Assembly (NCBI RefSeq): GCF_026151205.1
Contig: NC_087076.1
Location: 2,503,902 to 2,567,901 of the forward strand
Length of the DNA stretch: 64,000 bases
Source: Bolinopsis microptera
Taxonomy: Eukaryota; Ctenophora; Tentaculata; Lobata; Bolinopsidae
Direction: 5' to 3'
The translations under genes were made by a program, and so were the position numbers. Of this stretch, positions 1 through 64,000 are shown in pieces. How positions within the stretch are numbered: position 1 is the stretch's first letter; each line of letters begins with the position of its first letter. The notes beneath the pieces are model-generated. The model made no database searches, had not been told where the DNA came from, and saw only the letters and a program-made list of their open reading frames with translations.

Positions 1-2
1 CT

Positions 3-437
3 GTGAACGGAGATCGCTACCTACAGATGTTGCAGAGCTTCTTCATACCAGAACTCTTCAACTTCTGTGCACACCACGACCTGGATCCGTCTCTCATGAG
101 CTTTATGCAGGACGGGGCGAGAGTGCACATCCCCAACCGCATTATTGATTACCTTGGTGACCAGTTTGGGAGCATGACGATCGGAGAGAAACTTGCTCAA
201 CACTGGCCAGCCCGCTCTCCTGACCTCACTCCTTGCGACTTCTTCCTGTGGGGATGGTTGAAGGATAAGGTCTACGAGAGTCTACCCATCCCCAACCTTG
301 CTGCTTTAGAAGTTGTCATTCGTGACAACTTGCGGAACATCCCCATCACTCACTGCCAGAACTCCTGTTTATCAGTAGCCAAGAGGATGGACGTCCTGAA
401 GAGCCGAGGCGGTGGTCACATTGAGCACCTTCTCTAA
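3..437 (+). CDS. Mariner-like transposase, C-terminal part (cut by window edge)
   Basis: The open frame runs in from the window edge and ends at a stop at 435-437, so only about the last 145 residues are seen. It shows the conserved tail of IS630/Tc1/mariner transposases: an FMQDGARVH block with a catalytic-type Asp, then WPARSPDLTPCDFFLWG with the second acidic cluster, then a long basic C-terminus. This version, with 'QDGA' and 'PCDFFLWG', is the kind found in many invertebrate mariner-like elements. The apparent first codon is not a real start. No frameshift is visible in the part shown. Whether the element is complete cannot be judged because its 5' half lies outside the window. Confidence 0.8.
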   Translation: MNGDRYLQMLQSFFIPELFNFCAHHDLDPSLMSFMQDGARVHIPNRIIDYLGDQFGSMTIGEKLAQHWPARSPDLTPCDFFLWGWLKDKVYESLPIPNLAALEVVIRDNLRNIPITHCQNSCLSVAKRMDVLKSRGGGHIEHLL

Positions 438-535
438 ACGGTGATTTTAATCGCCAACACAAACGGTGATTTTAATCGCCAACACAAACGGTGATTTTAA
501 TCGCCAACACAAACGGTGATTTTAATCGCCAACAC
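436..535. repeat. 25-bp tandem repeat, four perfect copies, after the transposase stop
   Basis: Four identical 25-bp units starting AAACGGTGATTTTAATCGCC begin at the last base of the coding stop context. Each unit contains a short hairpin (GGTGATT pairing with AATCGCC). Confidence 0.9.
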
Positions 536-1717
536 GGCGGGCAATGGATGAACCTTCTTGTGGTGCCTGCCGAGAAACGCAATTCAATTGATTTCAGTAT
601 CGATAAAATTGTAGGCTAATCATCCAGCTATAATTTTAAATTTGTTAAGGCAAGTGAGCAGAACGATATAAACAAGCAGGAAGGATCATCTGTGATAGTC
701 CTTATCAGTTAAAATATAGGATGTACACTGTACAGCAGTGTAGAGAATGGAATGTGCGATGCATCGTGGTGAATAGAATTGGTAAAACATAAATAAATCG
801 GTGGTTTTTTAATTTTTTTACCCAGGATTTTTTTTGGTGGTTTCTATTAACCAATGTAAACAGTTCTGGGTGAGAAATTAACGCTAGCTCGCTCAGGAGC
901 TAATTTTGCCAGACAAGCTCAGACTCACACAAAACTTAGCACGAAGTTGTGTCTAATTATGATTGACATTCTCTAAAAATTTGAAGCAAAAATATTAATC
1001 AGAACGTAAGTTATGGCGCTTTTCCATTCTGAAATAAAATAATAAGCAAGATCTCAGCGACCTGTAACAATTTTAAGAGATAAGGATGGGTAGACTATCA
1101 TGGGCCACCCTGTATATAGATAGTGTTACTGATTCTGAGAAAGAATAAGGCATAGAGCTAGCATTATTTCTCATTACCTCATACCTGATTAGGTTGACAT
1201 TCACCCGGGACCTTAGTCGTGCTCAATGCTCTTTGACACAATTTATATGGTGTCATGTCATGGTGTCATAGGATATTGGTAATTTCTTTATTGAAAGTCT
1301 CGCATTGTCGTCCTCATTTTGGCTTCATCTATCCATCTTAAACTGCCAGATATAAAATCATGGAGTTTAACATGCAATTGCGTACACACTTAAAAATTCT
1401 CGTTAATCCTCACATCTGTTCTTTTTCTCAAATTCTAGGCGAACAACTGTTTAATTCAAACTACTGTTCAATCGAAATCGAAATTTTAATTTCACATTCT
1501 TATTTGCCATTTCATGTTAGATATAATATAAGTAGCAGTGGACGATTTCCGTTACCTCAGCTCTGTAGTCTGGAATGTACTCTGCCAATTGCAACACTTG
1601 ACTAAATTTATTTTATATAATTATACTGTTTGACACTTTTATATAATTTGCTATTTTAATTCTTGAAACTGTTGTAAATCTTGTTACTTTGTTACCCTTA
1701 CGTATGCTATTTATGAC
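536..1717. other. No gene seen; possible mariner-type end at 1101-1120
   Basis: AT-rich sequence with only short chance ORFs. A TGGGCCACCCTGTATATAG motif at 1101-1119 resembles terminal repeats of mariner-like elements and may be the right end of the transposon whose transposase ends at 437. The left end is outside the window, so this is not confirmed. Confidence 0.4.
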
Positions 1718-2090
1718 AATCTTCTACGGTAAAATCGTTATTATCACTCCAAGCCTTACTTGGTAACACTGTCCAACCTTCTTCTTCATATTACTACAAA
1801 GCTGTCCTCAATAACATAATATAGTTTTCGTCAGTCTCACTCAGAACATTTTTCTCAGGTACACATTTGTTTACACTCATTCTCAATGTTTGGCCCTTAA
1901 ATCTTCCCCTGTACATTCAACAAATATATCCCGAATAAGGTGTCCACTATATAGTTACATAATATTATGTTGTGATCAATGATCGCGTTGTTTATCGTGA
2001 GTTGGCACTTGATGAATGTATAGTAGTGGGCCAATCAGGTTTATCAGCGTCTTTATCAACGCACTGTTCATTATTATTCTACCCTGATTC
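1718..2090. repeat. Local interspersed repeat, copy 1 of 3
   Basis: Shares in the same order the blocks 'aaaatcgtta..atcact', 'cttggtaacactgtccaacc', 'gttgtttatcgtgagttgg' and 'tttatcaacgca..attattctac' with the copies at about 2551-3040 and 4617-5245. No coding potential is visible. Confidence 0.7.
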
Positions 2091-2550
2091 CGGATTCGCT
2101 ATATAAGGATTGAATGGAAAAAAGGCAACCGCCCTGTGTAAACTATTTGAGCTCAATTAAAATGTAATAGCGTGTACATGGTTAATACTTATAGAATGGT
2201 GACTGGTGAGTGTGATAGCTCCTTCCGCATAATATAAGATGAATCTGAATATTTCAAACTCTGGTTACCACGGAGACAGTCTCAAGTAGAACATACACGA
2301 GTTGCCGTGTCAAATTAACCATAATAATTCAGTACCATTATCATTAGCGGTTTATGACGTAGCTTATATCAGCAGCGATGTTTTTACTGCTAGCTTTATT
2401 GTTTTCAGTTGTCTCATTTATTTCAAAGGTACCGTACGCGTACCGGCCTTAACTTGTCTTTAACTATAAATTTAACGATATACGCAGTCATTTTAGATGT
2501 AACTGCACATGCTGCCATGCTGGTGAGAGTATAAAGATGTAACAAGCTTC

Positions 2551-3040
2551 GACGGTAAAATCGTTATAATCACTCTAAACCCAGCCCAACTTGGCTATAC
2601 TGTCTAACCTTCTCCTTCATATTAATATATAACTGCGAAGCTGTCCTCAACAACATGATATAGTTTCCTCTGTCTCACTGAGAAATTTTTCTAGGTAAAT
2701 TACATAGCCTTCCTTGCTATATGATATAATTTATCGTGAGTTGGTACTTTATACATGTATAGGGTGTAGTGGTCCAAAAGTCAGTGGGTATATGTTGGCC
2801 TCAATTGCTCCGCCGTGTTTTACATTTGAGAACTGTAGCTTTGCAGATGTAATGCCATATAACTGTTTTTACCATGGTAAATGGTTCGACGAGATTCCGT
2901 CGTCGAAATTTATGGTTTTGCATATTTGCACAGTGGAACTATCAGGTTTATTAAGTATCAACGTCTTTATCAACGCAGCTGCGCATAATTATTCTACTTA
3001 GTTTAACTCTCTTTCTATTTTAGCTGAATTCCATTCCCTC
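2551..3040. repeat. Local interspersed repeat, copy 2 of 3
   Basis: Same block order as copies 1 and 3, and it extends to the right through 'tttaactctctttctatttta' and 'gctgaattc', which copy 3 also has. The 95-aa ORF inside it is the repeat read by chance. Confidence 0.7.
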
Positions 3041-4112
3041 CCTCTTCGAGATGATTGCTTCCGTCAATTGCGAAGGACTCGCTCAAGGTAAGAAATTGAC
3101 TCTCACGTATTTTTATAAGTTCAGATTAATCGTTTTAGCGATATAATATAATACTAAGACAAAAGTTCCGATTTTATGCGAATATTCAATTTATTTGTTT
3201 AGAGTTTGCCATGAATAAGTATTAAGTATTTGTTAATGTGGCGGCTAGAATAACTAGATTAGCCATCTTGAGCTATGATTTATCATGAAATACTTACAAT
3301 TTCGACAGTTGCTTTTTAAACCTTAACTCGATAATTTTAGATAGAGAGATAATATTAAGACGAGCGGATCGATAAATCGAAGAATTAATTCATAAACTCG
3401 ATTGTGTTTCATATAGTTTCATCTGCAAGATGGTAGACTTCTTCACTTCTCAGTTCTCAAAGCTCGACGATCTTCATATTATATTATACTTATAGGATAA
3501 AGGTTGTTATTTTATTTTTTAAATTAAGTACATTCATTTAACAATTCACTTTATTTGATAGCTTCTTTTGATTAACCCCTCCAAGCTCGATATTATATTT
3601 TATCATTAATATTATCTGCCATTTGTTCAATTAGTTACATTTCCAGGGTCAAATTACAGATAGTAATTGAGAGCGGCTTTAGAAATCAGGGAACGTGACC
3701 TATACATAGCATAGATTATCTCTTAATCAGGTAACATGTTAAATTGAGGGTAATTGTTACAATCTCTTAATGTGTACGGCAGATTATATCGTTAGTCATA
3801 ACAAATATTTGTCCACCTACATGTTTACAATTGGCCCTTACTCACACATATAACCAATACTCCACACTTTCCTGTTACTGGCGACCCCAGGCTATAATTA
3901 TCATTAACATAGACATTCGGTGAAATGAAAGGCTGGGCGCCACCCAGTCTGAGGGTTACTGTGCCCAGTAACTCCACCGTCTACACGTGCGCGCGGCTCT
4001 AACCGTGCTTCAATCGAAGCAATGCTAATTATAGTGGTTACACTCACAGTCACACACACACACACACAGAATAGTAAACCTAAGAGTTCATGAATCCGAT
4101 ATTTTGGAACAG

Positions 4113-4610
4113 TAAGACAGAATTGAGACAAATTTGGAACAGGCTTTTGGGGCAGTAGTTATGCCTGGACTGACTTAAAATTGATCTGGTATAAGGGGCA
4201 TGGGAACTAACATGTTCAGTCACTGATCAGAAGTGCCAAATGATCCCCTGGTTCATGAAATGAACGAAATGAACAAAAATGAACTTTCCATAAAATCGCC
4301 TGAAATGAGTTGAAATCAATCAGAATCGATTGGTATTGATACTAGGAGTATTCCTGAAAAGTTTGGAGGCTCTAGCATGCTCAGAAAGGGCTCTAAGGGC
4401 AATGTCCCATTTTGGTTTCAGAGTAGTTGAGATTTTGGAACTGGATTGAGACAAATTTGGAACAGGCTTTTGGGCAGTAGTTATGCCTGGACTGACTTAA
4501 AATTGATCTGTTATGGTAGAGGGGCAATGGGCATGTGAACTAACATGTTCAGTCTCTCAGAAGTGCCAAATAATCCCTTGGTTCATGAAATGAACGAAAT
4601 GAATAAAAAT
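4113..4610. repeat. Direct duplication of a ~140-bp block
   Basis: The block containing TTGAGACAAATTTGGAACAG, the 'ttatgcctggactgac' stretch and 'gttcatgaaatgaacgaaat' occurs at about 4118-4265 and again at about 4445-4600 in the same orientation, with few differences. The spacing is about 325 bp. Confidence 0.75.
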
Positions 4611-4616
4611 GAACTT

Positions 4617-5245
4617 GATCCTAAAATCGTTGTAATCACTCTAACATCTAAACCCAGCCCAACTTGGCAACACTGTCCAACCTTCTCCTTCATATATGAT
4701 ATAATTGCATAATTCTCCTTAGTAACCCGTCCCCGTCGCCATAGTTACAGACGTAAACAGGACATGAGTGGAATATCGTTCATAAAAGGCTATAAGCAAG
4801 CATACTAACTAATCCGCTTTACCAAGGTGTGTCATATAATGTACATACAATTATTTACACGCAATATTTGGCGCTTAAATCTGCCCCGTACATTCAACAA
4901 CTATATTCCGGGCGAATAAGGTGTCCACTTCATAGTTAAATATTGTGATCATTTAGTCGCGTTGTTTATCGTGAGTTGGTACTTGATGAATGTATATAAT
5001 AAGGGCGGGCCAAACATCAGTTGGTATACGTTGGCCTCAATAGCTCCGCCGTGTTTTACATTTTACTGTAGCTTTGCAGATGGCATATAACTGTATTTAC
5101 TATGGTTCGACGAGATTCCGTCGTCAAAATGTATGTTTTTGCATATTTGTACAGTGGAACAATCAGGTTTATCAACTATCAACGTCTTTATCAACGCATT
5201 ATTATTCTACTCAGTTTAACCCTCTTTCTATTTCAGCTGAATTCT
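4617..5245. repeat. Local interspersed repeat, copy 3 of 3
   Basis: Third copy of the repeat also at 1718-2090 and 2551-3040. It begins just after the 4.1-4.6 kb direct duplication and ends near 'gctgaattctgttc'. Confidence 0.7.
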
Positions 5246-5841
5246 GTTCAACGAGTACAGTAGACACAAGACAACCTCAAGAAAGCTTCTAGACTACTCC
5301 GCTTACTGTCACAACACTATGTAAGTTCATAATTTTACGAATTTAAGAATTATAACACATTTCTTTCTTATTTAAATACCTGAACCTTTTTCTATTGAAA
5401 TCTTCTATATTAATCAATTGTATTATATTTATATAATATACAGTGCAGTATACACTATACATTACACAAATATGTTAACTCAAGGTAGTAATCAAGTTTT
5501 AATTTATGGACCGAACTGAAAATGTATCAAAGGTAAACAAAGGATCCATACCCCTGTTGCCAGAAATAGACTTTAATAACACTGTAAAAAACGTACTGTG
5601 CAGAATTTGGGCTCAACGTATTTGAGCATACAAGATTTAATATATTATTTGAACTTAATCTAAAATCCTCAATCTAAATAGTTTCTCCAAAATGTCTTAT
5701 TTAATTAATTACCATTAAGTAAGTATACATTCAATTTGAACATATGATTTATAATATATCCAAACAAATGTGTAATTCACCGGTTGACTCATGATTAGGT
5801 CTCCGCTATTTTGCGATAAACGAAAATTGAGACGAGGTTAC

Positions 5842-7640
5842 TTAAAATATATCGTTAGTTATAACTAGTATGTCCCTCTTCACCCTGTCACTCAGTCCTG
5901 GCACGATTCCTTCAATATCTTCCAAATTAAAAATATGTCCGCATTCATTTGTGAGAAGTTTAATGACTCCTTCCGTGAGTTCACAGTCCAGAAAGGGTCT
6001 GTTGTCACTATAGGACGTCAGCTGGCATGCTAACGCTTTTGCAAAGAACTCCCTATCTTCTTTCGTCACTGTGCGTCTAGGTTCTGGAAATATTATGACT
6101 GATATTGCTGATTCTTCACCACTCGCAGGAGCACAAAGTTAAATTGTTGTTGTTGTTATCATTACTTTTCGATAAAAGCAAAAAAGCACAGTTTAGGCAT
6201 GAACGTTACAAATATTACATGTGATTTAAAACATTCGGTACTAAGTACTCAGTACTCACGCATGTCTACATCCGACCTCCTCTGCTTGTTATTCCGTTCC
6301 CGGAGTCTTTGAATGAGTGGGTCTTGGGAAGGTCTGCAAACATCGCAGCAAGTATCGTTATAAACGTTGTCATGCAGCTTGAGTACCCCTGATGACATTT
6401 ATGTCATCGCATTGAAATGGCTAAAATTTGTGATTTCAAATGCCGTTGGAGAACTTAAAGTATTTGCCAACTAATAAAGGATATTGAATTACTTTTTCAA
6501 TTGTAGGACTACGTGGAGCTGTTTTACCTTTAAAGGTACCAGAAAGTATTATCCTACGGCAAGTTCCATTCTGGTCGCGGTACATAAGACACTCTCCGTC
6601 CATATCCCTGGTCTTGTTGTGCGTAAATACAATACATATCGCCTTTAGATTTGCACTTCTCCCAGCCCGACCTGAGATTAAAAAGCAACGTTTAAGACAA
6701 TTAAGCTCGTTAAACCTTTAATAGAGGTATATGTGCAGAGCGCTCTATAAAATTATTACAAATAACTTAATTGTTTCACATTACCCACCAATCATCTGGA
6801 TGAAATCCTCTGCCGTACGAGCCATTTTCGAATGGATGACGTATTGGATCCCTAAAGAATATACATTTTTATCAAATTTACTATTAACCGTGTTTAACAC
6901 AGAGAATCCATTTGTTTGAAATAGACTGTTTAAAGGTGTTTAAAATAGTCTTCGATATACTTGGTGCCAAACATAGTACATACCTGCTGCATCAAATCCC
7001 ATAGATAAGGCACTTGTAGCTATGACGAATTTGATACGCCCATTGATATTCATTAGATCAGCCGCTATTTCTTCCTGTTTACTGTCTGGTATCTGGGAGT
7101 GAAATACTTCAACAAGACTAATTTTCCTCGGATCCTTTTTGAGTGCCTGAAATTAAGAAAATGTCACTGGTAATTGGTAAATAATGAGTTCCGTACACAG
7201 TTAACTTTAGTTAAGTCGGTAGATGGTTTAAATGCTGATAACCCGGCACAAAAAGAAATTTTTAAACAACAGTTTAACAAGTTTAAGTATGAACAAGTTA
7301 AATGGTTATGTCAGTCTTCAATATTTTATATCCCATATAAGCTAAACATGTGGCCATAAAATGAATTATTTAAGTATGTGCACAATCAATCATATTAATT
7401 GTATATATGCTGGCAAATAACCATTTTTACCTGCATGAATTCTAAATATCTATATCCGCAGTCAACCAACGAGTTTTCGAAGATTATCACCCTGGGACAC
7501 TCTTCTGCTTCATTCTCAAGTAAGGACACCAGTGGTACTATGTCTAGCTTTCCCGGGATATTAATTAAAGAAATCCTGCTATTAACAGGATTTTGCGAGA
7601 TTCTCATCAACTGATGCAACATTACAGAAAGTGTCACATA
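5842..7640 (-). CDS. RecQ-like helicase, C-terminal exons only (5' part not found)
   Basis: Minus-strand exons with plausible splice sites encode the C-terminal half of a RecQ-type DNA helicase. Reading 5' to 3': about 7437-7640 (ISLINIPGKLDIVPLVSLLE, then RVIIFENSL, like motif IV); about 6990-7147 (helicase motif V, VIATSALSMGFDAAG); about 6500-6671 (motif VI GRAGRSA, then a TCRR Zn-domain start); about 6256-6378 (CCDVC, the RecQ zinc-binding cysteines); and a last exon ending at 5842 with a stop. The exon with the residues before GRAGR was not located. No Walker A or DEAH exon is visible upstream; a Merlin-type element lies at 8132-9085. It could be a truncated gene or a real gene whose 5' exons lie further away. 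Confidence 0.6.
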
Positions 7641-8446
7641 TGCTCTAGTTCTTTCTAAATGTTAAAGCAGAGAAATCTGGCTATATAATATATTTATCAA
7701 ATAAATGTGTAATAACAACAGATGTATACAATTACTGCAATTCTAAAAAATTTAAGTTTACATTAATGTGCTGATACGATACACTCCAAAATATTCCTAA
7801 TTTTGTGTTGTTATCATAATCCCATTCCGCAGGGCACAACACCACAACTTCAGAAGATGCAAGGAGCGTGTTCTTAACTCTCCAAAACGAAGGTTGGTGA
7901 ACAATAGAAAAATTGATATTTTGTTGGTTGGCGTTATCATGGTGAGAAACCAGGGGTATTACGAGATATTATAACGTCCCGAAGGTCATTTTAATTGTAA
8001 TATTTATCCAATCTAGTACAATAATGTAGACCAAGGAATACCGATAGGGCAGCTAAGTAATTAAGTTTTCAAACTGGGGCGTTTTGAACATTATAGTACC
8101 TAACCACAAATGTTTAAAACTTCCGAGAATGGGCAGTATCGAGATAGCCCGACCACTGTCCGCGGACAGTTGTCCGCAGACTGTATAATAACAGTATCCC
8201 CTGAATCAAGCAAACAGGTGTTTGTGAATAGTTCAAAATAGATTCAAATGTGGTCTCTCGGATATAATTAGTTACTAATAATATTGATTGCTCAATGAAA
8301 TAAATGATTACGATTAAAATGTGGTATATAAGTCGTTCGTTTTTGGTGAAGTATTATCAGTTGCCATCATCAACAACAACAACTATTCCAATTCCTGACA
8401 TGGTACTCTTCTGTCTAATGGACGAAATTAATGGACCCACCGCCTC

Positions 8447-8671
8447 CCTCGAGACTTCCTATTCCAGAAAAACCTCCTAAAGAGCTCCATGTCCTGTTCT
8501 GGGTGTAATGCATCTATGTCCCTGGTTCCCTCCTCGTCCTCGAAGTCTCCAGATGGCCTGATATGGCGCTGCTCCCCCTGCAAGAAGTACAAGAATATCA
8601 GAACAGACAGCATCCTCTCTGGACAGAAGCTCGCTCTCAAGACCTTCATACAACTGCTGTTCGCAGAGTAG
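8447..8671 (+). pseudogene. Merlin/ISXO2-like transposase N-terminal zinc-ribbon fragment
   Basis: The plus frame reads DFLFQKNLLKSS, then a Cys-x2-Cys (CSGC), DGLIWRCSPCKK with the second Cys pair, then a KNIRTDSIL / LALKTFIQLL stretch, ending at a stop at 8669-8671. This is the order seen at the start of Merlin/ISXO2 transposases (zinc ribbon, then 'IRxGSFF..LxLxxWL'). The catalytic DDE domain is absent. The minus-strand ORFs here are shadows. Confidence 0.6.
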
Positions 8672-8861
8672 GGCTGAGTTCATCCGTTTCGTTTTCTCTG
8701 AGACCATAGTTGTAGTTGTTCAAGAAGGAGTTGATTATAGAAATGATTGATGCAGTCTGATAATAGTTATTCTTTATATATTGCATGATGTGAACTGATC
8801 TCGTAAGGTTGCTTAATCGTTTAATAAGCCTTGACACCACCGCTGATTGAAATTCGCGTGC

Positions 8862-8982
8862 GATGATGTGAACCCTGCTTGACTCAGGGGATGATGTGAA
8901 CCCTGCTTGATTCAGGGGATGATGTGAACCCTGCTCGATTCAATGATTCAGGGGATGATGTGAACCCTGCTTGATTCAGGGG
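8862..8982. repeat. 28-bp tandem repeats inside the Merlin-type element
   Basis: Four units of GATGATGTGAACCCTGCTTG plus a gattcagggg tail, the third with a short insertion. The same 'cccctgaatcaag' word is present inverted near the left end (8198-8210). Confidence 0.85.
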
Positions 8983-9093
8983 ATACTGTTATTATACAGT
9001 AATATGATCTGGTAGACAGGTGTCTGCGGACAACTGACCGCGGACAGTTGTCCGCGGACAGTGGTCGGGCTATCTCGATACTGCCCGAGAATG

Positions 9094-10944
9094 TTGGGTT
9101 AATACAGTGGGTGCTTAATATGTTTACGGCATGTCTAAATAAGAGAGTTTGAATGCATGTCACGTGATATAGTTAACAGTCAGTGTAATTACGAGTCAGG
9201 GAATGTGTCTAGCTATACAGGGCCCTTTGGTGTATTTGTAATAAATTTTTTAGTGACGTGACACCTCTTAGTAATAAGTAGTGACGATTAACGGGACAAA
9301 TTATGGTTAATTTTCTAAAAAACTAGCAAATATGTCACCTTTAGATAAAAAAAGGACCCACGCTCAAACATTTTTCGAGGTACGTTAAGCGCGCGCACCG
9401 CAGTTCCTTTTAATATGATTATGACGTATCGTCTCGGTTTAACAATCATAACGTGATCACGTACTGTACGTGACGTATAATCTTACTTATTTAGTGAACA
9501 AAGAGTGTGAGAGAGTGTGAAAGTAAAAGTACTATACTATACTGCGAAACGGACAAATTGGTTTAGTCAATAAACTGGGATGAACCGCTTTTGGTGTTAC
9601 GCCTTACGGTCAGATAAATAAACTACTGTATTCTGGTCCCAATAGTTTACTGTGACTTTTGAGTTGAAGATTAGGCGTACATCATAATGTCCCTAGTGTT
9701 TTGTTTAGCTCACCAAGGTTTAAGGACTATTTGAAAGTGAGGGATTTTACTAAGAAGAAGCAAACATCGACCAATAGCTCTTATTAATGCTATTTGTTTG
9801 TTTAAAAGGCGAAATGTGGGATTCTATTCGCTTTAAATCCGGTTCCATAATGATACTTGACTTAGTGCGGCTTTGATGTCCGAGCAAAGCTATTATAAGT
9901 TAAACCTTAGTTTGTTAAAGTTGGCGGTTTTTCAAGAATCTCCGCCATACTGTCCATATCTCAGTTCTCGATAGGCGTAGAATCGTATCATACTGATAAC
10001 TGATGTTGTGAGCAAAAACAACATAACCCCTCCCGCCTTGAGCCTTCCTGCTCGATATTATAATATTATATAAATTAGTGCTATCCCCAGATGGGTTTAA
10101 AGCTAATGGTGCTACTAATAGTTTTGCCTTTGGTATTTGAGACGGGTTTTGAGAAAATCTCTCTAAACAGGCATATTTACATGTTAGTGTGTTACTGAAA
10201 TCTGTAATCTTTTCGGCAAATGCCAGCTACTGTAATAAACCAGAATTATAGCATATATTCTAAGATGACACTTATACGCAGCTCTGAACATCATACATTC
10301 TATTCAACTGTAATTATAGTGTTTAGAATTTGTATAATGTACTGGCACGTCTGCCAGCTTTATTCTGACACAATAGATATAAATCACTCTACACGACACC
10401 GGAACTTCGATATGTTCCTAAGTTATAAGTTACGTGAATTTTCAAGTGCATACGGTAAAGTGATCTTTCCTTCAGTTACGCAATTAAATAACTATTCGAA
10501 AACTGAAAGACTAGTTGTTCCCCTTGAAGATGTATGTACAGTAAAGCTTTGAACCCCGGCCCAAATTAATATCGCCTCAATCGAAAGTTGCTGGTAACAA
10601 CTTATAAGTCAGTCTGATATTTCAGTCTCGGTGTAATTTTGTGTCGCCAAGCAAGGATAAATATACAGGGGGGAGGGGGGCAAAAGTCCTAATAGCTCAG
10701 TCACTGAGTGCCCAATCGAAATAATTCAATCGCATTACATTTGTCCTGAAAAAAATGAGAATTCTGGTTTCTCATATGACCGAGATATAATACTATAATA
10801 TCTTCGCCACAGTATGCCATCTGCAAAGCAACAACCCTCTAAAATAAGACACGACGTTGGTATAAGACCCAACTTATGCCCACTGACCAGAGCTGGTCCA
10901 GATTCCAGAACTCAGAAGTCGATGGTAACCCTCCTGTTATGAGA
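9094..10944. other. No gene seen
   Basis: AT-rich sequence with scattered short ORFs. The longest (10220-10552, plus) has no recognisable domain and no splice context that I can support. A G-rich stretch lies at 10668-10681. Confidence 0.5.
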
Positions 10945-11025
10945 GGGGGGGGGGGGCAACGTAGAATTCTACTCTACTTTATTCTACTTTATTCTACTTT
11001 ATTCTACGTTCCCCCCCCCCCCCCC
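10945..11025. mobile_element. 81-bp element with poly-G / poly-C terminal inverted repeats
   Basis: Twelve G at 10945-10956 and fifteen C at 11011-11025 flank an inner inverted repeat (ACGTAGAAT / ATTCTACGT) and a triplicated 'attctacttt' core. The outside flanks carry the direct repeat TATGAGA at 10938-10944 and 11026-11032, which looks like a target-site duplication. The same plan, on a larger scale, is seen at 26252-27021. Confidence 0.7.
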
Positions 11026-11032
11026 TATGAGA

Positions 11033-12030
11033 ATATTCTCTAGCTGCTGTACGCTGCTTAGGATTTGTTTTTGTTCAGGGGCAGGCTTGTCACATAGGTC
11101 CAGGGCTTCCGGACTTTTGGGCATGGTGCAGGTTGTGGTACACACTCAACTAGGTGGTCTGAGAGTCGGAAAACCTCCAAAAAGAGATGTCATCAGAATG
11201 TAAGCCACTACCTGACTAACCTGTGAATAGAGTTTTCTAGACTCAATAATCATGGCAGGTAGTATCTTCGGTGCGTTGCTGAGATACCGATTTAGTGAGT
11301 AGTAGGATGGTCATCAAATCAGAAAAGGCAGACCTGAGTTGATAGCACGGTACTTGTAACGGTTTCCTCATTCTGCTCTCAGACTGACTAATGTCTCCAC
11401 TTTTTTATCTCCTGTTAAGATTATCATTTCTCCGCTGTTAGGATTGTTCAATTATGCTTTTTATTTTGGACACACCATTGAGCCAGATTGTCGCAGCGTA
11501 TGTCAGAGAAGTTCTGAGTATAAATATTATATAGGCTTATTCTGTCACAAACAATGAATTATTAATCTCATTTGCCCTATCCCCAAGTTCTGATAAGTCT
11601 ACAAAGAAGATCAGTAAAAAATAACTGGGATATCATTACAGTTATTAAAGTTCCGATCGATGCTATTAGCCCAAATGAATGGGTTTTTATATAGATTCTA
11701 AACGAACACTTATTCTTTCAGGAGGGGATCTGCAATAAACAAAGACGATATATTTTTGGCCAGAAATTTGCGGAGTTCCTTCGTCTTGATATCGGTCTTG
11801 GCTGCAGTTGTATCTCTCGAAATCAGGTATTCACTATTAAAAGCTATCCTGCCTGGCTTAAATCCTGGTTGTTAAAATTAAAAGCCTTTTTGCATGGTCA
11901 TCTTTAATTAAAAATAAATCAGCTTTGTTAATAATTTACTGTCGTCTCCTTGGTATTTCCACGGGAGACTTTGGGACCGGAAACTGATCCGGCCCCCAAA
12001 GAGGGGTCAGATCACGTCACCAATTAGTGA
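11033..12030. other. No gene seen
   Basis: No coding region or structured repeat that I can support, apart from 'ccggcccccaaag' near 11980-11993, which has a relative at 12318-12329 just beyond the inverted repeat described next. Confidence 0.4.
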
Positions 12031-12256
12031 CGTATAATTAGTGATGTGATCCATGGATTGAATTTAATTGACATAGAAATGGGCTAGATCTGGGGTAGAG
12101 TTCACATGTCAATTCTATAAATCATAGCTGTACATTAAGAAGTCAACATGATCTGACTTCTCGACTCGTAGATCACATAAAGGACGGGAGCTCTTGCTAA
12201 AGGGGGGGGGGGGGGGGGGGGGGGTTCAATCCATGGATCACATCACTAATTATACG
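12031..12256. repeat. Perfect 32-bp inverted repeat enclosing a 23-G tract
   Basis: The arm 12031-12062 (starting CGTATAATTAGTGATGTGAT) is repeated inverted at 12225-12256. The right arm directly follows 23 G at 12202-12224. It may be another poly-G-ended element or a nested insertion. Confidence 0.75.
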
Positions 12257-12489
12257 CCACAAGCTTCAAGCTTGCATGTTAATTACTTGATGACGTATAT
12301 GGTGGATCATATCACTCCGGCCCCAAAGTCTGGCAGCCGGTATTTCATGATAGAAGTTGGACATTTTCTCTCATTTTCACACGTAGAATCTTATTTTCTT
12401 TCCCTCAGTGACGGTTTGAGGAGACACTGCATCTCACTGCTCGGTGGAGACACGGGGATATGAAGCTGTTAATCCCTCTTAAAGTCCAC

Positions 12490-13560
12490 TGCACGTTGTC
12501 ACAGAGCCTCAGTCCGATCAGAGCAAGCAGCAAAGATCAAAGGAGACTTTTCCTCCAATGTCAAACAGATAAATTTCGACAGAAAACTTCTAGCAGACCT
12601 CGGATGATTTAGGAAAGTAAACATACTTGCAATCTGTAAGACAAGTGACTCTACAGGAACTAGCAAGAGGCAGAGAAAGTGAAGAAGATTCGACGACCGA
12701 AGCCTAGCAGATAAAATAATAGCCGATGAATTTGATACGACATCATAAAATACTGGAGTCCACAAAGGAGCATGTCCTACTTTTCAGCCGCTCCTCAATC
12801 GACAGATCCTCTTGATGGCTTGCAGACATCACGTCCTTGAGGCGGATCTTGTAAGAGGATCTGCCTCTAAGCAACTGTTCGGTGACACAACATCACTTGA
12901 AGTAACCCTTTTTAAGATCATGAAGACCTCCTGGGAAGATCTCAATCTGCAGAACATTGTCCTTCCTGATATCCCTACTTGCAACAGGAACGGAAGATCT
13001 TCTATCCTTCATTACTCAAATCCGTCAACTCAACAACCAGCCCAGGAGAATAAAAGGAATTACTAGAGCTAAACTTATCCATGGAGAAAGCATAGAGATG
13101 AAGAAAGGATGCGTCTTCCAGATACAAAGACCTGGAGCTGACCACCATGTCAGATGGATGGCTAAGTCCATATACATTATGAAAATGATTCTACTTCACT
13201 AGATACCACTTCACTGGACGAAGAAGAGAGACGTGCAGAAGATGGCTCACGTTGTTGTCTTCGTTTACTTAAGAGCTTGGTTCAACGCTCCTTTCCTTGA
13301 ATCTGCAGCCTCCGCCGACACCCGTTTGTTACACTTACAGAGTCTTCAGAAGTACAAGAGTGTGGACAGAGTATTAGCCATCATCACGACAGTCCTCAAG
13401 ACATACCTTTAGAGCGAAGAACTCTCCTTGCAGCAAGAATAGGCCAACAAACTCTTGAAGCAATTCAAGTTGGAACTTGAAAACTTGTGTTCGGTTGTTA
13501 ATGTTATTGAGCTTTATGAACGTCAAATAAGCCTAATTGATGAAAAATTATTCTGATATG
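12490..13560 (+). pseudogene. Decayed transposon-like ORF
   Basis: One plus frame is largely open across this stretch, with a few stops or frameshifts. It reads LADKIIADEFDT, GVHKGACPTFQPLLNR, then KMAHVVVFVYLRAWFNAP and LLHLQSLQKYKSVDRVLA before a stop. The 'YLxAWFxAPxxxxAxxxDxxxLxxLxxYKxVD' pattern resembles uncharacterised transposon-associated proteins of invertebrates. I do not recognise the family with certainty. Several stops show that it is not intact. Confidence 0.4.
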
Positions 13561-13864
13561 TTTTGGTTTTATGACCAGGGGTTATGACAAATATATAATA
13601 AGGATGTTGGTCTAGTTTCTCGTACGGGTTTTCAACATACGCTTTAGTCCTACACTCTAGTTTGGGGTTGGATTTTAAATAGTCACTTGAAGTACGTGTT
13701 AAAGTATCCTACGTGTTGGTCGAGTGTTGAGTGATTAAACATCTTGATCGCATGTTTATTGTTTACTGTTTAGTGTAGACCTTGTTCAGTAGAAACTCAG
13801 TACGGTGGTCCGCGGTAAATTTCATTCTTTATTATACGAAAATGCATGACCTGCATGAGGTATG

Positions 13865-14782
13865 TTACCTGGGGACCCCAGGCTATAATGTTCCGCCGAA
13901 TAGAGATTCGGCGGAATGACAGACTAAGCGCCGCCCAGTAAGAGGTATGATAATACTGGGTTTCGAAATCTTTTAAATATCTATTCGATTGAGTCTTATT
14001 ACCTGGGGACCCCGTTTTAAATTCTCATAAACGTATCAATTGAATATATTTACTAAAACTCAAGTCTCATATTAAAGTATTAATATGACAACTGTGTTTA
14101 AGAACACAAAGCCCGGGGTCCCCGGGTAAATTTAAAGCTAGGAATCATTATATTTATAAGTGAATTGTGTATTTGGTACTGGCCATAGTACTCCCGTCAA
14201 TCTATTTGTCATGTCAATAGTTTACTGTTTACGAATGAGTCCATCATGTACTGTTCTCTTTGATGTATGTAATCAAATTATTAGATTATTAAAGTTAACA
14301 TTTTGTGAAATGTCAATCACTTTATTATATTTACCTCAACCTGTAGACCTCTGGCTTTTAACACAATTGATATACCATATATAATATATGGTGGAATTAC
14401 ATCGGTCGCGTTTTTGTGTGGAATGCTAGGCGAGTTGTTATGTGATCATATTCATTAATTAATAATAGTTATATAATCATGAAACCTTTGATCCGTCAAA
14501 GTTCGGAATTGCAATTGACCAAAGGACATGAGGAGAACCTTCATGAAGTATCACGCTACTGCACCTAGAACTTACATTTCTCTTGTTGCCACTGTCACGT
14601 ACTTCTTCAAAAACGTATGAACGGTCTTCAGATATGAGATTATTACATTACAAAACATATATTTTGCGCGCTCAGCATTCCACGCGCAAAAACGCGCCCG
14701 TTTAGAGAGACTTGCGCGTATTAGAGGGTTCAGTCTCACCAGGCTATGTTAATGAACATAATAGCCTGGGGTCCTCAGGTAA
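13865..14782. mobile_element. Element with 29-bp TTACCTGGGGACC terminal inverted repeats
   Basis: The left end, 13865-13893, starts TTACCTGGGGACCCCAGGCT. The inverted right end, 14754-14782, matches with about two mismatches. Inside, a second pair of the same words ('acctggggaccccg' at about 14000 and 'cggggtccccgggt' at about 14113) suggests nesting. No transposase is visible. Relatives with the same end and an adjacent 'gcggaatgacag..gcgccg' block occur near 3884-3960 and 58190-58450. No clear target duplication was found. Confidence 0.6.
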
Positions 14783-16124
14783 AAAACAAATACCTACTTG
14801 CCCATCGATTAAGCAGTCGCCAAAACAAGGCTCAAAGTTAATTTACCTTCACACCTTGTTTTGGAGATTGAAGGATGTCAATGAATAAATAATGGATAAT
14901 ATTAATACTGAATATGATGGATAATCAGTATTACCAATAAAATCCACAATCACGAATCATGTTTTAGGAAAGAAAATTTTTTTTAGGAAAGAAAAATTTT
15001 TATTTACCACAAAACAATCAATACATAATGTTATATTCATAAATAAATTCAAATTTCAATTTCAAACACATATACAGTACGCCGCGCACACAGCCACGAT
15101 GGGCAAGCACTCGCAACTGGATGCCGAAACAAACGGCACAAGTCTTGCACCGTTCATGCAGCATACGTCGCGAGATATCATGAGCTCCGCGCCGCTAACT
15201 CTGCGATTCTAACGGATGAATTAGGCTCCCCTCCGACAGAAACACAGGTAATAGGGGGTTGTGGTAGGACACGAACACTGTTCGTTAACTCGTACCCTGG
15301 GTACCCCCTAGATTTATGTCCCGCCGGAGAGAGCTCACCACCAGTCATATCGAAAGCAGCTTTTAATTCTGCATTGTAAATATCCCGTCGTCATAATAAA
15401 TATATATTACCACTACACACTTGTCACTACACACTTTTATGCACAGTACAACTAAAGTATTAACAAGAGACAGAAGAGTTTTACATCGGCTCAGCACCGC
15501 CAGGACGTTGGCTATACAGGTGGTTCATAAATTAGTTTGATTTGGGTACGGTTCGACCGGGAAAGTGGTCGGGATTAGTTCTCATAATGAGTGATCACTG
15601 TCGTCAGAAATATTAGAGCGGGAACTTCCCCAGGTTCCAGACGAAACGCGCACAGTATTTAGAGTTTCAGCGCGCAATGCTGTGCGCCTTCCCATATTGT
15701 TTTGTCATTCGGCGATCGCGTTCAACGTGACTGGTGAGGAAGTGTTATGTTGTTTACCTAAATTCAAGCATGGTATTCATAGATAAGATTAACAGTCAGT
15801 AAGTGGGAATAACAGGCACAAATCACTTTATACTCATAATTCAGTGAAATTTTTGTCACACCAATCAGTTCCATACCTGTTTTGAGCTCTTAGAAGTAAC
15901 TGTTTAAGCAAATTCTTGACAGAGCTGCAAGAGGAGGTGAAATTCATCGGCCCAAACACAGATAATGGACAATATACCGACAACAATACTAAAAACCCGA
16001 GTGCCGCATTGACTTTTCCGAATCCGTTTTTGTTATAACCCTGTCTGGGTTACTGGTTTACAAAGAATACACAAATTATAATTACAATTAAAAGAATAAT
16101 AAAGTTATAGTAATACAATGAGTA
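14783..16124. other. No gene seen; left flank of the hAT insertion
   Basis: Non-coding by eye. It ends with the 8-bp duplication AATGAGTA (16117-16124) next to the hAT element. Confidence 0.5.
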
Positions 16125-19100
16125 CAGTGGCGTAACGACCGCCCCTGCTAACCCTGCTAGCAGGGGGGCGGCACCTTAGGGGGGCGGCATTTTTCCGCCC
16201 CATTACACAATTTTGCCGCCCCCTGTAGCCGGTGATGACCCGTGACTCTTCATACCGAAGTAAAAAAAGTAAAGAAATTAGTTGAACGTGTCTACTACTC
16301 CAAAATTCTACACGAATTTATAGCGCAACTTAACCACGCGCTGAAAGTTGCGCAAAAAGTGATAACGATACTACACTTTCATTGTTTAAACTTTAGCGCG
16401 GAGGCCAATTTCTAATGATGCGCGGTGTGACTAAAGTTTATACGACGGTAATTGTGTGAACTCTAACCTTCGAGGTTTGCAGTTTGTGACTTTTCAATAA
16501 TTTTAAATCCGGCTCCTTAAAACCTGGGCTCTGGCCATGTTAGTTATCGTAGTAGGACAAATAGAAACAACCGTTTCGAGATACACTTATAAATTATGTT
16601 AAGTAAAATAAACATCATGATCACAGATCAAGTCAACCCAATTACAACAATTTACAAAATACAAAAAAATAAATAAATGTTCAGTGGAAACGCTTGATGC
16701 GCCCTGCTTTTGCACTGGCAAATTTTTGTACCAGCTTCGAGCGATCAAGTTTGTCAACCTCACTGTTCTCAATTGAGATGAGAGCTAAATCCTTAAGTCT
16801 AGATTGTGACATAGTCGACCTTAGATAAGTTTTTATCAACTTTAACTTCGAGAAGGACCGTTCCGCCGATGCAACAGTGACTGGTATAGCTATGAAAAGC
16901 ATCAAGGCTGCTACCAACTGCGGACACAACAGCGGAAGGTCTCTCTCGAAGATAAAGTTGATCAACTGGAGAGGACTTGTCACATCTTCGGTCCTTAGCT
17001 CACTCCCGTAATCTTCCTTCAGGTCAATTAACTCGTCTGCCAATGATGGCTGCAAGTCCTTGTGGTAGATCTTTACCAACTCATTCGCAGCAGTTCGGAG
17101 GTCCGTGCAACTCTTCGTCAGTATGTGTTTGGGCTGCAAACACGCGAACTTGCTCACTATTGAGTTGTGTCCCTCAAATCGAAGAAGGATTTGTTCCCGA
17201 CATGTCTTCAGTGTGGGAAGAAATATCTGTACCTTGAACAAATCCTTCTTCGATGGTTCTGGTAAGTTCTGGCCACGAAGTTGACCAGAATATCTGTAGA
17301 GGTTCCGGGCCATGGTGAGCTGGAATGACTGCTCGGCCCCAGCATAGATGGCTTGCTGCTGAGCTTCTACGATGAGAGTATCCCAATTTCCCTCTAGATT
17401 TCGGAGAAATCTTGTAAAGCTGCTGAGAGCAGCTGGCACAACTCCAATGTCCAGGTTTTTAGCCTGGAGCATGTTAGTAATAGTCTGTGCCTTGGAGAGC
17501 AGCTTCTCCCAAAACACCAGAGTAATGGTGAACTCGAAAGTTCTAACTCTACTCAAAAGTCCCGCAGATGTTCGGCAGTTGGTGAGTGATAGCTTCGTCA
17601 GAAGTCTGATGATATCTGGCTGCCGATTCTTGATGGCCCTAACGCTTTCATGACGAGACGACCACCTCGTTGGGCAAAGTTTTTTTAGGTCTAAGCCCGG
17701 AGAGTTCATCTTCAGCTCCTCCCAGCGTAATGAGCTCGATCCAACAAACGTAAAAACCTGGCCCAGACAGTCGAAGAAATCACTGGTGTGGTTGGTAGCA
17801 GCCACAACATCTTTTATCACCAAACACAGATTGTGGGTCGAACAGTGCACGAAGGGAACAGGGTTCGTGGTTCTGTTCTTCAGTATCGTCTGTACTCCCC
17901 CATAAACTCCCGACATAACACTGGCTCCGTCAAATCCCTGTCCTCTAAGTTTGTCCAGCGTGATTCCCAGCTTCTGGAGTTCTTCAATAGCGAGATTAGC
18001 AATAGCCTCTGCTTTTCCAGATGACATTGCGATGAATCCGAGGAAGGTCTCATGCACCTGTACTTGAGAGTCTCGAACGGAAACCCAGCGCACCACCAAA
18101 CTTAATTGGTCTACCTGTGAGGGAAATATGTCAATAAAATAGCTTCTAGATTCTAATACACATCCGATGGAAGAAATAAATGTACAACATAGTGAAAAGG
18201 GAAGGTGTAACGGTATTTTTCTTTACCATTGTCCACTGTACAGACATAATCATATTACATAAACAAATTTGAAATCAAAATGTATTTGACCAAAAGATGG
18301 AACGAACCTTTCCCAGATCAACTGTCGAATCAAGGATAATCGAAAAGTAGGGGCTCTTTAGGATATCCGATACCAAGGAGATCCGCATTTCCTCGGCGAT
18401 AAGGGAGATCAGCTCGTTTTGGATCGCAGGGCTCAGATATTTGGTCTTCCCCTTGGGCGTGGCGATCACTTGCTTCAGGAGACCGTCAAACTGGGCAAGC
18501 AGTTTGACCAACTCTAGGAAGTTGGATCCCTCACAAACTCCATCCCCCACAACCTCTCTGTGTCCACGTAATCCAATGTTCATAGAGGCAGCAGCTATTA
18601 TGATGGCAATTACCCGCTCGACGACCAGAGTCCACTTTTTTTCGTTCTCCTCGATGATCTTCAGCTCTTGAAGATCGACTGGGCTTTTGATGAAGTGCAG
18701 TCGATTTTTATGCGCCTCTGCGTGGCTCTCGGACGTCTCATGTGTCTTCATCTTCTTGGAGATGCCATACTTCTTACTGGGAAGAATCTTGTCTGCCCAC
18801 GGTGATTTGGCTTTATCCCCGAACAGCCAGCATGTCTCGCAGTAGGCATATTTGCCTAGTGGAGAATAGCAGAGCCATTTTCTTCGCAGTTCGAGTCCAT
18901 TCTGTTGCTTACTAACATAGTAGTTCGACAACGTTGAGGGTTGACAAGGTCCGTGTTGCAGTATCGCCCGCTTGTCAGCGATGCTGAGACATTGTCTGTC
19001 TTTGAACAGCTCCTTGTCGCTCGGCCAGTTCACCTCCAGTGATAGAGCAGCTGCAGCTTCCACTACAGCATCGACTTCGTTGCTTCCTTCACCTGGCGCA

Positions 19101-21527
19101 GATTTCATGATCAACTGTAAAAAGCAAGCCAAAAATGAAGATGTTTCTGTGAAAAGAAATTTAAGGATGTGGCAGTCAATCTATGATGTAATATCTAAGA
19201 TCACACCATTCACGACGAGATAATAGACTGATTATCGTATCATACTCCGTATTACTATTTGTTAGTAATTAGTTATGAGTTATGATAACAAGTCAATTAT
19301 ATGTACTTTCTTGCACTAACAGGAGTTTTAGAGAATCATGTCACTATTTCAGTAAATTAGTAAAGACTTATTATTTTGGGGTTCCTCCAGTAATTTTCTT
19401 ACCTGTTTCGTCGTCCGATTCAAATTGGAGAAACTCCAACTCTTCATCTGGTTCCTCGACTGGATCGGGACGGCTCTCCTCCCGCCAATACACGTCTTGT
19501 GCTGCTACTCGGGCTTCTGCGGCAGTAGGGAACGCTGGTCCTGCAGTTGCAGTGAAGCTTGTTATCTTGGGATAGGACTTCATAAACTCATCCTTCTTCT
19601 TCTTCTTGTTTCTGTACGCTGCCCCAGATTCTTTAGTACGCTTCATGTTAACTGTTGTGAAAAAATAATCAATCAAGAGGTCGGTCGTCGTCAATTACAA
19701 ATTGCAATGCGATTGATTGTCGAATTAGATATATTGTATACATGATGATGAGTAGTGAGCAGCCTGCAACTTATTATCATGTTAATAATAATAATAATAA
19801 TAACAAATTATTATATAACCAAGAATGGTACTAGCTACTAATGTCAGAGCGGCTCTCCTAACAAAGAGAAAACTATAATATTTTATAATAATAGTATTGC
19901 TAATTTTCAAACCTAAAAAAAGTGGCTCTCGGGCGGTAGGACAATGGACATATCTCATGAGTGATGAGTGACGGAATGTTGGCTATCGCGGAAAATCACA
20001 GACTATAACAAAAATGTACGCATATGACACATGTAGATTAAATTGGTGGACAACAGTCATGCAACATGCTTTAAAAATCTATGTCAAGTGATGAGTCAAC
20101 TACATTAAAGGCTAAAGCTAACTTTAACACATGCTTCAGTAGGGGTACTGGGTAGGATATTGCACATCAGTACAGGAATAAACGTTATAACTAATATTAA
20201 CTTACGAAGTTCACGTTGTAAGACGAAAGTCGGGTGGCCCAAGTGGGTACGTGACCAAGAATACAGTAGCGCTTGCAGTCCTTCCAGTTTCCCATTTGAC
20301 CGGACGGCGGACTCTGAAAATATCCATGCGACAGTAATGCAAATCAGCCCTCAGGGATTAAATCCTAAGGGCTAAGACCTAACTTATCAACAAACGTCAT
20401 ACAAAAACATCATTAATACTGTGACTCGTGAACCGGCCAGCGCAAAGCTGAAAGGCGAAAGCACCGCTGACCTTAGGCAATTCCGATCAATGATCAATGA
20501 TCAATCAACAAAATCGAACGTCGACGGTCGAGTTCACAATATTGCAATTCATTACTAAAAACTAGTCATAGCAGTTAGTCGTGGCAATCTGCACACTGCA
20601 GGTTAACAATGGAGTCAATTGAATTGATTATTGATCTATAAGATTAACAACCGTTTAGTGTTTACACTTTACTATACCGTTAATAATACGAGATCTGAAT
20701 GAGCTGTTGAAATACTTAATATAGAATTGATCAACAATTTACTTAAATTAAAACTTAAGATTCAAGATTAAGATTGATAACTTTTAAGTGATAGCAGATA
20801 ACGATAAATGATAACTGTTTACTGTCAACTGATAGCTCATAGGCATGGAACTTATCAGATAACGGCTTAGTTTCTGCACTCAGCAGTCAGCAGTGAGCAG
20901 TCAGAACTCAGATTTCAGAAGTCACAAGTGACAACAAGTCTACAGTTTACACAATTACAATCATCAATCAATTATCAACAATCAACAATCAACAATCAAC
21001 AATGTACACGTATGACGTAGACGCCACTCGCCAGACGGTAGACGCAAGACGTAGTAGACTGTAGAGTACATTCTAGGGCACACGCCATACGGTAAAACCA
21101 AGATAACAAACGATTAGCATTCTGATAACTACACGTGCGTCGTGTATCGGTGTCTCGCATTGATATCATCGACTGACATGCAATTTCCTCCAATCACAAG
21201 GCAAGCAGCAGACCACGTGAATAAATTTTATCCAACGCGAACGCGCACAAAATGAATAGAGGTCGATATAATGGTATATTTTTGCTGCCTATGCGCGGCT
21301 CGATTTTAATATTTCGTGGGTTTAACACGCGCGCGTCTTGGTCAAAATTTAATTTGCTTTGTTTTCTTAGACGTCGTGTTGGTAAACATTACTGATTACA
21401 CAGTATACCCACTACACTGTAACTTCACGCGACGGACAAATCTCGGCGAGCGAAGCGAGCCGGCTCCGGATAGGGGCGGCAAATTTCAATTAGCAGGGGG
21501 GCGGCACAAAGTAACGTTACGCCACTG
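16125..21527 (-). mobile_element. Complete hAT transposon with perfect 8-bp target duplication
   Basis: The terminal inverted repeat CAGTGGCGTAACG (16125-16137) is matched by CGTTACGCCACTG (21515-21527). Both sides carry the direct repeat AATGAGTA (16117-16124 and 21528-21535), the 8-bp duplication expected for hAT. Subterminal 'ggggcggca' words recur at both ends. A spliced transposase gene on the minus strand fills 16681-19646. The 19.7-21.5 kb part is non-coding leader with microsatellite-like stretches. Matching ends, an exact duplication and uninterrupted coding exons point to a young copy. Confidence 0.93.
16681..19646 (-). CDS. hAT family transposase (ZMYM1-like, TTF zinc finger, DUF4371, C-terminal dimerisation)
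   Basis: Three exons join in frame: 19646-19403, 19092-18308 and 18114-16681, giving 820 aa. Exon 1 starts MKRTKESGAAYRNKKKKK, the usual start of this hAT group. Exon 2 holds the TTF-type zinc finger (RKWLCYSPLGKYAYCETCWLFG, with later His residues) and the beginning of the catalytic domain (YFSIILDST, first Asp). Exon 3 continues with VDQLSLVVRWV, GQGFDGASVMSG and FVHCSTHNLCLVI, and ends with the hAT dimerisation motif PVTVASAERSFSKLKLIKTYLR. Intron phases are 1 and 0. The second donor reads GTTCGT, a weak site. No stop or frameshift interrupts the exons. The protein is expected to bind the element ends and cut DNA in the nucleus. Confidence 0.9.
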
Positions 21528-22697
21528 AATGAGTAATGGATAAACTTGTGTTACTTTGTTTCTCTTGTTACTCAAACACTATGTAGGGTGAGTGAATGAC
21601 TGAATGACTGAATGACTCAACTCACTCTATACTACTGAATTACTAACTAGCTACTAAATAAATATCTCAACACTATAATAAATTAAATGTAAATAAAGTC
21701 TTCTTTAGATTAACTATAAAATTAACTTCTTAGGATAAACTACTAAGATCTCTTACAAACTCCCGTTTGTTGTAGGCTTCTGTTTCTTGTAGGCTTCTCT
21801 ATATTAGGTGAATACTTGATGATCATGAAGGGCCTCTTGAACTAACGACTGTAACTAATGAACAAAAACCCTGGGGGAAAACTACTGTGAGTAAAAGTAA
21901 AAGGAAATAGTAAAACCAAGTGAAACTAGAAAAGGAAAGAGGAAGCAGGAACTCCAAGACAAAGAAACTAAACTATAACTATAAATTACTTACCACTCTT
22001 TCCACGTCACAGAACACAGATCGTATCTGTCGACCAGAATCTGTAGGATCATTTAAATACTAGACACTCCTCTCTCTTCTGCTGAACTGCTAGAGTCTGG
22101 AGTCGACTTAAACACTGGAACACTCCTCTCTCTTCTGCTACACAGCTAGAGTCTGGAGTTGAACCTTATCTTCCTTCTGGAGTCCCTTTACCCCAACACT
22201 GTATATACAATCACTGGAACTAAACCTTTGCTAAAGTGAGATACAGGGTTAGATAAGTTGAGTACAATTACAAGCTACAAGATTGCGAACTTAAATAGAA
22301 TTAAGATTCTAACAGTTTTTACCGAATGCTCATATACCAGTTACTCATGCTGCATTTATAGTCTAATAATATTTATTTGTTTTATTCTCTAGCAAGCATT
22401 CTGTAAATCGGAATGTCGCATTTATTATAAAAAGAACTAGCCAACCTCCGCATTATAATCTTTCGTGTGCCAAGTTAGTTTATAAAATCTAATCATATTA
22501 TAATAAAATTGATCCAATAATTTAAGATGAACGGTATATTGTAGCTCATCATTGTTCAAATTCGAATGAATGAATTAATCAAGTTGTGTTCCCTTTCAAC
22601 CCAACTAAAAAACAAACAAATGCTTGCTCACCAGTGGTGACGCGATAAAACAACAATAATTGATTGAATTGTGCTATAGTCATTTTTATGTAATTAC
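21528..22697. other. No gene seen; 60-bp tandem duplication at about 22060-22165
   Basis: Right flank of the hAT element. The word 'cactcctctctcttctgcta' followed by 'gctagagtctggagt' occurs twice in tandem near 22065-22160. A short 'tgaatgac' repeat lies at 21594-21620. No coding region is supported. Confidence 0.5.
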
Positions 22698-22811
22698 CTT
22701 CAGTTCAAATGAATTCCTAACCATGGGAATTTTGTTACCAGCGTCTCCTAGTTTAGGGAGATTATCAGCCAAATGATCAGAAACGTTATAGTATAGAGCG
22801 TGAAGAGGGCC
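22698..22811 (-). CDS. Isolated exon-like frame, product not recognised
   Basis: A 114-nt minus-strand block of 38 open codons is bounded by an acceptor (TTTTGGCAG) and a donor (AAG/GTAATT), both phase 0. It encodes a sequence that includes HALYYNVSDHLADNLPKLG and NKIPMVRNSFELK. The composition looks coding, but I found no partner exon and do not recognise the protein. It may belong to a gene with long introns or to a gene remnant. Confidence 0.35.
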
Positions 22812-23414
22812 CTGCCAAAATATTTAAAATTGTCTCAGGACACCCCTTCAGCTTCAGTACATCTACATTGTACATTCTAGTGTACTGTAATAATAATAAT
22901 AATAATTCTATACAGTTACATAATTGAAACAATTATGACCCCTTATTGTGGGCAAAGTATGTGTCTTTGTTAAAGTGTCCTGGTATAAACTTATCTGAGT
23001 GACTGCATTAAAATAATTTAAGGAGATTTATCTAAAAGGTCCTTAAATAATTTCAGATCTTTTTTGGCTCCTCCACTGGAGCTTTGCATAAATTCAATAT
23101 TTTTTCGTACCAGACAAATGTTATGTCGGCCTGGATACAGTACATTTCGCTACCAAATTTATTTTAAAAGTTCCACAATTTGGGGAAAAAGTGCCCCCTT
23201 TGATGATCCCCCTCCTGTACAGCATGATACCATACACTATACTATGACACTGATATATCACTAACAATATTGTCTTCCAAAGATCACTACTTGCTGGCCA
23301 CACACATCTGAACGAAATTCCCCTAGTCTAGTGTTTTTTCAAGTCTTGTTCTGTGAGTAAAGTATGTGTTTTAATAAAATGAATGTATATCTTTGAATTT
23401 TTAAGATTTAATTT

Positions 23415-23930
23415 GAGAATGAAGTATATAGAAATTTTTAATTAGCACTGTATAGTTTAAGATATTTATAGCTGATTATAACCATTGTTACAAAGGCCTT
23501 AATTTTTCACCAGCTCTCCAATATCCATCTTGAAGTTGCATTTTATATCATCAAACTACACAATATGAACTTAAGCATACTATATAGTGTAGACTTTCTG
23601 TCACAACAAGACTGCAACCCACAGTAACAAATATAAGTTCAGAACCCCTAATGTCTGCTAACAATTTTCTTCTGATCCTAATATGAGCCTTTTCTCTAAA
23701 AAGTCAACTGAACTAGCGTTTCAGTGTGTGCAAAAGCTTTCAGGCACGCACATTCCTTGCCCCGTTAGTTACCTGTCCCTTCAAAATCAAACTAACAGTC
23801 GAGGACAAAAAGTCATACACCAAATGAGCATTATATTTCTATGAATTGTTTTACATCTTTTTAATCTGTAAAATGTGCTAAAAATTAAATTTCTTGTTTC
23901 ATTGAAATTTCTTGTTTCATTGACCGATAT
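23415..23930. repeat. Dispersed repeat, copy 1 (inverted copy at 59355-59850)
   Basis: About 500 bp align in opposite orientation with 59355-59850. Shared landmarks include 'gtgtagactttctgtcacaacaagactgcaacc', 'cccctaatgtctgctaacaat' and the doubled 'tttcttgtttcattga'. Internal differences are numerous, so the copies are not recent. No ORF is supported. Confidence 0.75.
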
Positions 23931-24146
23931 ATCGCATGATTGTTATTTTCAGCAAAACAAAGTTATATTTCTCAACAAAATCTTTACATGTCAACTAAAA
24001 TTAAACTGTATTCGCTTTTGTAGTTCTCTAGATTTGCTTAAGGTTTGTTCTCAGAACGTTTTTTGCTGAGTATATGTGTATGCTTATGAATTAGCTGATT
24101 TTCACTTCTCTAAATCAATCGTTCAGGTCATCAGTTTTTGTGGGTT

Positions 24147-25214
24147 ATGAATAATCCAGAATATAGTCCTTCAAAAAAGCCCAAGTACAATGGATCACAG
24201 ACTACACATTTTACCAAATCCCGTTTCTTATTAGACTCTGCTACTGACCGCCAGAAATATAAACTTCCAGTCAAATCACTTGCATACAATCCTATCATGT
24301 TGGGAGAATTTTCATTGTCTAAGGACAGGATATTTTCTAATGGGGCCACAATACCAACTATTAAAGATGATGCAAAATTGCCAATCGATCTTAATGATGG
24401 ATTTGAAGACTGGTATGATTCATCAGAAATACCGACACTGGATGTTTTGTTCAAGTGGATATGTGATAACAACTTTGTTATTGATAATATAGGCCTTCTG
24501 ACATATCGTGGACTTTTGAAGAAAATAGCTGTGACAAAATATGATGTTTACAAAAACCATTGGTGTGTTAGATTAAGTAAGTTATATTCTACTGTCATAA
24601 TGGATGAGGTTGATACTGAGGAACAGAAAAGAAAGCGCCGCTCTGAGTCAGTGCAACAAAAGAAATTTCAGTACTATGGCCATAAATTTGAAAAGGAAAT
24701 TCTCGAGGTTGAAGATGATCAAAAAGAAAGTGATATTGTTGTGACGTCAAAAATTGGACAGTACAGATGTCTGTTAGCTGCTGAAGTTGATGGCAAAGAC
24801 AAAATGGGAAATATTGTTGAGATAAAAACACACCGCATAATGCTAAACGGTCATCACAAACAAGCTTTCGAGCGTAGTAAACTATTGAACACTTATCTAC
24901 AGTGCTATATTGCAGGTATCAGTCAAACTTGTTTTGGGTTCAGGGATCAGAGAGGGCATGTGACTCAAGTCAAGAACTATTCTCTTGATGAAATTGAGGA
25001 GCGTTGTGTGAAAGTGTGGAACAAAGATGCCATAATGCAATTTCTGAGTGAGGTCCTAAAGTGGGCCCTTAATCAGATAGAAACTGGAAAAGTGTATCAT
25101 CTGCTGTATTCTGGTGATAATCACATAACTCTGCAACAGGTTGAATATGTTAAGTATTTGCCGGATTGGTTTATTGATCATGCTAAAAAATCTCACGAGA
25201 ATAACAATTCTTAG
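24147..25214 (+). CDS. DXO: DXO/Rai1 family RNA 5'-end decapping and exoribonuclease
   Basis: A single exon of 355 aa; the first ATG is at 24147. The DXO/Rai1 catalytic motifs are all present: GHKFE (about 178-182), AAEVD (about 211-215) and VEIKTHR (about 224-230). The upstream LTYRGLLKKI block with YSTVIMDEVDT, and a later LLNTYLQCYIAGI stretch, match the family's RNA-binding core. DXO enzymes remove incomplete or non-canonical caps (for example unmethylated or NAD caps) from RNA and degrade it 5' to 3' using two metal ions. Length is close to the usual ~390 aa. It lies about 330 bp upstream of ATP23 on the same strand. An AG (24132-24134) 12 bp before the start could be a 5'UTR splice acceptor. 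Confidence 0.92.
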   Translation: MNNPEYSPSKKPKYNGSQTTHFTKSRFLLDSATDRQKYKLPVKSLAYNPIMLGEFSLSKDRIFSNGATIPTIKDDAKLPIDLNDGFEDWYDSSEIPTLDVLFKWICDNNFVIDNIGLLTYRGLLKKIAVTKYDVYKNHWCVRLSKLYSTVIMDEVDTEEQKRKRRSESVQQKKFQYYGHKFEKEILEVEDDQKESDIVVTSKIGQYRCLLAAEVDGKDKMGNIVEIKTHRIMLNGHHKQAFERSKLLNTYLQCYIAGISQTCFGFRDQRGHVTQVKNYSLDEIEERCVKVWNKDAIMQFLSEVLKWALNQIETGKVYHLLYSGDNHITLQQVEYVKYLPDWFIDHAKKSHENNNS

Positions 25215-25541
25215 TGCCATGCTCAAATCTTTGAATACATAGAGTTTGAATATAAAGGATGATATGTTCATATTTTGGATTCAGTATTCATTAATTAATC
25301 TAAATAACATTTGCCATCATTTGCAATTAATACTCGGGTGATGCACCTCTTAATTAGTAATTACCAAGGTTGTTGATGTAATGAAATTTCTAATGACATA
25401 TTACACAGTTTCCTTTTAACCAGTTCGTCATATTAAGAAGTTTCTCAATACAAATTCTTACACCTGTTAACATGAGTTTATGACCTTTTCATTGATATAC
25501 AAATTAGAAATCTCTATATCAGATCATTTTTAGAGATAGAT

Positions 25542-27333
25542 ATGACAAGGAATGACGTAATACACGAAAAAACAGTTGCTGCAGTGGACTCACCAGACCA
25601 TATTAATTGTGAAAGATGGAAGCTAGAGGCTGTCAGAAATAACAAGATTGTTAAAAACATTATATCAAAAATCGATAAAACGAAGAATTTCAAATTCGAA
25701 AATTCGTGTATTTCTTGTGAATTCTGTCCCAATTCAGGTTTGTTATAATCATAATTATCGAGAGCCTTACAAAGCAGCCCTGGAATAGTTTATAAATGAA
25801 AACATTTGTAAAAATAAAACGATATTTAATTTTCAGCTTACTGAGTTACGTTTACAAATCCATAATTATTAATTTTACAAGGTATTATTATTAGGTTTAA
25901 AAGGTGGTCTAACAAGTGATCCTGAGATATTACTGTGCGAGAATAGTCTCAAATCTGCCTCTGACGTTGAGACCGTTCTTAGTCATGAGCTGGTCCATTT
26001 TCTTGATCATCTTAATGTAAGTCAAAACTATATTTCAAGAAATGTACGTTTGATAGCATTTATAATTTCGTCCGGGCCAAAAATCGTAATTCTTTTTCAC
26101 TCAGCCTTAATCGACTTGTAACTTGGTAAGCTATTGTCCAATCAAATAATCCTCTGGAGAAGTTCTCGTAAAAATTAATAAGAAGGTTCAGTAAAACAAT
26201 TTACCCAATAGCTTAAAAGTAACTAAAAAATCGGTATTAGAGTGACAGACTGGGGGGGGGGGGGGGGGGGGGTAATGACTACTTTTGGGGACTTGGGGAA
26301 TTACGTCAACGATTTTACCCCGAGTCCCCATGATTTTTAGTCCCCATTAGTCCCCAAAAGTCTCCATTAGTCCCCATTTAGATGATTTTTAGTCCCCATT
26401 AGTCCCCAAAAGTCTCCATTAGTCCCCATTTAGATTTATCCTACTCTTATCTTGGACAAAACATCTCGATCGTATCGTTATTAAACTAACTTGAAAACCA
26501 TAAATAACTGTCAAAAATTCTGGGGACTTATGGGGACAAATGGTGAATTACGTCAACGAGTTGACCTCTAGTCCCCACGATTTTTAGTCCCCATTAGTCC
26601 CCAAAAGTCTCCATTGGTAGTCATTACCCCCCCCCCCCCCCCCCCCCCCGGGGGGGTTAATGACTACTTTTGGGGACTTGGGGAATTACGTCAACGATTT
26701 TACCCCGAGTCCCCATGATTTTTAGTCCCCATTAGTCCCCAAAAGTCTCCATTAGTCCCCATTTAGATAATTTTTAGTCCCCATTAGTCCCCAAAAGTCT
26801 CCATTAGTCCCCATTTAGATTTATCCTACTCTTATCTTGGACAAAACATCTCGATCGTATCGTTATTAAACTAACTTGAAAACCATAAATAACTGTCAAA
26901 AATTCTGGGGACTTATGGGGACAAATGGTGAATTAAGTCAACGAGTTGACCTCTAGTCCCCACGATTTTTAGTCCCCATTAGTCCCCAAAAGTCTCCATT
27001 GGTAGTCATTACCCCCCCCCCGACAGACTTAACCAAAATTGAAAAACCATTTTTTTTTCTTTTCAGAATACAGATTGGACAGATATCAAGGCCCTGGCAC
27101 GTTCAGAGATCCGTGCTGCTAAATACAGTCTAGAATGTCACAACCAATATGGTGCTCAACTTTGGGAGGGAAATCAAGAACATCCCCAGCTGTGCAGTAT
27201 ATCACAGAGATTTAAGCAATGTGTAAGAGACAGAGCCACTGACTCAGTCAGACTTGTCACCAATGTTGGGTCCTTTAAAGCTCGATCTATTGTTGATGAA
27301 GTTTTTGAGAAATCATACAGTGAGGAATTGTGA
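25542..27333 (+). CDS. ATP23: ATP23 mitochondrial inner-membrane protease homologue
   Basis: Exons 25542-25737, 25895-26016 and 27067-27333 join in frame (phases 1 and 0) to 194 aa. The protein shows the cysteine-rich N-terminal part (CISCEFC), the zinc-metalloprotease motif HELVH (about 96-100) followed by FLDH, then EIRAA and QCVRDRATDSVRLV, which are diagnostic for ATP23 (also called XRCC6BP1/KUB3). The family processes the mitochondrial ATP synthase subunit 6 and aids its assembly in yeast. The protein stops right after VDEVFEKSYSEEL and lacks the basic, aromatic tail found in vertebrate members. The first donor reads GTTTGT. Intron 2 hosts a poly-G-ended mobile element (26252-27021). Confidence 0.92.
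26252..27021. mobile_element. Tandem pair of elements with poly-G / poly-C terminal inverted repeats, one 8-bp target duplication
   Basis: The left unit is 26252-26649 (21 G at the start, 23 C at the end). The right unit is 26650-27021 (7 G at the start, 10 C at the end). Each begins with poly-G plus TAATGACTAC and ends with GTAGTCATTA plus poly-C, so the homopolymer is part of the inverted terminus. Bodies are nearly identical and rich in 'tccccattagtccccaaaag' repeats. The pair is flanked by GACAGACT at 26244-26251 and 27022-27029, a perfect 8-bp duplication, so it seems to have inserted, or duplicated, as a unit. No ORF is present. Confidence 0.88.
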
Positions 27334-27974
27334 AGATTTTATTAGTTGATTTGTGGATTGTAAAATAGTGGACTATAACTGATACAGAGACATAACAAAA
27401 AATTCTCAAAGAAATATTAATGTCTTGGAGTTAGCTCGAGTAATCCAGTTGCCAACTTTATTCCTTTGTTAACGTGTAAAATGATTGGAATTGTACTGAC
27501 CGTACAAAGGGTCTCTTTAACTACTGGGAATTTTAATTAACTCACATTTCATCTCAGTTTGAACTTTTAGTTGCAGATTTCACCACAAACCTTTATCCAC
27601 CTTTCAAAATCGTTTTACCACCAAGCATGGACTTTTGATTGATCACAACAAATATCGCCTCAGGATGTTATATTTCTAATTATTTTGTAAATACTGTATA
27701 AAAATAAATTTTAGATAAGTATTGAGCCTATTTCAAATTAAGAACTTACTAGCCCAGAGTTAGATTTATTAAACTAGTGTAATGAAAATCTATTAGATTT
27801 TAAATTGTGTAACTACCCAAACTTTGTTCATAACTGATAATTAAAATGTATGTTTAATCCCCATATAAATTTCTTAGAAGTTTTAATATTGTGGCAATCG
27901 GTGTCTGAATATTACAATGTCTCGTGATATTATTTTGAAATTAAGATAGACTATAATAAATAATTCCTTATAGA

Positions 27975-30900
27975 ATGTCGAGCCCTGGAGGGGAGCAACA
28001 GCGCTACTTCTGTCATCAATGTAACACAACGTGTATCCCGCAACCTCCTGAGTTCCTATGTCCTTCATGCAATGAAGGATTCATTGAGCCAGTAGTAACA
28101 CCTCCGCCACTATCTAGACCTCCTATGGGAATGTTCCCTAGACTTCCAGTGAGTTTACAAAATTTCATCAATCTAGACTTTCAATCTAGACTTTCAAACT
28201 TAATCCTATCTTCACCTCACAAAGATTCATTAGAGAAGATATGTATTGTAACTTATTTCTTATTTATTGTAACCCGTCACAGGAGGATATAGAAATGGGA
28301 GCAGTAGGTGGAAATGCTGATCTGGGTCTCAGGACCTCAATAGATACGTTTAGCAGAGGTCACATGCAACGTCACATGGAGGCGCTTCATCTCAACGACT
28401 TGCGGTCCTTGTTTCAGGGTTTCACTCCTCCTGCCACATCTGCTTCAGGTTTACTATTACTCTAAATTTATTAATTAAACTTAGAAACTGATATCAATTA
28501 ATAACGTAACTGCACCTGCAACCTTACAACCAATTCTTTTTCATCCTGCTATATTTTCTATTTAAGAATAATTTGACAGGTGAGAGAATGAGAGTTTCCC
28601 CGCCAACTTTAAGCAGTGGCTCCAACTCTAGTTCCTCTAACAGTGGGGCCACCCCTAACAGTGGCACCCTGCCCACTAGTGGCACCATGCCCACAAGTGG
28701 CACCATGCCTAGCAGTGGCACAGTGCCTAGCAGTGGCCCAACACCAATTAGGGTTGGAGGACATTCTCATCGTATCCATACATCCAATGTTAGTCCCCAT
28801 TCAGCGGGTGTGCCACCTCCTGAACTCTTCCCGGTAAGAACACTGTTTCGTTAGACTTTCTAAATTTTATCAAATAACGGAGTAGTTCGCTGTTTATTAG
28901 TCTCATGATTGAAATACTGATATCTGGATATTATCCGGTTGGAAGAGACAAGGACAAGTGAAACAAGGAAGTTAGGAGTAAGGGCAAATTTTCGGCGTCA
29001 ACGCCATCTTCAGGCTAAAATTGTTATAAATGTTAGTATATAATAAATGCTTCTATACTAGTTAAAATGCTAAATTAAAATTACACACACTGAATACAGG
29101 TTACATCAAATGGTATTGTACATTACATTGAAAATAGTGATGTACACACGTTTTACACTCTGTCCAAGTACATAATATCTACTGAACAGCAGGGTCGTGT
29201 GCTATTTGTTTAAATTTGTCTTTGAATATGTTGTAAAAGAAATCCCTTAAGCTTCTCGCACTCTTCTTTGTTATTGATACTAGGTTTAAATAAATTAATG
29301 TAGTAAGCTTCTGTCACTTTACGTTTAATGGTGCTATATAAGTTAATTTCTAAAATATCGAAGGAAATATCTGGTTCTATGTTATCGTGAAACTCTGAAT
29401 AATGAGCAGCCAACGCATTATCAGGATAGGTTAAAGGCCTGTTGACTGCTCTTCGATGCTCTGAAAATCTATCGTGTGCTGTTCTACTCGTTTCCCCTAT
29501 ATATAGCTCTTGACATAATTTACACGTAACTTTGTATATGACACATTTTGGTTTGCAGTCGTGATTTGTTGTGATGAGTGGACATATGATACAGTTTGGT
29601 ATGGTGCAGTGTGGTTTGTCGTGTGGTCGTGATGAACATAAGATCTCTGAGAGTTGTGGTGTGAATATGAATTTGAAGCAGAAAAAGAATATCACACTGC
29701 ACGCCAACAGCCACCACAATGAGGGAACTAAAGTAGCAACCATCAAGAACTTCTACAAAACGGCTGCTTTTTGCTCATCAACACCAGAGTATAAAGAAGA
29801 GTCCATGAAGATAGTAGACAACTTGTTGGTCAACAACGGTTACCAAGACCCACGACGTATAAACAAAACAGGACGACTTCACCCTCTCTCACCTACAACA
29901 CGTCATAACCCTTCATCATCAAACATACAAGATACCGACCACGTAACATGCACTCTACCATTCATCAACGAGCCATTTTCCAAAGAAGTCACTCAATTTG
30001 CCCTCTCACACAACTTACCGGTCAAATTCATATTCACACCAGGTAAGAAACTCTCAGAGATCTTATGTTCATCACGACCACACGACAAACCACACTGCAC
30101 CATACCAAACTGTATCATATGTCCACTCATCACAACAAATCACGACTGCAAACCAAAATGTGTCATATACAAAGTTACGTGTAAATTATGTCAAGAGCTA
30201 TATATAGGGGAAACGAGTAGAACAGCACAAGATAGATTTTCAGAGCATCGAAGAGCAGTCAACAGGCCTTTAACCTATCCTGATAATGCGTTGGCTGCTC
30301 ATTATTCAGAGTTTCACGATAACATAGAACCAGATATTTCCTTCGATATTTTAGAAATTAACTTATATAGCACCATTAAACGTAAAGTGACAGAAGCTTA
30401 CTACATTAATTTATTTAAACCTAGTATCAATAACAAAGAAGAGTGCGAGAAGCTTAAGGGATTTCTTTTACAACATATTCAAAGACAAATTTAAACAAAT
30501 AGCACACGACCCTGCTGTTCAGTAGATATTATGTACTTGGACAGAGTGTAAAACGTGTGTACATCACTATTTTCAATGTAATGTACAATACCATTTGATG
30601 TAACCTGTATTCAGTGTGTGTAATTTTAATTTAGCATTTTAACTAGTATAGAAGCATTTATTATATACTAACATTTATAACAATTTTAGCCTGAAGATGG
30701 CGTTGACGCCGAAAATTTGCCCTTACTCCTAACTTCCTTGTTTCACTTGTCCTTGTCTCTTCCAACCGGATAATATCCAGATATCAGTATTTCTAAATTT
30801 TACATTAATTGAATCCAAGTATTGTAGACGCCTTAGACAATCTTGATATTGCAACTGTGCTTTTGTAGAGTTATATGTTCAACTAAATCAGTAATTTTCC

Positions 30901-31581
30901 GATTACTTCTCGATACTTCAAAATATTACCCAATTACATAAAATTATCTAAAAGAGATATTTTTATAAGGGAATGGGACCTGGCGGAACCAGCAGATTCA
31001 GGTTTGTACTAGGGGATAGTCTGAACGCTGACGGGAACACAGACGTCCCTACACTGTTCAGTATGATAATGTCCGGGCTGAGTGGAGATCCACAGCCTAT
31101 GGTTGGTAATCCTGGTGACTATGCATGGGGACCAACTGGGCTTGACAATATCATCTCTCAACTGATCGGACAACTAGATGGGTCCGGGCCACCCCCTGCA
31201 CAGGAGCAAACCATTGACTCACTGCCTGAGGTGTATGTACCCAAAAAACACATAGAAAATAAGCTTGACTGTACAGTGTGTCAGGAATATTTTACTGAGG
31301 ATATGAAGGTCAAAGAGCTACCATGTAACCATTACTTCCACATTGACTGTATAGTACCGTGGTTGAAGCTCCACAATTCTTGTCCCATCTGCCGAATCTC
31401 AATAGACGGACAGCAGGATGCCTCCATGGAGGACGTTTCCATGGTGAACCTGTCTGGGGAGGGAGACAGTCTGCCTGATCTGGAGGACCATTCTGCTAAC
31501 TCTGCGGCGGAGACGAATCAGCCGACACCTCCTCTACCCACCAGTCAATCTCAAACTATACACGAGGATGATTTGGACTGA
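27975..31581 (+). CDS. RNF126: RING-H2 E3 ubiquitin ligase of the RNF115/RNF126 family
   Basis: Exons 27975-28148, 28283-28448, 28580-28833 and 30970-31581 join in frame (phases 0, 1, 0) to 401 aa. The N-terminus carries the family's C-x2-C zinc ribbon (Cys13, 16, 29, 32: FCHQC and FLCPSC), used to bind BAG6 and ubiquitin in mammals. The middle has a Ser/Gly/Thr/Pro repeat (SGTMPTSGTMPSSG). The RING-H2 finger is at about 299-340 (CTVC, LPCNHYFH, SCPICR). The C-terminus is acidic. RNF115 and RNF126 form one clade here; I cannot separate them. Intron 2 uses a GTTTAC donor. Intron 3 contains the Penelope-like insertion. Confidence 0.92.
28990..29013 (-). ncRNA. Hammerhead-ribozyme-like core, left arm
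   Basis: The minus strand reads CTGAAGA, then a GGCG/CGCC stem with a TTGA loop, then GAAA: the conserved core of a hammerhead (CUGANGA, helix II, GAAA). Hammerhead motifs are known from Penelope-like elements. The cleavage side (stem III and the UH site) is not convincing here. Confidence 0.5.
29210..29676 (-). pseudogene. Penelope-like GIY-YIG endonuclease fragment, inverted copy
   Basis: The minus frame encodes the same C-terminal endonuclease as the plus copy (CTIPNCIICPL, KCVIYKVTCKLC, ELYIGETSRTA), but its N-terminal side runs into unrelated sequence at the palindrome edge. Only residue-level differences (for example AHD for AQD) and a small change at the start separate the copies. Confidence 0.8.
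29677..30494 (+). pseudogene. Penelope-like element, C-terminal region with GIY-YIG endonuclease, 5'-truncated
   Basis: The open frame (which extends back to 29571 only through the inverted arm) covers a linker after the missing reverse transcriptase and then the endonuclease. It shows Cys-rich CTIPNCIICPL, CKPKCVIYKVTCKLC and the GIY-YIG core ELYIGETSRTAQDRFSEHRR, followed by KRKVTEAYYINLFKPSINNK with the conserved Glu. The stop is at 30492-30494. The CCHH-type cysteines before GIY-YIG are typical of Penelope-like endonucleases. With no reverse transcriptase it cannot move itself. Confidence 0.85.
30691..30714 (+). ncRNA. Hammerhead-ribozyme-like core, right arm
   Basis: CTGAAGA-TGGCGTTGACGCC-GAAA, identical to the left-arm core in inverted orientation and about 200 bp past the endonuclease stop. 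Same caveat: the cleavage-site strand is not resolved by eye. Confidence 0.5.
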
Positions 31582-31717
31582 AATTGTGCAAAATAGAGAA
31601 AGTTTTGATGAGTGTGGATATAAAGATCAGAATTTTGTACAGAGAAAGAATCGTAAAAAATTCCGAAATTTGTAAATTTGATGGGATCTCGTAAGGCCGA
31701 GCGTGAGTTTTTAACAT

Positions 31718-31920
31718 AGTAGTGTTTAGTAGGAGGCATCACGGCTCTCACCATTCCACGTTTCGGCACTCATTGGCTTTTCACTAAGATTATTAAAATA
31801 TTTGTAAAAGGCCAATGAGTGCCGAAACGTTCATTATTTTCATATACACACATAGTTTCACCAGTTATTTCCTACGTTTTACTTTGTCGAGAGCCGTGAT
31901 GCCTCCTACTAAACACTACT
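31718..31920. mobile_element. 203-bp foldback element with perfect 32-bp terminal inverted repeats
   Basis: The arm 31718-31749 (starting AGTAGTGTTTAGTAGGAGGC) is repeated inverted at 31889-31920. A second inner stem (GTTTCGGCACTCATTGGC against GCCAATGAGTGCCGAAAC) strengthens the hairpin. It lies about 135 bp after the RING ligase stop, probably in the 3'UTR. No target duplication is evident. Confidence 0.75.
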
Positions 31921-32611
31921 CAATTTGAGGGGGAAAACTGAGCCGTAAAATGTAATTCAAAGATACTGTAATTGTATTTGCAGTCAGTACCTTGTATATT
32001 CTGAAAAGTTTGCCAAAAATATAAAGACAGTTACTATTAAGTTTCCAACTTTTTCGTCGCCCGAACGAGGACAAAACTTTTTGCGCAATTTTTGTGATCA
32101 AATTGATTTATAATTTTTTGGTATCGAACTTTTTGGGGTTGAGGTAATATAATCCGCCCTCCTGCGGCATTTTAAAGCAACATATTTGTATCCATCCTAA
32201 TTCACGTTTCGCTGATTAAGAGTTTTCGAATCATGTTTTACTAACCACATTTATTAACAAAATATTTTACCAGACCCTCTCCGAGTTAAAGAGCGAATTT
32301 GCTACAATTTTGTATATGGCACGTTTTATGATAAAATTAGTTAATTAGATGAATTTTGTTACGTACCGCCTCAGCTAGTTGTATCATTTTCTTGGTTTTT
32401 GTTGTGCAATTTAAGGAATATAACAATCGGTCACATTAACAATTCAACTTATTGGAAGGCGCGACGCCGTGTACGCTGATATCATAACATTCTTAGAACG
32501 CGCGTTCCTCTTAACAGAAATCTGGATTTTACATGAACGTTCTTAAATATCAGTCAGGTTTCCACGCTAGTTTTACTTAAACTGACTCATCACATAACAT
32601 TTAGGGTTAGG

Positions 32612-34387
32612 ATGTGCGGGAGATTAATATGCGTACTGGAGGGGCATAATTTAACAGTGAGGTGCCAGTTTCGGGATAGCGCAGGAAATGTAAGTACATT
32701 TACTGGACAGTTTCAAACATAGCTTAATCACAGAACTCAGTGGAATTTCAAAAGATGTTAAATAGACCTTAAGCTATACGCCGAGTCTAACTCTGAGATA
32801 ACAACCCAGATGATGAGACCAGAGTGGGAAGGTAGCTATCACACACCCGGGTACAATCTACCTCCAACCTCTCAGATACCGGTTCTGTTTGGAAAGATGG
32901 GAGAACGGAAATTTAGGTGAGAAATTTATATCTTCAACACATTATAACTTGTGTGGTAATATATGAGCCTATAAGCAACTTGCAAACTTGTAAAACTAGA
33001 AGTTATTAACCATGGATGTCAGGTCAATGAGATGGGGTTTGGTGCCCTCTAGTCACACCAAGTCGATCAAAGACTTCAAATTGTCCACGCACAACTGCCG
33101 GGCTGAGAACTTGCTAGAATCACAAATCTACTCTAAAGCTTTCTTTAAAGGACAGCGCTGTGTGATACCAGCTGACGGTTTTTACGAATGGAGTTCCACT
33201 AAAGGAGCGGAGAAAATACCCTACTTTGTCCACAGGAAAAATTCAGATGAAAGCGGGGAGAGAAATGTTAGTTTGAGGGACTAGAATAATTAATTGGTAT
33301 TATTATTTATATTTAACTCATAATATTTAACGTTACCACCGCGTGGTCTGCAGTGTTACTTTTTAGATAATAAATAATTGTTTTATGTGAATGTTTCATG
33401 AACGTCTTGCAATTCTAGCGTTGAAAATTTGAAACGTTTCAGCTCCTAATGATGGCAGGTCTATATGACAAATGTCGACTGAATAACGAGGATTGTATAC
33501 TATACTCCGCTAGTGTCATCACAGTCAGTGCCTCAGCACCAATGAGCTGGTTACACCATCGCATGCCTGTGGGTATTCATTGTACATTAACTGAGCTAAA
33601 ATCTCTCCTTTTCTTTAATGGAAATAGAATATCAGGTAAATTTCATCTATTAAGTACATTTATCTGCAGGCGCTATTGGAGACGGAAGAAGAAGTAAAGA
33701 AGTGGTTACACACAGGAACGCTTAAGGCGAAGGAAACGCTACCTCTTCTTTCGTCCCGACTATGCATTGACCTCTATCCAGTAAGCAAGGTGGTCAATAG
33801 TGTGTCAACGAATGGACCTCACTGCATCCAGAAAACAGGTTAGATTCAAGATGATTCATAATAGGGGGGGGGGGGGGGGGGGGGGTTGGGGGATAACTAG
33901 TGATAAAATAAGCTTTCCAATCATCCATTCATGACTTTTTCAGAGTTAACATATTTAAAAAATAGTTCATGTTAAGAAGTGAACAGTGGATATATCTGTT
34001 AAAATAAGTAATACGTGAATATCTTTTATTACAAGTTTATTGGTTTAAGTCGTTAATTAAGACACCATTCCATAACGCATTGAAATCTGAAAGTTCTTTA
34101 AGCTCGAAATAAATTTCGCTAGGACTGGTAAACCAACATATTACTCTATTCGCAATTTTCACCATAAAACTAAAACTGAGCCACTGGTAAAAACTAAAAT
34201 TATAAACTGAAACGTTATGAAGTGAGCTTGAAAGTTTATTTCACTGTGCATTTCAGAGCCACCTAAGAAAAGGAAGTCGAACACTCTGGACAATTTCTTC
34301 AACAAGAAAGCTAAGACATCCCCCGACCCAGTCTCTGATGATATGATAAAGAAGGAGGATGACCGGGCAGGCACCTCAAATAAGTAA
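32612..34387 (+). CDS. HMCES: HMCES, SRAP-domain abasic-site crosslinking protein
   Basis: Six exons join in frame: 32612-32689, 32774-32916, 33023-33266, 33443-33568, 33670-33838 and 34257-34387 (296 aa). Translation starts MCGR, so Cys2, which forms the covalent bond with abasic sites after Met removal, is in place. The other SRAP active-site residues are present: Asn98 (THNCR), Glu129 (GFYEW) and His193/194 (HHRMP). SMRWGLVPS and RCVIPADGFYEW match the family core. The tail has a basic stretch (PPKKRKSN) and TLDNFF, which resembles a PCNA-binding PIP box lacking its first Gln. HMCES shields abasic sites in single-stranded DNA at replication forks. Donors GTTAGT and GTGGGT are unusual. It sits 500 bp before INTS11. 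Confidence 0.95.
33864..33885. repeat. 22-G homopolymer in HMCES intron 5
   Basis: An uninterrupted run of 22 G followed by TTGGGGG. I see no matching poly-C end or inverted repeat nearby, so it is either a solitary tract or the remnant of a poly-G-ended element. Confidence 0.85.
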
Positions 34388-34887
34388 AACAATAAACATA
34401 TTGAGCCAAGATATCGAATAATGCTTATCGAAACCTCCAAAGAAAGGTCTCAGAAGTTTTTAATAGTTATCAGATTGATATATTGCTTTCGTTTACGGAA
34501 GGGCAGTTTTTATTTAACATATTTTCAATCGATCACAATTTAATGCCCGTATTTTAATTGTTTTTAATTTGAAGTGGTCGGACGTCAAATTAAAATGACG
34601 TTTGTACATCTTTTTTATTCTAAATTAAAATCTAATAACGTTATTTTATCTACATTTCACACGAATATAATCAATTAATTATTCAATTTTAATTTTATCA
34701 GTTTTTACAAGATTGCTTGTTTCATTATAGAGCGAACTCCTCGAGTAAATAATAAATATATTCATGCACAGATTTGATTTCTCTCACAAAAGGTTTCCTA
34801 TTCATATTCTTATCTTTCCTGTTTATAAGCTATAACCCGGATTATTCCAACAATTGTTTAAAATTACACTCAACTTCTCAGCATCAC

Positions 34888-36939
34888 ATGACATCAGATA
34901 TAAAGATAGTACCACTTGGGGCGGGCCAGGATGTGGGTCGAAGTTGTGTGCTTGTCTCGATGGGCGGAAAGAATATAATGTTTGATTGTGGGATGCATAT
35001 GGGATATCAGGACGAGAGAAGGTTCCCAGATTTCTCCTACATTTGCCAGCCTGGCGGAGCTACAGATGTCATAGATTGCCTGATAATATCTCACTTTCAT
35101 CTCGACCACTGTGGTTCTTTGCCTTATTTCACCGAGAAATTTGGGTATAATGGCCCTCTTATCATGACAGCCCCTACTCGGGCCATAGCTCCTATATTGC
35201 TGGAAGATTACCGGAAAATAACTGTCGACAGGTTAGTTAGCTACATAATAAATTGTTAACTTCAATCAATACTTAAAAGTTAAGAGTTATTTGAATTATT
35301 AATTATTGACGACGATTAAATATATAATATCGGTAACATAAGGTTGTTACTTGACAACTTGATTTGTCCCCCACAGGTACGGAGAGACAGACTTCTTCAC
35401 GACCCCACAAATAAAGCAATGTATTAAGAAAGTAAGGACGATAAGGGTTCACGAAACGATACAAGTCGACAAGGATATCAGTGTCAAGTGTTACTACGCA
35501 GGTGAGTCATCCTGCAACCAACCATTAGTTTTTATTCAGATATTGAGCAGGCGTAGTTTGGAAATTATCATGATTATATAAGATAATGCTATTTTTAGCA
35601 CTTTTTAGCAAAGTGTTATTCAGGTCACGTGTTAGGAGCAGGAATGTTCCTGGTAAAAGTGGGGAACCAATCAGTTCTCTACACGGGGGACTACAACATG
35701 ACACCAGACCGGCATTTGGGTTGTGCCTGGGTAGACCGGTGTAATCCGACTGTTCTTATTTCTGAGTCCACTTACGCTACCACTATACGCGACTCCAAGA
35801 GATGTCGTGAACGAGACTTTCTGAAGAAAGTTTACAATTGTGTCGAGGCTGGTGGGAAAGTGCTGATTCCAGTATTTGCTTTGGGTCGAGCTCAGGAACT
35901 TTGTATTCTTGTCGAGGAGTTTTGGGAGAGAATGAACTTGAAGGTTCCAGTATTCTTTTGTCACGGTTTGACTGAGAAAGCTACAAATTACTACAAACTT
36001 TTTATCACGTGGACGAATGAGAAGATTAAATCTTCGTTTGTTAACCGGAACATGTTCGATTTCAAGCACATTTCAGCCTTTGACCGGTCCTACATGAATA
36101 ACCCGGGTCCAATGGTGGTGTTCGCTACTCCTGGTATGCTGCATTCTGGCATGTCCCTCAGTATCTTCAAAGCCTGGTGTCACGAAGCTAAGAACATGAT
36201 TATCATGCCTGGCTATTGTGTGGCAGGTACTATGGGTCACAAACTTCTAAATGGCTCAAGAAAGGTTGATACAGATAAAGGGCCGATAACTGTCAACATG
36301 ACGGTCGAGTATTTATCGTTCAGTGCCCACGCTGATGCAAAAGGAATTCTCCAACTCATTAAAAATTGTCAGCCTAAAAATGTCGTTTTAGTTCACGGAG
36401 AGGAGAGAAAAATGACATTTTTAATGGAAAAAATAACGGATCAGTTCGAGATACCGTCGTTTAAACCCGCTAACGGAGAACAGATAAACATTCCTTGTCA
36501 GCCCCAAGTCTCCGCTACCATGTCAAAAGAAACATTCAAAACAGTGCGTAGTGCTGGGAATCAGTTTGAAGGAATGGTGGTTCGGAAGAACAACCAACTC
36601 GTCCTCTTATCAAAAGAGGAAGCAGTCCAGCAGCTCGGTCTTAAACCTCATACCCTCAATCTCAACTACAAACTCTGTCTATCAGGACTAAATCTAGAAG
36701 GTTCCGTGATCATGGAGAGACTTCACTCTCAGCTGTCCTCCATTATATCAGACCAGAAATTAGGTACGTTTAAGCGGCAGCATGACGGTACACTAAACTT
36801 GAATTCAGTTCACATCACGTGCCGAACAGAGGGAGGGAGGTCTGTTATCCATGTATCCTGGAATGTAGAGGATGAACCCATTGGCAAGGCTGTGTCAGAA
36901 ATTTTAGAGGAGTGTGGCGAGGACCTTATCACGAACTAA
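34888..36939 (+). CDS. INTS11: Integrator complex subunit 11 (RNA endonuclease)
   Basis: Exons 34888-35231, 35377-35501 and 35624-36939 join in frame (phases 2 and 2 after exon trimming) to 594 aa, close to the usual 600. The start is taken at [20 protein letters not shown] because the family begins this way; the longer upstream frame is hydrophobic and AT-rich. Metallo-beta-lactamase motif 2 HFHLDH is at 69-74. The rest is collinear with INTS11: [82 protein letters not shown] and [13 protein letters not shown]. It is the zinc-dependent nuclease of Integrator, cutting snRNA 3' ends and promoter-proximal transcripts in the nucleus. Confidence 0.97.
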
Positions 36940-37250
36940 GCTTTAAATGAAGATAATTTATTGTAAACTTCGCTTTTTAAAATTTCTTGATTGCTTATTT
37001 TCATAGAATTTTTATCTTTGCAGATCAAACTAAATCTGACACAAATCTTATTTATTTTACCATCCACTTTATTCTAATATTGATAATTTTGATGTTTCCA
37101 TTCTTTAATACATCATATCACATATGAGACTGAGTGATATTGTTGCCATTTGGTTTAAAAACTGTATTTCTAAGCATCAAATTACTTATTTGAATTGCTA
37201 TGAAATTGAAAGATCGAAATTAAATCTGTACTTCTATACTAGATAAGATC

Positions 37251-38425
37251 ATGATAAGAAGGCAGACACGATTGAGAAGAGAATATCTTTACCGCAAGGT
37301 TAGTTTCATCATTTTGTTTCAATCATATCGTTTTTATTCCGCGGCCGCAAAATGTGGAACTCTCAATTTCGACTTGTTCAATGTTAATGCCATTCTGTTG
37401 TAAAATATTCTGTTGTCAATAATACCATTCGGATAAAATACTAGGTAACCCACAATCCTAATAATAATATTTCGTAGGGTCTCGAGGAGAAAGAGAGAGC
37501 TACAGCTGAGAGGAAGGCTCAGCTAAAAGTAGCTGTAGAGGAAGGTAAACGGATACCAACTGAATTAAAGAAGGATGCGATCAACCTTCAGAAACAGATC
37601 GATCTTGACGGTAAGAACTTTCCGTTTTTATCAAAGTTTGACAACCTTTCATCAGATTGTCGTACGGTTTACCTTATTGTTAGCGTGCTACCGAATATAA
37701 GATTGTACTGACAGTTTAATATGCCAGGGAATGCGGATACGACAATAAACTCTATAGATGACGAGTATCTGTACGCGGGAGTACAAGACCCCAAACTAGT
37801 GCTCACCACCTCCCACGACCCCTCCTCTCGACTCAAACAGTTTGCAAAGGAGATCCGTCTCATTCTCCCAAACTGTCAGCGCCTCAACCGTGGACACTTC
37901 GTGGTGAAGGATCTGGTAGAGGCGTGTAAAAGTAACGATGTGACAGATCTGGTAGTGTTACATGAGCACCGTGGTGTCCCGGACAGCATTGTCATCTGTC
38001 ATCTCCCTTACGGCCCTACTGCTTATTTCTCCCTCTCCAATGTGGTCATGAGGCACGACATCCCCAATGTTGGACCTGTTCAGGAGGTCTACCCTCACCT
38101 TATCTTCCAGAATTTCACTACCAAACTGGGAAAGCGTCTTGAGAGTATATTAAAATACCTGTTCCCTGTTCCAAAACCCGAGAGTAAACGAGTTATGTCG
38201 TTCGTTAACAGTGAGGATTACATATCCTTCAGACATCACACCTACACCGGGCCAGATAACAAGATCGAGCTGTCCGAGGTAGGTCCCAGGTTCGAGATGA
38301 GGTTATTTGAAATCAGACAAGGCACCTTGGAGCAGAATCACACTAATATCGAGTGGAAGTTGAGACCGTATATGAACACTGCCAAGAAGAGATACTTTCT
38401 TGGGGACGAAGAGGAAGAAACGTGA
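37251..38425 (+). CDS. IMP4: IMP4, U3 snoRNP Brix-domain protein
   Basis: Exons 37251-37298, 37478-37610 and 37728-38425 join in frame (phases 0 and 1) to 292 aa, the normal length. The start MIRRQTRLRREYLYRK is the conserved N-terminus. The Brix domain follows with TTSHDPSSRLKQFAKE, DLVVLHEHRG, HLPYGPTAYFSLSNVVMRHD, FPVPKPESKRV and YISFRHHTY, and the end with GTLEQ. IMP4 works with IMP3 and MPP10 in the small-subunit processome, joining U3 snoRNA to pre-rRNA in the nucleolus. It starts about 310 bp after the INTS11 stop on the same strand. Confidence 0.96.
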
Positions 38426-38760
38426 TGAGGGAGATGATTTAATTTATTACTTAACTTTCAGCTGTTCTGTTTCGTCCAGATGAATCTACTTTACTTCTGC
38501 GTTTTAACTGATTGGGGTTTTTTATTTTATTTTTAACAACAGTCGACTATTGGACGGATTTGACCAATTTTGTAAGCTGCACAATTTATCTTATCATAAT
38601 CATGTTTTATTGAAATTTGAATATCAAACGATTATTCAAACCCAAATTTTAAATATATTTGTCAAATTTAATTGCATTATTTCGACAGTTTTCTCCTCAT
38701 ACCTCAAATTCTTCTGTTTAGTTTAACATGGCTCCACTAAACTAGACTCTCTATTTAGTG

Positions 38761-39200
38761 ATGGAGGGAGAAAAACCGTGGGACAGTACCTACCAATACC
38801 AGTGTAAAAAGAAGATGTTTGAGGAGCACAAAGAAGAGTTGGGGGAAAGTAGAGCGGTGGCCCTGGCAAACGTGTGGGCTAATTATCATTTCTTAAGTAT
38901 GCCGGCTAGCTATCTCTCCTTAGATATGCGTGTTTACTATCTCTTCTTAGTGATGTGATTTCATAGGATCGTTTTAAACATTTTCTAGGTTCATTCATTT
39001 TCAATTTGCACTACGTTCTGTTTTTAATTGTTTTCTTCTTTGTTTGATCACATAATATATCCGGCAGATTGTTCCTACCCTCCTGAAGCATTAGCAGCCA
39101 TCAACAGCTGGGGACCTCCACCTAGAGATGCAATGTATGAGGAGAAGATGAAAGAGTTAAAGGACAGAGAGGCAATAATGGCTGGAGATAAACCTACAAG
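38761..39200 (+). CDS. XTBD (XRN2-binding domain) exons, gene end not resolved
   Basis: Exons 38761-38896 and 39068-39200 join in phase 1. They encode WDSTYQYQCKKKMFEEHKEE, then ALANVWANYHFL, then CSYPPEALAAINSW. This is the XTBD fold by which CDKN2AIP, NKRF and PAXT-1 bind the nuclear exonuclease XRN2. The intron position is the same as in the NKRF-like gene at 55012 (ALANVWANYHFL with a phase-1 intron before CSYP), so the two are paralogues. The second exon ends in phase 2 at a GTACAT donor. It does not join in frame to the ATG exon at 43497. Either linking exons are missing from my reading or this is a partial duplicate. Most likely it is the 5' end of the first NKRF-like gene. Confidence 0.7.
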
Positions 39201-39344
39201 GTACATTAATACTATGTTAGCCAAGTTAATATAATACCTTCAAGATATAGATACTGGATGCAAGATAAGAGAAAGTTCATGTTCAAGAGATAAGAGAGGA
39301 TAGAAACATTGCTTTCAGTAAAATTATTAATTGCAATTTTAGTG

Positions 39345-39362
39345 CCCCCCCCCCCCCCCCCC
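39345..39362. repeat. 18-C homopolymer
   Basis: Uninterrupted poly-C between the XTBD exons and the NERD-helicase 3' end, with no matching poly-G terminus close by. Confidence 0.85.
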
Positions 39363-39567
39363 GCCACATTTCTATGTGCTTCTAATCAGTGGAATAAATT
39401 CACCTCGTTAAAACTTTAAACACGTATCTTTATGAAGTAATGTGTGAGAAATTATACATAATAACGATTACATATTAAGAAGATAATTTAATATTGCTAC
39501 TAAAGTCTAAAATACTCATTGTAGACGGCCACAAATTCGTCAACATTCAACATCATTAACGCTTTCC

Positions 39568-41793
39568 TCAATCCTCACTCATAGTCATATCGATTATTCT
39601 GACAGAATCTTTGAGTTTCTTTAACAATCGTTTATGTTCATATGACGGAGGAGGAGATTGGCAACGTGGATCATACTCTCCGTCCACATTAGATGTTATC
39701 ATTATCACAACACAGTATACTCTAGCTCGTGACATCTTCAGGTAGAGGGAAGGTAATGGACATTGTTCCATATGGTCTAATACAATAACAGCAGGGTACT
39801 CAGTCGAGTAGCAAGAGTCCACCACACACCACTCCATTTTACCAGATCTGTACTTCACAACGCCTACTTTGAACCCACAAGGAACATCTGTATTAATGTG
39901 TAGTTTATCGAATTCTTTGTTCAAGATTGAAGTTAATTTGGTTTCTGTATCCTTCATATTGATGACGTACAGAACTGTTCGAGGTCCCTGTATTGCATGT
40001 CCTGGTTTTAGGGCTGGTAACAAAACTTCTATATTGTCAGTTCTAGACTCAAAATTATTGTTAGAATCAACTATTTCATTTCTTATCTTCAATAAGATAC
40101 CCGCTAAATCGCCAGTACTTCTCATGTTCAACGATAAATTAACTCTATTGTCAGCTGGTATGAGTTGAATGATTGGCTCGTACACTTCCGACATGACAAT
40201 TTCATAAAAAGAGCTTATCTGGGTTAAATCACTCGTAATCCAGACTCTGTTGGATAATGATAATTGTTTAAATCTACTTAGTAGGTCCTCACGATGTAGT
40301 GTGTACAGCGCTGCTTGACAATCATCTACGAAAACGTGCACATTCCTTCCCACTAGTTTCTCCATAAGTTGTATAAAACCACAATATCTCACTATGTTAA
40401 CCATCACTACCTGGTTATTGTGCTCTGATATCACCTCTACCAAGGTATCTAACGAATCCTTGTGAAAGATTGCTTCCACAGTTTTGTGTCCGATATCAGC
40501 CTCGTCAAAAATATTTTTATAATGTAAAATGTTGGAGTTGCTAGTTTTAACGAAGAAGACAGCTCTGTTCACTTTGCTAGATGAGATCAACTGTATTATC
40601 TTAGCTAACAAAATTATGGTTTTCCCTGAACCTGCTGACAGTCCATTTATGAATAGAAGGTTATCATCCCTGTTGAAGGTTTCGCATTGTTCTGATGTCA
40701 AATTCTTTACTCCGATGATATCTCTAAAGATGTGAACTCCGTTGTTAATATTCACAGCTTCAACTTCAGATCCCTTCCTTACATCATGATTTAGTGGATA
40801 GTTTGAACTAGGAGATACTATATCTTCCTTTCTTAACAACTTATCAATTTCCACTACACACTTTCCTAAACTACACCTCTGTTCATCGCACATGTTTTCA
40901 TCAGTGCACCATATAGCAATAATTGTTTCTTTGACTTCTTTTTGAATAATATCGATAGCATCTCCTGTAATGAAGTTCGTTACATTTGTACACCACCAGC
41001 TCCTGAAATTAAGGAAATCTTCTTGGCAGATGATCTGCTTCTTCTGCTCTTCATCCATGTCAGTTAAAAGAATACGGGGTGTACTTGGAAAAGCGGAGAA
41101 ACTAAATACCAAACATTCCTCCGGGCCATTCTTCATCATGCTCTCAATTAAACATTTCATTTTATCTCCCTGGTCTTGGGATTTTTCGAATGCCAGAGAA
41201 AGTTGTTTTCTTTCTTTCTCGGTTAAATCTTTGGCCACTTTCTTGACAAGGGAAATATTACTCACCTCAACTATCACAATAAAGTTCCTTCCAATAACCA
41301 AAAAATCGATGTCGCCTTCTTGTTCTGCAGGATTCTTTCTGCAAGCCACACAATTACTTCTAACATGTCTGGTATCGCACAGTCTATGTTGGTGATGAGT
41401 ATACTGGAACTGTTGCAGAATTAAGAAGTCTCCACTCAGTCCCTCCAGTGCCCGATACACCATCATGATCACTTCTGCCTCATATTTTGCCTGCAGACAC
41501 TCTTCATTATCAAAATCTCTGCTGGAACCCCCCTCTTTGTCTATGTTGATGTTTCGTCTGCTCGGAGCAGGTGGTAGCATTATCGGAGTCTCATATTCCG
41601 AAACACAGTACTTCTCAACGATTTCTTTACCTTTTACTTTGTACTCTTCCAACGTAGTGAGCTCTGAAAAATACCACGTTAGAGATAAATAGCCCATCGT
41701 CTTAGTCTTACTTCAAAATAATGATCTTTATTATTGAAAATATTTAAAATAGTAGTAGTCCGCGAGTACTGAATCAGTAAACCTACCAGACAT
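39568..41793 (-). CDS. NERD-nuclease-like plus SF1 (UvrD/Rep-type) helicase protein
   Basis: Two exons: a 7-nt first exon 41793-41787 (ATGTCTG before GTAGGT) and 41663-39568 after a TTTTTCAG acceptor; together 700 aa in frame. Residues about 60-240 look like a NERD nuclease-related domain (QEGDIDFLVIGRN, FIVIVEVSN), with a CRKN/CVAC cysteine patch before it. The SF1 helicase follows: Walker A GLSAGSGKT (about 343-351), Walker B VDDCQ (about 448-452), motif III SDLTQ, motif IV LSLNMRST, motif V around STEYPAVIVLDHM, and motif VI MSRARVYCVVIM. The last nuclease position (Lys in ExK) appears replaced (EVSN), so cleavage may be lost. NERD-helicase fusions are common in bacteria. The spliced form shows this one is a resident eukaryotic gene. 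Function unknown; nucleic-acid defence or repair is a guess. Confidence 0.75.
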
Positions 41794-43496
41794 ATTGCTT
41801 TGTTCACCTTGACCAGCAGTCGCAAGTATATAATTGTAATTCATTTCTACCACAGCTAATACAACTGCGAATGTAATATCAATACAAAAAACAGTTTTAA
41901 AATTTGACCGCTAAATGCAGGGTATATCAGTTTTAGAGGACAAGAGGCATTTTTTTCCCTTTGAATCAATCAAACTAGATGAATTGTTGTAAATACTGAG
42001 ATCAAACTATCAATTTACAGGCTATCGTCAAACATGTTGCAAGGCGTCATCTTCAGTGACATAAGCCCTAGAAATTGTAAAAAGTTAGTAAAAATCTGAA
42101 CACTCTTAAAACGGTTATAAAGTTAAAATTAAGATGTAAGGAGTAAGGGAAGGCCAAAAGGAGTTTTTAGAGGAATTTAGGGAACATCTTTACTTGCTCA
42201 GGGTTTAGCGCCAGGATAAAGATTCCTACATAGTCCAATCAAATGTTATCGGATAATTCAACGTAAGTTTAGAACTCAAAACGAACGATTTTCAAGTGCA
42301 GTCAATTAACAGTCATTTAAAAGTGTTACAATAAGAAAGTCAATGATAAAATCTAAAATTCTGTCTCAGACACAACAGTCACTGATGAGAGAGAAGAACA
42401 AAATGACAAATGTACGAAACTAATTTAACATTGAGTAGAAAGTAGAAATAGAAATGGCGGCTGCTGGACTGACCTTGTTATTCCTAATAAGGATTGTCAT
42501 GGGTGTGTTTAGGCGGGAAAATACTCGTTCCCGCCTAAATAGTAAATAGGCATTTCTTCATCTACAATCTGTCTGTATATAACTGGAGTCTGGTTGTGTA
42601 CATCACTGTACATTGTACAATGTACACCCATTTTCAAGGGCAGGTACCACATGAAATATATAATATAATACATGATATTTGTTTGCAGTTCACCGTTCAA
42701 TGAATAATCAAATGTATCATTTTAACAGTAAGCTTACATTCAGAACTATCGCAAAAATGAGGATTAGCTTTGAAATCCATGGCTGTAAATTTTGTAAATT
42801 GCAAAAGCGACCCCTCCTTAAAACTTTGCTGGTTTTCCTTAAAATAGGATTCAGTAGTTAAACCGGTTTTGTTTCAGCCAAAAGAAGAAGCAAAGAATGC
42901 AAATGCACATGTGACAGAGTGACCGGTAAAAGAGACTCTCAAGAATATCAAGGGTCAGTTCAGATCTTGAAAGTTTTGGAGTTTTACCTCTAATAGGTAA
43001 TTATCTAAAAGACCGTTATCAGAATTAACTCCATTAACTCGAGTTTGTTCTTTGGAGGGAGCCTCCAAAATCCGGACGGAAAGCAGAACACTTGAATCGA
43101 GTCACTTTAAGTCGACGAAAACTGATAACTTTATTATTCAGCGAAGAGAGTGACATTTTTCTAATCTTCATTTTAATATTTGACAAGTTGGTGTTTAAGT
43201 TGTATCTATACTATTTCTATTCCACATATTATTTAATGCTTTTATTGTCATTTTATTGCAATTTAACGTGTGCGTGTCAAGTTTAAACGTTATAACATAG
43301 ACTCTTGTTAATGGGAAGATGGTCCACATTTTTAAACATCAATCTCCCTATACATATAACATATTGTATTAACCAAATCTTTCGGCATTTAAATTCTACT
43401 GAATTAGGTGATGGGTATTCGGATTATTTACATTTCTTGTGATATCTAAGATTATTCTAGTATGCTAACTCTAACTTATATGTTCAGTTTTAGTTC
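41794..43496. other. Upstream region of two divergent genes; no gene supported
   Basis: Lies between the minus-strand NERD-helicase start and the plus-strand NKRF-like exon at 43497. ORFs here are short and lack domains. Contains the inverted repeat at 42508-42539. Confidence 0.4.
42508..42539. promoter_or_regulatory. Perfect 12-bp inverted repeat built from TTCCCGCC words (E2F-like)
   Basis: TTTAGGCGGGAA and TTCCCGCCTAAA flank an 8-bp spacer. TTCCCGCC resembles the E2F/DP binding core. Placement between divergent genes makes a regulatory role possible, but it could also be the hairpin of a small repeat. Confidence 0.3.
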
Positions 43497-46400
43497 ATGA
43501 ACGAGAGCAATCCCACCGACATCCTCCTTGAGTCACCAGTCAACTTCAAGGAAGATGTTTCAGTGAATCTTCCAGATCCTTCTTCCTCGAAACATGGCTT
43601 CGGCCCTCCTCCAGAGGAAACGAAAATACCCGTTTCGAATCTGCCACCCCAACCTCGGTCTGATGCTGCACCAGAGCAAACACTAGACGCTTCAGCTCAA
43701 CACTCTGATGCACCTAATAAAATACATATAATTATTGAGCAGTCTGTAGGACAGCTAGATGATCCACCAGAAGTATGCAAGGTTGATGGTAGTATGCACG
43801 ACTCTGCTGGTGACGGTGGAACTAGTAGTAATCCTGAACCTGAATTAATGGACAATTCTTTAAGAGAAATCATTGAGGATGAGAAAGAAATACTGGATCC
43901 AGTCGAGGAAAAGCTTCTACTATTCTTGAAGGATTCGTCCAAAAGAGAGATAGAATTTGCTGGTGACATTTCCAGTCACGAGAGATATTTGGTGCACAGA
44001 TTTGTGACAGAACATGGACTTACTTGTGAGAGCACTGGTAGTAATGCTAATCATAAATTTGTGGTAAAGAAGGCAGGCGATGAAGAGGACGAACTTGACT
44101 ACGGAGCTGGCGGTGACGATAATGAAGAGAAGATGGGCGATGGTGAAGAAAATATACAGGATATGGATGATGTTGAAGGTGATGTGGTCACTGATATTAA
44201 TGGGTCACCAAGTCAGGAAGATGTCGTGGAGCTTTACTCAAACTTTAAGGTTTTTAGCGAATTTTTTGTTCTCGGGACTCAGGGCTGGGGTCGTTCACGT
44301 GTGTATTACGTAATCAGCCGAGGGGTAGTCGAGGGCCGAGGGGAGGCGGTTTTGTGAATGAAACATGTTGACATATTTCTTTGTTCCTTTGCACATAAAT
44401 TATTGCATTATATTATTTCTCCTTTTAAAGGTTATCATAAATCTGTCTCCAATTTCAGGAAGTGGAGACTGTCCAGAATTCTGCAAAACCACCAAATACG
44501 CAAGCGAAAAAACCAAACCAGAATGAAATAAAGTTTGATGTCAAACATGTTAATCCACATCTAACCTTGCGGGATCTGAAGTTGGAACATTTCTCTGGGT
44601 GCTACAAAATGGACAAACCTGTCGTTTCGCAAATTCTTCGAAATATTTGCGGAAGTGCAAAAATTCCTCTTCAAATAGTTCTAGATGAGAAGAAATGCGT
44701 TGGTAATCCAGGTCCTAACAGGTGCAAGGTTTCAATCTATATGAACGATATTCATGTATCCGACGGATTTGGAAAAAATCGTAAAGCAGCTAAAGAATGT
44801 GCTACCCTTACTGCAATAAAATATTTGCAGCACAAAGGAGTCACTTTGTGGGATACTATAACATTGGAAGATAGGTTTGTTGTTGCAAAGCCCATTGAAG
44901 ATCTGGGAGAAGACAAAACCACATTTAAAAGAAACTTCCAAATATTTATGGAAGAATTCATCATGGATCCGAACATAGTGCAGCTTCGAGTTATAGGTAA
45001 ATTTCTAAAACATGTTGCGGACGACTGGAGAAGATCGGAAATTATCAGTAAAAGCAATCAGTATAGTCTTCGTAAAGACGTAACTAGCAATTTTATTCGA
45101 GTTTCCAAAACCAATTCTCTCGTGCACAACCTTGCAGCTTATCCTACTGATGAGTGCAGTGGCCCCTCAGACGATGGTTTACCTAACAAATATGAAGGAC
45201 AGGTAAACTTTTTTAACGAATACTATTTTCCGTCTTGCTTATAATGTTTATTTAATCTATCTTTAGCATCTTGTTTTCTTTTTATTTAATTTATCTTTCA
45301 TCCAAATTAAAAAATATATATATTTATATATGCATATATCTTAGATTTTTCAAAAGGAATGAATCGAAGATAGTCCAGAATTTGAGTTTCAAATTGAGTT
45401 CTAAATCGACCAGTTTCAAGTAACATGTCTTCATTTTCAGAATATATCAAGTTGTGACCTCTCTCAAAAGTTCGTCGAGAACCCGCTTCTACCTTTCTCT
45501 CTGAAAGAACTAGCTAAAACGAAGTACGATCGTCTGAACGTAAGCTCTAACCTCCGTAATTTGCGTCCTCTTAAACTGGACCAATACCAAGGCGTCGTCT
45601 CGAGGAAAGTTGTTGGTCAACACAATCTTCCTGGTATCATAACAGAAATAACAGAAGCTGTTGGAGTATCATGTGAGTTCGATGTGAAGGGACCTTTCGC
45701 TGGAGTTCCGAGACTTCAGTGGAGAGCGTCTTTGTCAATTAACAAAGTATTCATTGCTAAAGGTTTCAGCAAAACCGAAAGTAAGTCCAGAAGTGACTGC
45801 GCAAACAATGCCTTTCATTTCTTACTTTCTGTTGGTCTTAACCTTATTTTCGACGATGAGATAATTGATGGACAGATAAAAAAGGTCGAGAAAGCCGAAG
45901 TTGAATCTTCGAGTATTCGAGAACAGTTTTCTGTATTCCAGGAGGATAAGAGTTTTGTAAAAATGAAGTTCTGTTATAGAATCAGTGAGACTGAAAAGGA
46001 ATTGTTCGAGGTGTTCTGTGAAAAATATAATCTTACACTACTTTACGAGGGCACTGGTGAGATAATGGCAGTTAAAAAGAATTCACATCTGCACAAAATG
46101 GAACTCATCATAAAAGAAGCCGAACAAACCGTTCCCTCCGTTCAGTCCGTTATCATAATATCCAAGGAAGATCTGGCTGTAAATTCTTCTATTCGCTACC
46201 ATATCCAACAGTTTGTCAATAATGACAGTTTGCTTGAACTTCAATTTCCGGAAAATTTGGATGTAACTCAAAAGGAACTAATCGAAGTCCTCTCGGAAAA
46301 ACACAAGTTGAAGCACGATGTTGATGGTTTAAGTAAAATAATCCTCTCTAAAGATCCTGATGATCTTGCTAAAGTTCTGGAAACAAAGACAGAGCCCTCA

Positions 46401-47574
46401 ATTTCTCAGGTATTGGTTTGTTTTGAACTGAATGTTTTGAACTTTTTAAAAAATGAGAAATTGGCAATGTACGGTATATATCAAACTGGAAACTTCTCCT
46501 TAAGAGTGGATTCCTGCAATCATTATCTAAATCTATATCGAAATATACCCTGTATAATATTTGTAAGAGGTCAGAAGATATTGTTTACCACATTAAAATT
46601 ATCACATTGAAAGCCAGTTAAATTAATTGAAAGTTAATTGAATGTTAATCCTCCATAATTGTCAGGTTCCCGGGAAATCAACCACAAAACGAAAGCAAAA
46701 ACAAAGACAGCAACTGACTGGAGTTCCGACTAGTTTGACCCCAAAACTCATTCAACAGAGAGGGACCAAGAGATCGATCATATCTATTCATGATGATGTT
46801 TTAAGGAAAACATTCAGAACGGATAACAATTCTGGCAAACAGCGGACCAAGCCCAATCCACGTATACAAAAGACCAAGAGTAATAGAAGGAGTGAGAATC
46901 GGAGAATTCAAATTGGGGCAGGTAATCCTGCTGGAAATAGTGGGGGTAACCCTGCTAGAAATAGTGGGGGTAACCCTGCTAGAAATAGTGGGGGTACTGA
47001 TCGTAGATTAAGTGAGGGCTGGAAAAACAATGAGAGAGAAGTTGGAAGTCAAGGTGGTAGTGGAATGGACTTTAGTTGGGTTAGTGACGTCGTGAACAGA
47101 GCTGTAAACACAGCGGTTACTGTGAACAGTGCGACAAGAACTACACTGAATCACACAAGTAACAATGCGGCAAACAGGAACAGCGGCGTATCCCTCCTCC
47201 GCCCTCCTTACCTGTCTGAAGAAAGCAGCTCCACTAGCTCGTTTAACCAATCTCTAGCAGTTTCTAACAATCATGCTAAGAACTGGCAAAGTCAGACCAC
47301 AAATGCGTCCCGCACACAAATCAGAGGATTCACATCACTCGGTTCTCAGAAGAGAAGCACTATACCTAGTTACTCTACTCAAAGTGTTAGTGATCCTAGT
47401 TATCAACAGAACACTAATGTGAATTATCAAACCAATGAGCAGGTACCGTATTATCCTGCCTCTTCTATACCCTCCCATCATCAGACTTCATCAGAAGACC
47501 TTTATTCATCATCATCTGGGGCTGAATACCAATCTCAGTATTCATCATGGTTCTCCAGGGGTGGCTCAAACTGA
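43497..47574 (+). CDS. NKRF-like protein 1: R3H and double-stranded-RNA-binding repeats
   Basis: Exons 43497-44249, 44459-45202, 45441-46409 and 46666-47574 join in phase 0 to 1124 aa. Exon 1 has a Pro/acidic N-terminus and an R3H-like block (LLLFLKDSSKREIEFAGDI, FVTEHGL, KFVVKK). Exon 2 has a dsRBD-like unit (LTLRDLKLEHFSG, CKVSIYMNDIHVSDGFGKNR, ECATLTAIKYL) and a second R3H-like unit. Exon 3 has another dsRBD (WRASLSINKVFIAKGFSKTE, DCANNAFHFLLSVGL) and two more R3H-like units. Exon 4 is basic and low-complexity, with a 9-residue NPARNSGG repeat, and Ser/Tyr/Gln-rich. I see no G-patch, unlike the other two copies. The XTBD exons at 38761 may be its true 5' end. A nuclear RNA-binding role is inferred from NKRF. 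Confidence 0.7.
46915..46995. repeat. In-frame 27-bp tandem repeat in NKRF-like gene 1
   Basis: Three units of 'ggtaaccctgctagaaatag' plus 'tggg' encode a repeated NPARNSGG. The first unit differs slightly (ggaaatagt). Confidence 0.85.
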
Positions 47575-48146
47575 GAAAGATAAGCCGCTTGTTTTGCTAC
47601 TGCCATTGTATGAAATTATTTACATAAGTTGCCCTTTTGCTCAAGTTGTTTGAATTTTGCCACAAGACAAGGGTTGTCTCTTACTTTAGGGTCTGATCTT
47701 GCTGTATAGTTGGTATAATCAGTGCATTCAAGAAGTGTGACATGTCTAAGGCCACTTGTTTTTATCGCATAAATTATCCCAATTACTATAATTATTACAA
47801 TATCATGACAATTGTTGTTATTCTTAAAAGGTTACTCAATATATTGTATGATGTGCTACTGTAATAATCAATTAATTTTATGTCGCTTTAAATCTATTGT
47901 TATTGCATTGATCCAGAATGAATTGATCCAGCAATTAGAATCAGTCGATCAAGATGAGAATCCGACTGGAAATTTTACCTTAGCCGATTGTGTGTTCACA
48001 AGACTTGGTGATTGAGCTTTTCTTTGTAAACAATCTTGCATGTAAGAATAAGTGAGATCGTGTTAAGTTAAAATTCGAACATCGAAAATCGTGATAAACC
48101 CTCCCCCTTTTAACTGTTTATCTAATCTTAATCTATTGTAGGGAGC

Positions 48147-50160
48147 ATGGAAAGTGAATTCGATGACCCATTTGAAACAGATGAATACCAAGAAGAAGGT
48201 TCCTTCTCCTTCACTTCCTCTTTAAGTGGCACTCTTTGTGTTGTGGATTGTAGTGATGAGATGCTTACCAAAGATAACGAAACTGGTGTTTCCAGAGTGG
48301 TTCTAGCTCTCGAAGCTATCAAAGCCACCTATTGCAACAAATTGATCAGTGGATCTCTGGACCACATTGGAGTCTTGCTGTGTGGGACAGACACTAAAAC
48401 TAACGATTATCAGGGTCTTCATGTCCTGCTACCTCTCGACACCCCAGATAAAACCTGTGTTGATATTCTTCAGAGGACCTCAAACGAGTTTGCATCAGGG
48501 AAGTACCAGTTTGGGCACGGGCAGGTTTACTCTCCGTATCACCTGCTCTGGACTTGCAGTAGCATCTACACCAGCTGTGTTAAGAAACTAGGGACCAGGC
48601 TCGTCATGATCTTCACCAATGTGTCAGAACCCCACAATATCGACACTAAAACCAGACAACTTGCTGCAACCAAAGCACGGGATATGTCTGAACTCGGCAT
48701 CACTATCTCTATAATTACTCTTCCTTCAGTGGACGGCAGTCAGTTTGATATGGACAAGTTTTACTCCGTACTTGTACCTGATCACGAGGTTACCAACCCA
48801 ACTAATGACATTGAGGACTTGTCTATGAGAGTGCACCGCAGGGAAAGTAAAGTTAGAATGACAGCGAATATCAACTTTGTTGTTAATCCGGAACTAACAA
48901 TCGGTGTGAAATGTTGTAATTTATTCGGTGAATCAACAGCGAAGCATGTTAATCTGTGCAGTAAGACGAACGAGCCAGTGGTTTGTGTATCCTCAGTAGT
49001 CAGGGAGACTGACCGGTCTGTGCTGCTGCCTCACGAAGTTTACAGATCTTGCAAACTGGGTGAAGAAACCGTCATTTTTGGGCAGGATGAAGTTGATCAG
49101 ATGAAAGTACAGTCAGATAAAGGTATTTACCTGATCGGGTTTAGACCAGCAGGGGATATAAAGTTTCACCATGTTGCTGGTAAATCTACCTTCATTCGGC
49201 CTTGTGAAACTGTGTTTAACGGGAGCACTGATTTCTTTGTAGCTCTGCTAAAACGTCTCCATGCTCGGAAGATGGTAGGTATGGTGCACTGTGTGTCTCG
49301 TGAGGGTACTCCCGGTTATATCGGGGCTCTTCTTCCTCAACTAGAACAGAGGGATGAAGATAACGAGCAACTTCGACCTATGGGATTCCATCTTATACAC
49401 TTACCTTTTGCTGATGATATCAGAAAACTGGACTATGAGCCCAGCGTAGATCCATCAACTGCACAAGTCGATGCTGCCAAATCGTTGGTCCTGAAACTAA
49501 AAGCTAAGCAGTTTAGCTCTGACTTAATAGAAAACCCGCAAGTTCTGCAGTTTAACAAAACTCTTGAAGCCATAGCACTAGAGAAGGATGCAATAGAAGA
49601 GACAGAAGACTGCACTAAGCCGAATATTGAGAGTATGAACAAAAGAGCGGCAAAAGAGATTTCGCAGTTTAATAACGTTGCCTTTCCGGCTGGTTACACA
49701 ATTCCTGAAGACTGTAAGAAACCAGATTATAAGCGCGTCATCGCATTGGTTAGTCATTTCACAATTTTTTTTAAACTGTTTGAGCGATTTTTTCCTTCCC
49801 ATATTAATCTAACTAGGGTCTTTCTGGGCCTTTTTTCGGAAATAATAAACGTCTCCTCCTCACCAATGGTAAAGTTTATTGATGTATATGAAGGGTTTAA
49901 TTTTGACCTCAATCATTATTAGTGGCTTATGTATGATCATGATTAGTGGCCCATTTTAATTTATAAGTTCATCATCAACTTATTATTCTTCACACGCTAA
50001 GTGATTCTCATTGCAGGTGCAGAATAGACAAAGAGAAGGAACACTCTCGAAAGTGACTGTAACTGATCTGAAGCTGTACTGTAAAGGTGTCCGACTGAAG
50101 GTACCCTCTACTGCTAAGAAAGCTGAGGTTGTTGAGGCAATTAAGAAGTTTTTAGGATAG
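48147..50160 (+). CDS. XRCC6: Ku70, DNA-end-binding subunit of non-homologous end joining
   Basis: Exons 48147-49748 and 50017-50160 join in phase 0 to 581 aa (human 609). Order of parts: acidic N-terminus; vWA-like domain (FSFTSSLSGTLCVVDCSDEM, HIGVLLCGTDTKTN, LGTRLVMIFTNVSEPH); the DNA-encircling beta-barrel (ETDRSVLLPHEVYRSCKLGE, IYLIGFRPAGDIKFHHVAGK, SCEx-type FFVALLKRLHARKM); and a C-terminal SAP domain encoded by exon 2 (TLSKVTVTDLKLYCKGVRLK, KKAEVVEAIKKFL). Ku70 pairs with Ku80 to load onto double-strand breaks and recruit DNA-PKcs and ligase IV. An acceptor (TTGTAG) 5 bp before the ATG implies a 5'UTR intron. The gene splits the NKRF-like family cluster. Confidence 0.95.
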
Positions 50161-50785
50161 TTAAGCCCGGTAACCTTTTCAGCGCTTCATAGGTATGGTG
50201 ACTCAGCATTTTTCGTTTGCTTTTAATTTTTTAGCGCTATGAATTAGTCTCACAAAAATTTGCTAATTTTGTTTGAAACACTGCTTAGCTGTGGGATATG
50301 TTATCATTATGTTGTTTTCTTAATCAAGTTTCCAAAAACCCATACCAGTTAATTAATGTGTATAATCAAATAATATTATAGAAATGTATGCAATTAGTGA
50401 AACAATCATAATACTAGTGTGGCTATTTATTATGTTATGTTAATTTTTTTAAATTTAGAGTAATGTAATTTGTTTGTAACAGAAAGTTTCCATCTTATTT
50501 TATTCACACTTTTTACAACTTATTTATTTTAGCTTTAAATTTTCTATTATTTGGATCCTCGCGTTTTATTGTCGCATTATTAAACTGTACGGTTTCGATG
50601 AGGTTAAATTAAAGAAAGTCTAAATGTAGATTTCTCTTTCATTGTTTTTTAGTTGACGATTCTAGTAAAATCATGTTCTGTCCTTCTAAAGAAATGATAT
50701 CGGTGCCGTTTAATAATTTCAAGTTGTTTAATTCCAATAAATTAATAAATGCCTCCCTTAAACTTATTCTGCAGGGTACCTGACT

Positions 50786-53700
50786 ATGAATACACAACCT
50801 GGTCCCTCCTCCCAATTCCACTCTGACTTGCCTGATTTAGCAGCTAGAAAAGGTGGAGTTTGGACCAACACGCATGCGTTTGAGGAGACGCTTGTAAATC
50901 CTGATGTAGACCTTGATGCTCTCGGTATGGGCAATTTCAGAGGTATTTATGCCACTACAGTGAGACTTGATAACCTTATGAAGAACATTGTCAGAATATG
51001 CAAACTTAAAACTAGAACAATTGTAATCCACGCTGGAAATCCGGTTACGGTAAGATTTGAGATAAATGGAACTTGGATCAGTGACGGGGTCGCTCAGACA
51101 GAGAAACAAGCTACAGTTGCTTCTATCAACAATAGTTTGATATATTTGATTCGCTGCAAGGGTTTTCAGATTATTGCAGCTGAGCATGTACCGCTAGATG
51201 CTATCAAGAAGGTTTCTCAACATAAGCTTTTATTTGATACAAACAGCGAAGATCCAACTGAAGAGTTTGAAGCTGTGCGTTTGAAAGCAGCTGGTCTTCT
51301 CCATGACTTCCTCATGGATCCTTTCTTAATGAAACTTGAGCTTGGTGTCGAGAATCTGTCTCGCGCTCTCCGTGAGGATATACATAATTCCGCTAATGTC
51401 TGTAAACTGACACACAAGTCGTTTGGTACTGAAATTTGGTTTTGGAAGATCAATTCAATAAAACACAATTTGTTTTATTTGAATCTTTTCAATCTGAACT
51501 CTTCAGTATTGCAATGTTTTTTAAGGATATCCTTTTATAAAATTTAAATTTCGCTACCACTTTTCTCCAACATCTAGGCTATAGTTGACTTTAAATAGTG
51601 TACTAAAAAGATTTGGAGTTGAGCCATATTTGTTTTTGACATGTCACATCGATTCGCGGAATGGATTAGTCGCTGCAGGCTGCTAAATGCTAATTGGTTA
51701 ATTACTGTCACATGTCAAAAAATATGGCTTTCCTTTCTAAAAATAACCAAGTCTATTAATTTTCAATTCCCACACATTTCAGGTCCCTCCAGTAGAGAGA
51801 ATATTACTTAGAAAAGGGAAAACAAAGAAGAAGTTTTCAGATGATGGAATTACTGTTGGACATTTATATTTACAAAAGCCAGCCGGTATGAAAACTGTTT
51901 TCGCTGAGCCGGGAGAGTCACTGACCAAAGATAAGATTCAATTGAAAGAGGTCAAAAAAGATAGAAGGAAGCGTAACAAGATGCAGGCTCAATTAAAGTA
52001 CGAAAAAAAGAAGGAGCTAAAAAGAAAAGGGATAGTCGATGCAGTTAAACCGAAGCAGACACCTCCTAAAACGCAACCTTTACTTTTTGACGAAGATTCG
52101 ATAAATCCTGAGCTTTTGAAAAGTTTTAAAGCTCATTTCGCTGGATTCAAATTTTTGCCAAAAAGGTGGAAAAAAGCCCGTCCTGATCCCTTATTATTGT
52201 TAGAGAAGTCTGCGATTTGCTCAGGTTTTCTATGTAAGTTCGCCATTGAACTCATGGACACTGCAAGTGAAGATGAAATGACTGTCAAACTTATGATGCG
52301 TAATCTGAATATCAAGAAAGAATTTTGGGTTTCTTTGGGTAAAGGTAAGACGTTCGCGGAAGCCAAAGATGATTGTGCGAAGAAAACTGTTAATTTCCTG
52401 AGGACCAGAGCTAGAGGTATACCGAAATTTAATAATGCAAAGTGGAACAAATTTCTTCAGAAATTTCATCATCCCGAACACGTGTGGTCTTTTTCCAAGA
52501 AAGACCTTGGAATGGATTTTCTCTTATCTGCATCTCACTGTAAGATACAGGATGATAATGTTGGCTTCAAAATTCTTCAAAATCTAGGATGGAGTCCAAA
52601 CACTAGTATTGGCAAACATCGTCAGGGTGTTGCAAATCCTATTGAAATTTGGGTTGGTCATTCTGGTCATACCGGTCTCGGTTATAAAGATACAAATTCA
52701 GAAAATGGATCGATTATGGGCTCAATAGCGCTAGAAGAAATTCTGGTTCGATTCAGAAATAATGTTGATGCCTGGAAATTGCAATTTGTTGATCCTCTTA
52801 ATGAAAACGATGGTAGAATAATAATGTCAGAAAGTTGTAAACTCAAATTGAAGAGTGTCTTCTACAAAGGACGACATATCGCGATGGTCTGGAAGCCGAT
52901 CGTCCAGGCTGTGGGAATTACCACTGAGAAGTGTGAGCTGAAAGAGAATGATTATGAAATATCTGACGAAGAATCATTAATCCCGGCAGCTCGAAGTCAC
53001 TTTGAAGGGTTTACACTTGATAATTATGATCCGGGAACGTATTCGAAATCCGAAAATAATGATGGAGACGGTCGGGGAGTTGAAGATGATATTGATGGAG
53101 AAACCTTCTATGTCGATGACGATATCGATGGTGAGACTCTTTGTGGCGATGATCTTGATGGATATGACAACGATGATATCGATGGGGAAGAGCTTGACGA
53201 CAATTATGACGACTCTGATAACGATGGAGATGAACTTGAGGTCAATGGTGACTTCTTCGATGTCGATAGATATGAATTTGATGATGATCATATCGATAAT
53301 GGCGAGATCAACGATGAAACTAAATCCTTAGGGACTACTTTCAATTCAGTTGACCAGGGGCATTTACATAATGATGATTCTGTAGCCGGATCTTCAAGAT
53401 TTTTAGATCATCATGCCACTTTTTCTAGAAATAAAGTTCTACTTCCAGCTCCCCATGCTTCCCAAAGCTTGCTGTCGCAGCAACCACCTCGTACTGCTTC
53501 AATCATCCGACATCAACCAAAACCTCAAGAGATTCATCAAATACAGTCAAATAAAAAGCAATCAACCCAAAACCTATTGTCACAGCAACTATCTCATGAT
53601 CCTGTGAATAGGAGCCATCAGCAGAGACCACCAGAGGTTCCTGAACCCCATGTCATTGAGCACAGATTCCAAAGACCACTTCAAAACCGTCCATATCACC

Positions 53701-53831
53701 CTTATGAGATACCTCAATTCAGAAACATGAGCCCCAATGAAAGGCCTTATCATCACAAGGAAAACAGATTTCCTCCCCGCTACAGACCTTACCCTCCAAC
53801 ACGTCATAATTACCCGCAGCCACCTCATTGA
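50786..53831 (+). CDS. NKRF-like protein 2: dsRBD-like, G-patch and R3H, acidic and Gln/Pro-rich tail
   Basis: Exon 1 starts at the ATG at 50786 and is open to 51544; exon 2 is 51783-53831 after a CAG acceptor in phase 0. The exon 1 donor is uncertain; TCA/GTATTG at 51505 fits the phase and would give about 922 aa. Exon 1 carries a dsRBD-like unit (VTVRFEINGTWISDGVAQTE) and an R3H-like unit (LLHDFLMDPFLMKLELGVEN). Exon 2 has a Lys-rich linker, another dsRBD-like unit (EFWVSLGKGKTFAEAKDDCA), a G-patch (VGFKILQNLGWSPNTSIGKH ... GHTGLGYKD), an R3H-like unit, an Asp-rich stretch with repeated DDIDGE, and a Gln/His/Pro-rich end. No XTBD was found. Same fold order as NKRF, so a paralogue. Confidence 0.75.
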
Positions 53832-54114
53832 AGATAATCGCTACCTAGTGTTTTATAGTAACTTTGTAATGATAAGACTCTTGGAGCTCGAATTTTGTTT
53901 TGAATGTTCATATTGCATAAAAGATAATGGAGGAAGCAATCACCTAATTTCAGCAAGTTTTTTAAAATAAATTCAGGGCCTAAAACTTTCAATTAATCGC
54001 ATTTGCGATTTTTTACTGTTATGGCCAACTCTGAATGATGTAGCTAAACCACGTTGGTATAATTATTTGAAATTACTATTGTCAAAAAACAGTATGATGT
54101 CATTGTAACATTTA

Positions 54115-54447
54115 ATTCCCTCCCTCCCTCCCTCCCTCCCTCCCTCCCTCCCTCCCTCCCTCCCTCCCTCCCTCCCTCCCTCCCTCCCTCCCTCCCTCCC
54201 TCCCTCCCTCCCTCCCTCCCTCCCTCCCTCCCTCCATCCTTCCTTCCTTCCTTCCTTCCTTCCTTCCTTCCTTCCTTCCTTCCTTCCTTCCTTCCTTCCT
54301 TCCTTCCTTCCTTCCTTCCTTCCTTCCTTCCTTCCTCCCTCCCTCCCTCCCTCCCTCCCTCCATCCTTCCTTCCTTCCTTCCTTCCTTCCTTCCTTCCTT
54401 CCTTCCTTCCTTCCTTCCTTCCTTCCTTCCTTCCTTCCTTCCTTCCT
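54115..54447. repeat. (CCCT)n / (CCTT)n microsatellite block 1
   Basis: Alternating pure (CCCT) and (CCTT) tracts. The GGREGGRE / GRKEGRKE proteins that can be read on the other strand are translations of the repeat, not genes. Confidence 0.98.
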
Positions 54448-54673
54448 TTTTTATTGCAATAATTACTGACTGGTTTGTGATTAAAGATATTCAATTTTAC
54501 TGACCCTAACCAATCTTTTATAATCTTATGAAGGCATGACATCTACAGAATTCCCCGCATTTGCGATTTTTTACTGTTATGGCCAACCCTGAATGATGTA
54601 GCTAAACCACGTTGGTATAATTATTTGAAATTACTATTGTCAAAAAACAGTATGATGTCATTGTAACATTTAA

Positions 54674-54897
54674 TTCCCTCCCTCCCTCCCTCCCTCCCTC
54701 CCTCCCTCCCTCCCTCCCTCCCTCCCTCCCTCCCTCCCTCCCTCCCTCCCTCCCTCCCTCCCTCCCTCCCTCCCTCCCTCCCTCCCTCCATCCATCCTCC
54801 TCCTCCTTCCTCCTCCTCCTCCTCCTCCCTCCTCCTTCCATCCTTCCTTCCTTCCTTCCTTCCTTCCTTCCTTCCTTCCTTCCTTCCTTCCTTTCTT
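54674..54897. repeat. (CCCT)n / (CCTT)n microsatellite block 2
   Basis: Second copy, with an interrupted CTC/CTT-rich middle (54790-54840). Same tandem duplication as block 1. Confidence 0.98.
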
Positions 54898-55011
54898 TCC
54901 ACATGTTTTTGTGTAAATGTTAAATTTTATTGCAATAATTACTGACTGGTTAGTGATTAAAGATATTCAATTTTACTGACCCTAACCAATCTTTTATAAT
55001 CTTATGAAGGC

Positions 55012-57273
55012 ATGACATCTACAGAATTCCCGTGGGTTGGTAGCACAGGTCTCGGATATAATGATGAAACTGGTGGTAGCACACATACCGGCTTCGGATA
55101 TGGAGATGAAACTGGCGATAGCAAACATACTGGCTTCGGATATAATGATGAAACTGATGGTAGCATACATACCGGCTTCGGATACAATGACAAAAATGAA
55201 GAGAGTGGATCGATTGCGAGCTCGATAACAGCTACAGAACTCCCTTGGGGTGGTAGCACAGAGTTTCCCGAATTCCCGTGGGAAAGTCAGTATCAGTACA
55301 AGAGCAGAGTTTACAAAATACAACAGCACACTGAGAGTCTGGGTCTGCTCCGAGCAACTGCCCTTGCCAATGTTTGGGCTAATTATCACTTCTTAGGTGA
55401 GTCCCTTCTCATTATTAGAAACCTAGCAATTTGCAATTGTTTTGCATTTTTATCGAAATTAGGATATTTTTATTTTTGTTTATATATGAGATAATTGGAT
55501 TACCAGAAAACTGATCAAATTAACTTTAGTTTTGAATTAAAAGACTTCATGTGCTCTCACAACATTTCTAATAACGCTTTATCGTAGGTTGTTCGTATCC
55601 TGTTCCCGTCCTTGAATCTATTAAAGATTGGGATCCTCCACCAAAAAACCAAGAACTTGAGGAAAAATTAGCAGAATTACAACAGCTAGAAAAAGAGGCA
55701 ATGTACGATGAAACCCTGGTCAACCAGCGTTTAAAATTAAAAGATCTAAAATTCAAGATGTACTACAGTGGGTTTGAACAGCAGCCTCCACCAGTTGTAC
55801 TGTTTTACAACTCTTCTCAAACTTGTAAAGTCCCCTGCTCCTTTGTGGAAAATGAGGGTATATCAGAAGGTAAAAGAACGGTTTCTCTTTTCATCAATGA
55901 CGTTCATGTTTCTGATGGTAGGGCCACTAGTTTTAAGGACGCTAAGCACGCTTGCGCTGACAATGCTCTAAAATATCTGAAAAAGAAAGGTTTGGTTATC
56001 GTATCTCCTCAAAATGTTGACGAAGAGGCTGTCGGTAAAATTTCTAAGGACATTTTGACTGGCAAAGGTAGCGGTAAAGGAGATGATTATGAGGAAAACA
56101 GAATAGCTGAGGATAACGTGGGGTGTAAGCTCCTGAAAGCAATGGGGTGGACTTCCGATACTGGACTTGGCAAGGATGGGCAGGGCAGAGTAAATCCTAT
56201 CAGTACTATTGGCCAGTTGAACCGGGGTGGACTTGGCTCCCAAAACTCGGAGGCTGGTATTTGTCACCAATCGGTAAAACAGCAGCTCCTCGACTTTCTC
56301 CGGAACGCAGATCTCATGAAACTAGAATTCACGGATGAGTTGGACAACTTGGAGCGGAAAATGATACACAAGTTGTCAGGAAAGTACGGGTTGAAGCACA
56401 AGAGTAGAGGGAGCGGCGCCAGTAGGAAGTTGGTGGTGTGGAAGGAGGAAACGTCTGTAAGTGAGATTTTAGCTGAACCCGTCACGCAATTTGACGAGGA
56501 AGATAATGATTTTCAGGTTCGTACCTTTTTTTCTCTACCTCAACTCTTATTCATTGAAATTGGGAGTTACAACGACTTATGTCGACTTTAGACTTTACAC
56601 TTAAGATAAAATCACCTATCAGTTCAATTTACTGGAACCAGCTATATGCTAGATTTGTTCTTATGCACTTCCATGGTTTTAAATGTTATTTAACATTCTT
56701 TTAATTTAGATGGGAGCCGAAGCGGGGGCAGACCTTGATGACAGCTCAACATACCACCTGAACTCACTCTCACTTGACCCTCTGGTCGAGGGGGAATCTG
56801 ATATCGTCATGAGCTCTGGCAAACGGAAAATGGAAGTGGCTCCAGCTCAGAGTAAAGTGTCTAGAAATACTAACGTGCATTTTGACTACAACAACACCAA
56901 TTCTCGTTCTAAGAGGGGAGCTAAAAAGTCATCTGGACAGCGAAAAAGGGGTGGAGAGAGGACGATAGAACATCGTCAGCCTGAAAATCAGTCGAAAAAG
57001 TATTCTAAATCACGGGGACCGTTCAGGGAGGGCTATGTAGATCCGTATCTTGTTGAGCCTCCTCGGGAAACTTACCGTAGACCTGGCTTTGAAACCGAGC
57101 AGCAGTTTAGTAGGAATCCTAATTGGAGATCCGATCCTCCTCAGTCCAATAACCGTGCGGCACGAGGACGAAGAGGTGAAGGGTATGTTGAAGACCCATC
57201 TAGAGACCCCAGGACACATTATTCTTCAGGGTTTGGTATATACCGCCATATGAAACCTAGGACTAGAAGATGA
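55012..57273 (+). CDS. NKRF: NKRF-like protein 3: XTBD, dsRBD, G-patch, R3H
   Basis: Exons 55012-55396, 55588-56516 and 56710-57273 join in frame (phases 1 and 0) to 625 aa; NKRF in vertebrates is about 690. Order: three-to-four 14-aa repeats around HTGFGYNDET (about 25-62); XTBD (about 90-145: YQYKSRVYKIQQH, ALANVWANYHFLGCSYPVP); dsRBD (about 176-263: VSLFINDVHVSDGRATSF, CADNALKYLKKKGL); G-patch (about 303-348: VGCKLLKAMGWTSDTGLGKD, NRGGLGS); R3H (about 357-415: LLDFLRNADLMKLEF, KLVVWKEE); Arg/Gly-rich tail. This is the full NKRF layout. NKRF brings XRN2 and DHX15 to pre-rRNA in the nucleolus. The start codon lies at the edge of the tandem duplication. Confidence 0.85.
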
Positions 57274-58015
57274 GGTTATCAGTATGAACAATTAATATTG
57301 ATGTATCCTTTACAAATAACAGAACTTTTTTGACATTTGATACATCTTGTAAGAATGGAAATATTGTGATTAGATAAGACGATACTCTTGGTATTTATTT
57401 GACTTTTGGGATTTGAGGTATCTGACGAAAAACGGTTTTTGTTGCGATATCAATAAATTTATTATAGCAGACAAATGCAAATTCAGGATTTCAGATTTTA
57501 TTTCTATAGAAATGATCCCTAAGTTTCAACTGAACTACACTCAAGTTTATTTCCTTTAAGTTTATAATGCTTAAAACCCGATTCAAGAGCTTCAGATTGA
57601 AATTATTTGTAGAGTTAGAACTTGGAGGTTTAAACATTAAAGTTATTCATCGGCTGATGTATCGCGGAAAATTGTATTATTCGATTTATGAAACTGGTTT
57701 CCGATTGAAGTGAGTCTTATGTTTCATTTTATTCAGTTTTAAAGAAACTAAAGCGATAGAGTAGCAAGCTAGGTAACTGCGTAACGAAATGCGCGCTATA
57801 TACTACTGCAATCTGTATACCGGGCGCGCTGCGCATCAAATAATGCCTCTCGTCACCCTTTGCCCTTACTTAGGTGATTATGGACTTCCATGCGGATTTT
57901 AACTTGCTTTGTGAAGAAATCGTTGGCGGAGCTAGAAGCTGGATCCGACAGATTTAAACGCGTCAGAGCCCTTCTGCTCCTAGAAAAATCGCGATTAATG
58001 AGTGTAAAGTGATTT
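57274..58015. other. No gene seen; 3' flank of the NKRF-like gene
   Basis: AT-rich after the stop, with aataaa-type words near 57450-57470 that could be poly(A) signals. Becomes GC-rich and repeat-like from about 57780. Confidence 0.45.
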
Positions 58016-58572
58016 TACCTGCCGCGATCTCAGGGTATTATATTTATGTCCATAATAATCATTGTGCATTGGAGGACTCTGCCGCTTCGACGCGCCGCGC
58101 GAACTAGCATTCTTGCTTCGCATGGTCGATCCTTGCTTTGGTTCGCAGAGCAACGATTTTGATGGGTTGGCATTGTCATGTCAATCAACCATAAACATTA
58201 ATATAATAATAGAATAGAGATTAGGCAGAATGACAGGCAGAGCGCCGCGGCCCAGTAAAACTTGATTTAGCACGCTCAATTTTTAAATTGATTAAAGCAT
58301 ATTTGGTTATAAAAAATACATTAAACTTTAAAATGTATTTTACAGTGCCACTTTACTGTGCGGCGCTCAGCCTGTCATTGCATTATATTCCGCTATGATC
58401 TCTATTTTATATGTTCATGAACATAATAGCCTGAGGTCCCCAGGTAAAGTGCCACTACGCAAGCTTTGACGTTGATTCATGATTGACGATGTCAACCCAT
58501 CGAGATCGTTGCTCTGCGAAGCAAGAATGCTAGTTCGCGCGGCGCGTCGAAGCGGCGAAGTCCTCCAAGCTT
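58016..58572. repeat. Composite foldback related to the TTACCTGGGGACC family
   Basis: Outer arms of about 90 bp, 58066-58165 and 58484-58570, are inverted copies ('gcttcgacgcgccgcgcgaac' against 'gttcgcgcggcgcgtcgaagc'). An inner pair (58208-58257 and 58345-58412) also folds back. 'aacataatagcctgaggtccccaggtaaa' at 58428-58447 matches the end of the 13865-14782 element, and a degenerate relative starts at 58016. Confidence 0.65.
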
Positions 58573-58924
58573 TGACGGATATTACTCGTCTTCTTTGAAT
58601 AGAAGTAGCGCGCTGCTTTCTTTTCAAAATGTTGCCCGAGGTAAGTGCTGCGCCGGGCTAGTCCATTAACAATGAACAACGTAAGCTGTGCTAAAAGTAT
58701 TTTTGTAAAAATGTTTTTAAGAAGACGTCCTTTTCAACATTGTTCACTAAGATGATGCCTTCACCTAACCATGTGCTTTCGCGCCACTGCGGGCGCGCTT
58801 GTTTCACAAGTGAGCCCGCCGTGAGGCGGGCGCGCGCTACTGCAAGCGCAAGGGCTCTGGATAGAGCAAGATGATGCCATATAATCATAAGTAAAATACA
58901 ATTTTTATACAATTGTCAAATTGG

Positions 58925-59345
58925 TTTTTTGTCAACTTAACACAATGCCCTTCTTTTCCGCAACGAATACACTTTTACGGCATCGGTTGGCATAGTGTCC
59001 GCTTTCTAGGCATATCCAACATTTCCTGTTGTTGCCATTAGGTCTGTCAGCTTGTGAGTTGGGTTTATTGTACATAACAATCTGTTCCCTCTTTCCATCA
59101 TTACCATTTAGGACATCATCCCCCTAGGAACATTCCTAGCGTCCCTTGAACGTTGTGCAGACCATCTCTCAGTTTTTGTGCCCATCGAGGGATTCCATCT
59201 GCGACAAATACATCAAAGTCCTCTTGCTCTTTCTTAATTTGATGGGGTACTTTCATAGGTAATAGTGCTCTTCTTTAAGACAGTCAACTTGTCCTTAGCA
59301 ATCTTAAAGATAGCTTTCACAGCAGTTGCGTCCATATCTGGCTTA
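58925..59345 (-). pseudogene. Decayed retroelement ORF with CCHC zinc knuckles
   Basis: Reading the minus strand, MDATAVKAIFKIAKDKLTVL is followed after a frameshift by a stretch with FDVFVADGIPRWAQKLRDGL, then CWICLESGHYANRC (CCHC knuckle) and, after another shift, CIRCGKEGHC. Two adjacent knuckles suggest an ORF1/Gag-like protein. At least two frameshifts and stops make it non-functional. It abuts the dispersed repeat at 59355. Confidence 0.55.
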
Positions 59346-59354
59346 AATTTGACA

Positions 59355-59850
59355 GTTCAATGAAACAAGAAATTCAATGAAACAAGAAATTTAATTTTAG
59401 CACATTTTACAGAATAAAAAGATGTAAAACAATTCATAAAATATAATGCCCATTTGGTGTATGACTTTTTGTCCTTGACTGCTTGTTTGGTTTTGGAAGG
59501 ACAGGTAACTAACGGGGCCAATGCGCGTGCCTGGGAGCTTTTGCACACACCAAAACGCTAGTTCAGTTAAGTTTTTAGAGACAAGGCTCACATTAGGACT
59601 ATACGAAAAATTGTTAGCAGACATTAGGGGTTCCGTTTAAAGTTTTTACTATCTAGGTTGCAGTCTTGTTGTGACAAAAAGTCTACACTAAAACATGCTT
59701 GATTTTATATTGTGTAGTTCAAGGATTAAAAATGCACCTTCAAGGTGGATATTGGAGAGCAGGCGAAAGATTATGGCTTAAATTTATCAATGGTTATAAT
59801 AAGCTATAAATATTTTAAACTATACAATGCTAATTAAAAATTTCTTTATA
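59355..59850. repeat. Dispersed repeat, copy 2 (inverted copy at 23415-23930)
   Basis: See copy 1. The two copies diverge sharply just after the doubled 'tttcttgtttcattga', so that point is probably one end of the repeat. Confidence 0.75.
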
Positions 59851-59958
59851 CTTCAGTTTTAATACTTTCAACACTACTATATAACAAATAATTTGAGGTA
59901 TGTCCAATGAACTCATGTCACCTAAAATGTCACCTAATTTGGCTTTCTAATTCCTAAT

Positions 59959-60143
59959 ATGTCTTCCTCAAATCCTAATGACAAGAAACCATTCACATCT
60001 TCTTCAAGGTACGGACTTCGACATCACATCAGACCAGAAAAACCCTTATCAATTAAAACTCAAGTCAGATCAGAAAATCCTTTGTCAATTAAACGTCAAG
60101 TCAGATTAGAAAAACCCTTGTCAAATAAATCTCAATCCCAATA
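59959..60143 (+). pseudogene. N-terminal part of an ORF split by the foldback element
   Basis: An ATG at 59959 begins a basic, Ser-rich sequence with a repeated PLSIKxQVRxEKPLS unit (three copies). It runs in frame into the foldback element at 60144 and stops inside it. The partner fragment with a PHD finger continues on the far side of the element at 63328. Confidence 0.5.
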
Positions 60144-63100
60144 CTCTAGTAGCAGGGAGGGATTGAGTGTGCACTTCGATGTACAGAGTTTTTTGATACT
60201 GAATCAGGTTAATTAGGTCATTGGTAACTCAAATCACCGAGGGGCACATTTTGTGTCGCTAGTCCCAACCCTGTGGGGGCCACGCCCATATTTCACATTA
60301 GGCGCACATATGGGAAATATGTATCTCAGCTTCTGAAGGTCTTAGAGACTCAAACTTTGGCTTAAAATGACCGCAATGCACATATTTATATTGACACTAT
60401 GAAGGGTATAAAGGCCCAAAATGCTTACTTTTGGAAAAAATCCAGAAAAACCGATTTTCACTGGGGCGAGAGTGAAAAAATCTACTCTAGAAGCTTATTG
60501 ACATCGAGTATGCAGTTTGGTGTCTACAACTTTTCTAGAAACCAGGTCTTTTGTAAGGTAATTCTGGATCAGAATTGATAAGGTACGCAATTTCTATCAG
60601 TAATCCCAACCCTAGGGGGAAATTTCTAAATTACCCTCAGGCGCAAATATATGACTTTTGTATCTCGGCTTCTGAACGTTGTAGGGGCCTCTCTTTTACC
60701 TCAAACTAACTGCAAAGGCCACATTTATTTACAAGCTATAAAGCAACATAGGGTTTATAGTGCTTAGTTTTGGAGATATTCATTAAAAACTGTTTTAACT
60801 TTCGTGCATCCTAAATTAGTAACACATGTACTTAATTTTGGTATCCCGGGCTAAAAAAGTCTTACAGATACTTCACTTGCAGCACAGCAAAATGTTCAGC
60901 ATGAAAACATTCAGATAATATTTATGGAGCAACACAATTCAGTTTCAGAAGCTCCTTCCAGCTATCTTATCTTATCCACAAATGTATACATCTAACCATC
61001 TCTCTGGTTACTTCAAACCACTTCAATCCCCAAATTTATACATGAAAATCTAACTATCTCGTTATATCTACCACAAGTTGGGCTCTCTCCTGTACTGTTT
61101 GGCTGTTATGGCTAATCACCTCCAATCTAACCTCATGTTGTAGAATCTCCTTCTAGCTACCTATAATTCTGCTACTTCCATGTCATGCCTATTCTACACA
61201 GCTACCACCAGCACGTTATAATTCTAGCTCTTTCTAGCAACCTCTGAATGCTACCTCCTGCTCTATACAGGTACCACCAGTGGGCAGAAACCACCAACTC
61301 CAGCTCTTTTCACTTACTTTGGCTACATCTATTTAGCTGCTACTGCAAGGCCCCCTGGCCCCTCCAACCTCTGCTCTTTCTAGCAAACTTAACTTAAGCT
61401 ACCTCTTGCCTTTTATAACACCACCAGCAACAATTTATTCTGGCTCTTTCAGGCTGCCTCAGCTGCATTCAACAATTTCCAGTTAATTGAGGAAGAGGAA
61501 ACCTGCTATTTCTAGCAACCTCTGAATGCTACTTCCTGCTCTATCTAGCTTCCACCAACACCCACTAATTGTTGTTACTTGTTAAGCTACCACTAGCACC
61601 TGCAAATTATAGCCCTATCCAGCAAACTCAGACTACATTATGCTATATCCAGATAGCACAAGCACCCTAAAGTTCTAGCTGGAGCCTGGAGGTAGCCTGA
61701 ATTAGGTAAAACAGATAGAATTTGAGAGTGCTCATTTAGCTGAATAAGGATGGATGTAGCCCGAAGTAACTAGAAGAAGCTAAAATTTGTGGGTACCGTT
61801 TGCTAGTGTTAGCTGGATAGAGCAGAAAGTAGTCTGAGGTTGCTGGATAGTGCTAGAATTTGCAGGTGCTGGTGATAGCTGTTTGTTTGTTTGTTTGGGG
61901 ACCGGTTTTTGGTACAGCGGCCAATGAGCTGCAGCTGAACAGAGTAGGAGTAAGTCTGAGGTGCTGGATAGGGCTAGAATTTGCAGTGCTAGTTGTAGCA
62001 TAACAACAATTATTGGGTGTTGGTGGAAGCTAGATATAGCAGGAAGTAGCATTCAGAGATTGCTAGAAAGAGCTAGAATGGAGGTAGCAGAATTGAAGGA
62101 AACTAGAAGTAGATTCTACTACATGAGGTTGGATTGGAGGTAATTAGCCATAATAGCCAAACAGTACTGAAGAGAGCCCAACTTGTGGTAAGACCGGGAT
62201 CCCGGCTTAATCCCGGTCCCGGTCTTAATCCCGGTCCCAGCACTTTTTCCCAGTCCCGGTCAAAAAAGCAGTCTCGGTCGATCCTTGGCTTTAACGAGAT
62301 GGAAGCAACCAGAGGGATGGTTAGATGTATAAATTTGGGGATTGAAGTGGTTTGAAGTAACCAGAGAGATGGTTAGATGTATAAATTTGGGGATTGAAGT
62401 GGTTTGAAGTAACCAGAGAGATGGTTAGATGTATAAATTTGGGGTTGAAGTGGTTTGAAGTAACAAGAGAGATGGTTAGATGTATACATTTGTGGATAAG
62501 ATAAGATAGCTGGAAGGAGCTTCTGAAACTGAATTGTGTTGCTCCATAAATATTATCTGAATGTGTTCATGCTGAACATTTTGCTGTGCTGCAAGTGAAG
62601 TATCTGTAAGACTTTTTTAGCCCGGGATACCAAAATTAAGTACATGTGTTACTAACTTAGGATGCACGAAAGTTAAAACAGTTTTTAATGAATATCTCCA
62701 AAACTAAGCACTATAAACCCTATGTTGCTTTATAGCTTGTAAATAAATGTGGCCTTTGCAGTTAGTTTGAGGTAAAAGAGAGGCCCCTACAACGTTCAGA
62801 AGCCGAGATACAAAAGTCATATATTTGCGCCTGAGGGTAATTTAGAAATGTCCCCCTAGGGTTGGGATTACTGATAGAAATTGCGTACCTTATCAATTCT
62901 GATCCAGAATGACCTTACAAAAGACCTGGTTTCTAGAAAAGTTGTAGACACCAAACTGCATACTCGATGTCAATAAGCTTCTAGAGTAGATTTTTTCACT
63001 CTCGCCCCAGTGAAAATCGGTTTTTCTGGATTTTTTCCAAAAGTAAGCATTTTGGGCCTTTATACCCTTCATAGTGTCAATATAAATATGTGCATTGCGG

Positions 63101-63327
63101 TCATTTTAAGCCAAAGTTTGAGTCTCTAAGACCTTCAGAAGCTGAGATACATATTTCCCATACATGCGCCTAATGTGAAATATGGGCGTGGCCCCCACAG
63201 GGTTGGGACTAGCGACACAAAATGTGCCCCTTGGTGATTTGAGTTACCAATGACCTAATTAACCCGATTCAGTATCAAAAAACTCTGTACATCGAAGTGC
63301 ACACTCAATCCCTCCCTGCTACTAGAG
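60144..63327. mobile_element. 3.2-kb foldback element flanked by TA
   Basis: The two ends are inverted copies from CTCTAGTAGCAGGGAGGGAT (60144) to its complement ending at 63327. Both sides are flanked by TA (60142-60143 and 63328-63329). The arms match for at least 0.9 kb each, with only small differences. The match continues in weaker form through a centre (about 61200-62060) made of degenerate 'tagct/agcta' short repeats. No transposase ORF is visible. The TA duplication would fit a Tc1/mariner-type insertion, but TA is too short and palindromic to prove it. Confidence 0.8.
62300..62500. repeat. ~57-bp tandem repeat in the right arm of the foldback
   Basis: About three and a half units containing GAGATGGTTAGATGTATAAA and 'tttggggattgaagtggtttgaagtaac'. 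The left arm holds only about one and a half units (60985-61050), so the arms differ in copy number. Just upstream, 62193-62280 is a cluster of GGTCCCGG/CCCGGTC words. Confidence 0.8.
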
Positions 63328-63713
63328 TACAAGTAGTAGACTCAGTTAAAGTAGTAGAAACATATCATTCTGTTGAAGTAGGAACTTCTAACAATCATAG
63401 CCCAGTTGAGGCTCCAATCAGAAATGGAAGCAACCCTGATGCCCCTTCTGTTGTGTATCCATGTGGTAAATGCTCTCATGATGTCACCGGCTTCGAATGC
63501 GTTAAGTGTGATGGTCCCTGTGAAAAATGGTATCATACTAAGTGTTGTATGCACAAAAAAACTTTTGAAAAACTTGGGCAACACTCAGAAGTAATGTGGG
63601 TATGTAAGAATTGTAAGGCCCTAGAGAAGAAACCGGCTAAGCTAGTTAAAGTAGTTAAATGGGGTAATTATGCTTCTTTAAGTGAGATATCCAATGCTGC
63701 TGATTTAGCCTAG
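63328..63713 (+). pseudogene. PHD-finger fragment, C-terminal part of the split ORF
   Basis: The frame continues from the foldback end and stops at 63711-63713. It contains a PHD-type zinc finger: CGKC, CVKCDGPCEKWYHTKCC and WVCKNC. PHD fingers of this form occur in ORF1 proteins of some invertebrate retroelements and in transposon-derived genes. The protein ends soon after the finger. Whether the two halves ever formed one protein is not shown; the simple junction after removing the insertion is not in frame. Confidence 0.6.
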
Positions 63714-64000
63714 TAAAACAAATTTTTTTTTTAGTAAAACAAATTTTATTTTATACCCACAATCAATTCATATTTAGTTCAAATATTTAAAGTCAAAATA
63801 ACCATTTCACATAAGTGGTTATATTATAATAAAATAATTTGTGATAAATTAATAAATTAATTTACACTCAAAAATGAACAAAATATACACAATTTTTACC
63901 TAGTGCAACACTGGTTCAGCGCGCGGCTGATCGAAAAAGTTTGATTTGATTTACTAACTACAGTGTACAGCGTACATGAAAAAATTACTTACTGAATCTT
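63714..64000. other. No gene seen
   Basis: AT-rich, starting with two copies of 'tagtaaaacaaatttt' around 63712-63748. Cut by the window edge. Confidence 0.4.

Follow-up and report, generated by a model that had tools for sequence, protein, structure and literature searches.

A dispersed family of miniature transposable elements with poly-G/poly-C ends in the ctenophore Bolinopsis microptera

Two tandem elements in an intron of a peptidase gene

The window analysed here is a stretch of 64,000 nucleotides of the Bolinopsis microptera genome (NC_087076.1, forward strand, positions 2,503,902 to 2,567,901), and all coordinates without a contig or locus label refer to it. On its plus strand, an exon piece at 25882..26016 (Pfam Peptidase_M76, E 7.3e-08; ends set by eye) and an exon at 27067..27330 (Peptidase_M76, E 1e-12) flank an intron of 1,050 bp at 26017..27066 (gt...ag, ends likewise set by eye). 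Because both exons flanking the intron match Peptidase_M76, which we take to be the family of ATP23, it is reasonable to label the predicted host gene as an M76 peptidase, ATP23-like.

The intron holds, at 26252-27021, two tandem units of 354 and 355 bp that are 99.4% identical, each with poly-G plus TAATGACTAC on the left and the complement plus poly-C on the right. Read along the plus strand, the left copy of an 8-bp target duplication, GACAGACT (26244..26251), is followed by the terminal G run of unit 1 (21 nt by run-length count, 26252..26272), its body of 354 bp (26273..26626), which has inverted TAATGACTAC at both ends, inner GGGGACT/AGTCCCC repeats and dispersed copies elsewhere, and its terminal C run (23 nt by the same count, 26627..26649). 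Adjoining this C run are the terminal G run of unit 2 (7 nt, 26650..26656), its body of 355 bp, which begins TTAATGACTAC and was delimited by sequence and alignment (26657..27011), its terminal C run (10 nt, again counted, 27012..27021) and the right 8-bp copy of GACAGACT (27022..27029). Direct reading of the sequence thus bears out an earlier note on this DNA, which had described two tandem units with poly-G/poly-C ends in an ATP23 intron and one perfect 8-bp duplication around the pair as a whole.

Compared with unit 1, unit 2 has an additional T and carries two substitutions. Both substitutions are absent from every other copy in an alignment of 34, and they do not decide between two about equally probable origins of the pair: insertion of a second copy into the poly-C of the first, or a single movement of an end-to-end dimer. 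For the insertion, it is proposed that the duplication belonging to unit 2 is CCCCCCCC and hence invisible; the right run of unit 2 should then consist of its own C's plus 8, and the observed C10 fits this poorly unless the run has contracted. The moved dimer avoids the C10 problem, but the abutted poly-C/poly-G junction occurs only in the window pair among the 105 loci collected.

A dispersed and recently active family

The window units belong to a dispersed family of miniature inverted-repeat transposable elements (MITEs): its members are short, present in many copies, bounded by inverted ends and a target duplication, and without coding capacity. The genome searched comprises 264.65 Mb in 232 contigs, with 97.5% of the sequence in contigs 1-13. 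In the genome-wide search for poly-G ends that the earlier note had called for, G7TAATGACTAC was found 57 times (32 forward, 25 reverse) and its reversed control not at all, and G8HN{0,3}AATGACTAC was found 267 times, with places given for 100 of these, against 0 for its control. A DNA search with the 354-bp body returned at least 43 matches (40 of 220 candidates scored), from which a body-selected set of 30 loci, including both window units, was drawn; 57 of its 60 ends bear an uninterrupted stretch of 6 or more G's or C's. Twelve further unpaired ends were inspected, 11 of which match the family, while the remaining one (L108) is a minimal copy with a core of only 17 bp. The family is young and recently active.

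Copies vary widely in size. A longer form measures 860 bp (L062) and composites reach 8.5 kb (L102). At the other extreme, minimal copies retain a 24-bp core between G and C runs with an exact duplication (L041), a 14-bp core with the duplication CTCTAACC, identified by eye and counting one C into the run (L088:1582-1625), or the 17-bp core between runs mentioned above (L108:1-37); these remnants are probably internal deletions. One body strand folds better than shuffled sequences (z -3.7), which is what inverted repeats would give, and an Rfam search returned no match.

Some copies have complex surroundings or contents. The same insertion, with the flank GATCATGG, recurs at several places (L071, L072, L075, L090, L110 and L117); this is a host repeat that has spread with the element inside it. 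In L079, L099, L100, L101 and L102, a family element contains a minisatellite-filled insert with poly-G/poly-C plus TGACATGTCTCC ends of its own, and each of these composites (3.4-8.5 kb) has its own 8-bp duplication, that of L102 having been identified by eye.

Target duplications, empty sites and a palindromic target

The duplications of other copies had been named in advance as a test of mobility, and they were found. When alternative boundaries are allowed for interrupted runs, 44 of 53 end pairs show an exact 8-bp duplication abutting the run (shuffled control: mean 0.9, maximum 5, 200 shuffles), and under a single boundary rule 40 of the 53 do (shuffled mean 0.76, maximum 3); the 53 pairs include L041 twice (tandem copies, one insertion) as well as L072 and L090 (one host repeat). 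An exact 8-bp duplication is missing from the other nine pairs, namely L028, L030, L077, L008, L082, L015, L034 and the two window units taken singly.

Additionally, the element and one duplication were deleted by script from 38 insertions, and the resulting joins were compared with the collected loci. Four empty targets were recovered in the same genome, none with a G run: the target of L099 is intact in L086 (99.2% over 123 bp, ungapped), that of L026 is found in its own 56-bp array (99.2% over 357 bp, ungapped), that of L049 lies in the flank of L080 (89.5% over 105 bp, with gaps away from the target), and that of L016 is present in a second copy (97.6% over 83 bp). Two diverged copies of the L016 target also lie in the window, at 60142-60222 (85.5%) and 63249-63329 (86.7%). 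Further matches were rejected as self-matches to the element's own left flank (L051, L035), as gapped (L041, L037) or as low-complexity repeats (L081). Since the empty sites carry no runs, the homopolymer belongs to the inserted DNA; together, dispersed copies, duplications and empty sites confirm that the units are mobile elements, as had been supposed.

The reconstructed targets (37, of which 36 are independent, L041 having been entered twice) display a 14-bp palindrome, WRN[RNNNNNNY]NYW. The third flanking base is W in 92% and the second is R or Y in 88%, and 30 of the 37 duplicated octamers begin with R and 29 end with Y. Such a palindromic target suits a symmetric transposase dimer.

Variation in the length of the terminal runs

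All run lengths given here are lengths in the assembly, as distinct from raw long reads. Among 136 family ends, only 5 have a run shorter than 5 and the longest run reaches 113; many of these loci were picked for poly-G, the unselected figure being the 57 of 60 ends given above. Ends on the TTTTGG side (n=69) have a median run of 21 and those on the CAATGG side (n=67) one of 17 (p=0.057). Within the run, the inner variants AGT, TGT and TGGT occur at 4, 4 and 2 of the 136 ends.

Copies that have an identical neighbour possess runs of 9-42 (one interrupted run being counted as 6), so long runs exist at or soon after insertion. Lengths vary among copies with identical bodies, show no correlation with divergence (n=34) and are uncorrelated between the two ends of a copy (rho -0.17, n=34). 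They also change after insertion, as seen directly in the single insertion shared by the duplicated hosts L071, L072, L075 and L090, where the run measures 25, 16, 24 and 13 at one end and, at the opposite end, 23, 25 and 21. Because run length shifts after insertion, the run is no constant terminal sequence, and slippage is also at work. The earlier view of the homopolymer as part of the transposon end rather than a slippage tract is therefore correct in that the run is inserted DNA, as the run-free empty sites indicate, but not in setting slippage aside.

Origin of the homopolymer ends

We tentatively favor, at a probability of about 0.45, a cut-and-paste MITE family whose G/C run travels with the element and then drifts by slippage. 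The element would be a non-autonomous transposon with terminal inverted repeats (TIRs), mobilized in trans by a transposase whose cuts, staggered by 8 bp, fall at a palindromic target. We infer that this transposase recognizes TAATGACTAC and, further in, the GGGGACT repeats, and that it cleaves on the outer side of the run, which would be carried along at every jump, its length being altered by slippage in post-integration gap repair and in replication. Transposase complexes are generally taken to need ends of fixed length and to cleave a set distance away from where they bind, and a variable stretch of 6-113 separating these two points is not easily reconciled with such a complex. Also counting against this reading is that no transposase-bearing relative was found. 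If the transposase were P-like, the 17-nt 3' overhangs that P transposase leaves (PMC7776569) would mean that the terminal bases must be resynthesized every time the element moves, which might give rise to slippage.

The variable-distance problem disappears if the cut instead falls at a fixed distance inside the run, so that copies are born with a standard number of G's (~10-13) and slippage regrows the run. In 11 copies with an identical neighbour, CAATGG-side runs indeed cluster near 12, their median being 12 and that of the opposite side 28 (Wilcoxon p=0.014, in a subset chosen after the fact), and post-insertion changes in run length are observed. Over all 136 ends, however, there is little difference between the sides (medians 21 and 17), and length does not rise with divergence (n=34). 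A fixed cut is rated as unlikely. Alternatively, the true end may be (C/T)AATGACTAC, with an activity like that of terminal transferase adding untemplated poly-C to the 3' ends between excision and each integration. Copies with identical bodies already have long runs, uncorrelated between ends, as this would predict, and rho of -0.17 fits fresh addition at each jump as well as it fits slippage. Moreover, an element with TTAA duplications (L067) also has poly-G between duplication and TIR, and because its ends are of the same type, any tailing might be carried out by the host on elements of more than one superfamily. The YAATG just inside the run further matches the P consensus YARNG (PMC2820524). 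The recurrence of the inner-run variants AGT, TGT and TGGT at several sites is, on the other hand, what inherited tracts would show, and a MULE nested in L080 lacks a long run. Pure homopolymers of 20 or more are, to our knowledge, not usual products of terminal transferase. That every jump restores a homopolymer end of no set length by untemplated addition of C, perhaps through a host function serving more than one superfamily, is a distinctly improbable reading.

The possibility that the units are a non-mobile tandem repeat whose G runs arose by slippage or assembly would find some encouragement in the abundance of long G/C runs, as 11,146 G and 11,521 C runs of at least 12 (22,667 in all) occur in the 264.65 Mb. 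In C1:0-1.67 Mb, moreover, G-then-C pairs exceed C-then-G pairs only slightly (8 v 6 within 1 kb and 18 v 12 within 4 kb; raw counts, no significance test), and since this order is only mildly favored, many of the runs there are not paired element ends. Such a repeat is nevertheless extremely improbable: runs are found at nearly all body-selected ends (57 of 60), matching 8-bp duplications bracket them, and run-free empty sites refute a lack of mobility.

What is new in the preferred reading of a cut-and-paste family is the poly-G ends, not the kind of element. In the open-licence literature, ctenophore papers included, no description of poly-G or other homopolymer transposon ends was found, although one may exist in print elsewhere. 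Ends ranging from ~6 to >100 bp that nevertheless abut exact 8-bp duplications constitute a natural test of the set-distance rule, and the family also lends itself to testing whether a terminal tract is passed on, shortened or newly made when an element moves. It further bears on the wealth of long G/C runs in this genome; in the window, where A/T runs are near chance, 8 G/C runs of at least 10 are found against 1 A/T run.

Source of the transposase and superfamily affinities

The search for longer, transposase-bearing relatives, also suggested earlier, came back empty: among the long copies and ORFs scanned, no family copy has its own transposase. The 117 loci contain 68 non-low-complexity ORFs of at least 110 aa, 56 of them distinct, and Pfam, run on 11 of these 56, revealed no transposase other than the MULE in L080. 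This locus (3.7 kb) was rejected as an autonomous copy, as the MULE transposase sits in a nested insertion with a 9-bp duplication of its own, CGGGGAAAA; in L064 and L070 the sequence runs on across the site, which L062 retains. The family itself was not found to combine the marks of Mutator/MULE membership, a transposase of the element's own and a 9-bp duplication. The nested MULE ends with only GGG, so long runs are absent from some DNA transposons of this genome.

Other long loci were likewise discarded as autonomous copies. L081 and L102 have a 3.3-kb block in common, which lies at different positions of the element and is therefore a separate element, L104 contains a reverse transcriptase, and the inserts of L060, L079, L099, L100, L101 and L102 are minisatellite-like. 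The end pair L065/L066, 16 kb apart, proved to be a giant inverted repeat with arms 99.7% identical, in which an old copy (78%) is a passenger. This repeat, located at C1:13029700-13045900, also carries a reverse transcriptase frame. End pairs of similar spacing occur on C2, C3 and C4, as judged from spacing and two partial loci. L098:198-2299 combines a poly-G end, only ~40 bp of body and, beyond these, a frame of 510 aa whose weak match to GIY-YIG falls below the Pfam cut-off.

Judged by sequence, the end without its G run, (C/T)AATGA, looks P- or hAT-like, and with the run it looks Merlin-like. P elements have a palindromic target, and members of the P superfamily (Drosophila P, zebrafish Pdre2, medaka Izanagi, Anopheles P-MITEs) resemble the family in their 8-bp duplications, short TIRs and MITE derivatives. 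The 8-bp duplication expected of P elements is present in the family. A P element would also have its TIR, with a CA-type start, directly at the duplication; in the family YAATGA occurs, but inside a G run. Izanagi starts with CAATGA and has GGAGAC further inside (PMC2820524), and subterminal transposase sites are described for P (PMC7776569); in contrast to the family, no G run outside the TIR is described for P in the available text of either source. A search for the P RNase-H domain (PF21787) gave 0 matches among 3 candidates, and the positive control was also without a match.

The hAT superfamily, too, resembles the family in its 8-bp duplications. Its consensus has an AATG-type start and its duplications follow nTnnnnAn; only 6 of 40 family duplications have both T2 and A7. 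hAT transposases are abundant in the genome (at least 150 matches among 365 candidates), and in a comparison by eye among the matches listed, none was seen inside a listed family end pair. One hAT-type transposase is located in the window, at 16681-19108 on the minus strand, in two open frames, the 448-aa one of which matches Dimer_Tnp_hAT; no clear TIR was found around it. The BED-finger protein Zbed4 binds runs of at least 5 G (PMC3365051).

Merlin elements are like the family in that their termini have a conserved GG and their duplications measure 8 or 9 bp, and they are present in three ctenophores, whereas no long G run is described for them (all from the available portion of PMC8101967). 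The family does have terminal GG at an 8-bp duplication, a weak likeness given that any G run would provide it.

Other G/C runs in the window and the genome

Three further G/C runs lie in the window at 12202 (23 nt), 33864 (22 nt) and 39345 (18 nt), with no partner recognized. The TTAA element mentioned above, at L067:1899-2832, carries G25 and C15 between its TTAA duplications and the TIR TTCGCCCTGA/TTCACCCTGA. Another poly-G element, of ~80 bp, occupies 10945-11025 of the window; it consists of G12, CAACGTAGAATTC...TTCTACGTT and C15, and has TATGAGA (7 bp) on either side, the eighth base being mismatched.
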